Assembly: GCF_040744945.1 (NCBI RefSeq)
Contig: NZ_CP160453.1
Span: 5,580,001-5,644,000 of the forward strand
Source: Saccharothrix sp. HUAS TT1
GTDB lineage: Bacteria > Actinomycetota > Actinomycetes > Mycobacteriales > Pseudonocardiaceae
DNA: 64,000 nucleotides
Reading direction: 5' to 3'
Shown: one piece after another, positions 1-64,000 of the stretch
Position numbering within the stretch: position 1 is the first letter of the stretch
How the letters are laid out: every line of letters starts with the position of its first letter
Translations under genes and position numbers: made by a program
The notes under the pieces: generated by a model
What the model was told of the DNA's origin: nothing
Databases searched by the model: none
What the model saw: the letters and a program-made list of their open reading frames with translations, nothing else

Positions 1-1
1 G

Positions 2-1069
2 GCCCCGGCAGCACAAGCGGCGCAGCCGATGTCACCCGGGCTGGTGACCGCGATGCGGACCGCGTTCGGCCTCACCGAGCAGCAGGCCCTGGTCCGCATC
101 GAGCAGGAGAACACCGCCGCCCGCACGGCCCCCGCCGCCCGCACCGCGGCCGGCGAGTCGTTCGGCGGCAGCTGGTTCGACCGGGACGAGGGCGTGCTGG
201 TGGTCGGCGTGACCGATCGGGCGGCGGCCGAGCGGGTGAAGGCCACCGGCGCGCGAGCCCTGCTGGTCGACCGCACGGCCGCGCAGCTCGACCGCGTGAA
301 GGACCGGGTGGACGGCCTGTCCGCGGCCGGCCTGGTGCCGTCGGCGGTGACGAGCTGGCACCCGGACCCGCGCAGCGGCGCGGTGGTGGTGAACGTCCAG
401 CCCGGCGTCCAGCAGGCGGCGGTGGCGCGGTTCCTGGCCGAGGCCAGGCGGTTCGGCCCGATCGAGGTGAACACCGCCGGCGTCACGGCGCCCGTGCCGT
501 TCGCGGCGGGCACCGTCGGCGGCGACCCGTACTACACCGGCAACGTCCGCTGCTCGATCGGCTTCTCGGTGCACGGCGGCTACGTCACGGCCGGGCACTG
601 CGGGCGGACCGGCGCGCAGGTGTACGGCTGGGACCGGTCCTGGCAGGGCCAGTTCGCCGGTTCCTCCTTCCCCGGCAACGACTACGCATGGGTCCGCACG
701 GGCGGCGGCTGGTGGAACGCGCCGGTCGTCCTCGGCTGGGGCACGGTCAGCGACGCGCTGGTGCGCGGCTCGTGGGAGGCCCCGGTCGGCACCTCGGTCT
801 GCCGCTCCGGTTCCACGACCCGCTGGCACTGCGGCGTGATCCAGTCCCGCAACGAGACGATCCACTACGCGCAGGGTGACGTGCACCAGATGGCGGGCAC
901 CAGCGTGTGCGCCGAGGGCGGCGACTCGGGCGGCTCGTTCATCACCGGCGACCAGGCCCAGGGCGTCACGTCCGGCGGCTACGGCAACTGCTCGTCCGGT
1001 GGTCGGACCTGGTTCCAGCCGATCAACGAGATCCTGTCGACCTACGGCCTGGCCCTGCTCACCGCCTGA
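2..1069 (+). CDS. Secreted S1-family serine protease (streptogrisin/alpha-lytic type), 5' partial
   Basis: The frame is open from the window edge, so the signal peptide and true start lie outside. The first visible residues (Ala/Gln-rich, then a charged helical stretch) look like the end of a signal peptide and the start of a pro-region. Numbering from the ATG at 29, the catalytic triad reads His190 (TAGHCG), Asp218 (GNDYAW) and Ser300 (GGDSGGS). Paired cysteines flank the His and Ser motifs, as in streptogrisins and alpha-lytic protease. The ~150-residue pro-region resembles the inhibitory/folding pro-domain of this family. Predicted role: extracellular protein degradation after self-processing. 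A strong hairpin follows directly, so it is probably transcribed apart from the sugar operon downstream. Confidence 0.93.
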   Translation, partial: APAAQAAQPMSPGLVTAMRTAFGLTEQQALVRIEQENTAARTAPAARTAAGESFGGSWFDRDEGVLVVGVTDRAAAERVKATGARALLVDRTAAQLDRVKDRVDGLSAAGLVPSAVTSWHPDPRSGAVVVNVQPGVQQAAVARFLAEARRFGPIEVNTAGVTAPVPFAAGTVGGDPYYTGNVRCSIGFSVHGGYVTAGHCGRTGAQVYGWDRSWQGQFAGSSFPGNDYAWVRTGGGWWNAPVVLGWGTVSDALVRGSWEAPVGTSVCRSGSTTRWHCGVIQSRNETIHYAQGDVHQMAGTSVCAEGGDSGGSFITGDQAQGVTSGGYGNCSSGGRTWFQPINEILSTYGLALLTA

Positions 1070-1077
1070 CCGCAGAG

Positions 1078-1115
1078 GTGGACGACCCGCCCGTGCGCGC
1101 GGGCGGGTCGTCCAC
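1078..1115 (+). terminator. Intrinsic-terminator-like hairpin after the protease gene
   Basis: A perfect 16-bp stem (1078-1093 with 1100-1115) closes a 6-nt loop (TGCGCG), starting 8 bp after the stop codon. No T-tract follows, which is usual for high-GC actinomycetes. It separates the protease from the sugar operon. Confidence 0.85.
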
Positions 1116-1126
1116 GAGCAGCGCAG

Positions 1127-1138
1127 GTTAGCGCTAAC
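1127..1138. promoter_or_regulatory. LacI-type operator GTTAGCGCTAAC
   Basis: Perfect 12-bp palindrome with the CG-centred core typical of LacI-family operators, about 110 bp upstream of the GH3 start. Near-identical sites occur at 13296-13307 and 13409-13420, beside the LacI gene at the other end of the cluster. The in-cluster LacI protein is therefore the inferred ligand. Confidence 0.8.
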
Positions 1139-1157
1139 ATGGCGCGCCCACAACCCG

Positions 1158-1207
1158 TTGCGCACGTCGCGCCCGGCCCTCTACGGTGCAGAGTCGAAGC
1201 GCTTCGA
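1158..1207 (+). promoter_or_regulatory. Tentative promoter and second palindrome of the sugar operon
   Basis: A weak promoter-like pair, TTGCGC (1158-1163) and TACGGT (1182-1187), has an 18-bp spacer. It is followed by a perfect 14-bp palindrome TCGAAGCGCTTCGA at 1194-1207, where a bound repressor would sit just past the start of transcription. The palindrome shares the AGCGCT core of LacI-family sites but has different arms from the 1127 operator. The promoter assignment is a guess; the palindrome is plain in the sequence. Confidence 0.5.
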
Positions 1208-1249
1208 TGGCGAAGGCGCCGTCGCTTCCCCGAGACGAGGGGGACGTCC

Positions 1250-4162
1250 GTGTCGCAGGTGCGCCGCTGGGTGCTGTTGCCGCTGGTCGTGTCCCTGCTG
1301 TCGGCGCCCTCGCCCGCGCACGCGCGCGAGCTCCCGTTCCGCGACCCCGACCTGCCGCGCGCCGCGCGCATCGCCGACCTGCTCGACCGGTTGACCGTCG
1401 ACGAGGAGGTCTCGCTGCTGCACCAGTACCAGCCGGCCATCCCGAGGCTGGGCATCGGCGCGTTCAAGACCGGCACCGAAGCGCTCCACGGCGTGGCGTG
1501 GCTGGGCGAGGCCACGGTGTTCCCGCAGGCGCTCGGCCTCGCCACCACGTGGAACCCCGAACTGGTCGAACGGGTCGGCGCGGTCACCGGTCGCGAGGCG
1601 CGCGGCTTCCACGCGCGCGACCCCGCGTTCAACGGCCTGAACCTGTGGGCGCCGGTGGTGAACCCGCTGCGCGACCCGAGGTGGGGCCGCAACGAGGAGG
1701 GCTACTCCGAGGACCCCTACCTGACCGGGCGCATCTCGACCGCCTTCGGCCGGGGGGTCCAGGGCGACCACCCCGACTACCTCCAGGCCGCGCCGACGTT
1801 GAAGCACTACCTGGCCTACAACGTCGAGGACCGCCGGACCACCGTCGACTCGATCATCCCGCCGCGCGTCCTGAAGGACTACGACGAAGCCGCGTTCAAG
1901 GCGGCGATCTCGGCGAACGCCGCCACCGGCGTGATGGCCTCCTACAACCTGGTCAACGGCCGCCCGACGCACGTCGCCCCCGAGCTGGACGACGTGGTGC
2001 GGTCGTGGACCGACGAGGACCTGATGATCGTCGGCGACGCCGGCGGCGCGACGAACCTGACCCGCTCCCAGCGGTACCACCCGACCGCCGTCGAAGCGGA
2101 CGCGGCGGCGATCCGGGCCGGTCTGGACAGCTTCACCGAGAACGACCGCGACTCCGCGCCGACCACCACCGCCATCAAGGCGGCCCTGGCCCGGGGCCTG
2201 ATCACCGCGGCCGACGTCGAGGACGCGGCGCGGCACGTGCTGTCGATCCGGTTCCGGCTCGGCGAGTTCGACCCCGTCGGCCGCAACCCGTACGCGGCCA
2301 TCACGCCGGACGTCATCGACGCCCCGGAGCACCGGCGGCTCGCCCGCGAGGCCGCCACCGAGCAGGTCGTGCTGCTGCGCAACGACCGCAAGACCCTGCC
2401 CCTGTCCACCGAGGACGCGAAGAGGGTCGCCGTCGTCGGCCAGCTCGCCGACACGCTGTACGAGGACTGGTACTCCGGCTCCATGCCCTACCGCGTCACG
2501 CCCGCGCAGGGCGTGCGGGAACGCGCCGAGGTGACGTCGAGCGAGGGCGTCGACCGGATCAGGCTGAAGCACCTGGCCACCGGCGACTACGTCAGCGCCT
2601 CCCCGTCGGCCACCGGCGCCGCGCTGACCGCCACCGAGGCGACGCCGACCGACGCGACCGGGTTCGACGTGTTCGACTGGGGCGAGGACACCGTGACGCT
2701 GCGGGCCGTCGCCAACGGCAGGACCGTGTCCCTGGGCGACGGCCGCAGCCTGGTGAACAACGCCGCGCAGCCCACCGGCTGGTACGTCCAGCAGCAGTTC
2801 AAGCTCGTCGCGCAGCCCGACGGCTCGTCCGTGCTGGAGTACGCGGGCAACGACGTCCGGGAGCCGTGGTTCGGGAACAGGTACGCGGTGGTCGGCGCGG
2901 ACGGCAGGCTCGCGCTCGGCGCCGCCACCCCGGAGAACGCCGCGAGGTTCGGGCGCGAGGTCGTGCGCAGCGGCGTGGACAGCGCGGTCGAGGCGGCCAG
3001 GGGAGCCGACGCCGCCGTCGTGGTGGTCGGCAGCATGCCGTTCATCAACGGCCGCGAGGACGACGACCGCGCGACCACCGCGCTGCCCGCCGGTCAGCGG
3101 GCCGTGGTCGACGCCGTGCGCCGGGCGAACCCCCGCACGATCGTCGTGCTGGAGAGCGGCTACCCGTACGCGGGCGACTGGGACACCGCGGACCTGCCCG
3201 CGGTCCTGTGGACCACGCACGCGGGCCAGGAGACCGGGCACGCCATCGCCGACGTGCTGTTCGGCGACCACAACCCGAGCGCCCGGCTGACCCAGACCTG
3301 GTACCGGTCCGACGCGGACCTGCCGGACAAGCTCCGGTTCGACATCGCCAAGTCCGGGCACACCTACCAGCACTTCCGCGGCACGCCGCTGTACCCGTTC
3401 GGCCACGGCCTGAGCTACACCTCGTTCGGGTACTCGGACCTGCGGGTGGACCGGGCGGTGGTCGACGCGTCCGGCGAGGTGCGGGTCCGCGTGGACGTGA
3501 CCAACACCGGCGACCGGGCGGGCGCCGAGGTGGTGCGGCTGTACTCGCACCAGAAACAGTCCCGGGTCCCGCAGCCGATCAGGCAGCTGCGCGCGTTCGA
3601 CCGGGTGGAGCTGCGGCCCGGCGAGACCAGGACCGTCGAGCTGACCGTCCGCGCGGCCGACCTGTCGTTCTGGGACGTCACCCGCGAGCGGCGGGTGGTG
3701 GAGCGCGCGCCGCACGACATCGAGGTCGGTCCGCTGACCCGGACCATCGCCGTTCGCGGCGAGACGATCCCGCCGCGCGACCTGCGCCGGACCACGCAGG
3801 CGCAGAACTTCGACGACTACTCCGGCGTGACCCTGGTGGGAACCACCAAGGAGCGCGGCACCGCCGTCGCCGCGACGGCTCCCGACCAGTGGGTCGCGTT
3901 CGAGGACGTCGACCTCCGCCGGTCGGCCCGGTCGCTGACCGCCCGGGTCGCCAACCCGGACGCGCCCACGACGGTGGAGGTCCGCCTCGGCGGCCCCGCC
4001 GGACGGCTGGTGGGCGCGCTCGCCGTGCCGACCACGGCCGACGAGCACTCCTGGACCCGGGTGTCGACGCCGCTGCGCGCCGCGGCCGGTCGGCAGGACG
4101 TGTACCTGGTCTTCAGGGGGAAGGCCCGGATCGACAACCTCACCGTGGAGGGATCATCCTGA
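1250..4162 (+). CDS. Secreted GH3 beta-glycosidase with beta-trefoil-like insert, Fn3-like domain and C-terminal CBM6-like domain
   Basis: Predicted to release glucose (or xylose) from the non-reducing end of beta-linked oligosaccharides. The GTG at 1250 is chosen because a GAGGGGGA ribosome site lies just before it and a Sec signal peptide of ~24 residues (ending AHA) follows. An upstream in-frame ATG at 1139 abuts the operator and lacks these. The GH3 barrel holds the likely nucleophile Asp263 (IVGDAGG). Residues ~428-557 form an insert with RLKHLATGDYVSA-type repeats, resembling actin-crosslinking/beta-trefoil domains. The GH3 C-terminal domain follows, then an Fn3-like domain (~727-832) and a CBM6-like domain (~844-970). 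Its stop overlaps the binding-protein start (TGATG). Exact substrate is inferred from the xyloglucan-like neighbourhood. Confidence 0.9.
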   Translation: MSQVRRWVLLPLVVSLLSAPSPAHARELPFRDPDLPRAARIADLLDRLTVDEEVSLLHQYQPAIPRLGIGAFKTGTEALHGVAWLGEATVFPQALGLATTWNPELVERVGAVTGREARGFHARDPAFNGLNLWAPVVNPLRDPRWGRNEEGYSEDPYLTGRISTAFGRGVQGDHPDYLQAAPTLKHYLAYNVEDRRTTVDSIIPPRVLKDYDEAAFKAAISANAATGVMASYNLVNGRPTHVAPELDDVVRSWTDEDLMIVGDAGGATNLTRSQRYHPTAVEADAAAIRAGLDSFTENDRDSAPTTTAIKAALARGLITAADVEDAARHVLSIRFRLGEFDPVGRNPYAAITPDVIDAPEHRRLAREAATEQVVLLRNDRKTLPLSTEDAKRVAVVGQLADTLYEDWYSGSMPYRVTPAQGVRERAEVTSSEGVDRIRLKHLATGDYVSASPSATGAALTATEATPTDATGFDVFDWGEDTVTLRAVANGRTVSLGDGRSLVNNAAQPTGWYVQQQFKLVAQPDGSSVLEYAGNDVREPWFGNRYAVVGADGRLALGAATPENAARFGREVVRSGVDSAVEAARGADAAVVVVGSMPFINGREDDDRATTALPAGQRAVVDAVRRANPRTIVVLESGYPYAGDWDTADLPAVLWTTHAGQETGHAIADVLFGDHNPSARLTQTWYRSDADLPDKLRFDIAKSGHTYQHFRGTPLYPFGHGLSYTSFGYSDLRVDRAVVDASGEVRVRVDVTNTGDRAGAEVVRLYSHQKQSRVPQPIRQLRAFDRVELRPGETRTVELTVRAADLSFWDVTRERRVVERAPHDIEVGPLTRTIAVRGETIPPRDLRRTTQAQNFDDYSGVTLVGTTKERGTAVAATAPDQWVAFEDVDLRRSARSLTARVANPDAPTTVEVRLGGPAGRLVGALAVPTTADEHSWTRVSTPLRAAAGRQDVYLVFRGKARIDNLTVEGSS

Positions 4163-5439
4163 TGCCCAAGCGACTCCTGGTGGCCGCGATGGCGGCCCTG
4201 ATGGCCGTGGCCGGCTGCGGAAGTCCGGAGGACGCCGGCGACCCGAACACCCTCAAGCTGTGGCACTACGAGGGACCGGACAGCGCCATGGGCGTGGCCT
4301 GGGCCGAGGCGATCAAGCAGTTCGAGGCGTCGCACCCCGGCGTGAAGGTGCAGTTCGAGGAGAAGGGCTTCGAGCAGATCCAGAAGACCGCCTCGATGGT
4401 GCTCAACTCCAAGGACGCGCCCGACATCCTGGAGTACAACAAGGGCAACGCGACCACCGGCCTGCTGTCCAAGCAGGGCGTGCTGACCGACATCAGCGAC
4501 GAGGTCGCCAAGCGCGGGTGGGACAAGAAGCTCGGACCGGGCATCGACACCACCGCCAAGTACGACGAGCGCGGCGTCATGGGCTCCGGCAAGTGGTACG
4601 GCATCCCCAACTACGCCGAGTACGTGATGGTCTACTACAACAAGACCATGTTCGACCAGCAGGGGCTCGCCGCCCCGAAGACGCTGGACGAGCTGACCGC
4701 CGCGATGGACAAGTTCGTCGACGCGGGCATCACGCCGATCGCGCTCGGCGGCGCGGAGTACCCGGCGCACCAGCTGTTCTACCAGCTGGCGCTGACCAAG
4801 GCCGACCGCGACTGGGTCGACCGGTTCCAGCGCTACACCGGCGACGTGAACTTCCACGACAACACGTGGGTGTTCGGCGCGGAGACGTTCGCCAAGTGGC
4901 TGCGCGAGGGCTACATCAGCAAGGACTCGGCCGGGGTGAAGGCCGAGGACATGGGGCTGTCGTTCATGCGGGGCGAGCAGCCGATCATGATCAGCGGCAG
5001 CTGGTGGTACGGCCGGGTGCAGGCCCAGGTCAAGGACTTCGAGTGGGCGTCCGTGCCGTGGCCCGGCATGACGTCGGGGTCCAGCGGCAACCTGTGGGTG
5101 GTGCCGAAGGGGTCGAAGAACAAGCAGCTCGCCTACGACTTCATCGAGATCACCATGTCACCGGCGATCCAGGACAAGCTGCGCGACGCGGGCGGCGTGG
5201 CCGTCGCGCCCAGCGCCGCGCCCGCCACCGACCCGAGGACCAAGCAGCTCAACGACGACTTCAAGGCGCTCAGCGACGCCGACCGGCTGGCGTTCTACCC
5301 GGACTGGCCCGCGCCCGGCTTCTACGACATGCAGGTCTCGTCGGTGCAGAAGCTGATCACCGGGCAGCTCGGGCCGCACGAGGTGCTGACCGAGATGGCC
5401 GACTACTACGAGGAGAACCTGGCGAGCGTCGGCAAATGA
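4162..5439 (+). CDS. ABC transporter sugar-binding lipoprotein
   Basis: Extracellular solute-binding protein family 1, 425 residues. A short basic N-terminus and hydrophobic stretch end in a lipobox (VAGC near residue 18), so the mature protein is lipid-anchored. LKLWHYEGPDS and later segments such as YNKTMF and the W-rich ligand region are typical of oligosaccharide-binding proteins. It starts on the A of the GH3 stop codon and its own stop overlaps the first permease gene. It most likely captures the oligosaccharide handled by the surrounding glycosidases. Confidence 0.93.
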   Translation: MPKRLLVAAMAALMAVAGCGSPEDAGDPNTLKLWHYEGPDSAMGVAWAEAIKQFEASHPGVKVQFEEKGFEQIQKTASMVLNSKDAPDILEYNKGNATTGLLSKQGVLTDISDEVAKRGWDKKLGPGIDTTAKYDERGVMGSGKWYGIPNYAEYVMVYYNKTMFDQQGLAAPKTLDELTAAMDKFVDAGITPIALGGAEYPAHQLFYQLALTKADRDWVDRFQRYTGDVNFHDNTWVFGAETFAKWLREGYISKDSAGVKAEDMGLSFMRGEQPIMISGSWWYGRVQAQVKDFEWASVPWPGMTSGSSGNLWVVPKGSKNKQLAYDFIEITMSPAIQDKLRDAGGVAVAPSAAPATDPRTKQLNDDFKALSDADRLAFYPDWPAPGFYDMQVSSVQKLITGQLGPHEVLTEMADYYEENLASVGK

Positions 5440-6341
5440 GCGTGGTCCCCACCGCGATCCGCGACCGCGGGTCGTACCTGCTGTTCCTCATCCCGGGCGG
5501 GTTGCTGCTGCTCGTGGTGATCCTGGTGCCGTTCGGGATGAACATCGGCATCAGCCTCACCGAGTGGTCCGGCGCGGGCGAGCCGGAGTGGGTCGGCCTG
5601 GACAACTACGCCCGGCTGATGTCGGACGGCGCGTTCTGGGCGTCGTTCCGGCACAACGTCGGCCTGGTGGTGGCGATGGCGGTCCTGCCGACGCTGATCG
5701 GGCTCGTCCTCGCCGCGACCCTGTTCGACTACATCGGCAAGCACTTCGGCGCGCGCACCGCCGCCGTGCTGCGGGCGTGCGTCTACCTGCCGCAGGTGCT
5801 GCCCATCGCGGTGGCCGGGATCGTGTGGAGCTGGATCCTGGCGCCGCGGGACGGCGCGCTGAACGAGGTGCTGCGCGCGGTCGGGCTGGACGTGCTGGCG
5901 CGGAACTGGCTGGGCGACCCGGACCTGGCGCTGTGGACCGTGATGGGCGTGATGCTGTGGATCCAGGTCGGCTACCCGGTGGTGATCTTCATGGCCGGGA
6001 TGCAGCGGATCGACCCCGCGCTGCACGAGGCCGCGGAGCTGGACGGCGCGTCGTGGTGGGGCCGGTTCTTCCACGTCACCGTGCCGCAGCTGCGGCCCGA
6101 GACCTTCGTCGTGCTGCTGACCTGCACGATCGCCGCGCTCAAGGTGTTCGCGCCGATCTACGTGCTGACCAGGGGCGGTCCGGGCGGCGCGACGAACGTG
6201 CCGTCGTACTACTCGTTCCAGAACTTCTTCGAGAAGACCAGGGTGGGGTACGGCGCGGCGATCGCGACCGTGCTCACGGTGCTGATCCTGGTGCTGACGT
6301 GGGCGTTCCTGCGGGTGCAGAACCGGGGCGAGCGCTCGTGA
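5436..6341 (+). CDS. Sugar ABC transporter permease (MalF/UgpA-like)
   Basis: A 301-residue inner-membrane protein with about six hydrophobic segments. The cytoplasmic EAA loop (EAAELDGASWWGRFFHVTVP) contacts the ATPase in this family. The start ATG overlaps the binding-protein stop (ATGA), and its own stop overlaps the second permease start (GTGA), so translation is probably coupled. No ATPase gene occurs in the operon. In many actinomycetes a single shared ATPase (MsiK type) serves such importers, and that is inferred here. Confidence 0.93.
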   Translation: MSVVPTAIRDRGSYLLFLIPGGLLLLVVILVPFGMNIGISLTEWSGAGEPEWVGLDNYARLMSDGAFWASFRHNVGLVVAMAVLPTLIGLVLAATLFDYIGKHFGARTAAVLRACVYLPQVLPIAVAGIVWSWILAPRDGALNEVLRAVGLDVLARNWLGDPDLALWTVMGVMLWIQVGYPVVIFMAGMQRIDPALHEAAELDGASWWGRFFHVTVPQLRPETFVVLLTCTIAALKVFAPIYVLTRGGPGGATNVPSYYSFQNFFEKTRVGYGAAIATVLTVLILVLTWAFLRVQNRGERS

Positions 6342-7150
6342 GGCGGCACGCGGTGCTGTGGTCGGTGGTCGTGCTCGCCGCGGCCATGCTGGCGCCGTTC
6401 GCCATCGTGGCGCTCAACGCCGTGAAGACGCCGGAGGAGTACTCCACCGGCGGGCCGCTGGAGCTGCCCGACGGGGTGTGGCTGGACGGCGTGATCGCGT
6501 TCTGGGACCGGGTCGACTTCGGCGAGAAGCTGCTCAACAGCCTGGTGATCAGCGGGTCGGTGGCCGTGCTCGCGGTGGTGGTCTCGGTGTTCAACGCCTA
6601 CGCGCTGGGCATCGGCCGCGTCCGCGGCAGGCTGTGGATCCTGGTGGTGTTCCTCATCGCGAACACCCTGCCGCAGGAGGCGCTGGTCTACCCGCTGTAC
6701 TTCCTGGCCAACGAGGCCGGGCTGTACGACACGAAGCTGGCCGTGATCATCATCTTCACGGTGGTCCAGGCCGCCTTCGGCACCTACCTGCTCACCTCGA
6801 CGCTCGGCGGCTTCCCGCGCGAACTGCTGGAGGCCGCCCGCATCGACGGTGCGAACAAGTGGCAGGCGTTGGTGCGGGTCGTGGTGCCGATCAGCAGGCC
6901 CACCCTGGGCGTGCTGTTCGTGTTCTTCTTCATCTGGACCTGGAACGAGTTCTTCCTGCCGCTGGTGCTGCTGATCTCCAACGAGAACCAGACCGTGCCG
7001 GTGGCGCTGGGCGTGCTCCAGGGCCAGCGGATGATGGACGCCACCATGACCAGCGCCTCGGCGCTGCTCGGGATCATCCCGGCCATCGCCTTCTTCCTGA
7101 TCTTCCAACGCGCGCTGACCCGCGGCATCACGGCAGGAGCAGTCAAGTGA
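6338..7150 (+). CDS. Sugar ABC transporter permease (MalG/UgpE-like)
   Basis: A 270-residue membrane protein, partner of the preceding permease. It starts at GTG 6338, inside the stop of the upstream gene. The EAA motif (EAARIDGANKWQALVRVVVP) and the WNEFFLPLVL segment are characteristic of the MalG-type half of carbohydrate uptake-1 importers. Its stop overlaps the GTG start of the alpha-xylosidase, continuing the unbroken overlap chain. Confidence 0.93.
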   Translation: MRRHAVLWSVVVLAAAMLAPFAIVALNAVKTPEEYSTGGPLELPDGVWLDGVIAFWDRVDFGEKLLNSLVISGSVAVLAVVVSVFNAYALGIGRVRGRLWILVVFLIANTLPQEALVYPLYFLANEAGLYDTKLAVIIIFTVVQAAFGTYLLTSTLGGFPRELLEAARIDGANKWQALVRVVVPISRPTLGVLFVFFFIWTWNEFFLPLVLLISNENQTVPVALGVLQGQRMMDATMTSASALLGIIPAIAFFLIFQRALTRGITAGAVK

Positions 7151-9444
7151 AGTTCAGCGACGGGTACTGGCTGCTTCGGCCCGGGGTCGAGGCCGCTCAT
7201 CCGGTCGAGGTGCGTGATGTCACCACGGGCAACGGCGAGGTCGTCGTGCACGCCTCGACCCGCCCGATCCGGCACCGCGGCGACACCCTCAAGGGGCCGG
7301 CGGTCACCTTGGGCCTCACCTCGCCGATGGCCGACGTGATCGGGGTGAAGGTCACCCACTTCTCCGGTGGGGCGCCGAGGGAACCGGCGTTCGCCCTCAC
7401 CGCCGACGGCGGGCACGAGGCGAAGGTGGTGGAGGACGACGCCGGCGTGGTGATGACCGCGGGCGCGTTGTCGGTGCGGGTGTGCCGCGGCGAGGAGTGG
7501 CGGGTGGACTTCACCGCCGACGGCCGCCGGCTGACCAGCAGCGGCGCCAAGGGCATCGGGTTCATGACCGTGGACGGCGCGCACCACGTCCGCGAGCAGC
7601 TGACGATGGGCGTCGGCGACGCGGTCTACGGGCTGGGCGAGCGGTTCGGGCCGCTGGTCAAGAACGGCCAGACGGTGGACATCTGGAACGCCGACGGCGG
7701 CACCAGCAGCGAGCAGGCGTACAAGAACGTCCCGTTCTACCTGACCAACGCGGGGTACGGCGTCTTCGTCAACCACCCCGGGCATGTCTCGTTCGAGGTG
7801 GGCTCGGAGGCGGTGTCGAAGGTCCAGTTCAGCGTCGAGGGCCAGGCGCTGGAGTACTTCCTGGTCTACGGGCCGACGCCGCGGGAGATCCTGCGCAAGT
7901 ACACCGCGCTGACCGGGCGGCCCGCGCTGCCGCCCGCGTGGTCGTTCGGCCTGTGGCTGTCGACGTCGTTCACCACGTCCTACGACGAGCAGACCGTCTC
8001 CGGGTTCATCGACGGGATGCTGGAGCGGGACCTGCCGCTGAGCGTGTTCCACTTCGACTGCTTCTGGATGCGCGAGTTCCACTGGTGCGACTTCGAGTGG
8101 GACCCGCGCACGTTCCCCGACCCCGTCGGGATGCTCGACCGGCTGCGCGCCCGCGGCCTGCGGATCTCGGTGTGGATCAACCCCTACATCGCGCAGCGGT
8201 CGCCGCTGTTCGCCGAGGGCAAGGCAGGGGGCTACCTGCTGCGCAAGCCGAACGGCGACGTGTGGCAGTGGGACCTGTGGCAGCCGGGCATGGCGCTGGT
8301 CGACTTCACCAACCCGGCCGCCCGCGCCTGGTACTCGGCCAAGCTGGACGCCCTGCTGGAGCAGGGGGTGGACTGCTTCAAGACCGACTTCGGCGAGCGC
8401 GTGCCCACCGACGTGGTCTACCACGACGGCTCGGACCCGGAGCGGATGCACAACCACTACACCCACCTCTACAACCGGACCGTGTTCGACGTGCTGCGCA
8501 AGCGGCGCGGCGACGGCGACGCGGTGGTGTTCGCGCGGTCGGCGACGGCCGGTTCGCAGCAGTTCCCGGTGCACTGGGGCGGCGACTGCGAGGCGACCTA
8601 CGAGTCGATGGCGGAGAGCCTGCGCGGCGGGCTGTCGCTCGGCCTGTCCGGGTTCGGCTACTGGAGCCACGACATCGGCGGGTTCGAGGGCACGCCGTCG
8701 GCGGCGCTGTTCAAGCGGTGGATCGCGTTCGGCCTGCTGTCCTCGCACAGCAGGCTGCACGGCAGCTCGTCCTACCGCGTGCCGTGGCTGTTCGACGAGG
8801 AGTCGGTCGACGTGCTGCGGCGGTTCGTCAAGCTCAAGCTGAGCCTGATGCCGTACCTGGACCGGGCGGCGCGGCAGGCCGCCGCCGAGGGCGTGCCGGT
8901 GATGCGGGCGATGGTGGTGGAGTTCCCGGACGACCCCGGCTGCGCCAACCTCGAACGCCAGTACATGCTCGGCGACGACCTGCTGGTCGCGCCGGTGTTC
9001 TCGGACGGGGGCGACGTGTCCTACTACGTCCCCGAGGGTGTGTGGACGCACCTGCTGACGGGGGAGACCGTGCAGGGCCCGCGCTGGGTGCGGGACCGCT
9101 GCGACTTCCTCACCGCGCCGGTCCTGGTCCGACCGGACACCGTCCTGCCGGTCGGCGCGGTGGACGACCGGCCCGACTACGACTACGCCGAGGGCGTCAC
9201 GCTCCGGGTGTACCGCCTGGCCGACGGCGAGCACGTGACGGTGGTGGGCGGCACGACGTTCCACACCCACCGCGACGGCGACGTGGTCCGGGTCGAGGCC
9301 GACGGCGCGCCGTCCCGGTGGCGGGTGCTGCTGATCGGCGCGGAGGGGGTCGACGCGGTGGACGGCGGCGAGGTCGGCCCGCACCCCGACGGGGTGCTCG
9401 TCAGCGCCGGCTCCGGGGCCCTGACCCTGCGGGGCGTCCGATGA
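7147..9444 (+). CDS. yicI: GH31 alpha-xylosidase (YicI-like), cytoplasmic
   Basis: A 765-residue GH31 enzyme with no signal peptide, so it acts inside the cell. The N-terminus (KFSDGYWLLRPGVEA) and overall layout match YicI-type alpha-xylosidases, which remove alpha-1,6-xylose from the non-reducing end of xyloglucan oligosaccharides. The nucleophile is Asp414 (FKTDFGE) and the acid/base Asp480 (HWGGDCEAT). The FGYWSHDIGGFEG motif is intact. Start and stop overlap the neighbouring genes (GTGA and ATGA). Specificity for xylose rather than glucose is inferred from family resemblance and from the GH35/GH3 partners. Confidence 0.88.
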   Translation: MKFSDGYWLLRPGVEAAHPVEVRDVTTGNGEVVVHASTRPIRHRGDTLKGPAVTLGLTSPMADVIGVKVTHFSGGAPREPAFALTADGGHEAKVVEDDAGVVMTAGALSVRVCRGEEWRVDFTADGRRLTSSGAKGIGFMTVDGAHHVREQLTMGVGDAVYGLGERFGPLVKNGQTVDIWNADGGTSSEQAYKNVPFYLTNAGYGVFVNHPGHVSFEVGSEAVSKVQFSVEGQALEYFLVYGPTPREILRKYTALTGRPALPPAWSFGLWLSTSFTTSYDEQTVSGFIDGMLERDLPLSVFHFDCFWMREFHWCDFEWDPRTFPDPVGMLDRLRARGLRISVWINPYIAQRSPLFAEGKAGGYLLRKPNGDVWQWDLWQPGMALVDFTNPAARAWYSAKLDALLEQGVDCFKTDFGERVPTDVVYHDGSDPERMHNHYTHLYNRTVFDVLRKRRGDGDAVVFARSATAGSQQFPVHWGGDCEATYESMAESLRGGLSLGLSGFGYWSHDIGGFEGTPSAALFKRWIAFGLLSSHSRLHGSSSYRVPWLFDEESVDVLRRFVKLKLSLMPYLDRAARQAAAEGVPVMRAMVVEFPDDPGCANLERQYMLGDDLLVAPVFSDGGDVSYYVPEGVWTHLLTGETVQGPRWVRDRCDFLTAPVLVRPDTVLPVGAVDDRPDYDYAEGVTLRVYRLADGEHVTVVGGTTFHTHRDGDVVRVEADGAPSRWRVLLIGAEGVDAVDGGEVGPHPDGVLVSAGSGALTLRGVR

Positions 9445-12248
9445 GGCTGTTGGCGGTCGTGCTCGTGCTGCTGGGTTCCCTGGCCGCCACCGCTCCGGTG
9501 ACCGCGGCGCCGGTCGAGACCGCCGAGCGGCCCGTGGTGTCCTACGACAAGCACTCGCTGATGGTCGACGGCGAGCGGGTCATGCTGTGGTCGGGGGAGT
9601 TCCACTACTTCCGGCTGCCCAGCCCCGAGCTGTGGCGCGACGTGCTGGAGAAGGTCCGGGCGGCCGGGTTCAGCGGCGTGTCGCTGTACTTCCACTGGGG
9701 CTACCACTCGCCCGCTCCGGGCGTCTACGACTTCACCGGCGTGCGGGACGTGGACCGGCTGCTGCGGCTGGCCGACGAGCTGGGCCTGCACGTGGTGGCC
9801 CGGCCCGGTCCGTACATCAACGCCGAGACCAGCGGCGGCGGCTTCCCGGCGTGGTTGAAGGCGGTGGACGGGCGGGCGCGGTCCAGCGACCCCGGCTACA
9901 CCGCGGCCTACCGCGACTGGCTCGGCCACCTCAACCCGATCATCGCGCGGCACCAGGTGTCGCGCGGCGGCTCGGTGATCGCCTACAACGTCGAGAACGA
10001 GTACGCCGTCAACGTCGACACCGCCTACATGCAGGACCTCCAGGACCAGGCCAGGGCTGCGGGCGTCGACGTGCCGATCGTGCACAACAACTGCTGCGGC
10101 GGGTACCTGGCCAACTGGTCGTCCGGCGAGGGCGCCGTGGAGATCCCCGGCGTCGACGACTACCCGCAGCTGTTCAACTGCCGCGAACCCGACGCGTGGG
10201 GCTCGGCCGAGGGCGTGACCCGGCGGCTGAACGACACCGCGCCGGTGTACGCCGCCGAGTACCAGGCGGGTGCGATCGACCTGAACGACGCCGGGTACGA
10301 CAAGTGCCGGCAGCTGACCGGCCCGGAGTACATGAAGGTGTTCTACAAGTCGAACGTCGTGGAGAGCGGCGCGACGATGTTCGGCTACTACATGGCCTTC
10401 GGCGGCACGTCCTGGGGCTGGCTGCCGCAGCCCAACGACGTCTACACCTCCTACGACTACGGCGCGGCGATCACCGAGTCGCGGCAGCTCACCGCCAAGT
10501 ACGACGAGTTCAAGCGCCAGGGCTACTTCATGACGACCGTGGCGCCGATCCTGAAGACCGACGCCGCCACCGCGCCGACCCCCGCCGACCCGGCGGTGCG
10601 CACGGCGGCGCGGTCCAACCCGGACACCGGCACCCAGTTCGTCCTGGTGCGGCACGCCGACCGGCGCACCGACACCGACGTGTCCACCACCCTGGACTGG
10701 GCCACCCCGGACGGCAGCTACCGGGTGCCCGTGCGGGTCGACGGCCGGGACGCCAAGATCCTGGTCGCCGGGTACGACCTGGGCGGCCAGCGGCTGGTGT
10801 GGTCGAACTCGGAGGTCCTGACCCACGTCGACGTGTCCGGTCGCGACGTGGCCGTGCTCTACGGCCGTGACGGCGAGCAGGGCTCGACCGTGCTGCGGTA
10901 CGACTCGGCCCCGACCGTGGAGGTGCTCGACGGCCAGGTGCGCAGCAGCTACGACAACGGCGACCTGCGGCTGGACTACACCCACACCGGCCTGGCCCGG
11001 GTGCTGGTCTCCGGCGGCGGGCGCAAGCCGGTGCTGCTCATGCTCGGCACCGACGAGACCGCCGCGCGGTTCTGGAAGCTGGACACCGGGGCCGGGCCCG
11101 TCCTGGTCCTCGGCACCGCGCTGGCCAGGGGAGCCGAGGTCGAGGGCGACCGGCTGCGGCTGCGCGCCGACACCGACCGCGCGGGTGAGGTGGAGGTGTT
11201 CGCGCCGGTCCGGCACCTGTCGGTCGGCGGGCGCCCGGTGTCCGCGCGCCGCACGTCCAGCGGTTCCCTGGTCGGCTCGCTGCCCGGTCCGCGGCAGGTG
11301 CGCCTGCCCGAGCTGACCGGGTGGCGGTACCGCGCCGAGGCGCCCGGCATGGCCGAGTCCGGCTGGACCACCGCGGACCGGACCACCACCGCGAGCCCGA
11401 TCAAGCCCAGGACGCTGCCGGTGCTCTACTCCGACGAGTACGGCCACCACAACGGCAACGTCTGGTACCGCGGCCGGTTCACCGCCACCGGCGCCGAGAA
11501 GGCGATCAGCGTCAACGCCGTCACCGGCAGGCGCGGCGTCTACCTGGTCTGGCTCAACGGCCGCTACCTCGGCTCGGCCGCGGGCGGCACGCAGGCCGAC
11601 TCCGAACCGGTCAACCCCGACCCGGGCCGCGGCGACTTCGCCGTGCCCGAGGGGCTGCTGGCCGGCGGTGAGCGGGCCACGCTGACCGTGCTGGTCGAGA
11701 ACATGGGCCACAACGACGACTGGACCGCCGACGACGTGCGCCACAAGCAGCCGCGCGGCCTGTTCGGGGTGGTGGTCGAGGGCTCCACCGCGCCGATCTC
11801 GTGGCAGATCCGCGGTTCGCGGGCGATGGACGGCGAACGCGGCCCGATGAACACCGGCGGCCTGTACGGCGAGCGCGCCGGCTGGCACCTGCCCGGCTCC
11901 GGAACCTGGCACCGCCCGCCGGGCGCGCTGGCGCCGGGGGTGTCCTGGTACCGCACCACCTTCGACCTGGACCTGCCGCGCGGGCACGACGTCTCGCTCG
12001 GCCTGCGGTTCGACGACACCACCGACCGCGACTACCGGGTGCTGATCTTCGTCAACGGCTGGAACATGGGCCAGTACCTCAACGCCGCCGGCCCGCAGCG
12101 CGAGTTCGTGCTGCCCACCGGCGTGCTGCGCGACCACAACACGCTCACCTTCGCCGTGATCTCCACCGGTGCGGCGCAGGGTGATCCGGGACCGGTGCGC
12201 CTGGTGACCCTAGGCAACCACCGGACCGGTGCTGCCACGGGCCGTTAG
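9441..12248 (+). CDS. Secreted GH35 beta-galactosidase
   Basis: A 935-residue GH35 protein with an N-terminal Sec signal peptide (~20-25 residues, hydrophobic LLAVVLVLLGSL, then TAAPV). The catalytic barrel contains the NVENEYAV motif (residues ~184-190, acid/base Glu) and AEYQAGA around Glu273, the probable nucleophile. C-terminal beta-rich jelly-roll domains follow, as in large bacterial and plant GH35 enzymes. Predicted role: removal of terminal galactose from xyloglucan side chains outside the cell before import. The last 39 bp overlap the 3' end of the convergent LacI gene. Confidence 0.9.
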   Translation: MRLLAVVLVLLGSLAATAPVTAAPVETAERPVVSYDKHSLMVDGERVMLWSGEFHYFRLPSPELWRDVLEKVRAAGFSGVSLYFHWGYHSPAPGVYDFTGVRDVDRLLRLADELGLHVVARPGPYINAETSGGGFPAWLKAVDGRARSSDPGYTAAYRDWLGHLNPIIARHQVSRGGSVIAYNVENEYAVNVDTAYMQDLQDQARAAGVDVPIVHNNCCGGYLANWSSGEGAVEIPGVDDYPQLFNCREPDAWGSAEGVTRRLNDTAPVYAAEYQAGAIDLNDAGYDKCRQLTGPEYMKVFYKSNVVESGATMFGYYMAFGGTSWGWLPQPNDVYTSYDYGAAITESRQLTAKYDEFKRQGYFMTTVAPILKTDAATAPTPADPAVRTAARSNPDTGTQFVLVRHADRRTDTDVSTTLDWATPDGSYRVPVRVDGRDAKILVAGYDLGGQRLVWSNSEVLTHVDVSGRDVAVLYGRDGEQGSTVLRYDSAPTVEVLDGQVRSSYDNGDLRLDYTHTGLARVLVSGGGRKPVLLMLGTDETAARFWKLDTGAGPVLVLGTALARGAEVEGDRLRLRADTDRAGEVEVFAPVRHLSVGGRPVSARRTSSGSLVGSLPGPRQVRLPELTGWRYRAEAPGMAESGWTTADRTTTASPIKPRTLPVLYSDEYGHHNGNVWYRGRFTATGAEKAISVNAVTGRRGVYLVWLNGRYLGSAAGGTQADSEPVNPDPGRGDFAVPEGLLAGGERATLTVLVENMGHNDDWTADDVRHKQPRGLFGVVVEGSTAPISWQIRGSRAMDGERGPMNTGGLYGERAGWHLPGSGTWHRPPGALAPGVSWYRTTFDLDLPRGHDVSLGLRFDDTTDRDYRVLIFVNGWNMGQYLNAAGPQREFVLPTGVLRDHNTLTFAVISTGAAQGDPGPVRLVTLGNHRTGAATGR

Positions 12249-13217
12249 CCGCGGCGGCAGCAGCCGGACCTCCGGGTCGGCCGGGCCGTCGAGCCGGCGC
12301 ATCGCCAGCTCGACGGCCAGCCGGCCGATCTCGACGGCGGGCAGGTCGACCGAGGACAGCGGCACGGCCTGCGCCCGCGCCACGTCCGGCGGGCAGACCG
12401 CGAGCACCGAGATGTCGCGCGGCACCCGCCTGCCCCGGCGGGCCAGCTCGGACAGCAGCGGGCCGAGGATCGCCTCGTTGTGCACGACCAGGCCGGTGAC
12501 CGGGCCGCGACCGGCCAGCAGCCCGTCCAGGCACTCGCGCAGCCCGTCGTAGGTGGGCACGCAGGCCAGCGCGGTGGCCTCGATCCCGCGGCTCGCGGCG
12601 GTCTTGCGGAACCCGCCGAGGAACCGGCCCGCGTAGCTCGTGCCGCGCTCGTAGACGGCGGGGGAGGGACCGATGAGGGCGATGTCGCGGTGACCGAGGT
12701 CGGCGAGGTGGGTGACGCACTCCGACCCGGCGGCGGTGAAGTCCAGGTCCACGCAGGTCAGGTCGCGGGTGTCGTCCGGCACGCCGATCAGCACCGCCGG
12801 CCGGGCCAGCTCGCGCAGCACCGGCACGCGCGGCTCGGCGGCCTCGACGTCCATCACGATGATCGCGTCGGCCAGCGCGGAGGCCGCGACCCGGTGCAGG
12901 CCCTCCGCGCCCTCGTCGGCGGTCAGCAGCAGCACGTCGTGGTCGTGGGTGCGGGCCTCGGCGACGGTGGCGGTGACGAACTGCATGACCACCGGGACGT
13001 TCAGGTCGGCGCGCAGCGGGACGACCAGGGCCAGCACGTTGGTGCGGCTGCTCGCCAGCGCCCGCGCGCCCGCGTTGGGCCGGTAGCCGAGCTTGCGGAT
13101 GCTGTGGTGCACCCGGCGCCTGGTCGTCTCCGAGATCGAGCGCTTCCCGGACAGCACGTAGGACACGGTGCTGGGCGAAACCCCGGCCGCTCGGGCGACG
13201 TCGGCGATGGTGACCAT
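12210..13217 (-). CDS. LacI-family transcriptional repressor of the sugar operon
   Basis: A 335-residue regulator. The HTH (residues ~2-22, TIADVARAAGVSPSTVSYVL) with its hinge helix (RPNAGARALAS) is followed by a periplasmic-binding-protein-like sensor domain. The start at 13217 puts MVTIADVA at the N-terminus as in the family; a longer reading would run through the operator. It is convergent with GH35, overlapping it by 39 bp. Operators at 13296-13307 and 13409-13420 suggest autoregulation, and the identical core at 1127 links it to the GH3-GH35 operon. The inducer is probably an oligosaccharide derived from the imported substrate. Confidence 0.9.
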   Translation of the reverse strand: MVTIADVARAAGVSPSTVSYVLSGKRSISETTRRRVHHSIRKLGYRPNAGARALASSRTNVLALVVPLRADLNVPVVMQFVTATVAEARTHDHDVLLLTADEGAEGLHRVAASALADAIIVMDVEAAEPRVPVLRELARPAVLIGVPDDTRDLTCVDLDFTAAGSECVTHLADLGHRDIALIGPSPAVYERGTSYAGRFLGGFRKTAASRGIEATALACVPTYDGLRECLDGLLAGRGPVTGLVVHNEAILGPLLSELARRGRRVPRDISVLAVCPPDVARAQAVPLSSVDLPAVEIGRLAVELAMRRLDGPADPEVRLLPPRLTARGSTGPVVA

Positions 13218-13270
13218 CGGGCGATCATAGTACCTGCGCGACCCCGCAGGTCCACTGTGGACCATCTTGA

Positions 13271-13307
13271 ACGGTACCGTAACCCGACCCTGTATGAGAG
13301 CGCTAAC
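13271..13307. promoter_or_regulatory. LacI-type operator and a 10-bp palindrome upstream of lacI
   Basis: GAGAGCGCTAAC at 13296-13307 matches 10 of 12 positions of the 1127 operator. A perfect ACGGTACCGT palindrome sits at 13271-13280. Both lie 54-90 bp upstream of the repressor start, where autoregulation would act. The 13218-13591 interval holds no other gene that I can support. Confidence 0.65.
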
Positions 13308-13408
13308 ACATCGACGGTCCGACCGCAAGGCGATCGCGCACCGGCTTTGGCGAAATGAGAAAGTTGATCACCTGAGCGGTGGTGGCCCATCGCGCCGGGT
13401 GCAATCTG

Positions 13409-13420
13409 GTTAGCGTTAAC
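13409..13420. promoter_or_regulatory. LacI-type operator GTTAGCGTTAAC
   Basis: Matches the 1127 operator at 11 of 12 positions. It lies between the repressor gene and the rightward membrane-protein gene, so it could control either. With the 13296 site it makes a pair centred 113 bp apart. Confidence 0.7.
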
Positions 13421-13591
13421 AGAATTTCTCGCAGGGCATGGTCTTTCTAGGCTCTTGATCGGTGCGCCCGGCTGCGGTAAGCGCTTTCCAAATCCCTGGG
13501 CGCACTTTGACGAGTCGCATGGTGGGCCGTCACCCTGTGTACCCGAAAGTGGAGGAGCGGTGACGTTACGCTGCCCCCGGAGGTGGTGCGG

Positions 13592-14323
13592 GTGCGGTTG
13601 CCGTTCGGCGTGCACGCCGAGGTGCGCGCGGACTTCGAGCGGCGCTGGGCACGGGCGCGGCCGTTGGTGCTGCTCGGTTTCCTCGCGCCGCCGCTGACCG
13701 GCCTGGTGGTCGCGCTGGTGGCGCCGTGGCCGGGCCCGGTGGCGCCGTCCTGGGTCCTGCTGCTGGTCGGTCTCGCGACGCCGGTGTGGTTCCTGGTCCG
13801 CCGGGTCTTCGCGCGCCGGACGGGCTGGTGGACCGGCCTGGTCGCCTGCGCCGCCCTGGCGCAGGCGCTCGGCCTCTGGCTGCTCACCCTGCACCCGCTG
13901 CTCGTCCTGCCGACGGTGGTCGCCGCCGCCGTCGCCGCGCCGCTCCTGGCGCGGGCGAGGGCGCTGCTGCTGGACGGCGCCGGTGACGCGATCGCCGGGA
14001 CGACGCTCGGCGTGCGCAGCGGGTCGCGGCAGGTGCGCAACCCCACCGGGCACCCGGTGCCCGCCCACGCCGGTTTCGACGGCGAGCTGCTGCGCTGGCA
14101 CGTGACCACCGGACCGTCCAACCCGGACTTCTCCGGCGGCGAGCTGCCGCTGCGCGACATCACCGGCGTGCGGGTGGCCGAGGCGCGCGGCGAGCCCGCC
14201 GGCGAGGTGGTCGTGGTCCGGGCCGCCGGGCGGGACGTCGAACTGGTCGTCGGCCGCCCGCACGAGTTCGCCGCCCTGCTCGACCAGCGGCTCCGGCTGC
14301 TGCGCCGCCCCGGCTGGTCGTAA
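13592..14323 (+). CDS. Membrane protein of unknown function
   Basis: About 243 residues. Residues ~15-115 contain four hydrophobic segments rich in Leu/Val/Ala; the remainder is a soluble, beta-rich C-terminal domain that looks like a bacterial PH-like domain, though this is only an impression. GTG at 13592 is preferred because GGAGG lies 8 nt upstream; two further GTG codons (13583, 13586) would overlap that site. The LacI-type operator at 13409 lies upstream, but nothing in the protein suggests a sugar role. Confidence 0.7.
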   Translation: MRLPFGVHAEVRADFERRWARARPLVLLGFLAPPLTGLVVALVAPWPGPVAPSWVLLLVGLATPVWFLVRRVFARRTGWWTGLVACAALAQALGLWLLTLHPLLVLPTVVAAAVAAPLLARARALLLDGAGDAIAGTTLGVRSGSRQVRNPTGHPVPAHAGFDGELLRWHVTTGPSNPDFSGGELPLRDITGVRVAEARGEPAGEVVVVRAAGRDVELVVGRPHEFAALLDQRLRLLRRPGWS

Positions 14324-14381
14324 CGCCCGCCGTCGTCGCTCGTTGGTCGGGCACGGGTCCGACGACGGAAGGGGCAGCGGC

Positions 14382-15233
14382 ATGGCGACCGAGCGGTTGC
14401 GGCTGGAGGACGGCACGGAGCTGAACGTGGTGCGCAGCGGCCCGCCCGACGCCGAGCTGACCGTGGTGCTCGCCCACGGCTACGCGCTGGACCACCGCAG
14501 CTGGCACCGGGTGGTGGCGGCGCTGCCCGCGTCCGCGCGGGTGATCGCCTACGACCACCGCGGCCACGGAGCGTCCTCGCCCGCCGACAAGGGGACCGCG
14601 ACGATCGAACAGCTCGGCGACGACCTCGGCGAGCTGGTCGAGCGGCTGGCGCCCGAGGGTCGGGTCGTCGTCGCGGGCCACTCGATGGGCGGCATGGCCG
14701 CGATGGCGATGGCCGAGCGCCGTCCCCGCCTCTACCGGCAGCGGGTGGCGGGCATCGTCTTCGTGTCGACCGCCGCGACGGACCTGGGGGAGACGTCGTT
14801 GGCCTGGCCCAAGGCGCTGGGCAAGCTCGTCCGCGAGCTGGAGCGCGCCTTCGGCCCGCTGGTGCGCGCGGTCCGGGAGAGGATCGAGCCCGCGAAGACG
14901 GCCGGGCTGCGCTGGTGGCTGTTCGGCGACGAGCCGCGCCAGGAGGACGTGGACCTCACCGCGGACATGGTGTGGTCGCACTGGCCGGAGACCATCGCGT
15001 TGTTCCGGCCCGCGGTGGACCGGTACGACCGGGAGGCGGCGCTCACCGTCGCGGGGGAGCGGCCGGTGATCGCCATCGTCGGCGACGAGGACCGGCTGGT
15101 GCGCGAGTCCGACGCCGAGGCGCTGGCGGCGGCGGTCGGCGGCGAGTCGGCGGTGGTGGAGAACGCGGGCCACATGCTGCCGCTGGAAGCGCCGGCCGAG
15201 GTGGCCGCGCGGATCGTGGAACTCGGCGCCTGA
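14382..15233 (+). CDS. Alpha/beta-hydrolase fold protein
   Basis: A 283-residue hydrolase. The nucleophile elbow is GHSMGG, the oxyanion region HGYALDHRSWHRV. The acid lies after strand 6 (IVGDEDRLV) and the catalytic His is near the C-terminus (AGHMLPLEAP). This layout is shared by haloperoxidase-like, esterase and lactonase enzymes, so the substrate cannot be named. The start at 14382 follows a GGAAGGGG ribosome site; a longer reading from 14343 has no such signal. A strong hairpin ends the transcript. Confidence 0.88.
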   Translation: MATERLRLEDGTELNVVRSGPPDAELTVVLAHGYALDHRSWHRVVAALPASARVIAYDHRGHGASSPADKGTATIEQLGDDLGELVERLAPEGRVVVAGHSMGGMAAMAMAERRPRLYRQRVAGIVFVSTAATDLGETSLAWPKALGKLVRELERAFGPLVRAVRERIEPAKTAGLRWWLFGDEPRQEDVDLTADMVWSHWPETIALFRPAVDRYDREAALTVAGERPVIAIVGDEDRLVRESDAEALAAAVGGESAVVENAGHMLPLEAPAEVAARIVELGA

Positions 15234-15237
15234 CGCG

Positions 15238-15272
15238 CTCGTGCCCGGCGGTGGTGGTCCGCCGGGCACGAG
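15238..15272. terminator. Bidirectional terminator hairpin
   Basis: Perfect 14-bp stem (15238-15251 with 15259-15272) and a 7-nt loop, placed between two convergent genes. It can serve both strands. Confidence 0.85.
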
Positions 15273-15317
15273 TCCGGGTGTCGATCCGGTGGCGCTCCTG
15301 GAACGCCGACCCCGGCG

Positions 15318-15758
15318 TCAGGCCGGTGTCGTGCGGTAGCTCTCGGTGTAGTAGTCGCCGAGGCGTCGGCGGTAGTCGTCGGCGTCGAAGGTGTCCGCGT
15401 CGTACTCCGGCGCGTGCCGCACCTGGTCCTGCGTGCGGTCGACGTGCACCTTCTTGGCGTCGTGGTCGACCCTCGCCACGGCGCCGACCGGCAGCACGAC
15501 CTTCAGCTGCGACAGCCACGTGCCCGCGTCGACCAGCAGGCAGTCGGCGGGCACGCGCGCGTTGGCCTCGTCGACCTCGCCGATCGGGCCGTCGAGCGCT
15601 TCGACCCCGTACCCGAGCAGGCCGATGTCCGGGCGCTCCTGGCGCTGCGCCGGGTCGGTGGCCTCGCCCGCCTCGGGGGAGCTGGTGTCGCGCCGGTCGA
15701 AGACCTCGGCGACGTTGCGCCAGACCCACGGGGCGAAGGGGATGGGGAGCGGGTGCAT
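15318..15758 (-). CDS. PRC-barrel-like protein
   Basis: About 146 residues, cytoplasmic, acidic. The middle part (GYGVEALDGPIGEVDEA, then DCLLVDAG and KVVLPVGAVARVDHDAKKVHV) has the PRC-barrel pattern found in stress-linked or photosynthetic proteins. The C-terminus is Asp/Tyr-rich (YDADTFDADDYRRRLGDYY). The ATG at 15758 has GAGGAGG 6 nt upstream; an in-frame ATG 75 bp earlier has none. It follows the NUDIX gene after 140 bp, so it may be a separate unit or the tail of that operon. Function unknown. Confidence 0.75.
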   Translation of the reverse strand: MHPLPIPFAPWVWRNVAEVFDRRDTSSPEAGEATDPAQRQERPDIGLLGYGVEALDGPIGEVDEANARVPADCLLVDAGTWLSQLKVVLPVGAVARVDHDAKKVHVDRTQDQVRHAPEYDADTFDADDYRRRLGDYYTESYRTTPA

Positions 15759-15898
15759 CTCGGCCTCCTCGGTCGGGTGGACGACCAGGGGGTACCCGTT
15801 CGCACCGGGCAAAATCATGTCTGTGGACTCGATTACTTCAGTGTTGACCAAAACCAGTCCACTCGACGGGTGAAGTCGTGCGACAGGACCAAAACCGC

Positions 15899-16534
15899 TC
15901 AGGACGTCCAGCGCCAGACCGACGGCGGCCGGCCGCCCTTGGGTAGGGCGGCGGCGTGCTGGGCAGTGCGTTCGAGGCCGGGCACGCGTTCCATCGTGCG
16001 GCCGAGGTTGGCGGGGTAGGGGCGGTCGCCGGTCAGGGACTCGGTGACGTCGAGGGCTTGCGCGGTGGTGAACTCGCGGCCGAGGAGCCCTGCGGTGAAC
16101 GCGGTGTCGCGCCACAGGTGGCCGGCCAGGAGGGGGCGGCAGTCGTGGACGATGCGGTCGTGGTCGAAGGCCAGCGGTGGCACGTCGGCCAGCGGTGTCC
16201 AGGTGGGGCCGTCGCCGGTCAACCCGGCGGGGTCGACGGTGGCCCACAGGGCGATGGACAGGGTCGGGCCTCGCGGGTCGCGGGACGGTTCGTCGAACGT
16301 GGTGAGCTGGCCGGTGGCGGTGATGGCGGTCCCCGGCAGGCCGAGCTTGCCGGTGACGGCGCGGTGGGCGGCGTCGCGGAGGCGTTCGCCCTTGCCGAGC
16401 AGGACGCCGGGCAGGGCGAGCCGGCCTGCGAACGGGTCGAGGGCGCGGGGTGCGATGCCGAGCAGGACGGTGCGGGCGGTCGGGTCGAAGCGCAGGGCCA
16501 GCACGTCCACCGACACGGGGGTCGACTCGATCAT
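15899..16534 (-). CDS. NUDIX hydrolase-like protein
   Basis: A 211-residue protein related to NUDIX proteins with a C-terminal winged-helix extension. The core reads RLALPGVLLGKGERLRDAAHRAVTGKLGL. This corresponds to the NUDIX box but lacks the canonical REUXEE glutamates, with H-R-A-V-T-G-K in that position, so pyrophosphatase activity is doubtful. Such variants in actinomycetes sometimes act as sensors or repressors for nucleotide-sugar or NAD metabolites. It starts 19 bp after the PurA-like stop with GGGAG upstream, as the last gene of the pseudokinase-VWA-PurA operon. Confidence 0.8.
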   Translation of the reverse strand: MIESTPVSVDVLALRFDPTARTVLLGIAPRALDPFAGRLALPGVLLGKGERLRDAAHRAVTGKLGLPGTAITATGQLTTFDEPSRDPRGPTLSIALWATVDPAGLTGDGPTWTPLADVPPLAFDHDRIVHDCRPLLAGHLWRDTAFTAGLLGREFTTAQALDVTESLTGDRPYPANLGRTMERVPGLERTAQHAAALPKGGRPPSVWRWTS

Positions 16535-16553
16535 GGTGTGATTCTCCCGCACG

Positions 16554-17741
16554 TCAGCGGTGGGCGGGCGTCCGCACGGTGTAGTCCTCCCGGTCGGGTC
16601 CGTTGCCGGTGATGAGGACCGGGACGTCGAGGTGTTCTTCGAGCCAGGTGACGGGGTCGGGCAGGTCGGTGAGCGGTGCGTCGTGGGCGGTGGCGACTTT
16701 GAGGTCGTGGGCGTCGAGGTGGGTGACGGCGAGGCCGTCGACGCCGCCGGAGACGTCGATGGCGTAGCGGAGGAGGGTGGCGTCGAGGTGTCCGGTGCGC
16801 CAGGCGCCCTGGTAGTGGCCGGTGTCGTTGTGGTGTTCGGGGAAGCGGGTGAGGAGGGTGGGGTCTTCGGTGGGGAGGGGGCCCGCGCCGTGGCGGGTCT
16901 GGTAGGTGCGGGTGACGCCGATGACGGTGGCGTGGCGGTGGCCGAGGAGGGCGCGGGCGTTGTGGGGGGTGACGGTGGACCAGGTGGTGTGGGGGTGGAA
17001 GCCGTGGTGCTGGTCGAGGAGGACGCCTTGGGCGCCTTCGAAGACGAGGTCGCCCTGGTCGGCGAGGCGGCCGACTTCGTCGCCGGTGGTGGTGCGGACG
17101 GCTGCGGCGAAGTCGCGGTAGAGGTGGACGAGTTCGTCCACTGAGGTGGTGGGGCCGGTGAGGGGTTCGTAGAAGCGGGCGAGGGTGTCGAGCTTGGTGC
17201 GGAGGGTGGTGGGGTTGGCGCAGTCGCCGACGGTGGGTGGTGGTCCGGGTGTGCCGAGGACTTCTTGGTCCTCGACGGTGTCGCCGGTGGTGGCGTGGCG
17301 TTGGGTGAGGAGGCTGTACCAGGTGGTTTCGCCGATGCCCTTGCCGCAGCTGCCGTGGCGGGCGTGGCCGCGGGCGTCTTCGCGGGCTCGGTTGGCGGCG
17401 ACGTGGATGGGGGTGGTGAGGAGTGCGTCGGCGTCGATGGTGAGGAGTCGGAGCGGGTCGGGGATGCCGAGTTGTTCGAGTTGGCGGGTTTCGGTGGCGA
17501 GGGCGATGGGTTCGACGAGGACGTGGTGGGAGAGGTGGGTGGGGGTGCCGGTGAGGGTGCCGGAGCCGAATTGGCTGAAGGTGTGGTGGCGGTGGTGGGT
17601 GACGACGTTGTGGGCGGCTTGGGCGCCGCCGTTGAAGCGGATGACGGCGGTGGTGGGGCGGTGGTGGCAGAGTGCGTCCACCACCGCCCCTTTGCCTTCG
17701 TCGCCGAAGCCGAGGCCGATGACGATGGTGTGGTTGTTCAT
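16554..17741 (-). CDS. Divergent adenylosuccinate-synthetase paralogue (PurA-like)
   Basis: 395 residues, about 30-35 shorter than housekeeping PurA (the canonical enzyme joins IMP and aspartate using GTP). It keeps the GDEGKG phosphate loop with the catalytic Asp at residue 14, a conserved His at 44, and TYQTRHGAGPLPTE, matching the TTRVGAGPFPTE region of PurA. Other sites are altered: GGNNAGHT has become GGAQAAHN, GRGIGP has become GKGIGETTW, and the aspartate-binding TTTGRxRR loop is replaced by QGAWRTG. It is very His-rich. Its start overlaps the VWA stop by one base. The retained Asp argues against the phage PurZ type. It probably ligates a different nucleotide or acid, but that is inference. 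Confidence 0.85.
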   Translation of the reverse strand: MNNHTIVIGLGFGDEGKGAVVDALCHHRPTTAVIRFNGGAQAAHNVVTHHRHHTFSQFGSGTLTGTPTHLSHHVLVEPIALATETRQLEQLGIPDPLRLLTIDADALLTTPIHVAANRAREDARGHARHGSCGKGIGETTWYSLLTQRHATTGDTVEDQEVLGTPGPPPTVGDCANPTTLRTKLDTLARFYEPLTGPTTSVDELVHLYRDFAAAVRTTTGDEVGRLADQGDLVFEGAQGVLLDQHHGFHPHTTWSTVTPHNARALLGHRHATVIGVTRTYQTRHGAGPLPTEDPTLLTRFPEHHNDTGHYQGAWRTGHLDATLLRYAIDVSGGVDGLAVTHLDAHDLKVATAHDAPLTDLPDPVTWLEEHLDVPVLITGNGPDREDYTVRTPAHR

Positions 17742-18721
17742 CAGGTGAGGGTGACGGTGTCGGGGCCGTCGAGTTGTGGGGGAGCGGGGTTGGTGGGGGT
17801 GGTGTTGGCGCCGACGTGGACGAGGGCTTTGCCGACGGCTTCGCTCTCGGTGGTGGAGCCGATCTCGGCGAGGTCGACCATGGCTTGGTCGAGGTCTACG
17901 ACGCGTTCTTCCAGGCCGATGGTGGCGGCGATGAGTTCGCAGACGGCGCCGGGGTCGTCGAGTTTGAGGAAGTGCTGGCCGAGGAGGTCGCGCCAGTGGT
18001 CGGCGATCTGGGGGTCGTTGTAGTAGGAGGACTGGTTGGGCAGGACGAAGTAGACGTGCCACTTGCGTTCGAGTTCGCGGTAGATGGAGGCGGGGTCGAT
18101 GTCCTGCTTGACGTCGTCGCCGATGATGCGGCGGATGTGGCGGGCTTCGAGGCGTGGTTTGTTGAGTTCGTCGCCGATGAGGAAGAGGTAGCCCTTGCGG
18201 CCGCGCTTCTGCCAGGCGTCGGTGGTGACGTGGCGGGCGATGAAGTAGGCGGCGAGTTCGTAGGATTCGCTCTTCTGGCCGCCGCCGTTGCCTTCGAGGA
18301 AGATGGTGCGGAGTTGTTCGTCCATGCGGTTGTCGGATTCGAACTGGCCGATCTGGAGGGGGACGCGGTCGCTGTCGGCGTCGCCGATGCCGCCGAAGAG
18401 GAGTTGGGGGTCGGTGAGGTAGCCCTTGCGCTGGAGGAGGCCGTGGAGCTTGCCGAGTTTGCGCTGCATGATCTGGGGGACGCGGCCCATGGAGCCGGTG
18501 ACGTCGAAGAGGATGGCGATGGGGGTGGAGTCGGCGTGGTCGGGTGAGTCGCGGCATTCGCGGGTGGTGACGTTCTTGGGGTCGAGGGTGGGGTCTGCTT
18601 TCCAGTGGGTGGCGGGGCGTGAGCGCATGGCGGCGGTGTAGCCGAAGTCGTCGATGCCCTTGGCGGCGCGGAAGGTCTTGGCCGCTGCGTAGGCGTTGTC
18701 GTCCCATTTGCCGTGTCCCAT
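17741..18721 (-). CDS. VWA-domain protein with MIDAS-like DxTGS motif
   Basis: A 326-residue cytoplasmic protein without signal peptide or membrane segment. Residues ~68-250 form a von Willebrand A domain with the metal site DVTGSM (Asp73, Thr75, Ser77) and later IGD and LIGDE segments. The ~60-residue N-terminus (WDDNAYAAAKTFRAAKGIDDFGY) is conserved-looking but unassigned. The C-terminal ~80 residues are helical and end in a Pro/Thr-rich tail. It begins one base after the pseudokinase gene and overlaps the PurA-like gene. VWA proteins beside kinase-like proteins are known in TerY-type stress systems, but this protein is not an obvious TerY. Confidence 0.85.
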   Translation of the reverse strand: MGHGKWDDNAYAAAKTFRAAKGIDDFGYTAAMRSRPATHWKADPTLDPKNVTTRECRDSPDHADSTPIAILFDVTGSMGRVPQIMQRKLGKLHGLLQRKGYLTDPQLLFGGIGDADSDRVPLQIGQFESDNRMDEQLRTIFLEGNGGGQKSESYELAAYFIARHVTTDAWQKRGRKGYLFLIGDELNKPRLEARHIRRIIGDDVKQDIDPASIYRELERKWHVYFVLPNQSSYYNDPQIADHWRDLLGQHFLKLDDPGAVCELIAATIGLEERVVDLDQAMVDLAEIGSTTESEAVGKALVHVGANTTPTNPAPPQLDGPDTVTLT

Positions 18722-18722
18722 G

Positions 18723-19727
18723 TCAGGCTCCTGTCTGTGGTAGGGCGAAGGGTCGGTAGGTGCGTTCGCCGTAGAGGTGTTCGAGCAGGTCGTCGTATTC
18801 GGTGAGGAGGTCGACGGCGTCGGGTCGTCGGTGGGGGTCGTCTTGGGTGCAGCCGCGGGCGAATCGGCGTTGGGCGGTTTCGTCGGGGGCGAGGAGGTCG
18901 AGCATGAGGGTGTGGGCCATGTGGATGTCGGTGGCGGTGGTGGCGGGTTGTCCTTTGTGGATTTCGGGTGGGTAGTGGGTGGTGTGGTCGGTGGCGAGTG
19001 GTCGTTCGCCGGTGGTGACGGCGAAGGTCCAGCCGGCGAGGACGATGCCGTGGTGGGCGGGGTGGATGAGGACGTTGTCGGTGGTGATGGCGCCGTGGAC
19101 GAGGCCGATCTCGTGGGCGCCGGCGATGGCGCGGAGGAGTCGGCGGTGCATCCAGGCGTAGTCGCGGCCGTCGAGGCCGTGGGGGTGGGCGGTTTTGACG
19201 TCGGTGAGGGTGGCGAAGCCGTCGGTGAGGGGGGTGAGGACGGTGAAGGCGTGGGTGCCGCGGGGTGTGTTGCCGGAGGTGTCGTGGAGGTGGGGGTAGT
19301 AGGGGCGTAGCCAGGGGTGGTGGTGGGTGAGGTGGTCGAGTCGGCGGAGGGCGTCCCACTCGGCGTGCAGGAGTGGGTTGAGGGTGGGGTTGCGGGCGAC
19401 TTTGACGATGTGGGGTCCGTCGGTGAGGTAGAGGTTGGTGACGCTGCCGATGGCGTGTCGTCGGGTGAGGCGGTAGGTGGCGCGGGTGGTGCGGAGTTCG
19501 GTGGTGGTGCTGGTGTGCTGCCAGTCGTGGTGCAGGCGGGTGAGTCGGGCTGAGGCGGTGTGGGCCCTGGTGTCGTCGGGGGCGGTGCGGTCGGGGTGCA
19601 GGGCGGTGGCGAGTCGGCGGTGGAGGCGTTGGGCGTCTTTGCGGCGGGTGGGGTCGAAGGGGCCGAACAGGTCGGCTGCGGTGTCCGCCTGTTCGACCTG
19701 GGTGAGGGCTTCGTCCCTGGTGAACAT
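18723..19727 (-). CDS. J-domain/protein pseudokinase fusion
   Basis: A 334-residue, His/Thr-rich protein. The first ~70 residues resemble a J-domain with HPD at 44-46 (TALHPDRTA), the motif that stimulates Hsp70. Residues ~85-320 follow the protein-kinase fold: ATP-site Lys109 (IVKVA), helix-C Glu123, APE-like PPEI (253-256) and the helix-F Asp267. The catalytic loop HRD is HGA (211-213) with only Asn218 kept, and DFG is replaced by LAGW. It therefore lacks both catalytic aspartates and should be a pseudokinase or adaptor. First gene of the operon; the ATG has no ribosome site and follows a TATAGA box, which suggests a leaderless mRNA. Confidence 0.82.
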   Translation of the reverse strand: MFTRDEALTQVEQADTAADLFGPFDPTRRKDAQRLHRRLATALHPDRTAPDDTRAHTASARLTRLHHDWQHTSTTTELRTTRATYRLTRRHAIGSVTNLYLTDGPHIVKVARNPTLNPLLHAEWDALRRLDHLTHHHPWLRPYYPHLHDTSGNTPRGTHAFTVLTPLTDGFATLTDVKTAHPHGLDGRDYAWMHRRLLRAIAGAHEIGLVHGAITTDNVLIHPAHHGIVLAGWTFAVTTGERPLATDHTTHYPPEIHKGQPATTATDIHMAHTLMLDLLAPDETAQRRFARGCTQDDPHRRPDAVDLLTEYDDLLEHLYGERTYRPFALPQTGA

Positions 19728-19751
19728 AGTTTGAGTCTATACGACTCAAAC
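19728..19751 (-). promoter_or_regulatory. Leaderless promoter overlapping a perfect inverted repeat
   Basis: Two 9-bp arms, GTTTGAGTC (19729-19737) and GACTCAAAC (19743-19751), are separated by 5 bp and lie directly upstream of the pseudokinase ATG. On the minus strand the spacer and right arm spell TATAGACT, a good -10 box about 7 bp before the ATG, so transcription would begin at or next to the start codon. A protein bound to the repeat would block the promoter. The repressor is not identifiable from this window. Confidence 0.65.
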
Positions 19752-19816
19752 CGGTGATCCGACTGTGTCGCCGGTCACCTTCCCCGTTGTCGATCAACCG
19801 GGTACAGTCGTCGGCG

Positions 19817-19903
19817 ATGTTGTACTTCCTGTGATCATCGGTCCCGCGCCCGCGTAGAGCTCCGCTCCGCGAGCGCACTTCTCCACACCCTCCGCACCGA
19901 TGA
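19817..19903 (+). promoter_or_regulatory. Possible leader peptide and attenuator of the ABC-F gene
   Basis: A 5-codon reading frame MLYFL (19817-19834) is followed directly by an 8-bp arm TCATCGGT (19835-19842), which pairs with ACCGATGA (19896-19903) across a GC-rich inner region. The far arm covers an alternative ATG of the ABC-F gene. Antibiotic-resistance ABC-F genes are often controlled by ribosome stalling on short leaders, and this arrangement fits. No clear ribosome site precedes the mini-ORF, so it is tentative. Confidence 0.4.
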
Positions 19904-19938
19904 CTCGGCGGTGTCCCCGTCGGGAACAGGAGTCTGCC

Positions 19939-21546
19939 TTGCGCACCGCGCAACTAGCCCTGCACAACGTCACCAAGAGCTATCACGGCCAGGTCGTGCT
20001 CGACGCGGTCTCGCTGACCGTCAAGCCCGGCGAGAAGGTCGGCGTGATCGGCGACAACGGTTCCGGCAAGTCGACCCTGCTCGGGGTGGTCGCGGGCCGG
20101 GTGGCCGCCGACAACGGCGAGGTCACCGTGGTCGCGCCCGGCGGGATCGGGTACCTGGCCCAGACGCTGGACCTGCCGCCGCGCGCGACCGTGGCCGACG
20201 CCGTCGACCTCGCGCTGGCCGACCTGCGCGAGCTGGAGGCCCGGATGCGCCTGGCCGAGGCCGAGCTGGCGGGTCCGCGCGCCGATCCGGAGCACTACGC
20301 GTCACTGGTGGAGCAGTACGAGGCGAGAGGGGGTTACGAGGCCGACACGAGGGTCGACGTCGCCCTGAACGGGTTGGGGCTGCCAGGGTTGGACCGGCGG
20401 CGCGCGCTGGGCACGCTGTCCGGCGGCGAGCGGTCGCGGCTGGCCCTGGCGGCCACGCTGGCGTCGTCGCCGGAGCTGCTGCTGCTGGACGAGCCGACCA
20501 ACGACCTGGACGACCGGGCGGTGGCCTGGTTGGAGCAGCACCTGATGCGGCACCGCGGGACGGTCGTGGCGATCACCCACGACCGGGTGTTCCTGGAGCG
20601 GGTGACCTCGACCATCGTGGAGGTCGAGGCCGGTGGGGTGGCGCGCTTCGGCGACGGCTACGGGGGTTACCTGGCGGCCAAGGCGGCGTTGCGGGCGCGG
20701 CGGTCGCGCGAGCACGGCGAGTGGCGGGCGGAGGTGGCGCGCCAACGTCGCCTGCTGTCGGCGCACGCGCGGGCGTTGGGCGAGATCCCGCGCAAGCTGC
20801 CGCTGGCGGTGTTCGCGGCCGGCCCGTTCCGCGCCCGCGGTCGTGGGCACGGCGCGATGAGCCGGGTGCGCAACGCCAAGGAGCGGTTGGCGCGGCTGAC
20901 CGTGAACCCGGTGGCGCCGCCGCCGGAACCGCTGCGGTTCGCCGCGCGGCTCGGCGGTGGCGGCGCGGACGCGCAGTGGGTGGCCGTGCTGTCGGACGTG
21001 CGGGTCGGCGACCGGTTGCGGTTGGCGCGGCTGGCCGTGCGGCCCGGCGAGCGGCTGCTGGTGACCGGCCCCAACGGCGCGGGCAAGACCACGCTGCTGC
21101 GGGTGCTGGGCGGTGAGCTGCGGCCGGACTCGGGGGTGGTCGACGTGCCGGTCCGGGTGGGCCACCTGCGGCAGGAGGAGGCTGCGTGGCCGCCGGGGCT
21201 GACCCTGCTGCAGGCGTTCGCGCAGGGGTTGCCGGGACACCCGGACGAGCACGTGGACGCGTTGCTGTCGCTGGGCCTGTTCGAGCGCCGCGACCTGCGG
21301 GCGCGGATCGGCGAGCTGTCCTACGGGCAGCGGCGGCGGGCCGAGCTGGCCCGGCTGGTGACCAGGCCGGTGGACCTGCTGCTGCTGGACGAGCCGACCA
21401 ACCACCTGTCGCCGGGCCTGGTGGAGGACCTGGACCGGGCGCTGGCCGACTACCCGGGCGCGCTGGTCGTGGTGACGCACGACCGCCGCACGCGGGCCGG
21501 GTTCGCCGGGGAGCGCCTGCACCTGGAGGACGGCGAGGTGGTGTGA
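19939..21546 (+). CDS. ABC-F subfamily ATPase (ribosome-associated)
   Basis: A 535-residue soluble protein with two ATP-binding cassettes and no membrane domain. Cassette 1: Walker A GDNGSGKST, signature LSGGE, Walker B LLLLDEPTNDLDD. Cassette 2: Walker A GPNGAGKTT, signature LSYGQ, Walker B LLLLDEPTNHLS. The charged Arg-rich linker (~225-320) corresponds to the P-site tRNA-interaction motif region. ABC-F proteins act on the ribosome, as translation factors or by displacing antibiotics. The TTG at 19939 is chosen because CAGGAG lies 6 nt upstream; ATG 19900 is an alternative. It diverges from the pseudokinase operon. Confidence 0.9.
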   Translation: MRTAQLALHNVTKSYHGQVVLDAVSLTVKPGEKVGVIGDNGSGKSTLLGVVAGRVAADNGEVTVVAPGGIGYLAQTLDLPPRATVADAVDLALADLRELEARMRLAEAELAGPRADPEHYASLVEQYEARGGYEADTRVDVALNGLGLPGLDRRRALGTLSGGERSRLALAATLASSPELLLLDEPTNDLDDRAVAWLEQHLMRHRGTVVAITHDRVFLERVTSTIVEVEAGGVARFGDGYGGYLAAKAALRARRSREHGEWRAEVARQRRLLSAHARALGEIPRKLPLAVFAAGPFRARGRGHGAMSRVRNAKERLARLTVNPVAPPPEPLRFAARLGGGGADAQWVAVLSDVRVGDRLRLARLAVRPGERLLVTGPNGAGKTTLLRVLGGELRPDSGVVDVPVRVGHLRQEEAAWPPGLTLLQAFAQGLPGHPDEHVDALLSLGLFERRDLRARIGELSYGQRRRAELARLVTRPVDLLLLDEPTNHLSPGLVEDLDRALADYPGALVVVTHDRRTRAGFAGERLHLEDGEVV

Positions 21547-21624
21547 CCGGTCCGGCGGGCCGCTGGACAGCCGGTCCCGGCGGCCCGCATGATCCGGTCG
21601 ATCCGCAACCCCGGGGGATGACGC

Positions 21625-22335
21625 ATGGTTTCGCCGTTGGACAACCCGGCCTGGACGTCGCTGACCGGGCCGCACGCCCGCTTCGCCGAACGGCACGGGC
21701 AGCTGCTGCGCTACCCGCCGGACGTCGCGCCGTTCGTGGCGATCCCGGACGAGCCCGACGACCGGCTGTGGGCGGACCTGTCGACGCTGGTCGGACCGGG
21801 CGGGGTCGTGCCGGTCACCACGGCCCTCACTCCGCCCGCCGGGTGGGAGCCGGTCGAGCGGGTCGACGCGGTGCAGCTGGTGGACGACGGCGTGGTCGCC
21901 ACCGAGGACGCCGAAGCCGTGCCGCTGGGGCCGGCGGACGTGCCGGAGATGCTGGAGCTGGTGGCCCGCACCCAGCCGGGGCCGTTCCGGGAGCGGACCG
22001 TGGAGCTGGGCGGCTACCTCGGCATCCGGCGCGGCGGCGCCCTGGTCGCGATGGCCGGTGAGCGCATGCGCCCGCCGGGCTGGGCCGAGATCAGCGCCGT
22101 GTGCACCGACCCGGCCCACCGCGGCCGGGGCCTGGCCACCCGCCTGGTCCACGCCGTCGCGGCCGGGATCCGGGCCCGCGGCGAGCGGCCGATGATGCAC
22201 GCCTCGGCGTCCAACACCGCGGCGATCCGGCTCTACGAGTCGCTGGGCTTCCGGGTGCGCGTCGAGGTCGACTTCGTGCTGCTGCGCGTGCCCTCCCGGA
22301 CGGCCGGTCCCGCCGGGGCGGCCGCGCGCCCCTGA
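21625..22335 (+). CDS. GNAT-family N-acetyltransferase (FR47-like)
   Basis: A 236-residue protein. The C-terminal half carries the acetyl-CoA-binding motif A (VCTDPAHRGRGLATRLV) and the final SNTAAIRLYESLGFR segment typical of GNAT enzymes. The N-terminal half (YPPDVAPFVAIPDEP and a Trp-rich stretch) matches the FR47-like subgroup seen beside resistance or small-molecule genes. The acyl acceptor is unknown. It starts 78 bp after the ABC-F gene on the same strand and may be cotranscribed. Confidence 0.88.
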   Translation: MVSPLDNPAWTSLTGPHARFAERHGQLLRYPPDVAPFVAIPDEPDDRLWADLSTLVGPGGVVPVTTALTPPAGWEPVERVDAVQLVDDGVVATEDAEAVPLGPADVPEMLELVARTQPGPFRERTVELGGYLGIRRGGALVAMAGERMRPPGWAEISAVCTDPAHRGRGLATRLVHAVAAGIRARGERPMMHASASNTAAIRLYESLGFRVRVEVDFVLLRVPSRTAGPAGAAARP

Positions 22336-22540
22336 CCGCGGGGGCCCGGCCGTCGGACAGCCCGGCCGCGATGTCGCGCGCCTGCACGTCGCGGCGCTGC
22401 GACATCGCGGTGAGCCGGCCGAACGCGGCGTCGGCGTCGCAGCGGTGCGCGGCCATCAGGACGCCCATCGCCTGGCCGATCGTGCCGCGGCTGACCAGCG
22501 CCCGGCGCGCCACCCCGGCCGACCCCACCCGCGGCACCAC
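22091..22540 (-). pseudogene. ANTAR-domain remnant, antisense to the GNAT 3' end
   Basis: Codons from ~22540 down to ~22360 encode a good ANTAR RNA-binding domain (ALVSRGTIGQAMGVLMAAHRC, then AFGRLTAMSQRRDVQARDIA). The segment just upstream in the same frame (GSTFTVVVP) resembles the end of a sensor-kinase ATPase domain, and no GAF/receiver part or convincing start is present. Beyond the ANTAR domain the frame merely runs antisense through the GNAT gene as Arg/Pro-rich sequence. I read it as a decayed ANTAR regulator; a short functional protein is less likely. Confidence 0.6.
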
Positions 22541-22668
22541 GACGGTGAACGTGCTGCCCGGCCCGGCTCGCCGTCCACAGGGGACCGCGCCGCCGCCCCG
22601 ACGGGTGCGCCGCCGCGCGCGGGATGGTCAACTTGGGCGACGACCGACGACCCGGGTGAGGATGGCCG

Positions 22669-24385
<1,717 letters not shown>

Positions 24386-24399
<14 letters not shown>

Positions 24400-24981
24400 C
24401 CCGGCCGGCCCCACGCCGGTCCACCCCGAACAGGTCCGCGGCGATCCGGGCGGCCGACCGCGACCCGTCCACCACGACCACCCGGTGGCCCGGGTCGCGG
24501 GCCTGTCCGGCGACGGCGGCGGCGAACCGCGCGTCGCGCCGCATCCACCGCCGGAACGCGCCGCCCGGGTCCGGCGCGTCCCGCAGCAGCTCCCGCGCCC
24601 ACGCCCGCCGCGCGTAGTGCCGCACCTGGAACCGCGGCGTCGGCACCAGCCACGCCGCCCGCGCCGCCGGCACACCCAACCCCGCCACCAGTTCCGGCAG
24701 CAGCGCCGCGCCCTCGACCACCACCGCGCCGCCGATCGCGGCCACGTCCCGCACGACCAGCGGGAACTGCTCGCGGTACGCGGCGAACCGGTCCGCCACC
24801 TGCACCCCGACCGGCCGCGCCAACCGCTCGCCCGCCGACCACGACACCAGCCGCGCCGCCACCCCGCCCGGCGCCTCGGCCGCGTGCCGCTCGAACCGGT
24901 CGTCGCACGAGTACGCCGTCGCCCCCCACGCCGCCGCGAGCAGCAAAGTCGTTTCGCGCCGAAAGGCGCCGTGCCGGACAA
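24386..24981 (-). pseudogene. Small-molecule kinase-like P-loop NTPase, broken N-terminus
   Basis: The body matches an actinobacterial P-loop kinase-like family: TTLLLAAAWGATAYSCDDRFERHA, a later GGAVVVEGAALLPELV and WLVPTPRF, then RWMRRDARF and VVDGS. The Walker A loop and start codon are missing in that frame. A P-loop-like string (TAPFGAK) preceded by a TTG lies immediately upstream in the next frame, so a one-base shift would restore GxxxxGK-TT approximately. The divergent argS begins 39 bp away, leaving no room for a longer N-terminus. I call it frameshifted or degenerate. It could still be a sequencing error. Confidence 0.6.
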
Positions 24982-25019
24982 TCGCCCGATCGATTCCGGA
25001 CGCGATGGAGGATGACCGG

Positions 25020-26756
25020 GTGCTGGCTGGAGACATCGGGCTCGAACTGGGCCTGCGGGTGGCCGACGCGCTGAAGGCGGCGCTCGACGTGGACATCACC
25101 CCCGTCGAGGCGCTGATCCGACCCGCCGCCCCCGGCCGCGGCGCGGACTACCAGTGCAACGTCGCCATGAGCCTGGCCAAGAGGCTCGGCCGACCGCCCC
25201 GCGACGTCGCCGCCGCCCTCGTCGAGCACCTGGACGCCGCCGACCTGGTCGAGCCGCCCGAGGTCGCCGGACCGGGGTTCGTCAACCTCACCCTGCGCCG
25301 CGACTGGCTCCAGGAGCACACCTCCCGCCTGCTCGGCGACGACCGGCTGGGCGTGCCCGAGGCCCGGCCCCGCCGGTACGCCATCGACTACAGCAGCCCC
25401 AACGTGGCCAAGGAGATGCACGTCGGCCACCTGCGGTCCACCATCATCGGCGACGCCGTGGTGCGGCTGCTGGAGTTCGCGGGCCACGAGGTGATCCGGC
25501 ACAACCACCTCGGTGACTGGGGCACCCCCTTCGGCATGCTCATCGAGCACCTGGTCGACCTCGGCTGGACCTCCGGCGAGCACTCCATCGGCGACCTCGA
25601 CGGCTTCTACCAGCAGGCGCGCAAGAAGTTCGACGCCGACCCCGCCTTCGCCGACCGGGCCCGCCACCGCGTCGTGGCCCTGCAGGGCGGCGACGAGCCG
25701 ACCCTGGCGCTGTGGCGGGAGCTGGTGCGCGAGTCCGAGCGGCACTTCGCCACCGTCTACGAGCTGCTGGGCGTGAAGCTGACCGACGGGGACTACTACG
25801 GCGAGAGCTTCTACAACCCGTTCCTGGACGAGGTCGTGGACGAGCTGGAGGCCAAGGGCCTCACCGAGGTCAGCGACGGCGCCGTGTGCGTGTTCCCGCC
25901 CGGCTTCACCAACCGCGAGGGCGAACCCCTCCCGCTGATCGTGCGCAAGAGCGACGGCGGCTACGGCTACGCCGGCACCGACCTGGCCACCGCCCGCTAC
26001 TGGACCCGGGACCGCGGCGCCACCGACCTGCTCTACCTCGTCGGCACGCCCCAGGCCCAGCACTTCCGGATGGTCTTCGCCGCCTCCCGGGCCGCCGGGT
26101 GGCTCGACGACGACCACCGCGCCGCCCACATCGGGTTCGGCTCCGTCCTCGGCGAGGACGGCAAGATCCTGCGCACCCGCGCCGGCGGCACGGTGAAGCT
26201 GGTCGACCTGCTGCGCGAAGCCGTCGACCGCGCCGCCGCCGTCGTCGGCGAACGGTCCAAACAGGACCCCGAGGGGCAGGGGCGGGTGGCCCGCGCCGTC
26301 GGCATCGGCGCGGTCAAGTACGCCGACCTGTCCGGCGACCGCGAGAAGGACTACGTCTTCGCCTGGGACCGGATGCTGGCCATGGAGGGCAACACCTCCG
26401 TCTACCTCCAGTACGCCAACGCGCGCGTGCTGTCGATCGTGCGCCGCGTCGGGCACGACGCCGAACCCGGCACCCCGGTGGTCCTGGCCGAACCCGCCGA
26501 ACGCGCCCTGGCGGTGAAGGTCCTGCAGTTCCCGGCCGCCCTGGCCACCGCGACCGAGGAGTACGCGCCGCACAAGCTGTGCACCTACCTGTACGAGACG
26601 GCGGTCGCGTTCTCCGCGTTCTACGAGAGCTGCCCGATCGCGCAGGCCGAGGACGACCGCACCCGCCGGTCCCGCCTCGTGCTGGCGCGGCTGACCTCCC
26701 GCGCCCTGACCCTGGGCCTGTCCCTGCTGGGGATCGAGGCCCCCGACCGCATGTGA
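25020..26756 (+). CDS. argS: Arginyl-tRNA synthetase
   Basis: A 578-residue class I synthetase that charges tRNA-Arg. The N-terminal Add-1 domain leads into the HIGH-like motif (AKEMHVGHLRST) with SSPN upstream. The KMSKS region is the ArgS-typical GEDGKILRTRAGGTVKL. The C-terminal DALR anticodon-binding domain ends in LTLGLSLLGIEAPDRM. GTG 25020 is preferred: GGAGGA lies 7 nt upstream, whereas the ATG at 25005 overlaps that site. A tRNA-Arg(ACG) gene lies at 54.2 kb, but nothing links them functionally here. Whether a second argS exists cannot be seen. Confidence 0.95.
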   Translation: MLAGDIGLELGLRVADALKAALDVDITPVEALIRPAAPGRGADYQCNVAMSLAKRLGRPPRDVAAALVEHLDAADLVEPPEVAGPGFVNLTLRRDWLQEHTSRLLGDDRLGVPEARPRRYAIDYSSPNVAKEMHVGHLRSTIIGDAVVRLLEFAGHEVIRHNHLGDWGTPFGMLIEHLVDLGWTSGEHSIGDLDGFYQQARKKFDADPAFADRARHRVVALQGGDEPTLALWRELVRESERHFATVYELLGVKLTDGDYYGESFYNPFLDEVVDELEAKGLTEVSDGAVCVFPPGFTNREGEPLPLIVRKSDGGYGYAGTDLATARYWTRDRGATDLLYLVGTPQAQHFRMVFAASRAAGWLDDDHRAAHIGFGSVLGEDGKILRTRAGGTVKLVDLLREAVDRAAAVVGERSKQDPEGQGRVARAVGIGAVKYADLSGDREKDYVFAWDRMLAMEGNTSVYLQYANARVLSIVRRVGHDAEPGTPVVLAEPAERALAVKVLQFPAALATATEEYAPHKLCTYLYETAVAFSAFYESCPIAQAEDDRTRRSRLVLARLTSRALTLGLSLLGIEAPDRM

Positions 26757-26772
26757 CCCCGGCCGGCCGGGG
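26757..26772. terminator. GC hairpin between convergent genes
   Basis: A 16-bp palindrome CCCCGGCCGGCCGGGG begins right after the argS stop codon and precedes the convergent oxidoreductase 3' end. It plausibly ends both transcripts. Confidence 0.5.
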
Positions 26773-26817
26773 GACCGGCGCGGTCGAAGGACGGCACGGG
26801 TCAGGGGACCGGCGGGC

Positions 26818-27855
26818 TCAGGGGACCAGCACGACCTTGCCGGTGACCGTGCCCGACTCGGCCAGCCGCACGGCGTCCGCGACCCGCTCCAGCGGCACCC
26901 GCGCGGCCACCTCGGGCCGCAGCGACCCCTCGGCCAGCAGGCCGAACACCGCGCCCAGGTCCCGGGCCAGGCGGGCGCGGAAGCGGGTCGCGGCCCGCCT
27001 GCCCGCCCAGACGTTGAAGAACGTGGCGGTGCGGCCGTTGGGCAGCGCGTTCCACCACAGCAGCCGGGCGAACAGCGCCAGCACCGGCAGCCGGGCCGAC
27101 CCCCGCCGGTCGCGGGTGGAGGCGGTGCCGTAGGCGACGAGCGCGCCGCGCGGCGCGAGCAGCCGGTAGGAGTCGACGATCCCGGGACCGCCGACGTGGT
27201 CGAACACCGCGTCCACCCCGCCGGGCGCCAGCGCGCGCACCCTGGCGGGCAGGTCGGCGTCGCGGTAGTCGACCGGGGTCGCGCCCAGCGCCCGCACCGC
27301 GTCGTGGTGGCGCGGCGACGCGGTGCCGATCACCCGTGCGCCCGCCAACCGGGCCAGCCGCACCAGGGTCGAGCCGACGCCGCCGTTCGCGCCGTGCACC
27401 AGCACCGTCTGCCCGGCGGCGACCCCCGCCACGTCGTGCAGCATCCGCCACGCCGTGAGGCCGTTGACCACCAGCGCCTCCGCCTCGGCGGGGTCGACGC
27501 CGTCGGGCACCGGCACCAGGTCGGCGGCGTCCACCACGGCGTGGCTGGCCCAGCCGCCGACCTTCGTCAGCGCCGCGAACCGCCCGCCCACCAGCGCCGG
27601 GTCCACGCCCGGCCCGACCTCGGCGACCGTGCCGACCAGGTCGTAGCCCGGCACGAACGGGAACGCGGGCTGGTCGTAGTACCTGCCCCGGCGCATCTGC
27701 TGCTCGGCGAACGACACCCCGGACGCCTCGACCCGCACCAGCGCCTGCCCCGCGCCGGGCGCGGGCCGTTCGCGGCGGCGCAGTTCGAGGCCGTCGGGCT
27801 CGACCACGCCCGGCAGCACGACCTCCAGGACCCGGTCCGTCGGCGTCTCGCCCAT
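26818..27855 (-). CDS. MDR-family NADPH:quinone reductase-like oxidoreductase
   Basis: A 345-residue medium-chain dehydrogenase/reductase without the catalytic zinc ligands. The GroES-like N-terminal half contains GVSFAEQQMRRGRYYDQPAFPFVPGYDLVG, and the Rossmann half has VHGANGGVGSTLVRLARLAGA, the NADPH-binding loop. Such enzymes reduce quinones or alpha,beta-unsaturated carbonyls. The ATG has GGAGGA upstream. GAGTGA/TCACTC repeats in the promoter suggest control by an unlinked TetR-type repressor. Confidence 0.9.
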   Translation of the reverse strand: MGETPTDRVLEVVLPGVVEPDGLELRRRERPAPGAGQALVRVEASGVSFAEQQMRRGRYYDQPAFPFVPGYDLVGTVAEVGPGVDPALVGGRFAALTKVGGWASHAVVDAADLVPVPDGVDPAEAEALVVNGLTAWRMLHDVAGVAAGQTVLVHGANGGVGSTLVRLARLAGARVIGTASPRHHDAVRALGATPVDYRDADLPARVRALAPGGVDAVFDHVGGPGIVDSYRLLAPRGALVAYGTASTRDRRGSARLPVLALFARLLWWNALPNGRTATFFNVWAGRRAATRFRARLARDLGAVFGLLAEGSLRPEVAARVPLERVADAVRLAESGTVTGKVVLVP

Positions 27856-27870
27856 CCGTCCTCCAGGTGT

Positions 27871-27903
27871 GAGTGGTCAGTCACTCAGTACGACGCCGAG
27901 TGA
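27871..27903 (-). promoter_or_regulatory. GAGTGA/TCACTC inverted repeats (possible TetR-type operator)
   Basis: GAGTG (27871-27875) pairs with CACTC (27882-27886), and TCACTC (27881-27886) with GAGTGA (27898-27903). The overlapping repeats lie 16-48 bp upstream of the oxidoreductase start. A further perfect repeat GTGATCA-GG-TGATCAC (27947-27962) overlaps the modC stop. Confidence 0.5.
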
Positions 27904-27958
27904 ACACCGACCGGGGTGAAGTGTCAAGCAGGGCAGCTAAAGGGGAGTGATCAGGTGA

Positions 27959-29011
27959 TCACAGACGGGGGTAGACGTGCGTCTCCGTCGCCTTCACCGC
28001 GGCCCACAGCACGTCACCCGGCCGCAACCGCAGCTCCGCCACCGTCGCCGTGGTCACGTCCGCCAGCACCGGCGGCGCGCCGTCCAACCGCACCCGCGTG
28101 GTGTGCGCGTGCTGCTCGATCGCGGCCACCGCCACGCGCCACGTGTTGCGCGGGCTCCCGGCCGGCCGCCGCGGGTGCAGCCCCACCGCCGTGGGCGGGA
28201 ACACCACGTGCACCGGCCCCGACGCCGGCTCCGCGACGGTGAACGCCCCGCCCCCGTCCAGCGCCACCGCCGTCCCCTCCGCCGTGCCCCGGTACAGGTT
28301 CAGGCCCACCAGGTCCGCGACGTAGTCGGTGCGCGGCCGCCGCGCCACCTCGGTCGGCGTGCCCTCCTGCACCACCCGGCCCCGCTCCAGCACCACCAGC
28401 CGGTCGGCCAGCACCATCGCGTCCACCGGGTCGTGCGTCACCAGCACCGCGTGCCCGGGGAAGTCCCGCAGGTGCCGGCCCAGCTCGGCGCGCACGTGCA
28501 CCCGGGTCGCCGCGTCCAGCGCCGCCAGCGGCTCGTCCAGCAGCAGCAGCTCCGGGCCGGTCGCCAGGGCCCGCGCCAGCGCCACCCGCTGCGCCTGCCC
28601 GCCCGACAACGCGCGCGGCCGCACCCCGGCGTGCTCCGCCAACCCCACCCGGTCCAGCCACCGCGCCGCCTCCGCCCGCGCCGCCGCCCGCCCCGCGCCC
28701 CGCGCCCGCAGGCCGAACGCCACGTTCTCCAGCGCCGACAGGTGCGCGAACAGCAGGTAGTCCTGGAACACCACGCCGATCGGCCGCTGCCGCGCGGGCA
28801 GGAACACTCCCGGCGGCTCGTCCCACGTCCGCCCGCCCACCCGGACGTGCCCGCCGGTCAACGGCAGCAACCCCGCCAGGGCGCGCAACGCCGTGGTCTT
28901 GCCCGCCCCGTTCGGGCCGAGCAGCGCCACCACCTCGCCCGGCTCCACCACCAGCTCCGCGACCAGCCGGAACCGGTCGCGCGCCACCTCCAGCACCGCG
29001 CGCAGCGTCAC
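27959..29011 (-). CDS. modC: Molybdate ABC transporter ATP-binding protein
   Basis: A 350-residue ATPase. Walker A GPNGAGKTT, Q-loop, signature LSGGQAQR, Walker B LLLLDEP and switch His are all present in residues ~25-205. The C-terminal ~130 residues form a TOBE/Mop-type domain (NTWRVAVAAIEQHAHTTRVRLDG), which in ModC binds or senses molybdate. The GTG start at 29011 overlaps the modB stop (GTGA). It powers uptake of molybdate (possibly tungstate) captured by ModA. Confidence 0.92.
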   Translation of the reverse strand: MTLRAVLEVARDRFRLVAELVVEPGEVVALLGPNGAGKTTALRALAGLLPLTGGHVRVGGRTWDEPPGVFLPARQRPIGVVFQDYLLFAHLSALENVAFGLRARGAGRAAARAEAARWLDRVGLAEHAGVRPRALSGGQAQRVALARALATGPELLLLDEPLAALDAATRVHVRAELGRHLRDFPGHAVLVTHDPVDAMVLADRLVVLERGRVVQEGTPTEVARRPRTDYVADLVGLNLYRGTAEGTAVALDGGGAFTVAEPASGPVHVVFPPTAVGLHPRRPAGSPRNTWRVAVAAIEQHAHTTRVRLDGAPPVLADVTTATVAELRLRPGDVLWAAVKATETHVYPRL

Positions 29012-29814
29012 GTCGGCCCGCTGATCCACCGGTCGCGCAACGCGGCCAGCACGCCCACCGACACCAGCAGCAGCACCACGCTCAGCACGATCGCCGCCTC
29101 CGGATCGGTCTCCAGCGCCAGGTACACCGCCAGCGGCATCGTCGTCGTCTCGCCCGGGAAGTTGCCCGCGAACGTGATCGTCGCCCCGAACTCGCCCAGC
29201 GCCCGCGCCCAGCACAGCACCGTCCCCGCCACCACGCCCGGCAGGACCGACGGCAGCGTCACCCGCCGGAACGCCAGCCAGCGCGACGCGCCCAGCGTCG
29301 CCGCGGCCTCCTCGTACCGCGGGTCGGCCGCGCGCAACGCCCCCTCCACCGAGATCACCAGGAACGGCATCGCCACGAACGCCTCCGCCAGCACCACCCC
29401 GGCCGTGGTGAACGGCAGCGACACGCCGAACCACGCCTCCAGGTGCTGCCCGACCAGCCCGCGCCGCCCCAGCACGAACAGCAGCGCCACCCCGCCCACC
29501 ACCGGCGGCAGCACCAGCGGCACCGTCACCAGCGCCCGCAGCACACCCCGCCCCGGCACCTCGCCCCGCGCCAGCAACCACGCCAGCGGCACGCCCAGCA
29601 CCAGGCACAGCGCCGTCGCCAGCGTCGCGCACACCAGCGACAACCGCAGCGCCTCGCCGACCTCCGCGTCCGCCAACCGCGCCGGCAGCGTCCGCCACGG
29701 CACGCGCGCCACCAGCCCCGCCAGCGGCACCAGCAGGAACGCCAGGCCCAGCACGGCCGGCAGCACCAGCACCGGGGGCAGCCCGCCCCCGGTCCGACGG
29801 CGGGTCGACCTCAC
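29008..29814 (-). CDS. modB: Molybdate ABC transporter permease
   Basis: A 268-residue membrane protein with five to six hydrophobic segments. It has the ModB/CysT-type EAA loop (EEAAATLGASRWLAFRRVTLP) followed by ARALGEFGATITFAGNFPGET, highly characteristic of ModB. GTG 29814 overlaps the modA stop, and its own stop overlaps modC. Works as a dimer with ModC. Confidence 0.93.
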   Translation of the reverse strand: MRSTRRRTGGGLPPVLVLPAVLGLAFLLVPLAGLVARVPWRTLPARLADAEVGEALRLSLVCATLATALCLVLGVPLAWLLARGEVPGRGVLRALVTVPLVLPPVVGGVALLFVLGRRGLVGQHLEAWFGVSLPFTTAGVVLAEAFVAMPFLVISVEGALRAADPRYEEAAATLGASRWLAFRRVTLPSVLPGVVAGTVLCWARALGEFGATITFAGNFPGETTTMPLAVYLALETDPEAAIVLSVVLLLVSVGVLAALRDRWISGPT

Positions 29815-30545
29815 GGCACGTCGAACCCGGCCTCGGCCAGCACGGCCCGGCCCCGGTCGGACCGCACGTGCTCCACGAACGCCCGCGCGCCCGCCGCGTT
29901 CGGCGCGCCCGCCAGCGGCGCGATCGGGTAGTCGTTGACCGCGTCGTCCGCCTCGGCGAACCCGATGCCCTCCACCTCGCCGCCCGCCGCCCGCACGTCG
30001 GTCCGGTACACCAGCCCCGCGTCCACCTCGCCCAGCCGCACCTTGGTCAGCACCGCCTTCACGTCCTGCTCCACCGTGTCCGGCCGGGCGGTCACCCCGG
30101 CGGCCGCGAACACCCGCCGCGCCGCCGCGCCGCACGGCACCTGCTCCGCGCACACCGCGACCTTCGCCGCCTCGTCGCCGAAGTCGGCCAACCCCGCGAC
30201 CCCCGCCGGGTTGCCGCGCGGCACCGCGATCTCCAACCGGTTGCGCGCGAACACCACCGGCTCGGCGGCCGTCCCGCCCGCGTCCGCCACCTCCGCCATG
30301 TTCGCGGGCGCGGCCGAGGCGAACACGTCCGCCGGCGCGCCCTGCCCGAGCTGCCGCGCCAGCGCCGAGCTGCCGCCGAAGTTGAACACCACCTCCACGC
30401 CGGGGTGCGCGGCCTCGAACTCGTCGCCCAACACGGTGAACGTCCCGGTCAGCGACGCCGCCGCGAACACCGTGACCCGCTCCCGCGGGCCCGTGCCGCC
30501 GCACCCGGCCACCACGAGCAGCGCCACCAGCGCCAGCGCGCGCAT
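29811..30545 (-). CDS. modA: Molybdate-binding lipoprotein
   Basis: A 244-residue binding protein with a short lipoprotein signal (LLVVAGCGG, lipid-modified Cys at ~15). VTVFAAASLTGTFTVLGDEFE and FNFGGSSALARQL are ModA hallmarks; the two serine-containing loops bind the oxyanion. The ATG overlaps the stop of the HTH-TOBE regulator (TGATG). Supplies molybdate for molybdenum-cofactor enzymes. Confidence 0.94.
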   Translation of the reverse strand: MRALALVALLVVAGCGGTGPRERVTVFAAASLTGTFTVLGDEFEAAHPGVEVVFNFGGSSALARQLGQGAPADVFASAAPANMAEVADAGGTAAEPVVFARNRLEIAVPRGNPAGVAGLADFGDEAAKVAVCAEQVPCGAAARRVFAAAGVTARPDTVEQDVKAVLTKVRLGEVDAGLVYRTDVRAAGGEVEGIGFAEADDAVNDYPIAPLAGAPNAAGARAFVEHVRSDRGRAVLAEAGFDVP

Positions 30546-30943
30546 CACGCCTCCGGGACCTCGACCACGACGTGGGTGGACTTGATCGAGGCCACCGCCA
30601 CGCTGCCGACCTCCAGGCCCAGCTCGTCGGCCGAGTCGCGGCTCATCAGCGACACCACCCGGAACGGCCCGGCCTGCAGCTCCACCTGCGCCATCACCCC
30701 GTCCTTCACCACCCGCGTGACGATCCCGCGCATCCGGTTGCGCGCCGACGCCGCCACCGTCACCCCCGGCTCCGGCGCCTCGGCCAGCCGCTGCGCGAAC
30801 ACCGCCAGCTCCCGGCCGTCGACACCCTTGCGCCCGCTGTCGAGCCGCACCGACGCCAACCGGCCCTGCTCCACCCACCGGCGCACTGTGTCGTCGCTCA
30901 CCCCGAGCAGGGAAGCGGCCTCGCTGATCCGCAGATTCGGCAC
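30545..30943 (-). CDS. HTH-TOBE molybdate-responsive regulator
   Basis: A 132-residue protein. Residues ~4-48 are a MerR/excisionase-type helix-turn-helix (RISEAASLLGVSDDTVRRWVEQGRL), and ~65-130 a single Mop/TOBE domain (ARNRMRGIVTRVVKDGVMAQVEL) that binds molybdate. It is the first gene of the modABC operon and overlaps modA, so it most likely senses molybdate and regulates this operon. It differs from proteobacterial ModE, which has two Mop domains and a LysR-type HTH. Confidence 0.9.
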   Translation of the reverse strand: MPNLRISEAASLLGVSDDTVRRWVEQGRLASVRLDSGRKGVDGRELAVFAQRLAEAPEPGVTVAASARNRMRGIVTRVVKDGVMAQVELQAGPFRVVSLMSRDSADELGLEVGSVAVASIKSTHVVVEVPEA

Positions 30944-30959
30944 GACGGCCAGTGTAGCG

Positions 30960-30971
30960 CCGCACGTGCGG
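30960..30971. promoter_or_regulatory. 12-bp palindrome CCGCACGTGCGG between divergent genes
   Basis: Perfect palindrome 17 bp upstream of the regulator's ATG on the minus strand. It is a candidate operator for the HTH-TOBE protein. Confidence 0.45.
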
Positions 30972-31044
30972 AAGCGAGTGATCGTCGTTTCACCGGACCC
31001 CCTCCGGGTACGCCAAGCCCAACAGCGTGATCGGAGGAGCTGCC

Positions 31045-31536
31045 ATGACCACCTCGGCCGAACGAGTCGGCGCCCGTCGCCGCCCCGTCCAGGCGCTCGC
31101 CCTGTTCGTGGGCGTGGTGTTCCTGCTGGTGGGGGTCCTCGGCTTCGTGCCGGGCGCGACCGCGGACCTCGACCGGATCACCTTCGCCGGCCCGCACTCC
31201 GGGGCCGAGCTGTTCGGCGTGTTCCAGGTGTCGGTCCTGCACAACGCCCTGCACCTGCTGTTCGGCGTGGCCGGGGTCCTGGCCGCCGCCACCCGCGGCG
31301 CGTCCCGCCTGTTCCTCGTCGCCGGCGGGTTCGCCTACCTGCTGCTGTGGATCTACGGCTCGGTCGTCCACTCGATCGACCACGAGGGCGGCCCGGCCAA
31401 CTTCGCCCCGGTCAACCCCGCCGACAACCTCCTGCACCTCGGCCTCGGCGCCGGGATGGTCCTGCTCGCCGTGCTCGCCACGGTGGCCGAGCGCTCCGCC
31501 GGTCGCTACCCCGGCCGGGAACAACGCGGTGAGTGA
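31045..31536 (+). CDS. DUF4383 family membrane protein
   Basis: A 163-residue protein with four predicted membrane helices. The pattern matches DUF4383: LFVGVVFLLVGVLGFVPG in helix 1, then LFGVFQVSVLHNALHLLFGVAG, then the final NLLHLGLGAGMVLLA. The ATG at 31045 has GGAGGA 6 nt upstream, which decides the start. Function unknown. Confidence 0.85.
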   Translation: MTTSAERVGARRRPVQALALFVGVVFLLVGVLGFVPGATADLDRITFAGPHSGAELFGVFQVSVLHNALHLLFGVAGVLAAATRGASRLFLVAGGFAYLLLWIYGSVVHSIDHEGGPANFAPVNPADNLLHLGLGAGMVLLAVLATVAERSAGRYPGREQRGE

Positions 31537-31608
31537 CGCCCGGGTGACCACCCACCCCCACCCGTCGCGTAAGTTCACCCGGCGAGGTGCTTGACGGGGA
31601 GGGCGTAG

Positions 31609-31857
31609 ATGGCGAGTTCCGGAGGACGGCGGCATTTCGGGCGAGTGGACCCGTTCTGCCTGTTCATGGTCCTGCCGCTGGTGCTGATCGCGGGCATCCT
31701 GATCTGGGGCGGCCTGGCCTGGGTCGGCGTCGTCGTCATCGTCATCGCCGGGATCGTGGTGCTGGTCGACTCGTGGACCAACCGGCCCCTGCCGTTCGAC
31801 GTGCCCGAGGACGACTACGACTACGACCCGCCCGCCTCCGGCAACCGGGCCTACTGA
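31609..31857 (+). CDS. Small two-helix membrane protein
   Basis: 82 residues: basic N-terminus (SSGGRRHFGR), two hydrophobic segments (~17-33 and ~38-53), and an acidic Asp/Tyr-rich tail (VPEDDYDYDPP). GGGGAGGG precedes the ATG. Such small proteins are common in actinomycetes and no function can be assigned. Confidence 0.75.
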   Translation: MASSGGRRHFGRVDPFCLFMVLPLVLIAGILIWGGLAWVGVVVIVIAGIVVLVDSWTNRPLPFDVPEDDYDYDPPASGNRAY

Positions 31858-31861
31858 CCGT

Positions 31862-32640
31862 TCACCCGTACGTGCAGGCGCCGCGGTGGTCCAGGGTGGC
31901 GGCCACCGCGACCCCGAACGGTCGCAGCGCCTCGTCGACGTCGACCACGTCCGCGACGCCCCCGCCCGGCAGGTGCTGCGCGGTCCCGAAGCCCCAGCGC
32001 GCCTGCCGGCGCGACCACACCCGGTCGACGTTGCAGTGGTGCAGGAAGAACACCGGGTCGTTGGGCGAGTCGACCCGCGCCACGTGCCCGCCCGCCCGGT
32101 CGCGCACCCCGCCGCTGGACGCCGAACCCCACGGCGGCACGTCGTAGGTCGACACGCCCGCCGCGGTGTCCACGTCGGACACCGTCGGCAGCGAGCCGCG
32201 CAATGCCATCGCCCGCCGCAACGCCGTCGAGGACGTGGCGCTGACGTTGATCCGCCACTTCACGGCGCCCGCGACCGGCCCGGTGGCGACCGGCCCGTTC
32301 CCGCCCGACCCGTTGCCGCCCGTGAAGTCCGGGGTGAACGGCGCGCCGGCGGTCGACCGGGTCGGCCGCCCGGTCCCAGCACGGCAGGTCCACCGCCGGG
32401 TCGTGCGCCTTCAACGCCTTCCCCAGCTCCAGCAGGTACTGCCGGTGCCACGGCAGGAACGACGGCGACATGTGCGCGAACCGGTGGCCGTCCACCGCGT
32501 TGGAGTACGACATGTGGGTGCGCACGAACCAGTCGTAGTTGCGGCCGATGGCCTGCGCCTTCAACGTCTTCGCCGCGGCGGCGAAGGCCGCCTTCTCGGC
32601 GTCGGCTCCGAGGGCCCGGCCGTCCCTCTCCTGTGGAGCG
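31862..32640 (-). pseudogene. Tyrosinase remnant (frameshift, lost copper ligand, no start)
   Basis: Two frames together resemble a Streptomyces-type tyrosinase. The first part has NYDWFVRTH, GHRFAHMSPSFLPWHRQYLLELGKAL and LPCWDRAADP, the CuA region. About 32350 the match shifts frame to APFTPDFTGGN, then KWRINVSATSSTALRRAM, STYDVPPW and SPNDPVFFLHHCNVDRVW, part of CuB. The segment that should hold the first CuB histidines (HNRVHVWVGG-like) is deleted between GGVRD and GGHVARVDSPNDP. No start codon or caddie gene (melC1) is visible upstream. It is therefore probably non-functional. Confidence 0.85.
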
Positions 32641-32718
32641 TGCGACGACGACGTCCCGCCATCAACGCCTGTCGCACGAACGAGTGGGGCGTCGGCCCGT
32701 CCCCGGAACGCGATCCCG

Positions 32719-33891
32719 TCAGGCGGTGCGAAGGGTCAGCAGGGAGATCTCGCTGGGCGCGAAGACCCGCAGCGGCGGACCCCAGAACCCCGCGCCCCGG
32801 CTCGTGTAGAGCCACGTCCGCTCGCCGTGCCGGCTCAGGCCCGCCAGCACCGGCTGCTGCAACCGCACCAGCAGGTGGAACGGCCAGATCTGGCCGCCGT
32901 GCGTGTGCCCCGACAGCTGGAGGTCCACGCCCGCCGCCACCGCCTTGCCGATCTCGCTGGGCTGGTGCGCCAGCAGCACCACCGGGTCCTCGGCCCGGAC
33001 GCCCGCCAGCGCGGCGTCGAGGTCCGCGCCGTGCCCGGCCTCGCCGGAGTACGCGCCGGTCACGTCGTCCACGCCCGCGAACACCAACCGGGCCCCGCCG
33101 CGCTCCAGCACCCGGTGCTGGTTGTGCAGGCTCGTCCACCCCAGCTCGGCCATGTGGTCCAGCCACGCCTGGGCGTTGCCGATGTACTCGTGGTTGCCCG
33201 AGACGTAGAACCGGTGCGCCGCCCGCACGTCGCCCAGCGCGGCCGCCTGACCGCGGCGCTGCGCCACCGTGCCGTCCGCGATGTCGCCGACGTGCACCAC
33301 GACGTCCGGGTCCAGCCCGTTGACCGCCGCCACCGTGCCCACGGACCACTTCGTGCGGTCGATCGCGCCGTAGTGGGTGTCGGCGAGCACCGCGATGGTC
33401 AGCCCGTCGAACGCCTCGTCGAGCCGGGGGAGCACCACGTCGGTCCGCTTCACCCGCGGCACCCTGCGCGCCTCGCGGATGCCGTAGGCGACCAGGAGCG
33501 TGCCGACCACTAGCAGCGCCACCGCGAGCAACCGGGCGCGGAACGGGTTCTCCACCCCCGCGACCGCCAGCACGAGCCGCAGCGCGTGCGCGATCACGGC
33601 CCACGAGAAGAACACCCACACCACGCCGAGCAGCAGGTGCGCGACGCGGGAGACCCGGTCGGAGTGCCGGCGGCCGTGCGCGCGGACCATCAGCAGCGGG
33701 AACGCCACCGTGACCATCGCGAAGAACGCCGTGCCGACCGCCTGCACCGGCCACGGCCACCGCGCGGACGGCGGGAGCAGCGCCGTCCACGGCACCCAGA
33801 AGAGCAACAGGGTCACCGTCACCAGCACCGCCGTGAAGGTGACGCGCCGCCGAGCGGACGGACGGGGTGGCGCGGTCGTCGTGCTCGACAT
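32719..33891 (-). CDS. Membrane-anchored metallophosphoesterase (YkuE/YaeI-like)
   Basis: A 390-residue protein. Four hydrophobic segments occupy residues ~15-135; a calcineurin-type phosphoesterase follows with the metal motifs LADTHYG, HVGDIADG, SGNHEY, LAHQPSEI and SGHTHGGQ in order. YkuE-like enzymes in bacteria hydrolyse phosphodiesters at the membrane, including phospholipid substrates. ATG 33891 has GAGGAG upstream; longer readings lack a ribosome site. Confidence 0.93.
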   Translation of the reverse strand: MSSTTTAPPRPSARRRVTFTAVLVTVTLLLFWVPWTALLPPSARWPWPVQAVGTAFFAMVTVAFPLLMVRAHGRRHSDRVSRVAHLLLGVVWVFFSWAVIAHALRLVLAVAGVENPFRARLLAVALLVVGTLLVAYGIREARRVPRVKRTDVVLPRLDEAFDGLTIAVLADTHYGAIDRTKWSVGTVAAVNGLDPDVVVHVGDIADGTVAQRRGQAAALGDVRAAHRFYVSGNHEYIGNAQAWLDHMAELGWTSLHNQHRVLERGGARLVFAGVDDVTGAYSGEAGHGADLDAALAGVRAEDPVVLLAHQPSEIGKAVAAGVDLQLSGHTHGGQIWPFHLLVRLQQPVLAGLSRHGERTWLYTSRGAGFWGPPLRVFAPSEISLLTLRTA

Positions 33892-34009
33892 CGGGTGCTC
33901 CTCGACGGGCTTTACGAACCAGCGGGCTCTTATCGACGGTAACCCGCCGCGCGGCCGGTGTCCAAGTCCGGCCCGGTTTGGCCCCGGGGCGGGCGGAAAC
34001 CCTGGTCGC

Positions 34010-34234
34010 ATGCCTGACGAGAAGATCGACACGACCGACGACAACCCGGTCGGCACGACCGGTGACAGCCCGACCGGTGACGACTTGACCGACGCGGCCG
34101 CGCAGGACGAGCGGCTGGCCGAGTCCCAGCGCAACATCGACGAGGCGAAGGCGCTCGCCGCGGACCTCGCCGAGAAGACCCCCGACCCGCTCCCCGGCGG
34201 CGATTCGGCCGAGGGGACGCCTCCCGGCCCCTGA
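34010..34234 (+). CDS. Small acidic, disordered hypothetical protein
   Basis: 74 residues, very rich in Asp, Glu, Thr and Gly (DEKIDTTDDNP, GTTGDSPTGDDL) with one short helix (ERLAESQRNIDEAKALAADLAEK). No transmembrane segment or cysteine. The upstream ribosome site is weak, and third-position GC supports coding only moderately. Function unknown. Confidence 0.55.
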   Translation: MPDEKIDTTDDNPVGTTGDSPTGDDLTDAAAQDERLAESQRNIDEAKALAADLAEKTPDPLPGGDSAEGTPPGP

Positions 34235-34260
34235 ACGCGCGCGGTTTGCCCTGCGTAGCG

Positions 34261-34277
34261 GAGTCCATAATGGACTC
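34261..34277. promoter_or_regulatory. 17-bp palindrome GAGTCCATAATGGACTC
   Basis: Perfect 8-bp arms around a single A, ~100 bp upstream of the GGDEF-EAL gene. Its GAGTCCA half also occurs in the repeats directly after that gene (36531-36661). Confidence 0.45.
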
Positions 34278-34378
34278 ACCCGAATGGCGGTTGAGAACGC
34301 GCACACCGATATGGATAGTTCCATCTTCGGTGACGCAACGCGTCGATCACAGGCCGTTTGACTTGGGGGTAACCGGGC

Positions 34379-36526
34379 GTGGCTCGTCCACTCCGCAGCG
34401 TGGTGGACGATCCGCTCTCATCACCCGATCAGACCGGACCACGCCGGACCAGGAAGCTGGCCGAGATCTACGCCTGGCTCAGCGCCGTCGCGTTCACACT
34501 CCAGCTGTTCTTCGTCGGCACCGGGCCCGGCCACTTCGTCCTGGCCGCCCTGGTGCCGCTCGTGCTCGTGTCGTGGTGGCTGCGCCCCAAGCGGGACAGC
34601 TGGCTCGTCGCGGCGGTCGAGTGCGTCGTCGCCCACGGCGGCGCGTTCGTGCTGCCCAACCCGCAACCCGTCATCGCCTTCCTGTTCGCGGTCACCGTGC
34701 GGCGCGCGCTGCGCGGCGACCACGGCCTGTTCCCGCTCAAAGCGCTGCCCGCGCTGCTGGGCTACCTGAGCGGGTGCGCGGTGTGGTTCGCCGCCACCCC
34801 CGCCGCGGTGTCCGGCCCGCTCGTCCTGGCCGCGCTGATGCCGCTGGTCGGGCTCGTGGTCGGCGCGATGGCGCTGCACGAGACGTCCCGCTCGTCCCGG
34901 CTCGTCGGCGATGCCCACCGCACCGTCGAGGCGGTCGTGCGGGCCAGCCCGGTCGGGCTCGTGCTGCTCGACGCCGAGGGCTCGCCGCGCCTGCACAACG
35001 ACCGGGCCCGCGAGCTGCTGGCGTGGACGCCCGACCGGCCGGGCCGGGTGCCCTGCCCGCACGGCCCCGACATCGCCACCTGCGACCAGGGCTGCCGCGC
35101 CGCCGAGGTCGAGGTCGAGGTCGAGGTCGAGGTGCGCCGCACCGACGGCTCGACCGGCGTCCTGGCGGTGCACGCCGTGCCCGTCGAGCACGTCTCCGAG
35201 CCGCACACCCTCGTCACCGCGCTGGACGTGAGCAAGCGCCGCGAGTGGGAGGACGCGCTGCGCACCCGCGCCGAGCGCGACGAGCTGACCGGCCTGGCCG
35301 GGCGCACCCACTTCCTGCACCTGGTGGAGGAGGCGCTGCGCGCCGGCGAGGCAGTCGGCCTGCTGGTGATCGACCTCGACGGCTTCAAGGAGGTCAACGA
35401 CGCCGAGGGCCACGAGGCGGGCGACTGGTACCTGGTGTCGGCGGCCGAGCGGATCGGCCGCGCCATCGGACCCGTGGCCACCGCCGCGCGGCTGGGCGGC
35501 GACGAGTTCGCCGTGCTCGCCGCCGGCCACGACGTCCGCGACGCGGCCCGGCTGGCCACCCGCGTCCTGTCCGAGCTGGCCCGGCCGCTGACCGGGCTGG
35601 GGCACGAGACGGTGATCCGGGCCAGCGTCGGCATCGCCGTGTCCTCGCCCGGCGTCGGCACGGCGGACCTGCTGCGCGACGCCGACACCGCCATGTACGT
35701 GGCCAAGCGGGAGGGCGGCGCGCGCATCCGGCTGTTCCAGCCCGAGATGGGGGAGCGGGTGCTGGCCCGGCAGCGCGACAAGGTCGACCTGCGCGCGGCC
35801 GTGTCCGAGGGGCAGCTGGTGCTGCACTACCAGCCGATCGTGGACCTGGCCACGTCCACGGCGGCCGGCGCGGAGGCCCTGGTGCGGTGGCAGCGGCCGG
35901 GGCACGGGCTGCTCGGGCCCGGCGAGTTCATCGGGCTGGCCGAGGAGACCGGGATCATCGTGCCGCTGGGCAACAAGGTGCTGGCGGGCGCGTGCGAGCA
36001 GGCCATGCGGTGGCGCGAGCAGGGACGCGCGCTCGGCGTGACGGTGAACGTGTCCACCCGGCAGCTGTCCGCGCCCGGGTTCCTGCCGTCGCTGGACCGG
36101 GTGCTCAAGACCACCGGCCTGCCGCCGGAGCGGCTGACCATCGAGGTCACCGAGTCGGTCTGGGCCGACGGCGCCGCGATGCGCGGGCTGATGGAGGTGC
36201 GGGAGACCGGCGTGCGGGTGGCGCTGGACGACTTCGGCACCGGGTACTCGTCGCTGAGCTACCTGCAGCGGTACCCGTTCGACGTGGTGAAGATCGACAA
36301 GTCGTTCACCGGGTCGCTGGACGACACCGGCCGCACCGCGGGCGTCGTGCGCTGCATCATCGACCTGGCCGACGTCCTGGGCGCGCACACCGTCGCCGAG
36401 GGCATCGAGACCGAGGCCCAGGCCGACTGGCTGCGCAACGCCGGCTGCGCCTACGCCCAGGGCTACCTCTTCGGCCGCCCCGACCTCCCCGAGAACTGGA
36501 CCGCCCAACCCTCCGTCCCCCACTGA
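34379..36526 (+). CDS. Membrane PAS-GGDEF-EAL cyclic-di-GMP protein
   Basis: 715 residues. Four to five membrane segments (~30-165) precede a PAS-like domain (~180-285, with a Cys cluster VPCPHGP...CDQGC). A GGDEF domain (~295-450) has the signature LGGDEF and D-x-D (IDLDGF). An EAL domain (~460-705) has AEALVRW, DDFGTGYSSLSYL and KIDKSF. Both active sites look intact, so it could synthesise or degrade cyclic-di-GMP. A hexamer repeat (GAGGTC x4 plus GAGGTG, 35105-35134) encodes five Glu-Val pairs within the PAS region. The GTG start follows a GGGGGT stretch. Confidence 0.93.
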   Translation: MARPLRSVVDDPLSSPDQTGPRRTRKLAEIYAWLSAVAFTLQLFFVGTGPGHFVLAALVPLVLVSWWLRPKRDSWLVAAVECVVAHGGAFVLPNPQPVIAFLFAVTVRRALRGDHGLFPLKALPALLGYLSGCAVWFAATPAAVSGPLVLAALMPLVGLVVGAMALHETSRSSRLVGDAHRTVEAVVRASPVGLVLLDAEGSPRLHNDRARELLAWTPDRPGRVPCPHGPDIATCDQGCRAAEVEVEVEVEVRRTDGSTGVLAVHAVPVEHVSEPHTLVTALDVSKRREWEDALRTRAERDELTGLAGRTHFLHLVEEALRAGEAVGLLVIDLDGFKEVNDAEGHEAGDWYLVSAAERIGRAIGPVATAARLGGDEFAVLAAGHDVRDAARLATRVLSELARPLTGLGHETVIRASVGIAVSSPGVGTADLLRDADTAMYVAKREGGARIRLFQPEMGERVLARQRDKVDLRAAVSEGQLVLHYQPIVDLATSTAAGAEALVRWQRPGHGLLGPGEFIGLAEETGIIVPLGNKVLAGACEQAMRWREQGRALGVTVNVSTRQLSAPGFLPSLDRVLKTTGLPPERLTIEVTESVWADGAAMRGLMEVRETGVRVALDDFGTGYSSLSYLQRYPFDVVKIDKSFTGSLDDTGRTAGVVRCIIDLADVLGAHTVAEGIETEAQADWLRNAGCAYAQGYLFGRPDLPENWTAQPSVPH

Positions 36527-36530
36527 CCCC

Positions 36531-36661
36531 GCGAGAGTCCAACGCTCAGCTCGCGAGAGTCCAACGCTCACGCACCCCGAGTTGAACGCTCGGCGGCGCC
36601 TGAACGTAGAACTCAGTGGTCCTGGACGTTGGACTCTCGCGAGCCGGAGGTTGGACTCTCG
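36531..36661. repeat. Cluster of direct and inverted GCGAGAGTCCAACGCTCA repeats
   Basis: Two exact 18-bp copies (36531-36548 and 36553-36570, period 22) start 4 bp after the GGDEF-EAL stop. A degenerate third (36577-36592) follows, then two copies in reverse orientation (cores 36628-36640 and 36650-36661). Together they can form long hairpins between two convergent genes, so they probably act as a bidirectional terminator. Interspersed repeats of this sort may occur elsewhere in the genome. Confidence 0.8.
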
Positions 36662-36664
36662 TGG

Positions 36665-37321
36665 TCAGGGGAGGTCGGCCAGGGTGTTCCAGAACAGGAG
36701 TTCGTAGGAGTGCAGGAGGCGGGCGGCGGGCATCGCGGCGGCGGGGCGCCAGCCGGTCGCGAGAACCTGGTCCAGCGCGCGCAGGCCCAGGGCGTCCAGC
36801 TCCGGCGCGGGTTCGGCGAAGAAGTCGAAGAACGCGCAGCCCGCGTCGTCGAAACCGTAGTGCTCGCGCAGCGCCGCGGCGATCGCCGCGCAATAGCCGC
36901 CCCATTCCGCGAAGTTCGCCAGAATCGCCAGGAGGGCGTCGTGCGGATTGCCGTCCAACGCCAGCCTGGCCACGTACGACGGATATGCCTGACATCCCGG
37001 CAACGGCCGGTACTCGGCCACGTCGTCCGGGGTCAGGCCGGTCGCGGCGGCGAAATCGGCCAGTTTGGCCAACGCCAGTCCCTCACCACCCGCGACCGCG
37101 GCGAAGAACTCCCGCTGCGCCGGTTCGGTCGACTGCGCGGCCAACGTGAGGAACGCTCGCCAGTCGCTCTGCACGATGCGGTGCTCCTCCGCCGCCAACG
37201 CCCGCAACGTGCCCAAGGGCGCCTCGCCGGCGGCGATCAACGGCACCAGCCGGTTCGTCCCACCCTCGCCCTTCAGCTCCTCGCGCACCCGCTCCAACAG
37301 GGCTTTCGCGTCCTTCGCCAC
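36665..37321 (-). CDS. TenA/haem-oxygenase-fold protein
   Basis: A 218-residue all-helical protein. Length, helix spacing and motifs such as EEHRIVQSDWRAF, PSYVARLALDG and the final LLHSYELLFWNTL resemble TenA/thiaminase II-like proteins of actinomycetes. The catalytic Cys typical of true TenA is not obvious, so activity on thiamine precursors is uncertain. GTG 37321 has GGAGGGGG upstream, which decides the start. It shares the intergenic region with the divergent GGDEF gene. Confidence 0.6.
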   Translation of the reverse strand: MAKDAKALLERVREELKGEGGTNRLVPLIAAGEAPLGTLRALAAEEHRIVQSDWRAFLTLAAQSTEPAQREFFAAVAGGEGLALAKLADFAAATGLTPDDVAEYRPLPGCQAYPSYVARLALDGNPHDALLAILANFAEWGGYCAAIAAALREHYGFDDAGCAFFDFFAEPAPELDALGLRALDQVLATGWRPAAAMPAARLLHSYELLFWNTLADLP

Positions 37322-37522
37322 CGTTCCCCCTCCCGCCCGGAGCCGCACGTCACCGGTGACCGCGGCATGGCCAATAGGCACTCTATAGAGCCCGTCCACG
37401 ACTGGCGGATGGGCATGGGAGGATGAAGACTCGGCAACAGGGATTGACTGGGACTCCCGTTCACCGGTCTCATGACTCAGCCGTGCCGAACGTCAGCGTT
37501 GCCTCAGTGGGGAGAGCCGGGA

Positions 37523-39652
37523 TTGCGCGTCGCCGGAGCCACGTCGGTAAAGAACCGCGGAATCCCGATCGAAAAGCAGCACCGGGTGTGGACCGGATAC
37601 CTGCTTTTCGGCCTGTTATCGGTCGCGGTCTACTACGCCCTGCCGATCTTCGTGGGCACGATCCCGCTGCGGGTCGTCGTCTACTGCGCGGTGAGCACGT
37701 CCGCCGCCCTCGCCGTCTGGTGGGGCGTGCGGCGCAACCGCCCCGAAGCCCGTGCGCCCTGGTTCGTGCTCGGCCTGAGCCAGCTGGTGTACGCCCTGGC
37801 CGACGCCACGTTCTACGTCTCGCACTACGTGCTGAACGAGACGGGCTACCCGTCCGTCGCCGACGTCTTCTACCTCGGCCACTACCCGCTGGTCGTGGTC
37901 GGCCTGCTCATGCTCACCCGGCAGCGCCGCCCCGACCGCGACCTGCCCGGCCTGCTCGACGCCGCCTCGCTCACCGTCGTCGCGGGCCTGCTGTCCTGGG
38001 TGTTCGTCATCGGCCCGCAGACCCGCCTCGGCACGCCCCTGCTGGTCGAACTGGTGTCGCTGGCCTACCCGCTGATGGACCTGGTGCTGCTGCTGGTCTC
38101 GCTGCGCCTGCTGTTCGGCGCCGGACGCCGTGACGCGTCGTTCGTGCTGCTGGCCCTGTGGCTGGCCGCGATCCTCACCGCCGACACCGTGTACGTGCTG
38201 CAACGCCTGGACCTCAGCTACACGGCGGGCAACTTCCTCGACGCGATCTGGCTGACCGGCAACCTCGCGCTCGGCGCGTGCGCGCTGCACCCGTCGATGG
38301 GCCGCATCGCGCAGGCCGCCGACGTGCCCGCGCTGCGGCTGAGCTGGCCCCGGCTGGCCGTGCTGTCCACCGGCGCGCTGATCGGGCCGGCGCTGCTGCT
38401 CGTGCAGAACGCCCAGGGCGTGCGCCGCGACATCCCGGTGATCGCGACGGGCTGCGCGGTGCTGTTCGCGCTCACCGCCACCCGCCTCGCAGGCCTGGCC
38501 GTGGACCAGCGCCGGCTCGCCATCACCGACAGCCTCACCCGGCTGCGCAGCCGCCGGTACTTCGAGGCGCGGCTGGCCGACGAGATCGCCAAGGCCAGGC
38601 GGACCGGCGCGCCGCTGGGCGTGGTCATCCTCGACGTCGACCGGTTCAAGTCGATCAACGACCGGTTCGGGCACCCGGCGGGCGACCGGGTGCTGGTCGA
38701 GGTGGCCGACCGGCTGCGCGCGGTCGCCGGCGAGGGCCGGGTGCTCGCCCGGTACGGCGGCGAGGAGTTCGCGCTGATCGCGACCGGCGCCGACGGCGAG
38801 AACCCGAGCCGCCTCGCGGAACGGCTGCGGCACGGCGTGTCCCAGCACCCGATCGCCGTGAGCGGTCGGCGCTCGGTGACGGTTACGCTCTCCGCCGGCA
38901 CCGCCGCGTTCGCGCCGCACTACGGCACCGCGTCCGCGTTGGTGTCCGCCGCGGACCGCGCGCTGTACCTGGCCAAGGACCTTGGCCGGGACCGGGCGGT
39001 CGCCGGCGGCACATCGCTCACCGAACACCGGGAGGACGTCGCGGTGGACTACCTGAACCAGGTCGCGGACCTGGTCGACCTGCGCGTGGCGAGTCCCGGG
39101 CGCAGTCTGGCCATCGCCGAGTGGGCGCGGACCGTCGCCGAGCACCTGAAGCGGGACCCGGCCGAGGTGCGCACCGCGCACCGCGCGGGACGGCTGCTGG
39201 ACGTCGGCATGATCGTGCTGCCCGACGACCTGCTGACCGAGTCCGGCCCGCTGACCGACCAGCAGTGGCACCTGCTGCACGAGCACCCCGACAGCGGCGC
39301 CCGGATGGTGGGCGTGCTGCCCGACCACGGCGAGGTCGCCCAGGTCATCCGGCAGCACCACGAGCGGTGGGACGGCGCCGGCTACCCGGCCGGGCTGACC
39401 CGCGACAACATCCGGATCGAGGCGCGCATCCTGTCCGTGTGCGACACGTGGGCCGCGATGCGCGCCGACCGGCCGCACCGGCGGGCGCTGACCCACGAGC
39501 AGGCGGTGCGCGAGCTGCGGGCCGGTCGCGGCGCCCGGTTCGACCCGGAGCTGGTGGACGTGTTCCTGGACCTGCTGGACCGCGGCCTCGTCGGCGACCT
39601 CGCCGCCGGACCCGGCTCGCCGACCGAGCGCGAGGGCAGCCGCCTATCCTGA
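37523..39652 (+). CDS. Membrane GGDEF protein with degenerate HD-GYP domain
   Basis: About 709 residues. Eight or so membrane helices (~20-320) are followed by a GGDEF domain with signature YGGEEF and metal site VILDVDRFKSIND, so it should make cyclic-di-GMP. The C-terminal ~200 residues match HD-GYP phosphodiesterases (EHPDSGARM, then IRQHHERWDGAGYP). The leading HD-x-GK motif reads LDVGM, so the catalytic His is lost and hydrolysis is unlikely. TTG 37523 has GGGGAGAG 6 nt upstream; an ATG at 37472 is the alternative. Confidence 0.88.
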   Translation: MRVAGATSVKNRGIPIEKQHRVWTGYLLFGLLSVAVYYALPIFVGTIPLRVVVYCAVSTSAALAVWWGVRRNRPEARAPWFVLGLSQLVYALADATFYVSHYVLNETGYPSVADVFYLGHYPLVVVGLLMLTRQRRPDRDLPGLLDAASLTVVAGLLSWVFVIGPQTRLGTPLLVELVSLAYPLMDLVLLLVSLRLLFGAGRRDASFVLLALWLAAILTADTVYVLQRLDLSYTAGNFLDAIWLTGNLALGACALHPSMGRIAQAADVPALRLSWPRLAVLSTGALIGPALLLVQNAQGVRRDIPVIATGCAVLFALTATRLAGLAVDQRRLAITDSLTRLRSRRYFEARLADEIAKARRTGAPLGVVILDVDRFKSINDRFGHPAGDRVLVEVADRLRAVAGEGRVLARYGGEEFALIATGADGENPSRLAERLRHGVSQHPIAVSGRRSVTVTLSAGTAAFAPHYGTASALVSAADRALYLAKDLGRDRAVAGGTSLTEHREDVAVDYLNQVADLVDLRVASPGRSLAIAEWARTVAEHLKRDPAEVRTAHRAGRLLDVGMIVLPDDLLTESGPLTDQQWHLLHEHPDSGARMVGVLPDHGEVAQVIRQHHERWDGAGYPAGLTRDNIRIEARILSVCDTWAAMRADRPHRRALTHEQAVRELRAGRGARFDPELVDVFLDLLDRGLVGDLAAGPGSPTEREGSRLS

Positions 39653-39657
39653 CGCGC

Positions 39658-40116
39658 ATGTCGCGCCGGGCCCTGATCACGATGACGACCGACGAGGTGC
39701 GCGCGTTCCTGGAGGAGCAGCGCGTCGTCACGGTGGCCACGATCGGCCCGAACGGCAGGCCGCACCTGGCGCCGCTGTGGTTCGTGGCGCGGGACGGCGA
39801 GCTGGCCGGCTGGACCTACCGCGCCTCGCAGAAGGTCGCCAACCTGCGCCGCGACCCGCGGGCCACCCTGCAGCTGGAGGCGGGGGAGACCTACGACCAG
39901 CTGCGCGGCGTCGCCATGGAGTGCGACGTGCGGCTGGTCGAGGAGCGGGCGGAGGTCGCCCGCATCGGCGCGGCGGTCGCGACGCGCTACTCCGGGCACA
40001 GCGGGCCCGAGCTCGACGCGTTCGTGGCCGCGCAGGCGGTGAAGCGCGTCGGGCTGCGCTTCACGCCCACGTCCGTGGTGTCCTGGGACCACCGCAAGCT
40101 CAGCGGCGCCTACTGA
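39658..40116 (+). CDS. PNPOx-like/F420-type flavin-fold protein
   Basis: A 152-residue split-barrel protein. VVTVATIGPNGRPHLAPLWFVARDGELAGWTYRASQKVANLRRDP is characteristic of the pyridoxamine-phosphate-oxidase-like superfamily, in which actinobacterial members bind F420 or FMN. It starts 5 bp after the upstream cyclic-di-GMP gene. Substrate unknown. Confidence 0.85.
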   Translation: MSRRALITMTTDEVRAFLEEQRVVTVATIGPNGRPHLAPLWFVARDGELAGWTYRASQKVANLRRDPRATLQLEAGETYDQLRGVAMECDVRLVEERAEVARIGAAVATRYSGHSGPELDAFVAAQAVKRVGLRFTPTSVVSWDHRKLSGAY

Positions 40117-40148
40117 CGCGCGCAAGCGGACACCGACGCGCGCAAGCG
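40115..40148. repeat. Post-stop tandem repeat GACGCGCGCAAGCG
   Basis: Two exact 14-bp copies (40115-40128 and 40135-40148, period 20) begin inside the stop codon of the preceding gene. The rest of the gene-free interval to 40403 shows no further feature I can support. Confidence 0.7.
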
Positions 40149-40403
40149 AACGCAAGCCGGTTGCGCGGCCGTCCGTCGAACAACGACCCCGGAACCGCGC
40201 GAAGCCGCCGAAAGCGCTGGCCATGTCGCTTGTCGGTCCGGTGAAACCGCTGCATGAGGTCAGCCGACCGGTAGTCAAAGATTTGCGCGATGTCGTAGAC
40301 ATCTTGCGGTCACTCGTTCGGGCTGCTTATGGTGTGCGCCACGCCACACCCTGTGACATCCCTGCCCGCACCTTGAGGTCCCGTCCAACGAAGGGCTGAA
40401 CCC

Positions 40404-43181
40404 ATGCGAGTCAACCCCACCCTCCGGCGTCCCCTGGCGCTCGGCGCGGCGGCGGTGGCCACGTCCCTGCTCACCGCGATCACGGTCGCCGCCGCACCCG
40501 GCGAGGTCGCCGCCCAGCCCACCCAGCCCGCCGCCGCGGCGGTCGCCACGTCACCGTTCGACGTCCCCGGACGCGGCGCCGACGTGCCCTTCGTCGAGCA
40601 CGAGGCCGAGAACGCCGCCACCAACGGCGCGAAGATCGGCCCCGGCCGCCGCCAGGGCACGCTGGAGGGCGAGGCGTCCGGCCGCCGCGCCGTCACGCTG
40701 TCCGGCCAGGGCAGGTACGTCGAGTTCACCCTCACCGAGCCCGCGAACTCGATCGACATCCGCTACAGCGTCCCGGACGGCAACGGCGGCGCGGGCATCA
40801 CCGCGCCGCTGTCGCTCTACCTCGACGGCGCCAAGACCGGCAGCCTCACGCTCACCTCGAAGTACGCCTGGCGCTACGGCGGCTACCCCTACGCCAACGA
40901 CCCCAACCAGGGCAAGCCGCACCACCTCTACGACTCCACCCGCGCCCTGTTCCCGCGCACCCTCCCGGCGGGCGCGAAGGTGAAGCTCCAGGTCGACGCG
41001 GGCGACACCGCGCCGTCCTACACGATCGACCTGGCCGACTTCGAGCTCGTCGCCCCGCCCGCCACCCGGCCCGCCAACTCCGTCTCCGTCACCGAGCACG
41101 GCGCCGCCCCCAACGACGGCGGCAACGACAACGCCGCCTTCGACGCCGCGGTCGCCGCCGCCAGGGCGTCCGGCCGCGAGGTGTGGATCCCGGCCGGCCG
41201 GTTCACCGTCACCAAGCACATCACCGTCGACCAGGTCACCGTCCGCGGCGCGGGCCACTGGCACAGCGTCGTCACCGGCGACCGGGTCGGCTTCTACGGC
41301 CTCGGCGAGCCGTCGAGCTGCGGCCAGGGCGGCAACTCCGGCGTCAGCAGCCGCGTCGGCCTGCACGACTTCGCGATCATCGGCGAGGTCACCAACCGGG
41401 TCGACTGCGACCAGACCAACGCCATCGGCGGCGCGCTGGGCGGCGGCTCGGTCATCTCCGGCATGTTCCTGCAGCACACCAAGGTCGGCCTGTGGCTGGA
41501 CGGCCCGTTCTCCGGCCTCACCATCCGCGGCAACAAGGTCGTCGACCAGCTCGCCGACGGCATGAACCTGCACCGCGGCATCAGCAACGTGCTGATCGAG
41601 CACAACCTGTTCCGCAACATCAGCGACGACGGCATCGCGTTCTGGTCCGAGCAGCAGGCCGACCACAGCAACACGATCCGCCGCAACACCGTGGTCGTGC
41701 CGATGAAGGCCAACGGCATCGCCATCTACGGCGGCCGGGACAACACCGCCACCGAGAACGTCGTGGCCGACACCCAGGACCAGGGCGGCGGCATCCACGT
41801 CGGCAACCGGTTCTCCTCGGTGCCCCTGTCCGGCACGACCACGCTGTCCAGGAACACCACGCTGCGCGCGGGCGTGCTCGACTCCAACTGGCAGTTCGGC
41901 GTGGGCGCGCTGTGGTTCGACGCCCGCGACGGCGCGATGAACGGCCGCATCGACGTCACCGACACCGACCTGGTCGACAGCAACTACGAGGCCATCCAGT
42001 TCATCAGCGGCACCATCACCAACGTCCACTTCAACGGCGTGCGGATCAACGGCGCCGGCACGTTCGGCGTCCAGCTCCAGTCGCCCGGCTCGGCGTCGTT
42101 CACCAACGTCACCGCGACCGGCCTCGGCCGGGCCGGGATCTACAGCTGCCTGGGCGACAACGGGTTCCAGATCACCCGGGGCACGGGCAACTCCGGCTGG
42201 GACGGCACGCCGTACTGCGGCCCGTGGCCGGACCCGGTGTACACCGACCCCACCAACCCGCCGACCACGACGACCACCACCACCACCACGACCACGACCA
42301 CCGTTCCGCCGGGTGGCAACCTGGCCAGGGGCAAGTCGGTCACCGCGTCCACCTCGAACGGCGGCTTCCCGGCGTCCGCCGCGGTCGACGGCGACGCCAA
42401 CACCTACTGGGAGAGCGCCAACAACCAGTTCCCGCAGTCGCTGACCGTCGACCTCGGGCGGTCGGAGAACGTCGGCCGGCTGGTGCTCAAGCTCCCGCCG
42501 CCCGCCGCGTGGGCCGCCCGGACCCAGACGTTGGGCGTGTCCGGCAGCGCCGACGGGGCCAACTTCGGCCAGGTGGTGGCGCCCACCGGCCACCGGTTCG
42601 ACCCGGCGTCCGGCAACCAGGTCACCATCCCGGTCTCCGGCGCCCACCGGCACCTGCGGCTGACGTTCACCGGCAACACCGCCTGGCCCGCGGCCCAGCT
42701 GGCCGAGCTGGAGGTCTACGCCGGCCAGGCGCCGACCACCACGACCACGACCACCACCCCGCCGCCCACCGGCAACGTGGCGCGCGGCAAGCCGGTCCAG
42801 GGCTCGGCCAACGGCGGCTTCCCGGCGTCCAACGCGGTCGACGGCGATGCCAACTCCTACTGGGAGAGCCCGAACAACGCCTTCCCGCAGTCGCTGACCG
42901 TGGACCTGGGCAGCCGGGTCGCGGTGAACCGGATCGTGCTGAAGCTGCCGCCGGCCGCCGCGTGGGCCGCCCGGACCCAGACGTTGAGCGTGTCGGGCAG
43001 CGTCGACGGCGGCGCGTACGGCCAGCTCGTCGCGTCGGCCGGGCACCGGTTCGACCCGGCGTCGGGCAACCAGGTGAGCATCCCGGTGTCGGCCGATCAC
43101 CGGTACCTGCGGCTGACGTTCACCGGCAACACGGGCTGGCCCGCCGCGCAGCTCGCCGAGTTCGAGGCGCACGCCGGCTGA
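40404..43181 (+). CDS. Secreted GH87-like alpha-1,3-glucanase (mycodextranase type) with two C-terminal CBM32 domains
   Basis: A 925-residue exoenzyme with a Sec signal peptide (~30 residues). Residues ~60-215 form a CBM35-like domain (FVEHEAENAATNGAKIGPGRR). A right-handed parallel beta-helix (~225-615) opens with the pectate-lyase-superfamily pattern SVSVTEHGAAPNDGGNDN. This order is typical of GH87 alpha-1,3-glucanases and mycodextranases that attack fungal walls or dental glucan. Two discoidin/CBM32 domains (~640-775 and ~790-925) follow poly-Thr linkers and are near-identical, indicating a recent internal duplication. A perfect 15-bp hairpin ends the gene. Substrate is inferred. Confidence 0.82.
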   Translation: MRVNPTLRRPLALGAAAVATSLLTAITVAAAPGEVAAQPTQPAAAAVATSPFDVPGRGADVPFVEHEAENAATNGAKIGPGRRQGTLEGEASGRRAVTLSGQGRYVEFTLTEPANSIDIRYSVPDGNGGAGITAPLSLYLDGAKTGSLTLTSKYAWRYGGYPYANDPNQGKPHHLYDSTRALFPRTLPAGAKVKLQVDAGDTAPSYTIDLADFELVAPPATRPANSVSVTEHGAAPNDGGNDNAAFDAAVAAARASGREVWIPAGRFTVTKHITVDQVTVRGAGHWHSVVTGDRVGFYGLGEPSSCGQGGNSGVSSRVGLHDFAIIGEVTNRVDCDQTNAIGGALGGGSVISGMFLQHTKVGLWLDGPFSGLTIRGNKVVDQLADGMNLHRGISNVLIEHNLFRNISDDGIAFWSEQQADHSNTIRRNTVVVPMKANGIAIYGGRDNTATENVVADTQDQGGGIHVGNRFSSVPLSGTTTLSRNTTLRAGVLDSNWQFGVGALWFDARDGAMNGRIDVTDTDLVDSNYEAIQFISGTITNVHFNGVRINGAGTFGVQLQSPGSASFTNVTATGLGRAGIYSCLGDNGFQITRGTGNSGWDGTPYCGPWPDPVYTDPTNPPTTTTTTTTTTTTTVPPGGNLARGKSVTASTSNGGFPASAAVDGDANTYWESANNQFPQSLTVDLGRSENVGRLVLKLPPPAAWAARTQTLGVSGSADGANFGQVVAPTGHRFDPASGNQVTIPVSGAHRHLRLTFTGNTAWPAAQLAELEVYAGQAPTTTTTTTTPPPTGNVARGKPVQGSANGGFPASNAVDGDANSYWESPNNAFPQSLTVDLGSRVAVNRIVLKLPPAAAWAARTQTLSVSGSVDGGAYGQLVASAGHRFDPASGNQVSIPVSADHRYLRLTFTGNTGWPAAQLAEFEAHAG

Positions 43182-43191
43182 CGCCTCGGCC

Positions 43192-43229
43192 GGGCCGGCC
43201 CCGCGGCAACGACGCCGCGGGGCCGGCCC
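43192..43229 (+). terminator. Terminator hairpin after the GH87-like gene
   Basis: Perfect 15-bp GC stem (43192-43206 with 43215-43229) and an 8-nt loop, 10 bp after the stop codon. Confidence 0.85.
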
Positions 43230-43314
43230 CGTCGTCCCACCGAACTCCTCCGGACCGCGCCGCCCCCGCTTTTCAGTACAGTCGACGGGGAGAGATCACC
43301 AGCGGAGGATTGCG

Positions 43315-43461
43315 ATGAAGCGGAACATCACCTGCCCCTGCGGCGAGCACATCACCGGTCAGGACGAGGACGACCTGGTGACGAAGACCCAGCAGCACCT
43401 CAAGGAGAACCACCCGGGTCACGACTACTCGCGCGACGAGATCCTGTTCCTGGCCTACTGA
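43315..43461 (+). CDS. DUF1059-like small protein
   Basis: 48 residues: MKRNITCPCGEHITGQDEDD then LVTKTQQHLKENHPGHDYS. The CPCG pair plus the DEDDLVTKTQQHLKENH helix match the DUF1059 family, a small zinc- or iron-binding-like fold of unknown function. GCGGAGGA lies just upstream of the ATG. The 43462-43660 interval that follows shows nothing I can support. Confidence 0.75.
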   Translation: MKRNITCPCGEHITGQDEDDLVTKTQQHLKENHPGHDYSRDEILFLAY

Positions 43462-43660
43462 GGCCGGTCGCCGCCTGAGCGCGGCGGGGGAGCTGAGGGG
43501 TCGGCGCGGCGGTCGCCTCTCGGCGAATGGCTCGACGCGGCTCCAGCCTGACGGTATTCCGCGACGGCGCTGGGTGAGGCCCGGGGACACGGACCGCACC
43601 GACCGAAGCTTCCAACGGTCCGGACGCGTCAGGTGTTCCCGCTGCGCAGTGGTCTGCGTC

Positions 43661-44440
43661 TCACCCTTCCGTGCGGCGACGGTGGACCTGAGCGCACCGC
43701 GGCCGGGCCTCCACGAACCACTCGCAGCCCAGGACCAGCGCGAACACCGGCGCGGGCAGGCCGACCAGCAACCGGAAGACGGGGGAGAGCCTGCCACGTC
43801 CGTGCACCTGCGAGCGGTGGGCCGCCAGCGCGGCCTGCTTCCGGCGGGCGAAGCGCCGCACGACCACCCGGTGGGTGATGGCCGAGGCGGGGCTGAAGGC
43901 CGCGCGCAGGGTGTCGACGTCGTAGCGGAACGGGATGCGCAGCGCCCGGACCAGGCGGGCCAGGCGCTCGACCGCGTGGCGGGGCATCGTCGCCTCCAGC
44001 ACCCGGACCCCGGTCAGCTCGGCGGCCCGCGCGCCCACCTCGTGCACCTTCACGTGGTCCTGGTGGCCGTAGCCGCCGTTGGCGTCGTAGCTGAGCAGCA
44101 GGTCGGCGTTCTCCTCGCGCAGGATCGCGGCCAGCCGACCGGCCGCCTCGTCGGTGTCGGCGCGGGCGAACCGCCGCCGGCCCGGCGGGTCCGGGTACAG
44201 CACCGGCCCGTGGCCGCTGTCCGCGTAACCCAGGTGCTCGACCCGGTGCACGCCGAGCACGGCCGCGCTCTCCCGCAGCTCGGCCAACCGGTCCGGTTCG
44301 GACGAGGACGCGACGCCCATGGCGTCGGTCGCCACCACGACCACCACCCGGTGGCCCTCGGCGGCGGCGCGGGCGAGCGTGCCGCCGGTCAGCAGCACCT
44401 CGTCGTCGGGGTGGGCGTGGAAGGCCACGAGGGTCGCCAT
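43661..44440 (-). CDS. PIG-L family N-acetylglucosaminyl deacetylase
   Basis: A 259-residue zinc deacetylase. The AHPDDE motif (residues 9-14, Asp/Asp metal ligands) and GYGHQDHVKVHEVGARA, supplying the third ligand, are intact. Actinomycete homologues include MshB and antibiotic-tailoring deacetylases, so mycothiol biosynthesis is possible, but specificity cannot be read. The C-terminus has a hydrophobic stretch near ~225-240. It lies downstream of the xylanase but a terminator hairpin separates them. Confidence 0.88.
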   Translation of the reverse strand: MATLVAFHAHPDDEVLLTGGTLARAAAEGHRVVVVVATDAMGVASSSEPDRLAELRESAAVLGVHRVEHLGYADSGHGPVLYPDPPGRRRFARADTDEAAGRLAAILREENADLLLSYDANGGYGHQDHVKVHEVGARAAELTGVRVLEATMPRHAVERLARLVRALRIPFRYDVDTLRAAFSPASAITHRVVVRRFARRKQAALAAHRSQVHGRGRLSPVFRLLVGLPAPVFALVLGCEWFVEARPRCAQVHRRRTEG

Positions 44441-44463
44441 CGGCCCATCATGGCGAATGGAGG

Positions 44464-44501
44464 TCGGCCCCCGCCCGGATGTTCATCCGAACGGGGGCCG
44501 A
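44464..44501 (-). terminator. Terminator hairpin between xylanase and deacetylase genes
   Basis: 10-bp arms TCGGCCCCCG (44464-44473) and CGGGGGCCGA (44492-44501). An inner CGGAT/ATCCG stem continues the fold. Ends the leftward xylanase transcript. Confidence 0.75.
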
Positions 44502-44536
44502 CGGCTCGTGGTGACGCGACCGGTGGCGCGCCGGTG

Positions 44537-45700
44537 CTACTTGGCGCAGGCCGGCAGGTGCGGGTGGCGCTCGCCGCGCGCGACCGACGCCTTGGCCAGC
44601 GTGCACCGCATGGCGTCGTAGGCGGGCTTGCGGGTGAAGTCGTCCCACATCACGGTCGCCGCGCCCTCGCCCTCGAAGAAGACCGGCACCCAGGAGTACT
44701 TGTCGGTGAAGCCCCAGATCGTGAAGGAGTCGCAGCCCTCGACGTTGAGGCACGCGGTCAGCGTCCGGTTGTAGTAGTCGGCCTGCTTGGCCAGCATCTC
44801 GGCGGTCGGCACGCCGTCCGCCGGCAGGTCCATCCGCACGTCCAGCTCGGTGATGGCGGTGCCCAGGCCCAGGTCGGCGAACCGCTCCAGGTTCGTCTGC
44901 AGGTCACCGGGGAAGCCGTACCGGGTGCTGAGGTGCGACTGCGCGGAGAAGCCGTCGACCGGCACGCCCTGCGCCAGCAGGTCCTTGATCAGCGCGTAGT
45001 AGGCGTTGCTCTTGGCGTTGACGCCCTCGACGTTGTAGTCGTTGAAGTACAGCTGCGCCTTGGGGTCGGCCTGGTGCGCCCAGCGGAACGCGTCGGCGAT
45101 GATGCCGGGGCCGAGCTCGCGGATCCAGATGTTGTCGGTGGTGCGCAGGTTGCCCGAGTCGTCGAAGATCTCGTTGGCCACGTCCCACTGCTGGATCTTG
45201 CCCTTGTAGCGGCCGACCACGGTCCTGATGTGGTCGCGCAGGATCTTGCGCAGCTCGTCGGGCGTGAACTCGCCCTGCTCCAGCCACGCCGGGTTCTGGC
45301 TGTGCCACAGCAGGGTGTGCCCGCGGACCACCTGGCGGTTGCGCTGGGCGAACTTCACGATGGCGTCGGCCATCCCGAAGTTGTAGCGGCCCTGCTCCGG
45401 GTGGATGTACTCCCACTTCATCTGGTTCTCGGCCGAGACCGAGCTGAACTCCTTGGCCAGCACCTCGCGGTACTCGAGGTCCTTGGTGAACGGGTCGGGG
45501 TAGGGCTGCGACTCGTGGTGACCGCCACCGGCTGCGGCGGTGCCGATGTAGAACCCCTTGGGCGCCACCCAGCGCAGGGTGTCCTTCTTCGCGTGGCCGG
45601 GTGACAGGTCGCCGGCGGGGGCGGCCGAGGCGACCGGGGCCAGCGGCGTGGTCAGCGCCATCGCGGCGAGCGCGGCGGTGACGAGGCGGATCGGCTTCAT
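44537..45700 (-). CDS. Secreted GH10 endo-beta-1,4-xylanase
   Basis: A 387-residue enzyme with a Sec signal peptide (~27 residues ending ASA). The acid/base is Glu177 (QQWDVANEIF) and the nucleophile Glu285 (ITELDVR). NQMKWEYIHPEQG, GHTLLWHSQNPAW and the WGFTDKYSW near the C-terminus confirm GH10. No carbohydrate-binding module is attached. It cuts internal bonds in xylan outside the cell. The CGAAA/TTTCG palindrome 42 bp upstream is the type of element found before actinomycete xylanase genes, so xylo-oligosaccharide induction is likely. Confidence 0.95.
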   Translation of the reverse strand: MKPIRLVTAALAAMALTTPLAPVASAAPAGDLSPGHAKKDTLRWVAPKGFYIGTAAAGGGHHESQPYPDPFTKDLEYREVLAKEFSSVSAENQMKWEYIHPEQGRYNFGMADAIVKFAQRNRQVVRGHTLLWHSQNPAWLEQGEFTPDELRKILRDHIRTVVGRYKGKIQQWDVANEIFDDSGNLRTTDNIWIRELGPGIIADAFRWAHQADPKAQLYFNDYNVEGVNAKSNAYYALIKDLLAQGVPVDGFSAQSHLSTRYGFPGDLQTNLERFADLGLGTAITELDVRMDLPADGVPTAEMLAKQADYYNRTLTACLNVEGCDSFTIWGFTDKYSWVPVFFEGEGAATVMWDDFTRKPAYDAMRCTLAKASVARGERHPHLPACAK

Positions 45701-45741
45701 TGCGGTTCTTCGCTTTCTCGGACGACTGCGACGGCGGCGTT

Positions 45742-45752
45742 CGAAAGTTTCG
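45742..45752 (-). promoter_or_regulatory. Xylanase-type operator CGAAAGTTTCG
   Basis: Perfect 11-bp palindrome (CGAAA-G-TTTCG), 42 bp upstream of the GH10 start. Matches the CGAAA-centred inverted repeats conserved before xylanase genes in streptomycetes, which are bound by LacI/ROK-type xylose regulators. The regulator is not in this window, or is unrecognised. Confidence 0.75.
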
Positions 45753-45896
45753 TCTTAGATCCGGCAATTTTCGAGATGCCGGACCCTAAGTCGCCCGCCG
45801 GGCCAACGTCAAGACTTCGTCAAGCCACCGCCCGATCGGACGGTCCGCGCAGGTGGGCCGGCTCGCCGATGCCCCGCTCCCGCCGGGAACCGGTGG

Positions 45897-46844
45897 TCAG
45901 GCGCGGGCGTAGCGCTCCGCGAGGGTGCGCAGCAGTGGTCTGAGCTCGCCGGGCGACTCGACGGTGAAGTCCATGCCCAGCATGCCGATGTAGGCGGCGA
46001 TCGTGTCCAGCGAGTCGGCGCCGGTGACGAGGACCGAGGTGGTGTCGGTGACCGTCTCGACCACGCCGACGCCCGGGTGGATCCGGTCGAGGACGGCCTG
46101 GGCCGGCGCGTCGACCCGCAGGCGCGCGTGCACCTGCCAGCCGGTGAACGCGACACGGCGCATGGTGAAGCTCGTGTAGTCCTCGTCGGGGAGGGCGGTG
46201 GGGGCGAACCGGCGGTGGGTGCGCATGCGTGGCGTGATCCAGTCCGCCCGGTAGGCGTCCCACTCGCCGCTGGACGGGTCGCGGGCCACGAGGTACCAGC
46301 GCCGCTTCCAGGCGAGCAGGCGGTAGGGCTCGACGAGCAGCGAGGCGTCGCGGTAGTCGAAGCGGAACCACTCCACGTCGTGGATCGCGGTCGCGATGGT
46401 GCGCAGCACGGCGGGGTCGACCTCGGGGTCCGGGGCGTCGGTGTCGGTGTTCTCCGGCGCGTGGTCGACCACCGAGGCCAGCGCCTCCACCGTCGGCCGC
46501 AGGCGTGGCGGCAGGACCTGTTCGAGCTTGGCCAGCGCACGGGCGCTGGAGGTCTCCAGCCCGGCGATCCCGCGGCCGGCGCGCAACCCGATCGCCACGG
46601 CCACCGCCTCCTCGTCGTCCAGGAGCAGCGGGGGGAGCTTGCCGCCCGCTCCGAGCCGGTAGCCGCCCGTCGCGCCGCGGGTGGCCTCGACGGGGTAGTC
46701 GAGCGTGCGGAGGCGTTCCACGTCGTTGCGGATGGTGCGGCTCGTGACGCCCAGCCGCTCGGCGAGTTCGGCGCCGCTCCACGACGGGCGCGACTGGAAC
46801 AGCGCCAGGAGCGCGAGGAGCCGCGCCGATGTGTTCGCGGCCAC
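45897..46844 (-). CDS. HTH-WYL transcriptional regulator (YafY-like)
   Basis: A 315-residue regulator. The N-terminal HTH (ARLLALLALFQSRPSWSGAELAERLGVTSRTIRNDVERL) is followed by a WYL-domain sensor (EPYRLLAWKRRWYLVARDP) and a WCX-like C-terminus. GTG 46844 has GGAGG upstream. It diverges from an epoxide-hydrolase-like gene and shares a 61-bp promoter region containing a TATAGGAA/TTCCTATA repeat, so it likely regulates that gene and itself in response to a small ligand. Confidence 0.9.
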   Translation of the reverse strand: MAANTSARLLALLALFQSRPSWSGAELAERLGVTSRTIRNDVERLRTLDYPVEATRGATGGYRLGAGGKLPPLLLDDEEAVAVAIGLRAGRGIAGLETSSARALAKLEQVLPPRLRPTVEALASVVDHAPENTDTDAPDPEVDPAVLRTIATAIHDVEWFRFDYRDASLLVEPYRLLAWKRRWYLVARDPSSGEWDAYRADWITPRMRTHRRFAPTALPDEDYTSFTMRRVAFTGWQVHARLRVDAPAQAVLDRIHPGVGVVETVTDTTSVLVTGADSLDTIAAYIGMLGMDFTVESPGELRPLLRTLAERYARA

Positions 46845-46861
46845 TGCGACGACCTCCCCCT

Positions 46862-46884
46862 TATAGGAACGAACCTTTCCTATA
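46862..46884. promoter_or_regulatory. Divergent operator TATAGGAA-N7-TTCCTATA
   Basis: Perfect 8-bp arms (46862-46869 and 46877-46884) in the 60-bp gap between the WYL regulator and the epoxide-hydrolase gene. The AT-rich arms stand out strongly from the GC-rich surroundings. Each arm also looks like a -10 box, so the regulator could control both directions. Confidence 0.7.
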
Positions 46885-46904
46885 GGCACTCTAACGTCTG
46901 TGCC

Positions 46905-48044
46905 ATGACGAACACGGAGATCCGCCCCTTCCGCATCGAGGTCGCGCAGGCCGAGCTGGACGACCTGACCGGTCGCCTCGACCGCACCCGCCTGCCGCAG
47001 CCGGCGCCGGGCGACACCTGGGAGCACGGCACCCCCAACCACTACCTGCGCGAGGCCGTGGCGGCGTGGCGGGCGTTCGACTGGCGGGCCGCCGAGGAGC
47101 GCATCAACGCCCACGCGCACTTCGTCACCGAGATCGAGAACCAGCCGATCCACTTCATCCACGTCGAATCACCGCACGAGGGCGCGACGCCGCTGCTGCT
47201 CGCGCACACCTACCCCGGCTCGTCGGTCGACTACCTCGACGTGATCGGCAGGCTCACCGACCCCGTCGCCCACGGCGGGCGCGCCGAGGACGCGTTCCAC
47301 GTCGTCGTGCCGGACGCGCCCGGCTTCGGCTTCTCGAACCCGGTCACCGAACCGGGCTGGACCACCGCCCGCGTGGCCCGCGCGTACGACACCCTCATGC
47401 GCAGGCTCGGCTACCAGCGCTACGGCGTGCACGGCTCCGACCACGGCGCGATGGTCGCCCGCGAACTCGGCATCCTCGCCCCCGAGGGTTTCCTGGGGTT
47501 GCACGTGCTGCAGCTGTTCTCCTTCCCGTCGGGCGACCCCGCCGAGTTCGAACGACTCGAACCGCAGGATTACGCCGGCCTGGAGCACATGCGGTGGTTC
47601 CAGAAGGTCGGCGGCTACAACACCATGAACGCCAGCAGGCCGCAGACGGTCGCGGCCGGGCTCAGCGACTCGCCGATCGGGATGCTCGCCTACAGCGAGT
47701 TGTTCAACTCCTTCGGCAACGGCACGTCCCTGGTGCCGCTGGAGACCATCCTCACCGAGGTGTCCGTCAACTGGTTCGCCAACGCCGCCGCGGGCATGGC
47801 CCGTTCCTACTTCGACAACGCGGCCGCCCCCGCCACCGAGCCCGCCCCGGTGAACGCCGCCCCGACCGGCGTGGCCGTGTTCGCCGACGACTTCCAGACC
47901 ATCAAGGTGTTCGCGGAACGGGACAACTCCAACATCGTGCACTGGAGCCGTTTCGAGAAGGGCGGCCACTTCGCCGCCCTCGAGGTCCCGGAGGTCGTGG
48001 TGGACGACATCCGGGCGTTCTTCACCGCATCGGGAGGGTCGTGA
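46905..48044 (+). CDS. Epoxide-hydrolase family alpha/beta-hydrolase
   Basis: 379 residues with the N-terminal EHN domain (EIRPFRIEVAQAELDDLTGRLDRTRLP) of microsomal-type epoxide hydrolases, then an alpha/beta-hydrolase core. The nucleophile region is GVHGSDHGAMVAREL, where Asp serves as in epoxide hydrolases; the oxyanion region is HTYPGSSVDYL, and the His near the end is GGHFAALE. The cap contains MRWFQKVGGYNTMNASRPQT. Probably acts on an epoxide or ester and is under control of the divergent WYL regulator. The short 5' region suggests a very short leader. Confidence 0.88.
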   Translation: MTNTEIRPFRIEVAQAELDDLTGRLDRTRLPQPAPGDTWEHGTPNHYLREAVAAWRAFDWRAAEERINAHAHFVTEIENQPIHFIHVESPHEGATPLLLAHTYPGSSVDYLDVIGRLTDPVAHGGRAEDAFHVVVPDAPGFGFSNPVTEPGWTTARVARAYDTLMRRLGYQRYGVHGSDHGAMVARELGILAPEGFLGLHVLQLFSFPSGDPAEFERLEPQDYAGLEHMRWFQKVGGYNTMNASRPQTVAAGLSDSPIGMLAYSELFNSFGNGTSLVPLETILTEVSVNWFANAAAGMARSYFDNAAAPATEPAPVNAAPTGVAVFADDFQTIKVFAERDNSNIVHWSRFEKGGHFAALEVPEVVVDDIRAFFTASGGS

Positions 48045-48104
48045 ACGTCCGCGTCTGCCGACGGGCGGGTACGTGCGAGGATTCCGGTTGTGGAGGCGGG
48101 GGTC

Positions 48105-48947
48105 GTGTCGCGTGCGAGGGCTGCGGCGGTGGCGCTGGCCGGTGAGCTGGGCCTGCGGGTCGACGAGGCGGTGGTGCTGCAGGATTCGAACCTGCTCGCC
48201 CTGCGCCTGGCGCCGTGTGGTGTCTTCGCCCGGGTGGCACGGGCGGGGCGGGAGGTGGCCGCGTTCGAGGTCGAGCTGGCCGGGCGGCTCGCCGCGGCCG
48301 GGAGTCCCGTCGCGGCGCTGGAGCCCCGGGTCGAGCCGCGGGTCTACGAGCGCGACGGTTTCGCCGTGACCCTGTGGACCTACTACGACGTCGTGGCCCC
48401 CGGCCCGGACTACCCGGGCGCCTACGCCGACGCGCTCCGGCGCCTGCACGCCGGCATGCGCGACGTCGCGATCGCGAGCCCCCACTTCCTGGACCGGGTC
48501 GCGCAGGCCGAAGCCCTGGTCGCACACCGGGAACAGACCCCCGCGCTCGCCGAGGCCGACCGGCGCCTCCTCCTCGACACGCTGCGCGACGCTCGGGAAC
48601 GGATCCTCGGCCGCGGCGCCGTCGAGCAGTTGCTGCACGGCGAACCGCACCCCGGCAACCTCCTCGGCACCCGTGAAGGTTTGCTGTTCATCGACTTCGA
48701 GACGTGTTGCCGAGGACCCGTCGAATTCGACGTGGCCCACGCACCGGAAGACGTCGGCGCGCGGTACCCGGGCCTGGACCAGGTCCTGCTCGCGGAATGC
48801 CGTCGGCTGGTGCTCGCGCTGGTCGCCGCCTGGCGCTGGGACGTCCGCGACGAATTCCCGGACGGGCACGGGCACGGCCGCGACATCCTGTCCCTGCTCC
48901 GCGAAGGCCCGCCCTGGCCCGCGCTCGGCGCTCTCGTCACCGAGTAG
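48105..48947 (+). CDS. APH-fold phosphotransferase (aminoglycoside/choline-kinase-like)
   Basis: A 280-residue protein. The catalytic loop HGEPHPGNLL and the metal-binding FIDFE are the APH/choline-kinase pattern, with Glu in place of the usual Asp of HGDxxxxN, which could lower activity. VFARVAR supplies a phosphate-anchoring region, but the ATP-site Lys is not obvious. Substrate unknown; a resistance role should not be assumed. GTG 48105 has GGAGG 8 nt upstream. Confidence 0.8.
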   Translation: MSRARAAAVALAGELGLRVDEAVVLQDSNLLALRLAPCGVFARVARAGREVAAFEVELAGRLAAAGSPVAALEPRVEPRVYERDGFAVTLWTYYDVVAPGPDYPGAYADALRRLHAGMRDVAIASPHFLDRVAQAEALVAHREQTPALAEADRRLLLDTLRDARERILGRGAVEQLLHGEPHPGNLLGTREGLLFIDFETCCRGPVEFDVAHAPEDVGARYPGLDQVLLAECRRLVLALVAAWRWDVRDEFPDGHGHGRDILSLLREGPPWPALGALVTE

Positions 48948-49047
48948 CGGAACGCACCCACATGCCGTTGCCGCAGAACGACCCAATGGTGTTGATCATC
49001 CGGGTAATCGGCTCGCCACGTCGGGGGGAAGCCGATTGAATGCCGCC

Positions 49048-49806
49048 ATGCGCATCACCTCGGACACCGTTGATGGCGCCATCCGCGAACAGCTCTTCAC
49101 CATCGGGGAGATCCCCGGCGTGCTCTGGACACCCGCCGCGGCCTCCGGCCCCCGCCCGCTGGTCCTGATCGGGCACGGCGGCGGACAGCACAAGAAGGGA
49201 GGGGAAGTCGTCTCCCGGGCCTTCCCCTACGTCACTTCCTGCGGCTTCGCGGTCGCCGCGATCGACGCGCCGGGCACCGGCGACAGGCCCGAGCACCCGG
49301 AGATCCGGCGACTCGTCGCCACCATCCAGGAACGAGAGGCCGCGGGCGAGCCCTTCGGCCCGGAGTGGCCCGCTCTGAACGAGACCGTGGCGTCACAGCT
49401 CGTGCCCGACTGGCGGACCACCCTCGACGCGCTCCGCGAACTGGACTGCGTCGGCGACAGCGGGCCCGTCGGGTACTACGGCCTGTCCCAGGCCGGCGAG
49501 ATGGGCATCCGCCTCGTCGCGGCCGAACCCCGGATCACGGCCGCGGTCCTCGGCCTCGTCGGGAGCGACTGGCTCACCCGCATCGCGGCGCGGATCACGA
49601 TCCCGGTCGAGTTCGTGCTGCAGTGGGACGACGAGGGCAATCCACGGGACTCCGTCATGAAGCTGTTCGACGCCCTAGGCTCGGCCGAGAAGACCCTGCA
49701 CGCCAACCCCGGCAGCCACTTCCGGGTTCCGTCTTTCGAGATCGACAGTTCGATCCGGTTCTTCACCCGACACCTGGGTGTCCCCGGCACCGCGAACAGC
49801 TCCTGA
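49048..49806 (+). CDS. Dienelactone-hydrolase-like alpha/beta-hydrolase
   Basis: About 252 residues. The oxyanion region is IGHGGGQHKKG, the nucleophile elbow GYYGLSQAGEMG (Ser), the acid near FVLQWDDEGNP, and the His probably in NPGSHFRVPSFE. This layout fits bacterial DLH-like esterases. Alternative start at TTG 49036 has a G-rich stretch upstream, but the ATG was preferred. Substrate unknown. Confidence 0.78.
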   Translation: MRITSDTVDGAIREQLFTIGEIPGVLWTPAAASGPRPLVLIGHGGGQHKKGGEVVSRAFPYVTSCGFAVAAIDAPGTGDRPEHPEIRRLVATIQEREAAGEPFGPEWPALNETVASQLVPDWRTTLDALRELDCVGDSGPVGYYGLSQAGEMGIRLVAAEPRITAAVLGLVGSDWLTRIAARITIPVEFVLQWDDEGNPRDSVMKLFDALGSAEKTLHANPGSHFRVPSFEIDSSIRFFTRHLGVPGTANSS

Positions 49807-50144
49807 CACCGACCCGGTGTCCGATCGGTGAGCGCGCCACGCGCGTGAATTGTCAGCCATTCATCGAGCCGTGATCGGCTATTCGGAGTAACGGCACCGC
49901 CGGGTTCGGGCGCGTTCCGGCCCGACGACCCTGTGCCGGATTGGTGTCCGACGCTCGCGGGCACGGGATTAGCCGGGTGCTCGCGTCGAATTGCGGTCGA
50001 ATGCGCGTCGAATGCAAGTCGTTGTCCGCCAACCCTTCCCCTTTCCGCGCACAGCTGGTTACAGTGCGATTTGGGAGCGCTCCCAGCTTATCCATGGTCA
50101 TCTGCCAAACATGGTCATCCTCAACGAGGAGGAGAGTGGCGCTC
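49807..50144 (+). promoter_or_regulatory. LPMO promoter region with CebR-type operator TGGGAGCGCTCCCA (50072-50085)
   Basis: A 338-bp gene-free interval. A perfect 14-bp palindrome at 50072-50085 is identical to the CebR box known from streptomycetes, where the cellobiose-sensing LacI repressor CebR blocks cellulose-degrading genes. A TACAGT -10-like hexamer lies just upstream (50060-50065). The rest of the interval shows nothing I can support. Confidence 0.85.
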
Positions 50145-50807
50145 ATGTCCATCCCTGCGAACAAAAGCCTGCTCGCCAGGTTCTTCGCGACGATAGCGAT
50201 CGTCGGCGGACTCATGGCGAGCCTGCTGACCGGCATCGCCTCCGCACATGGGTCGACCGTCGACCCGCCGTCGCGGAACTACGGCTGCTGGCAGCGCTGG
50301 GGCAGTGATTTCCAGAACCCGACGATGGCCCAGCAGGACCCGATGTGCTGGCAGGCGTGGCAGGCCGACACCACCGCGATGTGGAACTGGAACGGCCTGT
50401 ACCGCGAAGGCGTCGCGGGCAACCACCAGGGCGCCATCCCGAACGGCCAGCTGTGCAGCGGCGGCCGGACCGGTGGCATGCGGTACGCGGCCCTGGACAA
50501 CCCGGGCCAGTGGAAGGCCGTCACCAAGCCGCGGCAGTTCACCCTCGACATCTGGGACCAGGCCAGGCACGGCGCGGACTACCTGCGGGTGTACGTGACC
50601 AAGCAGGGCTTCAACGCCACGACCACGGCGTTGGGCTGGAACCACCTCGACCTGGTCGCGACCACCGGCCGCTACGCGCCGTCCGACCACTACCGGGTCG
50701 CGGTGAACGCGGGCAGCCGCACCGGCCGCCACGTCGTCTACGCGATCTGGCAGGCCAGTCACTCCGACCAGTCGTACTACTTCTGCAGCGACGTCATCTT
50801 CCAGTAG
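50145..50807 (+). CDS. Secreted AA10 lytic polysaccharide monooxygenase
   Basis: A 220-residue, single-domain LPMO. The signal peptide (~34 residues, ending IASA) is cleaved to leave His as the first mature residue (HGSTVDPPSRNYGCW), half of the copper histidine brace. The second brace His is not assigned with certainty; candidates lie in GNHQGAI and ARHGADYL. The end WQASHSDQSYYFCSDVIFQ is typical of cellulose-active AA10 enzymes. Copper-dependent oxidative chain breakage on crystalline cellulose is predicted. Start: ATG 50145 (a GTG at 50136 is an alternative nearer the GAGGAGG site). The CebR box upstream fits cellulose induction. Confidence 0.93.
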   Translation: MSIPANKSLLARFFATIAIVGGLMASLLTGIASAHGSTVDPPSRNYGCWQRWGSDFQNPTMAQQDPMCWQAWQADTTAMWNWNGLYREGVAGNHQGAIPNGQLCSGGRTGGMRYAALDNPGQWKAVTKPRQFTLDIWDQARHGADYLRVYVTKQGFNATTTALGWNHLDLVATTGRYAPSDHYRVAVNAGSRTGRHVVYAIWQASHSDQSYYFCSDVIFQ

Positions 50808-50814
50808 GCCGATG

Positions 50815-50858
50815 ACGCGAAACCCGGCTCCCAGTCCTCCGGGAGCCGGGTTTCGCGT
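50815..50858. terminator. Terminator hairpin after the LPMO gene
   Basis: Perfect 18-bp stem (50815-50832 with 50841-50858), 8-nt loop. It lies between convergent LPMO and pectate-lyase genes and can stop both. Confidence 0.9.
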
Positions 50859-50875
50859 TGTCACCCGAGCCCGTC

Positions 50876-51856
50876 CTACACCCGGCCGACGCCCGCGCCG
50901 GCGGTGACGATCCTCGGCACGGAGGCCGGGGCGTCCACGGTGTAGCTGTAGTACGTGCGCGGTTCCACGACGGCGCCGAGCGTTTCCGGCGCGCCGGAAC
51001 CCGCGTAGATGTTGTTGCGCTCCACCACCCGCCCAGGGCCGCTCTTGTCGTAGCCGGACAGGATCGGGTGGGCGACGTTCTCGAAGTAGTTGCCCTCGAC
51101 CACCACCCCGGCGTCCATGGTGGAGGCGACGCCGTAGAGCGAGTTGCCCCGGTAGTAGTTGTTGTACACGTGCACCGGCTCGCCGAACCGCACGCGCGGG
51201 TGCCGCTGGTCGGTGCCGTCGAAGAAGTTGTGGTGGTAGGTGACGCGCAGCTTGCCCTTGTCGCTGGTGTAGCTGTCCGAGTGGCCGAGCAGGGCCGACT
51301 TGCTGTGGTCGTGGAAGTGGTTCCACGACACCGTCACGTAGTCGGAGTTGCGCTTGACGTCCAGCAGGCCGTCGTAGCCGTTGGACAGGTCGCAGTGGTC
51401 GATCCACACGTGGTGCGCGGAGTTGGTGACGCTGATCGAGTCGTCCGAGGCGTTGGTGAACCGCAGGTTGCGGATGATCACGTTGTTGCCCGGCCGGGTG
51501 GTCGACCCCAGCTGCAGCCCGCCGCCGGTGATCTCGGCGGTCGACCCGATCCCGGTGATCGTCTTGTTCGCGACCACGGTCAACATGTCGTCGCCGACCT
51601 CGATCCGACCCGACACCGAGATGACGTACGGCTCCTTGCGGCCCACGTAGTCGGCGAGGGCGGCGGCCGTGGTGACGGTGACCGCCTGGCCGCCCGCGCC
51701 GCCGGTGGTGCCGTTCTGGCCCAGGGCGTTCACCCCGGCGAACCCGTCCGCGACGTTGAGCGCGGCGGCCGATCCCCACGCGGCGCGCGGCACGGCGGCG
51801 GTGACCGCGGCGAGCGCCGTGCCGGCGAGCAGGCTGCGGCGGTTGAGGGGGCTCAT
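50876..51856 (-). CDS. Secreted pectate lyase, PL1 family (third gene of tandem set)
   Basis: 326 residues with a Tat-like signal (NRRSLLAGTALAAVTA). The parallel beta-helix core carries SVTNSAHHVWIDHCDLSNGYDGLLDVKR and VSWNHFHDHSKSALLGHSDS, the vWiDH and calcium-site region of PL1, and RHPRVRFGEPVHVYNNYY with the catalytic Arg. It cleaves polygalacturonate by beta-elimination. Last of three tandem copies, 16 bp after its neighbour, with GGAGGA before the ATG. Confidence 0.93.
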   Translation of the reverse strand: MSPLNRRSLLAGTALAAVTAAVPRAAWGSAAALNVADGFAGVNALGQNGTTGGAGGQAVTVTTAAALADYVGRKEPYVISVSGRIEVGDDMLTVVANKTITGIGSTAEITGGGLQLGSTTRPGNNVIIRNLRFTNASDDSISVTNSAHHVWIDHCDLSNGYDGLLDVKRNSDYVTVSWNHFHDHSKSALLGHSDSYTSDKGKLRVTYHHNFFDGTDQRHPRVRFGEPVHVYNNYYRGNSLYGVASTMDAGVVVEGNYFENVAHPILSGYDKSGPGRVVERNNIYAGSGAPETLGAVVEPRTYYSYTVDAPASVPRIVTAGAGVGRV

Positions 51857-51872
51857 GCGATGTCCTCCAGGC

Positions 51873-52862
51873 TCAGATCCGACCGACGCCGACACCGGCC
51901 GGCACGGTGCTGGGCAGGGTCGACGGGTTGTCGGGGGTGTAGGCGTAGTAGGTGCGCGGCTCCACGACCGTGCCGAGCGTCTGCGGCGTGCCCGAGTTGA
52001 CGAAGACATTGTCGCGCTGCACCACCCGCCCCGGGCCGCTCTCGTCGTAACCGGAGTAGATGGGGTGCGGCACGTTCTCGAAGTAGTTCGCCTCGACCAG
52101 CACGCCCGCGTTCTCGGTGGACGCGACGCCGTAGAGCCGGTTGTCGCGGAAGTAGTTGTTGTAGACGTGGATCGGCTCGCCGAACCGCACCCGCGGGTGC
52201 CGCTGCTCGGTGGCGTTGAAGTAGTTGTGGTGGAACGTGGTGCGCAGCTTGCCGGTGTCCGGGCCCGAGTTGGAGTCGGAGTGGCCGAGCAGCGCGGTCT
52301 TGCTGTGGTCGTGGAAGTGGTTCCACGAGACCGTGATGAAGTCCGCGCCCCGGACGATGTCGATCAGCCCGTCCGCGCCGCCGCTGAGGTCGCAGTGGTC
52401 GATCCAGATGTGGTGCGAGGACTGCTGGATGCTGATCGCGTCGTCGTCCGCGCCGGTGAACCGGAGGTTGCGGATGATCACGTTCTGCCTGCGGTACATG
52501 TCCAGCCCGCCACCGCGGATCTCCGCGCCGGGCAGGCCGATGACGGTCTTGTTGGAGCGCAGGGCCTGCTTGCTGCTGAACGTCATGATCCCGTCGACCT
52601 GGATCACGTAGGGCTCGTTGCGGTCGCAGTAGTCCAGGAACGTCTCGGTGTCGCGCACCGTGACCACGGGCCCGCCCGCGCCGCCGGTGGTGCCGTTCTG
52701 GCCCAGCGTGTTCGTGCCGGCGAACCCGTCCGCGATCTGGAACGGCGCCGCCCACACCGGGTTCGTGGTGACCGGGCTGCTCGACGCGGCCCGCGCGGTG
52801 ACGGCGGTCAGCGCCGTCGCGGCGGCGCCCGCGAGCAGGCTGCGCCTGGTGATGTCGCTCAT
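51873..52862 (-). CDS. Secreted pectate lyase, PL1 family (second gene of tandem set)
   Basis: 329 residues with a Tat-like signal (TRRSLLAGAAATALTAV). Same PL1 landmarks as its neighbours: SSHHIWIDHCDLSGGADGLIDI, SWNHFHDHSKTALLGHSDSN and RHPRVRFGEPIHVYNNYFRDN. It shares ADGFAGxNxLGQNGTTGGAGG with both flanking genes, so the three arose by tandem duplication. Gap to the next gene 16 bp; one transcript is likely. Confidence 0.93.
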   Translation of the reverse strand: MSDITRRSLLAGAAATALTAVTARAASSSPVTTNPVWAAPFQIADGFAGTNTLGQNGTTGGAGGPVVTVRDTETFLDYCDRNEPYVIQVDGIMTFSSKQALRSNKTVIGLPGAEIRGGGLDMYRRQNVIIRNLRFTGADDDAISIQQSSHHIWIDHCDLSGGADGLIDIVRGADFITVSWNHFHDHSKTALLGHSDSNSGPDTGKLRTTFHHNYFNATEQRHPRVRFGEPIHVYNNYFRDNRLYGVASTENAGVLVEANYFENVPHPIYSGYDESGPGRVVQRDNVFVNSGTPQTLGTVVEPRTYYAYTPDNPSTLPSTVPAGVGVGRI

Positions 52863-52878
52863 TGTCCGGGTGCTCCTG

Positions 52879-53910
52879 TCAGATCCGACCGGTGCCCGCG
52901 CCGGCGGGCACCACCGTGGGCACGTCGGCGGCGCGGTTGAGGGAGTAGGCGTAGTAGGTGCGGGGCTCGACCACGGAGCCGCGCACTTCGACCTCGTGGT
53001 TGCAGTCCACGAGGATGTTGTCGCGGGCCACCATCCGGCCCAGGTCGCCGCTGAAGTCGACCCGGCCCGGGTTGTTCACGCTGAAGAAGTAGTTGCCCTC
53101 CAGCACCACGCCCGCGTTCATCGCCGAGGCGACGCCGTAGCTGTTGTCGCGGTAGTAGTTGTTGTAGACGTGCACCGACTCGCCGAAGCGGACGCGCGGG
53201 TTGCGCTGGTCGGAGCCGTCGAAGTAGTTGTGGTGGTAGGTGACCCGCAGCCGGCCGATGTCCTGCGCGCCGTTGTCGTCGTCGTGGCCGAGCAGCAGCG
53301 TCTTGTCGTGGTCGTGGAACCTGTTCCACGAGACGGTGACGAAGTCGCTGCCCCGCTTGATGTCGATCGCGCCGTCGTCGCCGTTGGAGAAGTCGTTGTG
53401 GTCGATCCAGATGTGGTGGCTGAACATCTGCACGTTGATCAGGTCGTCCGTGGCCCCGGACAGCGCCAGGTTGCGGATGATGATGTTGTGCACCGCGTTC
53501 GCCGGCGGGCTGGTGACGTCGTCGTCGACCGGCAGGCCGATGTTGAGGCCGCCGCCGACCAGCCGCGCGTCCGGGCCCAGGCCGATGATCGTCTTGTCCG
53601 AGGCGACGGGGTGCATGCCGTCGGAGTTGCCGGTGGGCAGCGTGATCGTGCCCCGGACCTGCACGACCAGCGGTTGCGGCCGGGCGATGTAGTCCAGGAA
53701 CTGGGCGGTCGTCGTGGCGGTCACCACGGCGCCGCCCGCGCCGCCGGTGGTGCCGTTCTGACCGAGTGCGTTGACCGAGGCGAACCCGTCCGCGGTGGTC
53801 GCGGCCAGCGCCGGCGTGGCGCCGGGCACCGCGACCGCGGTCGTGGCCAGCGCGACGGCGGCCACGGCGACCTTCAGCAGGGCGCGCCTGTTCCCGACAG
53901 GTGTGGGCAT
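52879..53910 (-). CDS. Secreted pectate lyase, PL1 family (first gene of tandem set)
   Basis: 343 residues, the most divergent of the three. The signal is NRRALLKVAVAAVALATTAV (Tat- or Sec-type). PL1 motifs: FSHHIWIDHNDFSNGDDGAIDIKRGSDF (read in parts), SWNRFHDHDKTLLLGHDDDN and RNPRVRFGESVHVYNNYYRDN. The Asp-rich VDDDVT insert is unique to this copy. ATG 53910 has GAGAGGA upstream. An AGCGCT-centred site lies 45 bp upstream, as for a LacI-regulated pectin gene. Confidence 0.92.
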   Translation of the reverse strand: MPTPVGNRRALLKVAVAAVALATTAVAVPGATPALAATTADGFASVNALGQNGTTGGAGGAVVTATTTAQFLDYIARPQPLVVQVRGTITLPTGNSDGMHPVASDKTIIGLGPDARLVGGGLNIGLPVDDDVTSPPANAVHNIIIRNLALSGATDDLINVQMFSHHIWIDHNDFSNGDDGAIDIKRGSDFVTVSWNRFHDHDKTLLLGHDDDNGAQDIGRLRVTYHHNYFDGSDQRNPRVRFGESVHVYNNYYRDNSYGVASAMNAGVVLEGNYFFSVNNPGRVDFSGDLGRMVARDNILVDCNHEVEVRGSVVEPRTYYAYSLNRAADVPTVVPAGAGTGRI

Positions 53911-53954
53911 GGTAATTCCTCTCCCGCATGAGGGGGTGAGTGCAGGTTTTTCGG

Positions 53955-53966
53955 GAAAGCGCTCTC
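53955..53966 (-). promoter_or_regulatory. LacI-type operator-like site GAAAGCGCTCTC
   Basis: Imperfect 12-bp palindrome around AGCGCT, 45-56 bp upstream of the first pectate lyase gene. It differs in its arms from the CebR box and from the GTTAGCGCTAAC sites. Confidence 0.5.
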
Positions 53967-54025
53967 TGATCGCACCGTAGCGCATGTCACCGACGTGTCA
54001 ACGGCTCGTCGCGGGCCCGGTTCGA

Positions 54026-54073
54026 GGTTCACATATGTGGCCGGAGGAATGCTCTCGACGGTTCACATATGTG
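54026..54073. repeat. Twin direct repeats GGTTCACATATGTG
   Basis: Two exact 14-bp copies (54026-54039 and 54060-54073), spaced 34 bp apart, each containing the palindrome CACATATGTG. They lie in the ~300-bp gene-free stretch between the pectate-lyase promoter and the tRNA-Arg 3' end. The 34-bp spacing, about three helical turns, suggests protein binding on one face. Confidence 0.6.
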
Positions 54074-54217
54074 TCGCGCGAGGGCCATTCCGACTGACCG
54101 GGAATGTGCCCCGCGGCTATTCCCGCCCGACCGCGCCGGGCGTTGCTGGTCTGGAACCACCGACCGCGCCCCGCCCGGTTCGTCCGGGCGAGCCGCGGTG
54201 GCCTCGGGTTCCAGCAG

Positions 54218-54291
54218 TGCCTCCACCAGGACTCGAACCTGGGACCTCGCCGTTCGTAGCGGCGCGCTCCGTCCTGCTGAGCTATGGAGGC
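54218..54291 (-). tRNA. tRNA-Arg (anticodon ACG)
   Basis: 74 nt that fold as a cloverleaf. Acceptor GCCTCCA/TGGAGGC, D-stem GCTC/GAGC, anticodon stem CGCCG/CGGCG around loop CTACGAA (anticodon ACG), T-stem CCAGG/CCTGG around TTCGAGT. The 3' CCA is not encoded. Confidence 0.95.
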
Positions 54292-54361
54292 CGGTATTTC
54301 ACGGGTGCGGCACGTCGAATGGTCGTTCGACTCGCTTTCCCGGGTCGTGCGCAAAGAGAAA

Positions 54362-54391
54362 GCCGCCCTGGTCGGTTACCCGACGGGCGGC
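54362..54391 (-). terminator. Hairpin with T-rich tail upstream of the tRNA gene
   Basis: On the minus strand a GCCGCCC/GGGCGGC stem with an inner CCGAC-type stem is followed by TTTCTCTTTG. It would end a leftward transcript coming from 54.4-54.65 kb. I see no gene there, and the rest of 54292-54657 holds nothing else I can support. Confidence 0.55.
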
Positions 54392-54657
54392 TCCCCGGTC
54401 CGAACCCTCAACAGGTCACGGTGGGGAGCAGGGGATGAGCGGGCGGCGTCGTCGCGCGTTGTCCATGACCCCTCCTCTGCTCGGTGTGCGCTCATCATGC
54501 CCAGCGGTCGCCTGTCCGGGCAAATGATTTACCGGCCATTCCAGGGGTTCGGGGGGCGGGAGCCCGATCGGGAGTGAACCCGTACGCCGCATTGCGCGAG
54601 TGGGCGCGGGGACGTTGAATCGGGTCCGCGAACGCCGCTGAACACTGGGGAGACACG

Positions 54658-55278
54658 ATGACCGAGCTGGTGCTGGACCCGAAGACGACCGCCGTGGTGC
54701 TCATCGAGTACCAGAACGACTTCACCAGCGCGGGCGGTGCGCTGCACGACGCGGTCAGGGACGTCATGGACACCACCGGGATGCTGCCGAAGACGGTCGC
54801 GCTGGTCGAGGCGGCGCGGGCGGCCGGGGTGACGGTCATGCACGCGCCCATCACGTTCGTCGAGGGCTACAACGAAATTTCCTCCCACCCCTACGGCATC
54901 CTGAAGGGCGTCGTGGACGGCAAGGCGTTCGTCAAGGGCAGCTGGGGCGCGGCGATCGTGGACGACCTCGCGCCCAAGGGCGACGACATCGTGGTCGAGG
55001 GCAAGCGCGGGCTGGACACGTTCGCCAGCACGAACCTCGACTTCATCCTGCGCAGCAAGGGCATCACCACCATCGTGCTCGGCGGGTTCCTCACCAACTG
55101 CTGCGTCGAGTCGACCATGCGCACCGGCTACGAGAACGGGTACAAGGTCGTCACGCTGACCGACTGCGTCGCCGCCACCTCGCAGGAGGAGCACGACAAC
55201 GCGCTGCGCTTCGACTTCCCGATGTTCTCGGTCCCGGTCACCGCCGACGACGTGATCGCCGCCCTGTCGGCGGCCTAG
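54658..55278 (+). CDS. Isochorismatase-family cysteine hydrolase
   Basis: A 206-residue cytoplasmic hydrolase. Catalytic triad by motif: Asp20 (IEYQNDF), the Lys/Arg site GKRGLDTF, and the Cys in FLTNCCVESTMRTGYENGY. The cis-peptide motif GGFLTNCC matches. Family members hydrolyse isochorismate, nicotinamide or N-carbamoyl amides. The substrate cannot be told. A GGGGAG site precedes the ATG. Confidence 0.9.
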   Translation: MTELVLDPKTTAVVLIEYQNDFTSAGGALHDAVRDVMDTTGMLPKTVALVEAARAAGVTVMHAPITFVEGYNEISSHPYGILKGVVDGKAFVKGSWGAAIVDDLAPKGDDIVVEGKRGLDTFASTNLDFILRSKGITTIVLGGFLTNCCVESTMRTGYENGYKVVTLTDCVAATSQEEHDNALRFDFPMFSVPVTADDVIAALSAA

Positions 55279-55315
55279 CGGTCCGACTCGATCACCGCGG
55301 TCCGACCCGATCACC
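55278..55315. repeat. Post-stop tandem repeat, 19-bp unit x2
   Basis: Two adjacent 19-bp units (55278-55296 and 55297-55315) of form GCGGTCCGACTCGATCACC, differing at one position, begin at the last base of the stop codon. Same arrangement as after the genes ending at 36526 and 40116, with unrelated sequence. Confidence 0.75.
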
Positions 55316-55366
55316 GCCGCGTGGACCACGCCTTCGCGGCGGTGACCGGGCCGTCGCCGATGTCGG

Positions 55367-56353
55367 TCAGGGCCGCACCAGCGACCGCGCCATCTCGCGG
55401 AACGCCGGCAGCTGGTCCGGGTGCGCCGCGGGGTCGAAGTCGCCGGCGACGACGAAGTAGCCGTCGTCGTCGAACACGATCGCGGTGTAGACCACCGCGC
55501 CCGAGTCGCCCTCGCCGGTCAGCTCCCAGCCGGGCAGCCCGGCGATCGCCACCTCGGTGGCCGCCCCCACCGACGGCTTCGCGGGCAGCGCCTCGAACCG
55601 CGCGACGGCGAACGACCGCCGCTGGTCCTCGGCGACCGGGGCCTGCCCGAGCGACTGCGCGGCGAGCAGCTTCGGCACGCCCGGACCAGCCTCGCCGCCG
55701 AGCGTGAACAGGACCGAGTCGCCGGGCGCGTCCCGGCGCTGGTAGCCCTCGGCCGGCGTGAGGTCGGGGCGGCGGTCGTCCACGACGGCCTCGCCGTTCC
55801 ACCGGGCGCCGGACAGCACCTCCAGCAGCTCGTCGGCGGTCACCGAGCTGTCCTCTTCGAGGGTGCCGGTCACCATCACCACGCTGTCGTCCGCGGCCAG
55901 CGCGGCGATCGCCTTGGTGTAGGTGCTGCCGGAGACGCGCTGGACGCCGGACGTCAGGATGGCCGGGCGGTCGGCGATCGTCAGGTGCCGCACCTCGCCC
56001 ATCTCCATCCCGCGGTCGGCGGCCTTCGACCCGCTGAACCCGCCGGCGATGTCCTCCAGGGCGACCTTCGGGTCCCGGCCCCCCATGGGGAGGTCCATCA
56101 CCACGACCGAGTTGCGGGTGCCCGGTTGACCCAACCCCGGCAGGTCCTCGTTGACCGCCATGCCCTCCGGCACGCGCAGGGACAGCTGCGTGCGCGGGAT
56201 GGCGACGAAGTCGCCCAGGGCGACGGGCGCGGCCGACACCGCGCTGGACGTCGTGGACGGCGGCGGGCTCGCCGGCGACGCCCCGCCGCACCCGGCCAGG
56301 AGCACGACGCCGGCCAGCGCGACGGCGGTGGGCAGCACTCTTCGTGACGACAC
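55367..56353 (-). CDS. Lipoprotein of unknown function
   Basis: About 328 residues: a lipoprotein signal ending LLAGC (Cys ~22) and a Ser/Pro-rich linker (SPASPPPSTTSSAV). A soluble region follows in which repeated VSGSTYTKAI, VVMVTGTL and FVVAGDFDP segments suggest beta-rich lobes. No enzyme motif is recognised. GTG 56353 has GGGGGGA upstream; an in-frame GTG lies 18 bp earlier. Confidence 0.8.
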   Translation of the reverse strand: MSSRRVLPTAVALAGVVLLAGCGGASPASPPPSTTSSAVSAAPVALGDFVAIPRTQLSLRVPEGMAVNEDLPGLGQPGTRNSVVVMDLPMGGRDPKVALEDIAGGFSGSKAADRGMEMGEVRHLTIADRPAILTSGVQRVSGSTYTKAIAALAADDSVVMVTGTLEEDSSVTADELLEVLSGARWNGEAVVDDRRPDLTPAEGYQRRDAPGDSVLFTLGGEAGPGVPKLLAAQSLGQAPVAEDQRRSFAVARFEALPAKPSVGAATEVAIAGLPGWELTGEGDSGAVVYTAIVFDDDGYFVVAGDFDPAAHPDQLPAFREMARSLVRP

Positions 56354-56509
56354 TTCCGGAGATCCCCCCACGGTGACGACCGGTTCGGACGACCGGTTCA
56401 GCGGGCGCGAACGCTACCCGCGGCCGGTCGGCTCGCGGAAATCCGAAACTCCAGGTCAACGCGTGGTCACCGGCCGGACAGGGCCGTCGGCGGCCCGTTC
56501 ACCGGCCGG

Positions 56510-57529
56510 TCAGCCCCAGTTCGGGTCGGCACCCCTGGTCAACCGGCCCAGCTCGCCCAGGCCCGCCGGGGAGGGGCGCAGGTAGCCCGCCCGCGCCGCG
56601 ACGCCCGCCGCCTCGCCCCGGGACCGGCAGTCGAGCTTGGTGAGCAGGCGTTCCACGTACGTCTCGACCGTGCGGCGGCTGACCACCAGCGCCTCGGCGA
56701 TCGCCTGGTTGCTCAGCCCGGCCACCAGGCCGGTGGCGACGTCCAGCTCACGGGCGGTCAGGGCCGGCGCGTTCTCGAACGCCGTGCAGGCGGCGATCAC
56801 GCCGCTGCGCGGGCCGTCGGCGACGCGCAGCAGGCGCACCCGGTGCCAGCCGTCCCGCCCCGGCCACAGGAACGGCACCGTGCGCACGCCCAGCGCGGCG
56901 AACCGCTCGGCCAGCGCCCGCAGCTCCGGGTCGTGCGCGAGCGGCGCGGGGGAGCGGCCCGCCACCGGCGCCTGGACCGGCAGCAGCCAGCTCGCCGTCC
57001 ACTCGGGACCGAACCAGGCGTCGAACCTGGGGTGGCGCAGCGGATCGACCCGGCGGGCCAGCGCGCGACCGACCTCGGCGATGAACTGCCGGGTGTCCTC
57101 GTCGAACGCCGAGCGCTCCGGCGCGTTCAGGTGCACCACCCCGACGACCTGCTCCGGGCCGAGCTTGAGTGCCGCGGACAGGCCGTCCTCGAACCCGGCG
57201 GGCCGCAGTTGCTCCTGGTAGTGCGGCGAGTCGCGGAAGTTGTGCGGCATGTCGTCCATGAGCAGCGGCACGGGGGAGTCGAACAGCTGGCCGCCCCACT
57301 TGGTCCTGGGCAGCTCGTGCGCCAGCTCCTGGCTGATGGCCCGGTTGTAGCCGTGCTCGGCCATGACCAGGAACCGCCGCGCCACCGGGTCCCACCCGGT
57401 CACCTGCACCGCGCACATCAGCGGGACGGCCAGCCGCAGCCCGGCGAAGACCTCGTCCCACTCGACGTCCGCCGCACTGCCGAGGGCGGCGCCGATCCGC
57501 ATCGCCGAGGCCACCCGGATGGTGTCCAT
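56510..57529 (-). CDS. LuxR-family regulator with GAF-like sensor domain
   Basis: 339 residues. The first ~190 form a GAF-like domain (VTGWDPVARRFLVMAEHGYN, then LGPEQVVGVVHLNAPERSAFDEDTRQFIAEVGRALA). The C-terminal LuxR HTH begins LTARELDVATGLVAGLSNQAIAEALVVSRRTVETYVERLLTKL. ATG 57529 has GAGGAGG upstream. No target is obvious; the leftward esterase and the lipoprotein are near neighbours. Confidence 0.88.
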   Translation of the reverse strand: MDTIRVASAMRIGAALGSAADVEWDEVFAGLRLAVPLMCAVQVTGWDPVARRFLVMAEHGYNRAISQELAHELPRTKWGGQLFDSPVPLLMDDMPHNFRDSPHYQEQLRPAGFEDGLSAALKLGPEQVVGVVHLNAPERSAFDEDTRQFIAEVGRALARRVDPLRHPRFDAWFGPEWTASWLLPVQAPVAGRSPAPLAHDPELRALAERFAALGVRTVPFLWPGRDGWHRVRLLRVADGPRSGVIAACTAFENAPALTARELDVATGLVAGLSNQAIAEALVVSRRTVETYVERLLTKLDCRSRGEAAGVAARAGYLRPSPAGLGELGRLTRGADPNWG

Positions 57530-57641
57530 GGTGAGCCTCCTCGGGTGAACGGGTAGGCGGACCAACCTACGGCGCGTGATGTGACCCGACAACAGGGGTC
57601 ACCCCGCGTGCACGACCGGTGCGCTGCGGGTCAACGGACGT

Positions 57642-57679
57642 GCGCCGACCGCGTGCCCCCGACGACACGCGGTCGGCGC
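57642..57679 (-). terminator. Terminator hairpin after the esterase gene
   Basis: Perfect 14-bp stem (57642-57655 with 57666-57679), 10-nt loop, just beyond the leftward esterase stop codon. Confidence 0.85.
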
Positions 57680-57689
57680 CGGGAGGGGG

Positions 57690-58628
57690 TCATCGGCCCT
57701 CCAAGGCGGTGAAAGCGGCGCGCAGCGCGGCGGCGGCGCGGGCGTGGGCCTCGGCGGACACGGTGAGCTGGTCCACCAGTAGGGCGAAGAAGCCGTGGAT
57801 CTGGCCGGGGTAGCGGACGAGCGTGACCGGCACGCCGTCGTCCAGCAGCCGGTGCGCGTACTCCTCGCCCTCGTCGCGCAGCGGGTCGAACTCGGCGGTC
57901 ATCACCAGCGCGGGCGGCAGGCCGCCCAGGTGCTCGGCCTCCAACGGCGCCAGGTACGGGTCGGTCAGGTCCTCCGGCGACCGCGGGTACTGCTCGAAGA
58001 ACCACTCCATGCTCTCGCGGCTCAGGAAGTGCCCGACGCCGAAGTCCAGGTAGGACTGGCGGTCGCCCGGCGGCGCGATGACGGGCGCGGCGAGCAGCTG
58101 GAACGCGATCGGCGGGCCGTCGTGGTCGCGCGACATCAGGCACACCACCGCGGCCAGGTTGCCGCCCGCGCTCTCGCCGCCGACGGCCAGCCGCGAGCCG
58201 TCCGCGCCGATCTCGTCGCCGTGCCCGGCCACCCACCGCACCGCCGCGTAGGCGTCCTCGGCCGCCGCCGGGTAGCGGTGCTCGGGCGCGAGCCGGTAGC
58301 CCACCGACACCACCACCGCGCCGACCGCGTTGCACAGCGCCCGGCAGGCGGCGTCGTTCTCGTCCAGCGACCCGATCACCCAGCCGCCACCGTGGAACCA
58401 CACCAGCACCGGGAACGGCCCGGAACCGGACGGGGTGTACACGCGCACCGGCAGCGGCCCGCCGGGTCCGGGGATCGTCCGGTCCACCACGGCGGCGACC
58501 GGCTCGGGGTCGGGGGAGGGCCGCCACGACTCGGCGAACACCGCCCGCATCCCAGCGGCCGTCGTGGGCGCCGGGATCAGCCCGTCGACGGCGTCGATCA
58601 CCGCCCTGGCCTCGGGGTGCAACGGCAT
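57690..58628 (-). CDS. HSL-family alpha/beta-hydrolase (esterase/lipase)
   Basis: A 312-residue enzyme. The HSL-family HGGGW oxyanion motif, GGESAGGN nucleophile elbow, the Asp in TAEFDPLRDEGEEYA and His in QIHGF are all intact. Length fits bacterial HSL-like esterases acting on short-chain esters. ATG 58628 has GGAGGAGG upstream. The O-methyltransferase gene lies 82 bp upstream on the same strand, so they may be cotranscribed. Confidence 0.9.
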   Translation of the reverse strand: MPLHPEARAVIDAVDGLIPAPTTAAGMRAVFAESWRPSPDPEPVAAVVDRTIPGPGGPLPVRVYTPSGSGPFPVLVWFHGGGWVIGSLDENDAACRALCNAVGAVVVSVGYRLAPEHRYPAAAEDAYAAVRWVAGHGDEIGADGSRLAVGGESAGGNLAAVVCLMSRDHDGPPIAFQLLAAPVIAPPGDRQSYLDFGVGHFLSRESMEWFFEQYPRSPEDLTDPYLAPLEAEHLGGLPPALVMTAEFDPLRDEGEEYAHRLLDDGVPVTLVRYPGQIHGFFALLVDQLTVSAEAHARAAAALRAAFTALEGR

Positions 58629-58710
58629 CGGGCACCTCCTCCCCGCCCGGTCCCGCGCCGAACCGCCGCGGCACGGCGGCGGTGAGGCGGGAGACGTCGT
58701 CCTCGGCCCG

Positions 58711-59334
58711 TCACACGGCCTCCGCGATGACCACGCGCGGGCTGCCCGGCAGCGGCCGGGTCTCCAGCACCTCCCAGCCGGCGCCGGTCAGCCAGTCGTG
58801 CACCTCGCCCTCGGGGTAGACCACCGTCCCGTCGATCACCAGGTGCTCGCCCGCCAGCACCGGGTCCAGCCGCCGGGCGTCCTCGGCCAGCAGCAGGAAG
58901 TCCAGCACCAGCAGCCGCCCGCCGGGGTCGACCACCTCCCGCGCGGCCCGCATGATCGCCTGGTTCCGCTCCGGGTCGAACCGGTGGATCACGTGCTCCA
59001 GCAGCACGGCGTCGTAGTGGCCGGGCACCGGGTCGGTCAGCGGGTCGGCCTCGTGGAAGGTGATCCGGTCGGCGACCTCCGCCGGCACCGTCCCGCGCGC
59101 CACGTCGAGGAACTGCGGCGTGCCGACGAACGCGCCGGTCAGCTTCGGGTGCTTGGCCGCGGCCTCGGCCAGGAACGCGGTGGACAGCCCGCCGAGGTCC
59201 AGCACGTGCCGGTGCAGCCGGAAGTCGTAGTGCTCGGCGAGCACCGCCGCGTGCAGCGGGTCGCAGGTCCGAACGCCGTGACGTCGCCGTTGAGCCCGGT
59301 CGACCGAAACGCCCCCGATGGACGAAGCACTCAC
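58711..59334 (-). CDS. Truncated O-methyltransferase-like protein
   Basis: 207 residues matching the C-terminal catalytic part of plant/antibiotic-type O-methyltransferases (AEHYDFRLHRHVLDLGG, PAEVADRITFHEADPL, DAVLLEHVIHRFDPERN, AREVVDPGGRLLVLDF). The usual ~130-residue N-terminal dimerisation domain is absent. The SAM-binding GxGxG loop is degraded to DLGGLST. Probably inactive or altered. Confidence 0.65.
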   Translation of the reverse strand: MSASSIGGVSVDRAQRRRHGVRTCDPLHAAVLAEHYDFRLHRHVLDLGGLSTAFLAEAAAKHPKLTGAFVGTPQFLDVARGTVPAEVADRITFHEADPLTDPVPGHYDAVLLEHVIHRFDPERNQAIMRAAREVVDPGGRLLVLDFLLLAEDARRLDPVLAGEHLVIDGTVVYPEGEVHDWLTGAGWEVLETRPLPGSPRVVIAEAV

Positions 59335-59464
59335 GGATCCACCGTCCTGTCAGCCGCTGGAGTGGTCGGCACAGAGTGGTCCCGGACAGGTGCCCGGCCG
59401 GTCCGTAGAAATACTGAATTACTCCTCTGGCGAAGCGGTGACCTGCTGAAAGGCAGTACTGGAT

Positions 59465-59488
59465 GCCCGAAGTCGATCGACTTCGGGC
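59465..59488. promoter_or_regulatory. Perfect 24-bp palindrome
   Basis: Two 12-bp arms, GCCCGAAGTCGA and TCGACTTCGGGC, abut with no spacer at 59465-59488. It lies in the intergenic region between the truncated methyltransferase and the amine oxidase remnant. It could be a large operator or a cruciform-type terminator. Confidence 0.6.
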
Positions 59489-59512
59489 GCTCGTCCGCGA
59501 TCTACCGGGTGA

Positions 59513-60183
59513 TCAGCGCTCGCATGCGCAGGCCCCCGGCGGGCAGCGCGCGCACCCGGCCGGGTCGGGCAGGTCCAGCGCCGGGTCGCGGTCGAGGAAG
59601 CCGAGCGGCCGGAACCGGAAACCGCTGCGGTCCACCGGCATCACCGGCCAGTCCTCGGGCCGGGGCAGGCGCGCCGGCCCGAACACTCGCCACAGCACCA
59701 CGTCGGTGTCCACCAGGTCCCGGTCGCGGGCCGTCCACGCGGGCAGCCCGCCCCCGCCGGGGTGCTGGTTGGGGTACTCGCCCGCCGGGAACCGCTCGTC
59801 CTCGGCGAACCGGGTCACCCACAGGCGCCTGGCGGCGAACGCGTCCCGCCCGGCCACGCTCGAACCCGGCTGGGCCGGCAGCGTCGGCCCCGGGCTCGGC
59901 ACGAGCTGGTAGGTGCGCGTTGCCCAGCCGGTTGCGACTGTCAGCGCTGCGCACCACCCACGTGCGGCCGTGCGCGGTGTCGGCGGTGCGCGCCGCGACC
60001 GACTCGCGGTCCAGCACGGTCGTGCTGGTGGTGAACGCGTTGCCGCGCGGGTTGTCCGGCCCGGTCGGCACGCCGACTCCGGTCCCGCGCCGCAGAACAC
60101 CACGCCGGTCGTCTTCGCCTCCAGCTCCACCGGGACGTCCGAGGCGCCGGTGAGCGGGCCGAGCGGGTGCGCGGCATCCGTCA
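59513..60183 (-). pseudogene. Copper amine oxidase remnant (C-terminal part, two frameshifts)
   Basis: Three segments in two frames follow the end of a copper amine oxidase: VELEAKTTGVVFCGAG (~60100), then in another frame GPDNPRGNAFTTSTTVLDRE and NRLGN (~59930-60070), then back to the first frame with TYQLVPSPGPTLPAQPGS, LWVTRFAEDERFPAGEYPNQ, LVDTDVVLWRVFG and FRPLGFLDRDPALDLPD. The N-terminal half, including the topaquinone Tyr and two copper His, is absent. A clear decayed gene. Confidence 0.85.
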
Positions 60184-60358
60184 TGACCGGAGTACCGGGC
60201 AGTGGTCGGCGGGTCGCTCGGTCACCGGCGCACCGGCGTAGACCGGCGGCGAACGCACCCGGAGGGCGGCACGAGCGCCGAGCGGCGGGTGGGCGGCCTG
60301 AGTGGATCATCCTTCCGATATCTCGACTACCTTCCAGGGGTCCACCTACGTTCGTCGC

Positions 60359-61228
60359 ATGGCATACGGCAAGGCACTGCGCGAGGCGGTCGCGGCCCCC
60401 GGGACGACCCCGCTGATCGGCGTGTTCGACATGCTGTCGGCGTCGGTCGCGTCCCGGCACTACGACGGGCTGTTCGTCTCCGGGTTCGGCTTCGCCGCGT
60501 CCCACTACGGCCTGCCGGACATCGGGTTCATCGCCTGGCCGGACGTGGTCGGGTTCGTCCAGCGGCTGCGCCTGGCGCTGCCCCGGCAGCACCTGCTGGT
60601 GGACGTCGACGACGGGTACGTCGACCCCGAGGTGGCCTGCCAGGTGGTGCGCGCGCTGGAGCAGGTCGGCGCGTCCGGCGTCGTCCTGGAGGACCAGCGG
60701 CGGCCGCGCCGGTGCGGGCACGTCGAGGGCAAGCGGGTCCTGCCGCTGGAGGAGTACCTGGAGAAGCTGGACCTGGTGCTGTCGAGCCGGACCGACCTGG
60801 TCGTGGTGGCGCGGACCGACGCCACCGAGGAGGACGAGATGGTGCGCCGGGCCACCGCGTTCGCCGCGACGGACGCCGACGCCGTGCTGGTCGACGGGGT
60901 GCCCTCGGTGGAGGTGATCCGCCGGGTCCGGCGGGCGGCGGGCGACAAGCCGCTGCTGTTCAACCAGATCGCGGGCGGCCGGTCGCCCAGCCTGTCGCTG
61001 CCCGAGTTGACCGACCTGGGCGTCGACGTGGCGATCTACAGCACGCCGTGCCTGTTCGCCGCCCACGCGGCGATGGAGGACGCGATGGCGCAGCTGAAGG
61101 GCCGTGACGGCCTGCTGCCGGAGGGACCGATCGGCGTCGCCGAGTCGCAGGCGCTGCTGGAGCGCAACATCAGCCGCCACCACGACCTGCCCGCACCGCG
61201 CGCGGCCGACCCGGCCCTGACCCGCTAG
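60359..61228 (+). CDS. Isocitrate lyase/PEP-mutase superfamily enzyme
   Basis: A 289-residue TIM-barrel protein. Metal-site DVDDGYVDPEVACQVV and the RRCGH motif (equivalent to KKCGH) are typical of the PEP mutase/isocitrate lyase superfamily. Closest in layout to phosphonomutase-like or carboxyphosphonoenolpyruvate mutase/oxaloacetate-acting members. The reaction cannot be named. ATG 60359 begins AYGKALREAVAAPGTTPLIG as in family members. The 60184-60358 interval holds no other recognised feature. Confidence 0.85.
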   Translation: MAYGKALREAVAAPGTTPLIGVFDMLSASVASRHYDGLFVSGFGFAASHYGLPDIGFIAWPDVVGFVQRLRLALPRQHLLVDVDDGYVDPEVACQVVRALEQVGASGVVLEDQRRPRRCGHVEGKRVLPLEEYLEKLDLVLSSRTDLVVVARTDATEEDEMVRRATAFAATDADAVLVDGVPSVEVIRRVRRAAGDKPLLFNQIAGGRSPSLSLPELTDLGVDVAIYSTPCLFAAHAAMEDAMAQLKGRDGLLPEGPIGVAESQALLERNISRHHDLPAPRAADPALTR

Positions 61229-61262
61229 GAGCAGACCGGCGGTCGTCGCGCGCCGGCGAAGC

Positions 61263-61502
61263 TCAGCCCGGGTCGCCACGCCGCTTGCGGTGCGCCACCC
61301 AGCCGAAGTCCACGAGCAGCACGACCGCGAGCACCCCGAGCAGCACGGCCAACCAGGTCAGCCCCGCCCGCGCGCACAACCACGCGGCCACCCCGTTGAA
61401 GACGACCCCGAACGCCGCCAGCCACAGCCGCAGGGTCAACGCGCTGCGCGGCGGTGCGGGTGGCGGCAGGTCGTCGTCGCCGGGGTGGCCGGGACCGGTC
61501 AC
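61263..61502 (-). CDS. Small membrane protein
   Basis: 79 residues: Pro-rich start, two hydrophobic segments (~25-45 and ~48-67), basic C-terminus (VAHRKRRGDPG). The GTG start overlaps the stop of the upstream DUF6221 gene (GTGA), so they are translationally coupled. Function unknown. Confidence 0.75.
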   Translation of the reverse strand: MTGPGHPGDDDLPPPAPPRSALTLRLWLAAFGVVFNGVAAWLCARAGLTWLAVLLGVLAVVLLVDFGWVAHRKRRGDPG

Positions 61503-61840
61503 GTCCGCCACTCCTCCTGCCAGCCGTGGTCGGTGTCGTAGGCGGCGGCGAGCAGCTGGAGCACGGAACGGTCGTCGGTGCCCTCCACCACCTTGCGCAC
61601 CCACTGCGCCTTCTCCTCGAACCGCACGGGCGCGCGTTCGTCCTGCGCCTGCGCCTCGCCGGGCACCAGGACCAGGTCCTGGCCGTCGTCGGACCGCAGG
61701 ATCCGCAGCCGTCCCCGGCGCTCGGCCTCGTCCAGCAGCGGCAGCTCCTCCCCGGCCAGCCGCTCCTCGTCCTCGGTCAGCCGCTCCAGCACGAAGCGGC
61801 GCAGGTCCTCGTTCGACGGTTCGTTCGGCTCCACGTCCAT
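61499..61840 (-). CDS. DUF6221 family protein
   Basis: 113 residues, acidic. The C-terminal VLQLLAAAYDTDHGWQEEWRT is the conserved DUF6221 ending; the N-terminus (NEDLRRFVLERLTEDEERLAG) is helical. Common in actinomycetes, often next to phage or stress genes; function unknown. Confidence 0.75.
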   Translation of the reverse strand: MDVEPNEPSNEDLRRFVLERLTEDEERLAGEELPLLDEAERRGRLRILRSDDGQDLVLVPGEAQAQDERAPVRFEEKAQWVRKVVEGTDDRSVLQLLAAAYDTDHGWQEEWRT

Positions 61841-61912
61841 GGCCCGGGGGTATCCACTGCGGTCGTGGCCACACGTCGGCGTGCGGCTGATCGCGACGGC
61901 GGGTACGAATAG

Positions 61913-63373
61913 GTGGTGACCAGCGCCCGCGAGCCGGACCCGCGACGGTGGAAGGCCCTCACGGTCACGCTGGTCGCGGGGTTCATGAGCCTGCTCGACG
62001 TCAGCATCGTGTCCGTCGCCCTGCCGTCCATCCAGCACGGCCTCGGCACCACCCCGGCCGGCGTGCAGTGGGTCGTCTCGGGTTACGCGCTGGCGTTCGG
62101 CCTGGCCCTGGTGCCGGCCGGACGGCTGGGCGACGCGATCGGGCGGCGGACCATGTTCCTGGTCGCGCTGGGCGGCTTCGTGCTGTTCAGCGCCCTGGCC
62201 GGGCTGGCGCCGACGACCGAGGTGCTGATCGTCGCCCGGCTCGCGCAGGGCATCTCGGCGGGCGCGCTCGCACCGCAGAACTCGGCGTTGATCCAGCAGC
62301 TGTTCCGCGGCGCGGAACGCGGCCGGGCGTTCGGCTTCTTCGGCTCCACGGTCGGCATCTCCACTGCGGTCGGCCCGGTCGTCGGCGGCCTGATCCTGGC
62401 CGTCGCGGGCGAGGACGAGGGCTGGCGGTGGATCTTCTACGTCAACGTGCCGATCGGCGTGGTCGCGCTGGTGCTGGCGGCCCGCCTGCTGCCCAAGGCG
62501 CGCGGCGGCAGGCGCGGGCAGCTCGACCTGGTCGGCGCGGCCCTGCTGGGCACCGGCGTGCTGGCCGTGATGCTGCCGCTGGTGCTGGCCGAGGCGGGCG
62601 GGCTGGCGGAGCTGTGGTGGTTGTTCGGGCTCGGCGCGGTGCTGCTGGTGCTGTTCGTGCGGTGGGAACGGCGGTTCGCGGCGCGGGGCGGGAGCCCGAT
62701 GCTGAACATCGGCCTGTTCACCGGCACGCCCGGGTACGGCAGCGGGGCGCTGCTCGGGATGGTGTACTTCATCGGCTTCGCCGGGATCTGGCTGGTGTTC
62801 GCGCTCTACTTCCAGACCGGCCTGGGGTACACGCCGCTGGAGTCCGGGCTCGCGGTGACGCCGTTCGCGGTCGGTTCGGCGGCGTCGGCGGTGGTCGGCG
62901 GGCGGCTGGTGGAGAACTGGGGCCGGAAGCTGACCGTCACCGGGTTGAGCATGGTGGTGGTCGGGCTCGGCGTGACGGCCGTGCTGCTGGTGCTGGCGCC
63001 GCCGCACCTGGCCGGGTGGGCGGTCGCGCCCGCGCTGCTGGTCGCCGGGATCGGCGGCGGGTGGGTGATCTCGCCGAACACCACGCTGACGCTGCGGCAC
63101 GTGCCGGTGTCGATGGCGGGTGCGGCCGGCGGGGCGCTGCAGACCGGTCAGCGCCTCGGTTCGGCGATCGGCACGGCGGCGCTGACCGGCGTGTTCTACA
63201 CGGTGCTGAGCGCGTCCGGGCGGGACTTCCCGATGGCGGCGGCGGTCGCGGTCGGCGGCGCGACGGTGGCCGTGGCGCTGGCGCTGGTGGTGGCCGTGGT
63301 CGAGCTGCGCGCCCGGCCGCGCTGCCCGTCCGCCGTGGCGGACGCCGAGCAGGCGGTCCACGACGCGCCGTGA
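61913..63373 (+). CDS. MFS multidrug transporter, DHA2/EmrB-QacA type
   Basis: A 486-residue membrane protein with ~14 predicted helices. It has LLDVSIVSVALPSIQ in helix 1, GRLGDAIGRRTMFL in the first loop, and GPVVGGLI in motif C of drug:H+ antiporters. Length fits 14-helix DHA2 exporters. Substrate unknown. The next gene begins 38 bp downstream on the same strand. Confidence 0.92.
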   Translation: MVTSAREPDPRRWKALTVTLVAGFMSLLDVSIVSVALPSIQHGLGTTPAGVQWVVSGYALAFGLALVPAGRLGDAIGRRTMFLVALGGFVLFSALAGLAPTTEVLIVARLAQGISAGALAPQNSALIQQLFRGAERGRAFGFFGSTVGISTAVGPVVGGLILAVAGEDEGWRWIFYVNVPIGVVALVLAARLLPKARGGRRGQLDLVGAALLGTGVLAVMLPLVLAEAGGLAELWWLFGLGAVLLVLFVRWERRFAARGGSPMLNIGLFTGTPGYGSGALLGMVYFIGFAGIWLVFALYFQTGLGYTPLESGLAVTPFAVGSAASAVVGGRLVENWGRKLTVTGLSMVVVGLGVTAVLLVLAPPHLAGWAVAPALLVAGIGGGWVISPNTTLTLRHVPVSMAGAAGGALQTGQRLGSAIGTAALTGVFYTVLSASGRDFPMAAAVAVGGATVAVALALVVAVVELRARPRCPSAVADAEQAVHDAP

Positions 63374-63411
63374 TCGGTGCGCGTGCCCGGGAGCGCGGGC
63401 ACGATGGCGGG

Positions 63412-64000
63412 ATGGACCTGCTGCCCCCGGCCGAGCAGCTGCTCGGCATCCGCTCGACCGCCGACCGGCCGGACGACCTGCGCCGGGCGCTGGACTTCGT
63501 GCTCGACTTCGTCGGCCCCGGCTTCACCGCGGAGCGGTTCGAGTCGGGCGGCAAACCGAGCGCGCTCGTCTACCCCGGAGAGTCGCGGCCGCACTTCAGG
63601 GTGATCTTCAACGCGCACCTGGACGTGGTGCCGGGCACCGACGAGCAGTTCCGGCCCCGGCGGGACGGCGATCGGCTCGTCGGGCGCGGCACGCAGGACA
63701 TGAAGCTGTCCGCGCTGGTGCTGGCCTCGGTGTTCCGCGACGTGGCCGCCCGGCTGCCCTACCCGATCGGGCTCCAGCTCGTGACCGACGAGGAGGTCGG
63801 CGGGCGCGACGGCACCCTGCACCAGCTGGAGCAGGGGGTGACGGCGTCGTTCGTGGTGATCGGTGAGCACAGCGCGTTGCGCGTCGTCGCCGAGTCGAAG
63901 GGGCTGATCACCGTTCGGTTGAACGCGGTCGGCCGTGCCGCGCACAGCGCGTACCAGTGGCTCGGGGACAACGCGCTGCTGAAGGTCATGCGGGCGGTGG
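63412..64000 (+). CDS. M20-family peptidase/deacylase, 3' partial
   Basis: Runs off the window. ArgE/DapE/CPG2-type metallopeptidase: NAHLDVV (metal ligand), GRGTQDMK (bridging Asp) and VTDEEVGG (catalytic Glu and Glu ligand) are seen. A dimerisation insert has begun by the edge (RLNAVGRAAHSA). ATG 63412 has only a weak upstream ribosome site. Confidence 0.9.
   Translation, partial: MDLLPPAEQLLGIRSTADRPDDLRRALDFVLDFVGPGFTAERFESGGKPSALVYPGESRPHFRVIFNAHLDVVPGTDEQFRPRRDGDRLVGRGTQDMKLSALVLASVFRDVAARLPYPIGLQLVTDEEVGGRDGTLHQLEQGVTASFVVIGEHSALRVVAESKGLITVRLNAVGRAAHSAYQWLGDNALLKVMRAV

Follow-up and report, generated by a model that had tools for sequence, protein, structure and literature searches.

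The window analysed here is a stretch of 64,000 nucleotides from Saccharothrix sp. HUAS TT1 (contig NZ_CP160453.1), and it contains a leftward four-gene operon encoding, in order, a J-domain/pseudokinase fusion, a VWA protein, an adenylosuccinate synthetase (AdSS)-like PurA paralogue and a Nudix-winged-helix protein (Table 1). The open reading frames and tight junctions described in the initial annotation were confirmed: the pseudokinase stop lies 1 bp from the VWA start, the VWA and AdSS-like genes overlap at TGATG, and a further 1-bp gap precedes the Nudix gene, which starts at a GTG or alternatively at an ATG at 16534. This set of genes was not found described as a system in the open-access literature searched, in keeping with the novelty first proposed for it. 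The initial annotation did not include the palindrome at 19729-19751.

Table 1. Genes and promoter element of the locus, in window coordinates.
Feature	Position	Strand	Evidence
23-bp perfect palindrome, predicted operator of the Nudix-winged-helix regulator	19729..19751	.	palindrome census, genome site search
J-domain/pseudokinase fusion, 334 aa	18723..19727	-	J-domain and kinase matches, AlphaFold, Foldseek, residue census
VWA-fold protein, 326 aa, MIDAS-type DVTGS (73-77) and D184	17741..18721	-	AlphaFold model, PDB matches, residue census
Adenylosuccinate-synthetase-like enzyme, 395 aa	16554..17741	-	PF00709 match, curated scores, residue census
NrtR/AraR-family Nudix-winged-helix transcription factor, 217 aa, dead Nudix box, predicted repressor of the operon	15899..16552	-	profile search, alignment
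PRC-barrel-like ORF, outside the conserved system	15318..15818	-	no Pfam/NCBIfam/PADLOC match; rare in related loci

Pseudokinase, VWA protein and AdSS-like enzyme

The first protein joins a J domain (approximately residues 1-72, HPD at 44-46) to a kinase fold (approximately 76-319). Searches with its family profile retrieve J domains of known structure (2ys8, 3.6e-6; DnaJ 1bqz, 1.5e-5), and a Foldseek search with the AlphaFold model (pLDDT 91.6) returned the STK40 kinase-homology domain (5l2q, 4.3e-10) and a DnaJ-PKA chimera (4wb7, 6.4e-10). Both catalytic aspartates are lost, as had been claimed, with HGA in place of HRD and AGW in place of DFG. Among 118 relatives the HRD aspartate is present in three and the DFG aspartate in 46, and since the two never occur together an active Ser/Thr kinase was rejected. 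The HPD motif of J-domain proteins is kept in 55/55 bacterial, 2/2 phage and 43/61 viral pseudokinases, and the host genome carries DnaK.

Sequence profiles do not recognise the fold of the second protein, which gave no match in Pfam, NCBIfam or PADLOC. Its designation as a VWA protein was upheld by an AlphaFold model (pLDDT 85.1) that resembles integrin A/I domains of the PDB (5.8e-7 for the best match), together with a DxS/TxS motif and a second aspartate of the MIDAS type; DVTGS is found in 86/86 bacterial VWA proteins and D184 in 171/171. The protein also matches the phage family phrog_2971 (5.6e-75), to which no function is assigned.

A VWA protein adjoining a kinase-fold protein recalls the TerY-P triad, and a Ter-type pair of this kind would work as a phosphorylation switch linked to a metabolite resembling a nucleoside. 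PRTase_3 proteins and HAD hydrolases are parts of Ter systems, and both are encoded upstream in one Rhizobium phage (9.4e-46 for the PRTase_3 match). However, both kinase aspartates are together in 0/118 relatives, the VWA protein is unmatched in all three collections, no PP2C match was found among the five proteins scanned, and no TerD was found in the host genome by a search that, as a control, detected TerD in 2/14 genomes. Moreover, the kinase here is dead and a J domain takes the place of the zinc ribbon/OB fold found in the triad, as the latter appears in the excerpted text of PMC11090510. The Ter-type pair drawn in the initial annotation was therefore not borne out, and its odds, small beforehand, were lowered after the negative TerD search to those of a very improbable reading.

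The third protein matches PF00709 (5.2e-64) and is, as first described, a divergent PurA paralogue with changed substrate loops. It shares with PurA the fold, the GDEGKG loop and the catalytic Asp/His/Gln (here D14/H44/Q238), whereas the aspartate-binding Thr300-Thr301-x-Arg303 loop is replaced by YQGAWR and Val273 is also replaced. Across 173 sequences Asp13, His41 and Gln224 (E. coli numbers) are kept, with gaps in two, one and one sequences and no other letter; the GDxGKG loop is kept, and GTP-site Asp333 is retained in nearly all sequences of the patterns shown. Val273 has become His in 84/85 bacterial (one gap), 4/4 phage and 84/84 viral sequences, Thr301 has become Gln in 84/85 (one gap), 4/4 and 78/84, and Arg303 is kept in 1/85, 0/4 and 6/84, that is, in 7/173. 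At these two loop positions, six of the 84 viral sequences lack Gln and six retain Arg. Curated families place the enzyme outside PurA (NF002223, 162.7 against a cut-off of 402 bits; TIGR00184, 124.8 against 395.55) and outside PurZ (NF038379, 41.5 against 300).

The retained catalytic residues and GDxGKG loop, with Asp333 kept nearly everywhere, would suit a backup enzyme converting IMP to adenylosuccinate, with chaperone helpers and no special pathway. Against this, the aspartate loop has changed to a form that is largely conserved from phages to Actinomycetota, and the genome already holds a full-length PurA of its own (599.4 bits) with ordinary residues at the compared positions; we regard a plain purine paralogue as improbable.

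Like PurZ, the enzyme is a phage-borne PurA paralogue, and it might supply phage DNA with a modified purine deoxynucleotide, in the way that PurZ serves 2-aminoadenine DNA. The module is spread among phages, the phage family phrog_1211 (1.7e-68 to this protein) is labelled 2-aminooxy adenylosuccinate synthetase, and one cluster of four viral loci has an upstream gene resembling a deoxynucleotide monophosphate kinase (PF21448, 2.1e-8 in the one member scanned). However, besides the low PurZ score, the family profile is far nearer to PurA (1e-64) than to the PurZ-type structures 6fm1 (1.5e-11), which we take to be a PurZ, and 7odx (7.4e-7). Asp13 is also kept wherever the position is present; by our own reading this position corresponds to S23 of S-2L PurZ, which lies near the dGMP amino group according to the excerpted text of PMC8342488. 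Bacteria additionally hold the module in chromosomes and plasmids, and a DNA-precursor role appears clearly unlikely.

The Nudix-winged-helix regulator and its predicted operator

The fourth protein had been described as NUDIX-like with key residues missing. The loss was confirmed, RAVTGKLG aligning with the REVEEETG-type box, and a Nudix hydrolase with an intact Gx5Ex7REUxEExGU box was rejected. The enzyme reading did not stand: the C-terminal winged helix marks an NrtR/AraR-family regulator, and the gene is likely the regulator of the operon. Among 26 aligned regulators the REVEEETG box occurs only in two viral members (L091 and L093). The profile of these 26 sequences matches AraR (5bs6, 1.1e-41, positions 6-207 of 207) and NrtR (3gz5, 1.1e-36, positions 4-205 of 207), spanning the Nudix-like domain and winged helix over almost all of its length, and the window protein alone matches the same structures at 6.7e-7 and 3e-5. 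A Pfam scan gave no PF21906 match to the window regulator. For the ADP-ribose-responsive repressor family NF050029 (cut-off 400 bits) it scored far below threshold at 21.6 bits, compared with 178 bits for viral L091 and 135.8 bits for A. vitis, and we therefore file it as NrtR/AraR family only. Since the score is so low and the family also includes arabinose sensors (PMC4666351, excerpted text), the ligand may be other than ADP-ribose.

The palindrome, GTTTGAGT-N7-ACTCAAAC, is perfect over 23 bp; 1 bp separates it from the first ATG, and in a promoter read by eye it overlaps the likely -10 element. It was found in 81/82 related promoters (at most two mismatches at 15 fixed positions), while 29 of 16400 shuffled control windows reached three mismatches or fewer, and it is the genome's only site at one mismatch or fewer. 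The half-sites covary, the position 5 pair being G-C in 38 and T-A in 41 of the 81 promoters. In Nocardia and Rhodococcus the arms switch jointly to the GTTTTAGT/ACTAAAAC type while the Nudix regulator stays.

These features support a predicted operator. The window palindrome contains the core of a HAIR element, and the locus could on that account be a heat-shock operon, with HspR binding at TTGAGT-N7-ACTCAA and the J-domain protein acting as a cochaperone in the heat-shock response. This is highly improbable, however, because the arms in Nocardia and Rhodococcus move to a type that is not HAIR and because the genome has no second exact core site.

The layout matches the 23-bp site of M. smegmatis NrtR, GTTTTCGA-N7-TCGAAAAC (PMC6800001). 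Regulators of this family (M. smegmatis NrtR, S. oneidensis NrtR and B. thetaiotaomicron AraR) share the dead Nudix domain, the C-terminal winged helix and an autoregulated promoter bearing a 23-bp palindrome of the form GTTT....-N7-....AAAC (PMC6800001 and PMC4666351, excerpted texts), autoregulation being predicted here. They differ in that the target genes of the bacterial loci are not NAD or sugar genes, the half-site bases are not the same, and the window protein falls under the NCBIfam equivalog cut-off.

Distribution among bacteria and phages

Recurrence of the gene set across genomes was confirmed. VWA and AdSS-like genes occur together in 80/80 bacterial loci and are joined by the Nudix regulator in 78; the gene order is pseudokinase-VWA-AdSS-Nudix in 50, VWA-AdSS-Nudix in 28 and VWA-AdSS in two, both of which lie on short contig pieces. 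The pseudokinase is not essential to the module, because it is missing in 29/80 loci, all Nocardia, and reduced to a remnant in one more. Presence is patchy, with the module in 27/150 genomes of the family and 2/396 of the phylum, on chromosomes and on plasmids (21 plasmid records). Among 84 non-redundant viral loci, VWA is present in 81, on the same strand as AdSS in 81/81, and the pseudokinase in 61. VWA was also found in 208 named-phage records (189 Mycobacterium, 10 Rhizobium, six Vibrio and three other). In the VWA tree, bacterial copies fall at five places among phage copies, with bacterial sampling narrower than viral sampling.

These observations bear on an antiphage defence function, in which a bacterial system triggered by NAD or ADP-ribose would halt phages and the phage copies would be captured or decoy genes. 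Patchy presence and plasmid carriage are consistent with it, as is a weak kinase-domain likeness to PADLOC MkoA (6.9e-11) and mad6 (1.7e-6). Conflict systems centred on an ADP-ribosylglycohydrolase (ARG), with a Nudix/WYL transcription factor, likewise combine a negatively acting Nudix factor that is predicted to sense ADP-ribose and a vWA protein whose predicted role is that of a peptide-binding chaperone (PMC9503650, section 3.8). However, none of the four operon proteins resembles a nuclease, NADase or pore in Pfam or NCBIfam, PADLOC gave no match beyond the kinase, and the bacterial VWA proteins are scattered among phage copies. We regard a defence function as unlikely. The locus also differs from the ARG-centred systems: the four ARG-type genes of the host (PF03747) all lie outside the window, at distances from the operon of hundreds of kilobases or of megabases, and the terms adenylosuccinate, PurA and pseudokinase have no occurrence in the text of PMC9503650. 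The initial suggestion of a modified-nucleotide and phage-response module survives in part: both links remain good readings, but phages carry the module and are not merely its targets, so a phage response is one option only.

Some viral loci connect the module to NAD metabolism, with NAMPT in nine of the 84, NrtR in six and an NMNAT-like gene in three. The order is NrtR-NAMPT-VWA-AdSS-pseudokinase-NMNAT-like in three loci, the same without the last gene in two, NrtR-VWA-NAMPT-AdSS-pseudokinase in one, NAMPT-VWA-AdSS in two and VWA-NAMPT-AdSS in one. Six loci thus place both NrtR and NAMPT near the module, resembling phage NrtR-NAMPT(-NMNAT) salvage operons, whereas 77/80 NAMPT loci lacked the module within the stretch examined (three had it) and 75/84 viral loci lacked NAMPT within theirs. 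Seven of the nine NAMPT-bearing loci group in a single VWA-tree clade (support 94/84), so the association may represent only two or three independent events. NAMPT (NadV) is itself common in large phages, being reported from 22% of those of medium size and from 33% of jumbo phages (PMC9503650). Four viral loci carry a NADAR gene (PF08719, 4.2e-20 to 2.6e-31), immediately upstream of the pseudokinase in L157, one ORF further in L155, and downstream in L164 and L193. On the VWA tree, L155 and L157 are placed apart from the NAMPT loci. The NADAR query found none in bacterial loci.

Proposed function

Our preferred reading, at a probability of roughly 0.45, is that the operon represents a phage module captured by bacteria. 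The module, widespread in large phages and comprising VWA and AdSS-like proteins and usually the J-domain pseudokinase, would have come under an NAD/ADP-ribose-type repressor and would, aided by chaperones, synthesise or transfer a modified purine nucleotide. This reading builds on features seen directly in the sequences, namely the conserved coupling, dead kinase, kept J motif, kept AdSS catalytic residues, lost aspartate loop, NrtR/AraR-type regulator and covarying palindrome.

For the trigger of the operon and the chemistry of the enzyme we infer a series of steps, with most confidence in release of the regulator, then in the enzyme reaction, and least in the roles of the VWA protein and pseudokinase. 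The Nudix-winged-helix protein would repress its own promoter and be released upon binding a small nucleotide. This ligand would most probably be ADP-ribose or a different NAD derivative, in which case the operon would be switched on during NAD breakdown, for instance in infection or stress. With GTP, the AdSS-like enzyme would activate a hypoxanthine-type nucleotide at its 6-oxo group and then join it to an amine other than free aspartate. The metal site of the VWA protein may be where a partner or acceptor binds, and the pseudokinase may be a scaffold whose J domain recruits DnaK, such that the modified nucleotide would be made, or put on a target, inside a chaperone-assisted complex. Phages probably use the module to sustain the purine/NAD nucleotide economy or the infection machinery during host NAD cleavage, and bacteria would redeploy it beneath their own NAD-type switch.

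A more specific version, which we consider quite unlikely as it stands, is a new conjugation in which the C6 of the activated nucleotide is joined to an amine on a protein or an NAD-derived molecule. The VWA protein would present the target and the J-domain pseudokinase with DnaK would keep it accessible; large phages would thereby protect or reprogram the cell in NAD-directed immunity, and actinobacteria would have domesticated the reaction behind an ADP-ribose-type switch.

The cassette occurs in hundreds of phage records and many bacteria without an assigned function in the records examined, which label its members hypothetical protein, kinase or PurA-like adenylosuccinate synthetase. If the NAD link is true, the contest over NAD between phages and bacteria would gain an arm that modifies nucleotides, and if the enzyme uses another amine, PurA-fold chemistry would extend past PurA and PurZ. 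Because the bacterial copies bring a predicted switch and a defined palindrome, the ligand, target and enzyme product are directly testable.

Finally, the PRC-barrel-like ORF, originally grouped with the operon, matched nothing in Pfam, NCBIfam or PADLOC at an E value of 1 or lower, and its inclusion in the system was not sustained: the gene is present in 5/80 related loci, in two of which it directly follows the Nudix gene.

The operon and its recurrence in bacterial genomes

In the 8.7 Mb host genome, the genes for the J-domain/pseudokinase, the VWA protein, the adenylosuccinate synthetase-like (AdSS-like) PurA paralogue and the Nudix protein run leftward as a tightly coupled unit, as the initial annotation had described: all lie on the minus strand, with two 1-bp gaps and a TGATG overlap at their junctions.

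Features of the operon, in window coordinates
Feature	Position	Strand	Context
J-domain/pseudokinase	19727..18723	minus	first gene; 1-bp gap to VWA
VWA protein	18721..17741	minus	second gene; TGATG overlap with AdSS-like
AdSS-like	17741..16554	minus	third gene; 1-bp gap to Nudix protein
Nudix protein	16552..15899	minus	fourth gene
perfect palindrome GTTTGAGTCGTATAGACTCAAAC	19729-19751		1 bp upstream of first ATG

The closest VWA relatives, among the matches listed, are from Saccharothrix. A recurrent neighbourhood in other genomes was sought and found among the best 80 of 371 bacterial loci: the order pseudokinase-VWA-AdSS-Nudix regulator was present in 50 of the 80, the same order lacking the pseudokinase in 28 (from Nocardia), and the VWA-AdSS pair alone in two, both short contig pieces. 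Lineage-specific genes also flank this core and are kept in up to 23 of these loci. The PRC-barrel-like gene previously seen to follow the operon was present in only 5/80 related loci, immediately 3′ of the Nudix gene in 2, and because of this rarity it was excluded from the system.

Two bacterial loci have unusual surroundings. In a Nocardia brasiliensis strain (locus L045, 12670-13878) about 2 kb containing a transposase-like ORF, recognized by eye, separate the AdSS-like gene from the Nudix regulator. On an Agrobacterium vitis plasmid (locus L096, 8271-12666) a cluster of AAA ATPase, DUF5682 and DUF4132 genes lies downstream of the cassette and may be a separate conflict system.

The module, the coupling of its genes and the type of its regulator are well supported; its chemistry and physiological role are what we infer.

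A pseudokinase, a VWA protein and an altered AdSS-like enzyme

The first protein carries a J domain with an HPD motif, and its family profile matched both solved J domains (2ys8, 3.6e-6; DnaJ 1bqz, 1.5e-5) and solved protein kinases (best 1.5e-7). Foldseek searches with its AlphaFold model (pLDDT 91.6) returned PDB kinases, including the kinase-homology domain of STK40 (4.3e-10). The residue counts leave out pseudokinase, VWA and AdSS matches of under 150 residues in bacteria or under 120 in viruses. The loss of both catalytic aspartates noted earlier for the window protein extends to its relatives: among 118 sequences, 3 keep the aspartate of HRD, 46 (viral in nearly every case) keep that of DFG, and none keeps both. 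The HPD motif was conserved in 55/55 bacterial, 2/2 phage-record and 43/61 viral-contig sequences. Since the kinase aspartates are lost and HPD is largely kept, the first protein is a pseudokinase that most likely still recruits Hsp70. The model also matched the human DnaJ-PKA chimera 4wb7 (6.4e-10 over 379 columns) with an rmsd of 23.9, indicating a likeness domain by domain rather than one shared arrangement. The gene (18723-19727) is a natural J-domain/kinase-fold fusion, with a domain order like that of the human DNAJB1-PRKACA oncogenic chimera (4wb7).

The VWA protein had no match in Pfam, NCBIfam or PADLOC, and its profile gave 0 matches to the PDB by sequence. Its model (pLDDT 85.1) resembles the A/I domains of integrins (best 5.8e-7), and DVTGS, its metal-site motif, was present in 86/86 bacterial sequences.

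The AdSS-like protein is a member of PF00709 (5.2e-64) that falls below the curated cut-offs for PurA (162.7 of 402) and PurZ (41.5 of 300); identity with PurZ was ruled out by this score together with the residues. Mapped onto E. coli PurA (1ade numbering, hand-counted from the alignment), it keeps Asp13, His41, Gln224, Thr239 and Asp333, and shows the changes Asn38 to Gln, Thr129 to Cys, Val273 to His and Lys331 to His. The substrate loops, as first annotated, are indeed changed: Thr300-Thr301 is replaced by Tyr-Gln, Arg303 by Ala, and the Arg304-305 stretch is one residue short. Histidine at Val273 was found in 84/85 bacterial (1 gap), 4/4 phage and 84/84 viral sequences, glutamine at Thr301 in 84/85 (1 gap), 4/4 and 78/84, and Arg303 was kept in 1/85, 0/4 and 6/84, respectively; the altered site is, on these alignments, a trait of the family. 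The separate PurA of the same genome (599.4 bits) has ordinary residues at these positions. According to PMC8342488, PurA Arg303 contacts both aspartate and the 2′-oxygen of IMP, and one loop of PurZ contacts aspartate. Because the aspartate-contacting loop is altered in the AdSS-like protein, we infer that it would be a GTP-driven 6-oxopurine enzyme using an acceptor other than aspartate. PHROG phrog_1211 and some C1 mycobacteriophage records label AdSS-like phage proteins 2-aminooxy adenylosuccinate synthetase; the profile of the family bearing this label is far from PurZ.

A Nudix-winged-helix regulator and its predicted operator

The degenerate Nudix box that the initial annotation had reported is present (RAVTGKLG) and dead, but its reading as a NUDIX-like protein gave way to that of an NrtR/AraR-type regulator, since a winged helix lies C-terminal to the Nudix domain. 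The window protein alone matched AraR (5bs6, 6.7e-7) and NrtR (3gz5, 3e-5), and a profile of 26 family members matched both over almost all of the profile (1.1e-41 and 1.1e-36). A corresponding Nudix gene adjoins the cassette in divergent orientation on A. vitis, Acetobacter and Rhodovulum plasmids.

The palindrome was searched for in 82 first-gene promoters: one for each of the best 80 of 371 loci, one from a Rhodococcus plasmid, and the window's own. At two or fewer mismatches over 15 fixed positions it was found in 81; at three or fewer, controls gave 29/16400 shuffled and 11/1620 random windows of the same loci. The lone exception, locus L046, has a site further upstream. In this locus (9812-9980) just a C-terminal remnant of the pseudokinase comes after the palindrome, and the gene seems to have been lost through an internal deletion. 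At position five the two arms form a symmetric G-C pair in 38/81 sites and T-A in 41/81, and two sites break this symmetry. An HspR/HAIR operon was suggested by TTGAGT-N7-ACTCAA, the HAIR core, in the window palindrome; it was ruled out, as in Nocardia and Rhodococcus both arms shift together to bases that no longer fit HAIR. An Rfam scan of window positions 15000-20000 for an RNA element at the operator gave 0 matches.

The window palindrome is unique in the genome at one or fewer mismatches; at two or fewer there are 3 sites, not above the reversed-pattern control of 4. Its presence at first-gene promoters and its uniqueness in the genome lead to the prediction that the Nudix regulator is a local autorepressor of the operon. 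In the Nocardia loci without the pseudokinase the same site precedes the VWA gene, 3′ of TTGAC and over a TAnACT-like hexamer (by eye), a position that would suit a repressor site. The layout is identical to that of the M. smegmatis NrtR operator, GTTTTCGA-N7-TCGAAAAC, from which ADP-ribose releases NrtR according to PMC6800001. On balance, NAD probably provides the trigger of the operon.

Phage relatives, NAD-related neighbours and known systems

The VWA gene was detected in 27/150 genomes of the family and 2/396 of the phylum (the window's own genome included), on 21 plasmid records and in 208 named phage records, 189 of them Mycobacterium phages. Two of these were inspected, LRRHood and Tonenili, and both have the order kinase-VWA-PurA-like, with a small ORF between VWA and PurA-like in LRRHood. 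Viral loci came from sets of 39, the best 80 of 325, and 8, and merging of near-copies at 90% AdSS identity left 84 non-redundant loci. VWA was present in 81, always on the AdSS strand, and the pseudokinase in 61; the three AdSS loci without VWA (L169, L213 and L215) start 990, 3 and 24 bases into their stretches, so that its absence there says little.

A VWA tree was built from 110 rows: the window, 24 of the 86 bacterial rows and every one of the 85 rows from phages or viral contigs. Bacterial rows fell in five places among phage rows, and each of the five label changes is required by branches with good support; the main actinobacterial clade had 100/100 support. The tree suggests that transfer from phages to bacteria is likely. 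The direction is not proven, because bacterial sampling is narrower than viral, the tree is unrooted and V_L181, a row labelled "viral", is almost the same as the copy on a Variovorax plasmid (B_L100).

NAD-related genes beside the 84 viral loci comprised NAMPT (NadV) in 9, NrtR in 6 and an NMNAT-like gene in 3. On a 512-kb contig (locus L091) the order is NrtR (PF21906, 7.2e-23), NAMPT (564.4 bits, cut-off 405), VWA, AdSS-like, pseudokinase and NMNAT-like (PF01467, 5e-6); this last protein (11467-12498) has about 200 N-terminal residues without a family match. NADAR (PF08719) occurs in four viral loci: directly upstream of the pseudokinase in L157 (7343-8071), one ORF further upstream in L155 (6768-7322), and downstream in L164 and L193, both also NAMPT loci. 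L155 and L157 fall within the group of viral rows that lies closest to the actinobacterial clade in the VWA tree. No NADAR match was found in the best 80 of 371 bacterial loci. NadV is itself common: according to PMC9503650, 22% of phages of medium size carry it, and 33% of jumbo phages do. In the reverse direction, the module lay in 3/80 stretches around NAMPT and was absent from 77/80 (best 80 of at least 574), which weakens a general NAD link, and seven of the nine NAMPT-bearing module loci form one VWA-tree clade (support 94/84). For these reasons the link rests perhaps on three or four phage events and, as a separate fact, on the bacterial NrtR/AraR-type regulator.

No paper describing the module as a set was found in the open-access literature, among the matches listed. 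In the accessible text of a C1 mycobacteriophage announcement (PMC9476963) the kinase and PurA-like gene appear only as annotations, and in that of two phage papers (PMC7139368, PMC10892097) adenylosuccinate synthase is mentioned without the set. The nearest published idea is that of ARG (ADP-ribosylglycohydrolase)-centred systems with a Nudix-TF plus vWA (PMC9503650, section 3.8), where neither adenylosuccinate nor PurA occurs; such a system was ruled out, as the genome's ARG genes are located elsewhere. The likeness to Ter-type kinase/VWA pairs raised initially did not hold, and TerY-P/Ter was ruled out by the dead kinase, the absence of PP2C among the proteins scanned and of TerD from the genome. 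PADLOC returned nothing but weak kinase matches for the operon. Because every known system checked as an account of the complete set fell short on a feature that defines that system, we rate the module as a new kind of system, its single parts belonging to known folds.

In Rhizobium phage RHph_TM2_3B (locus L098, 929-3262), genes for a HAD hydrolase, a PRTase_3 protein (PF15610, 9.4e-46) and a NUDIX protein lie upstream of the VWA-AdSS pair, and recall Ter-type metabolite synthesis.
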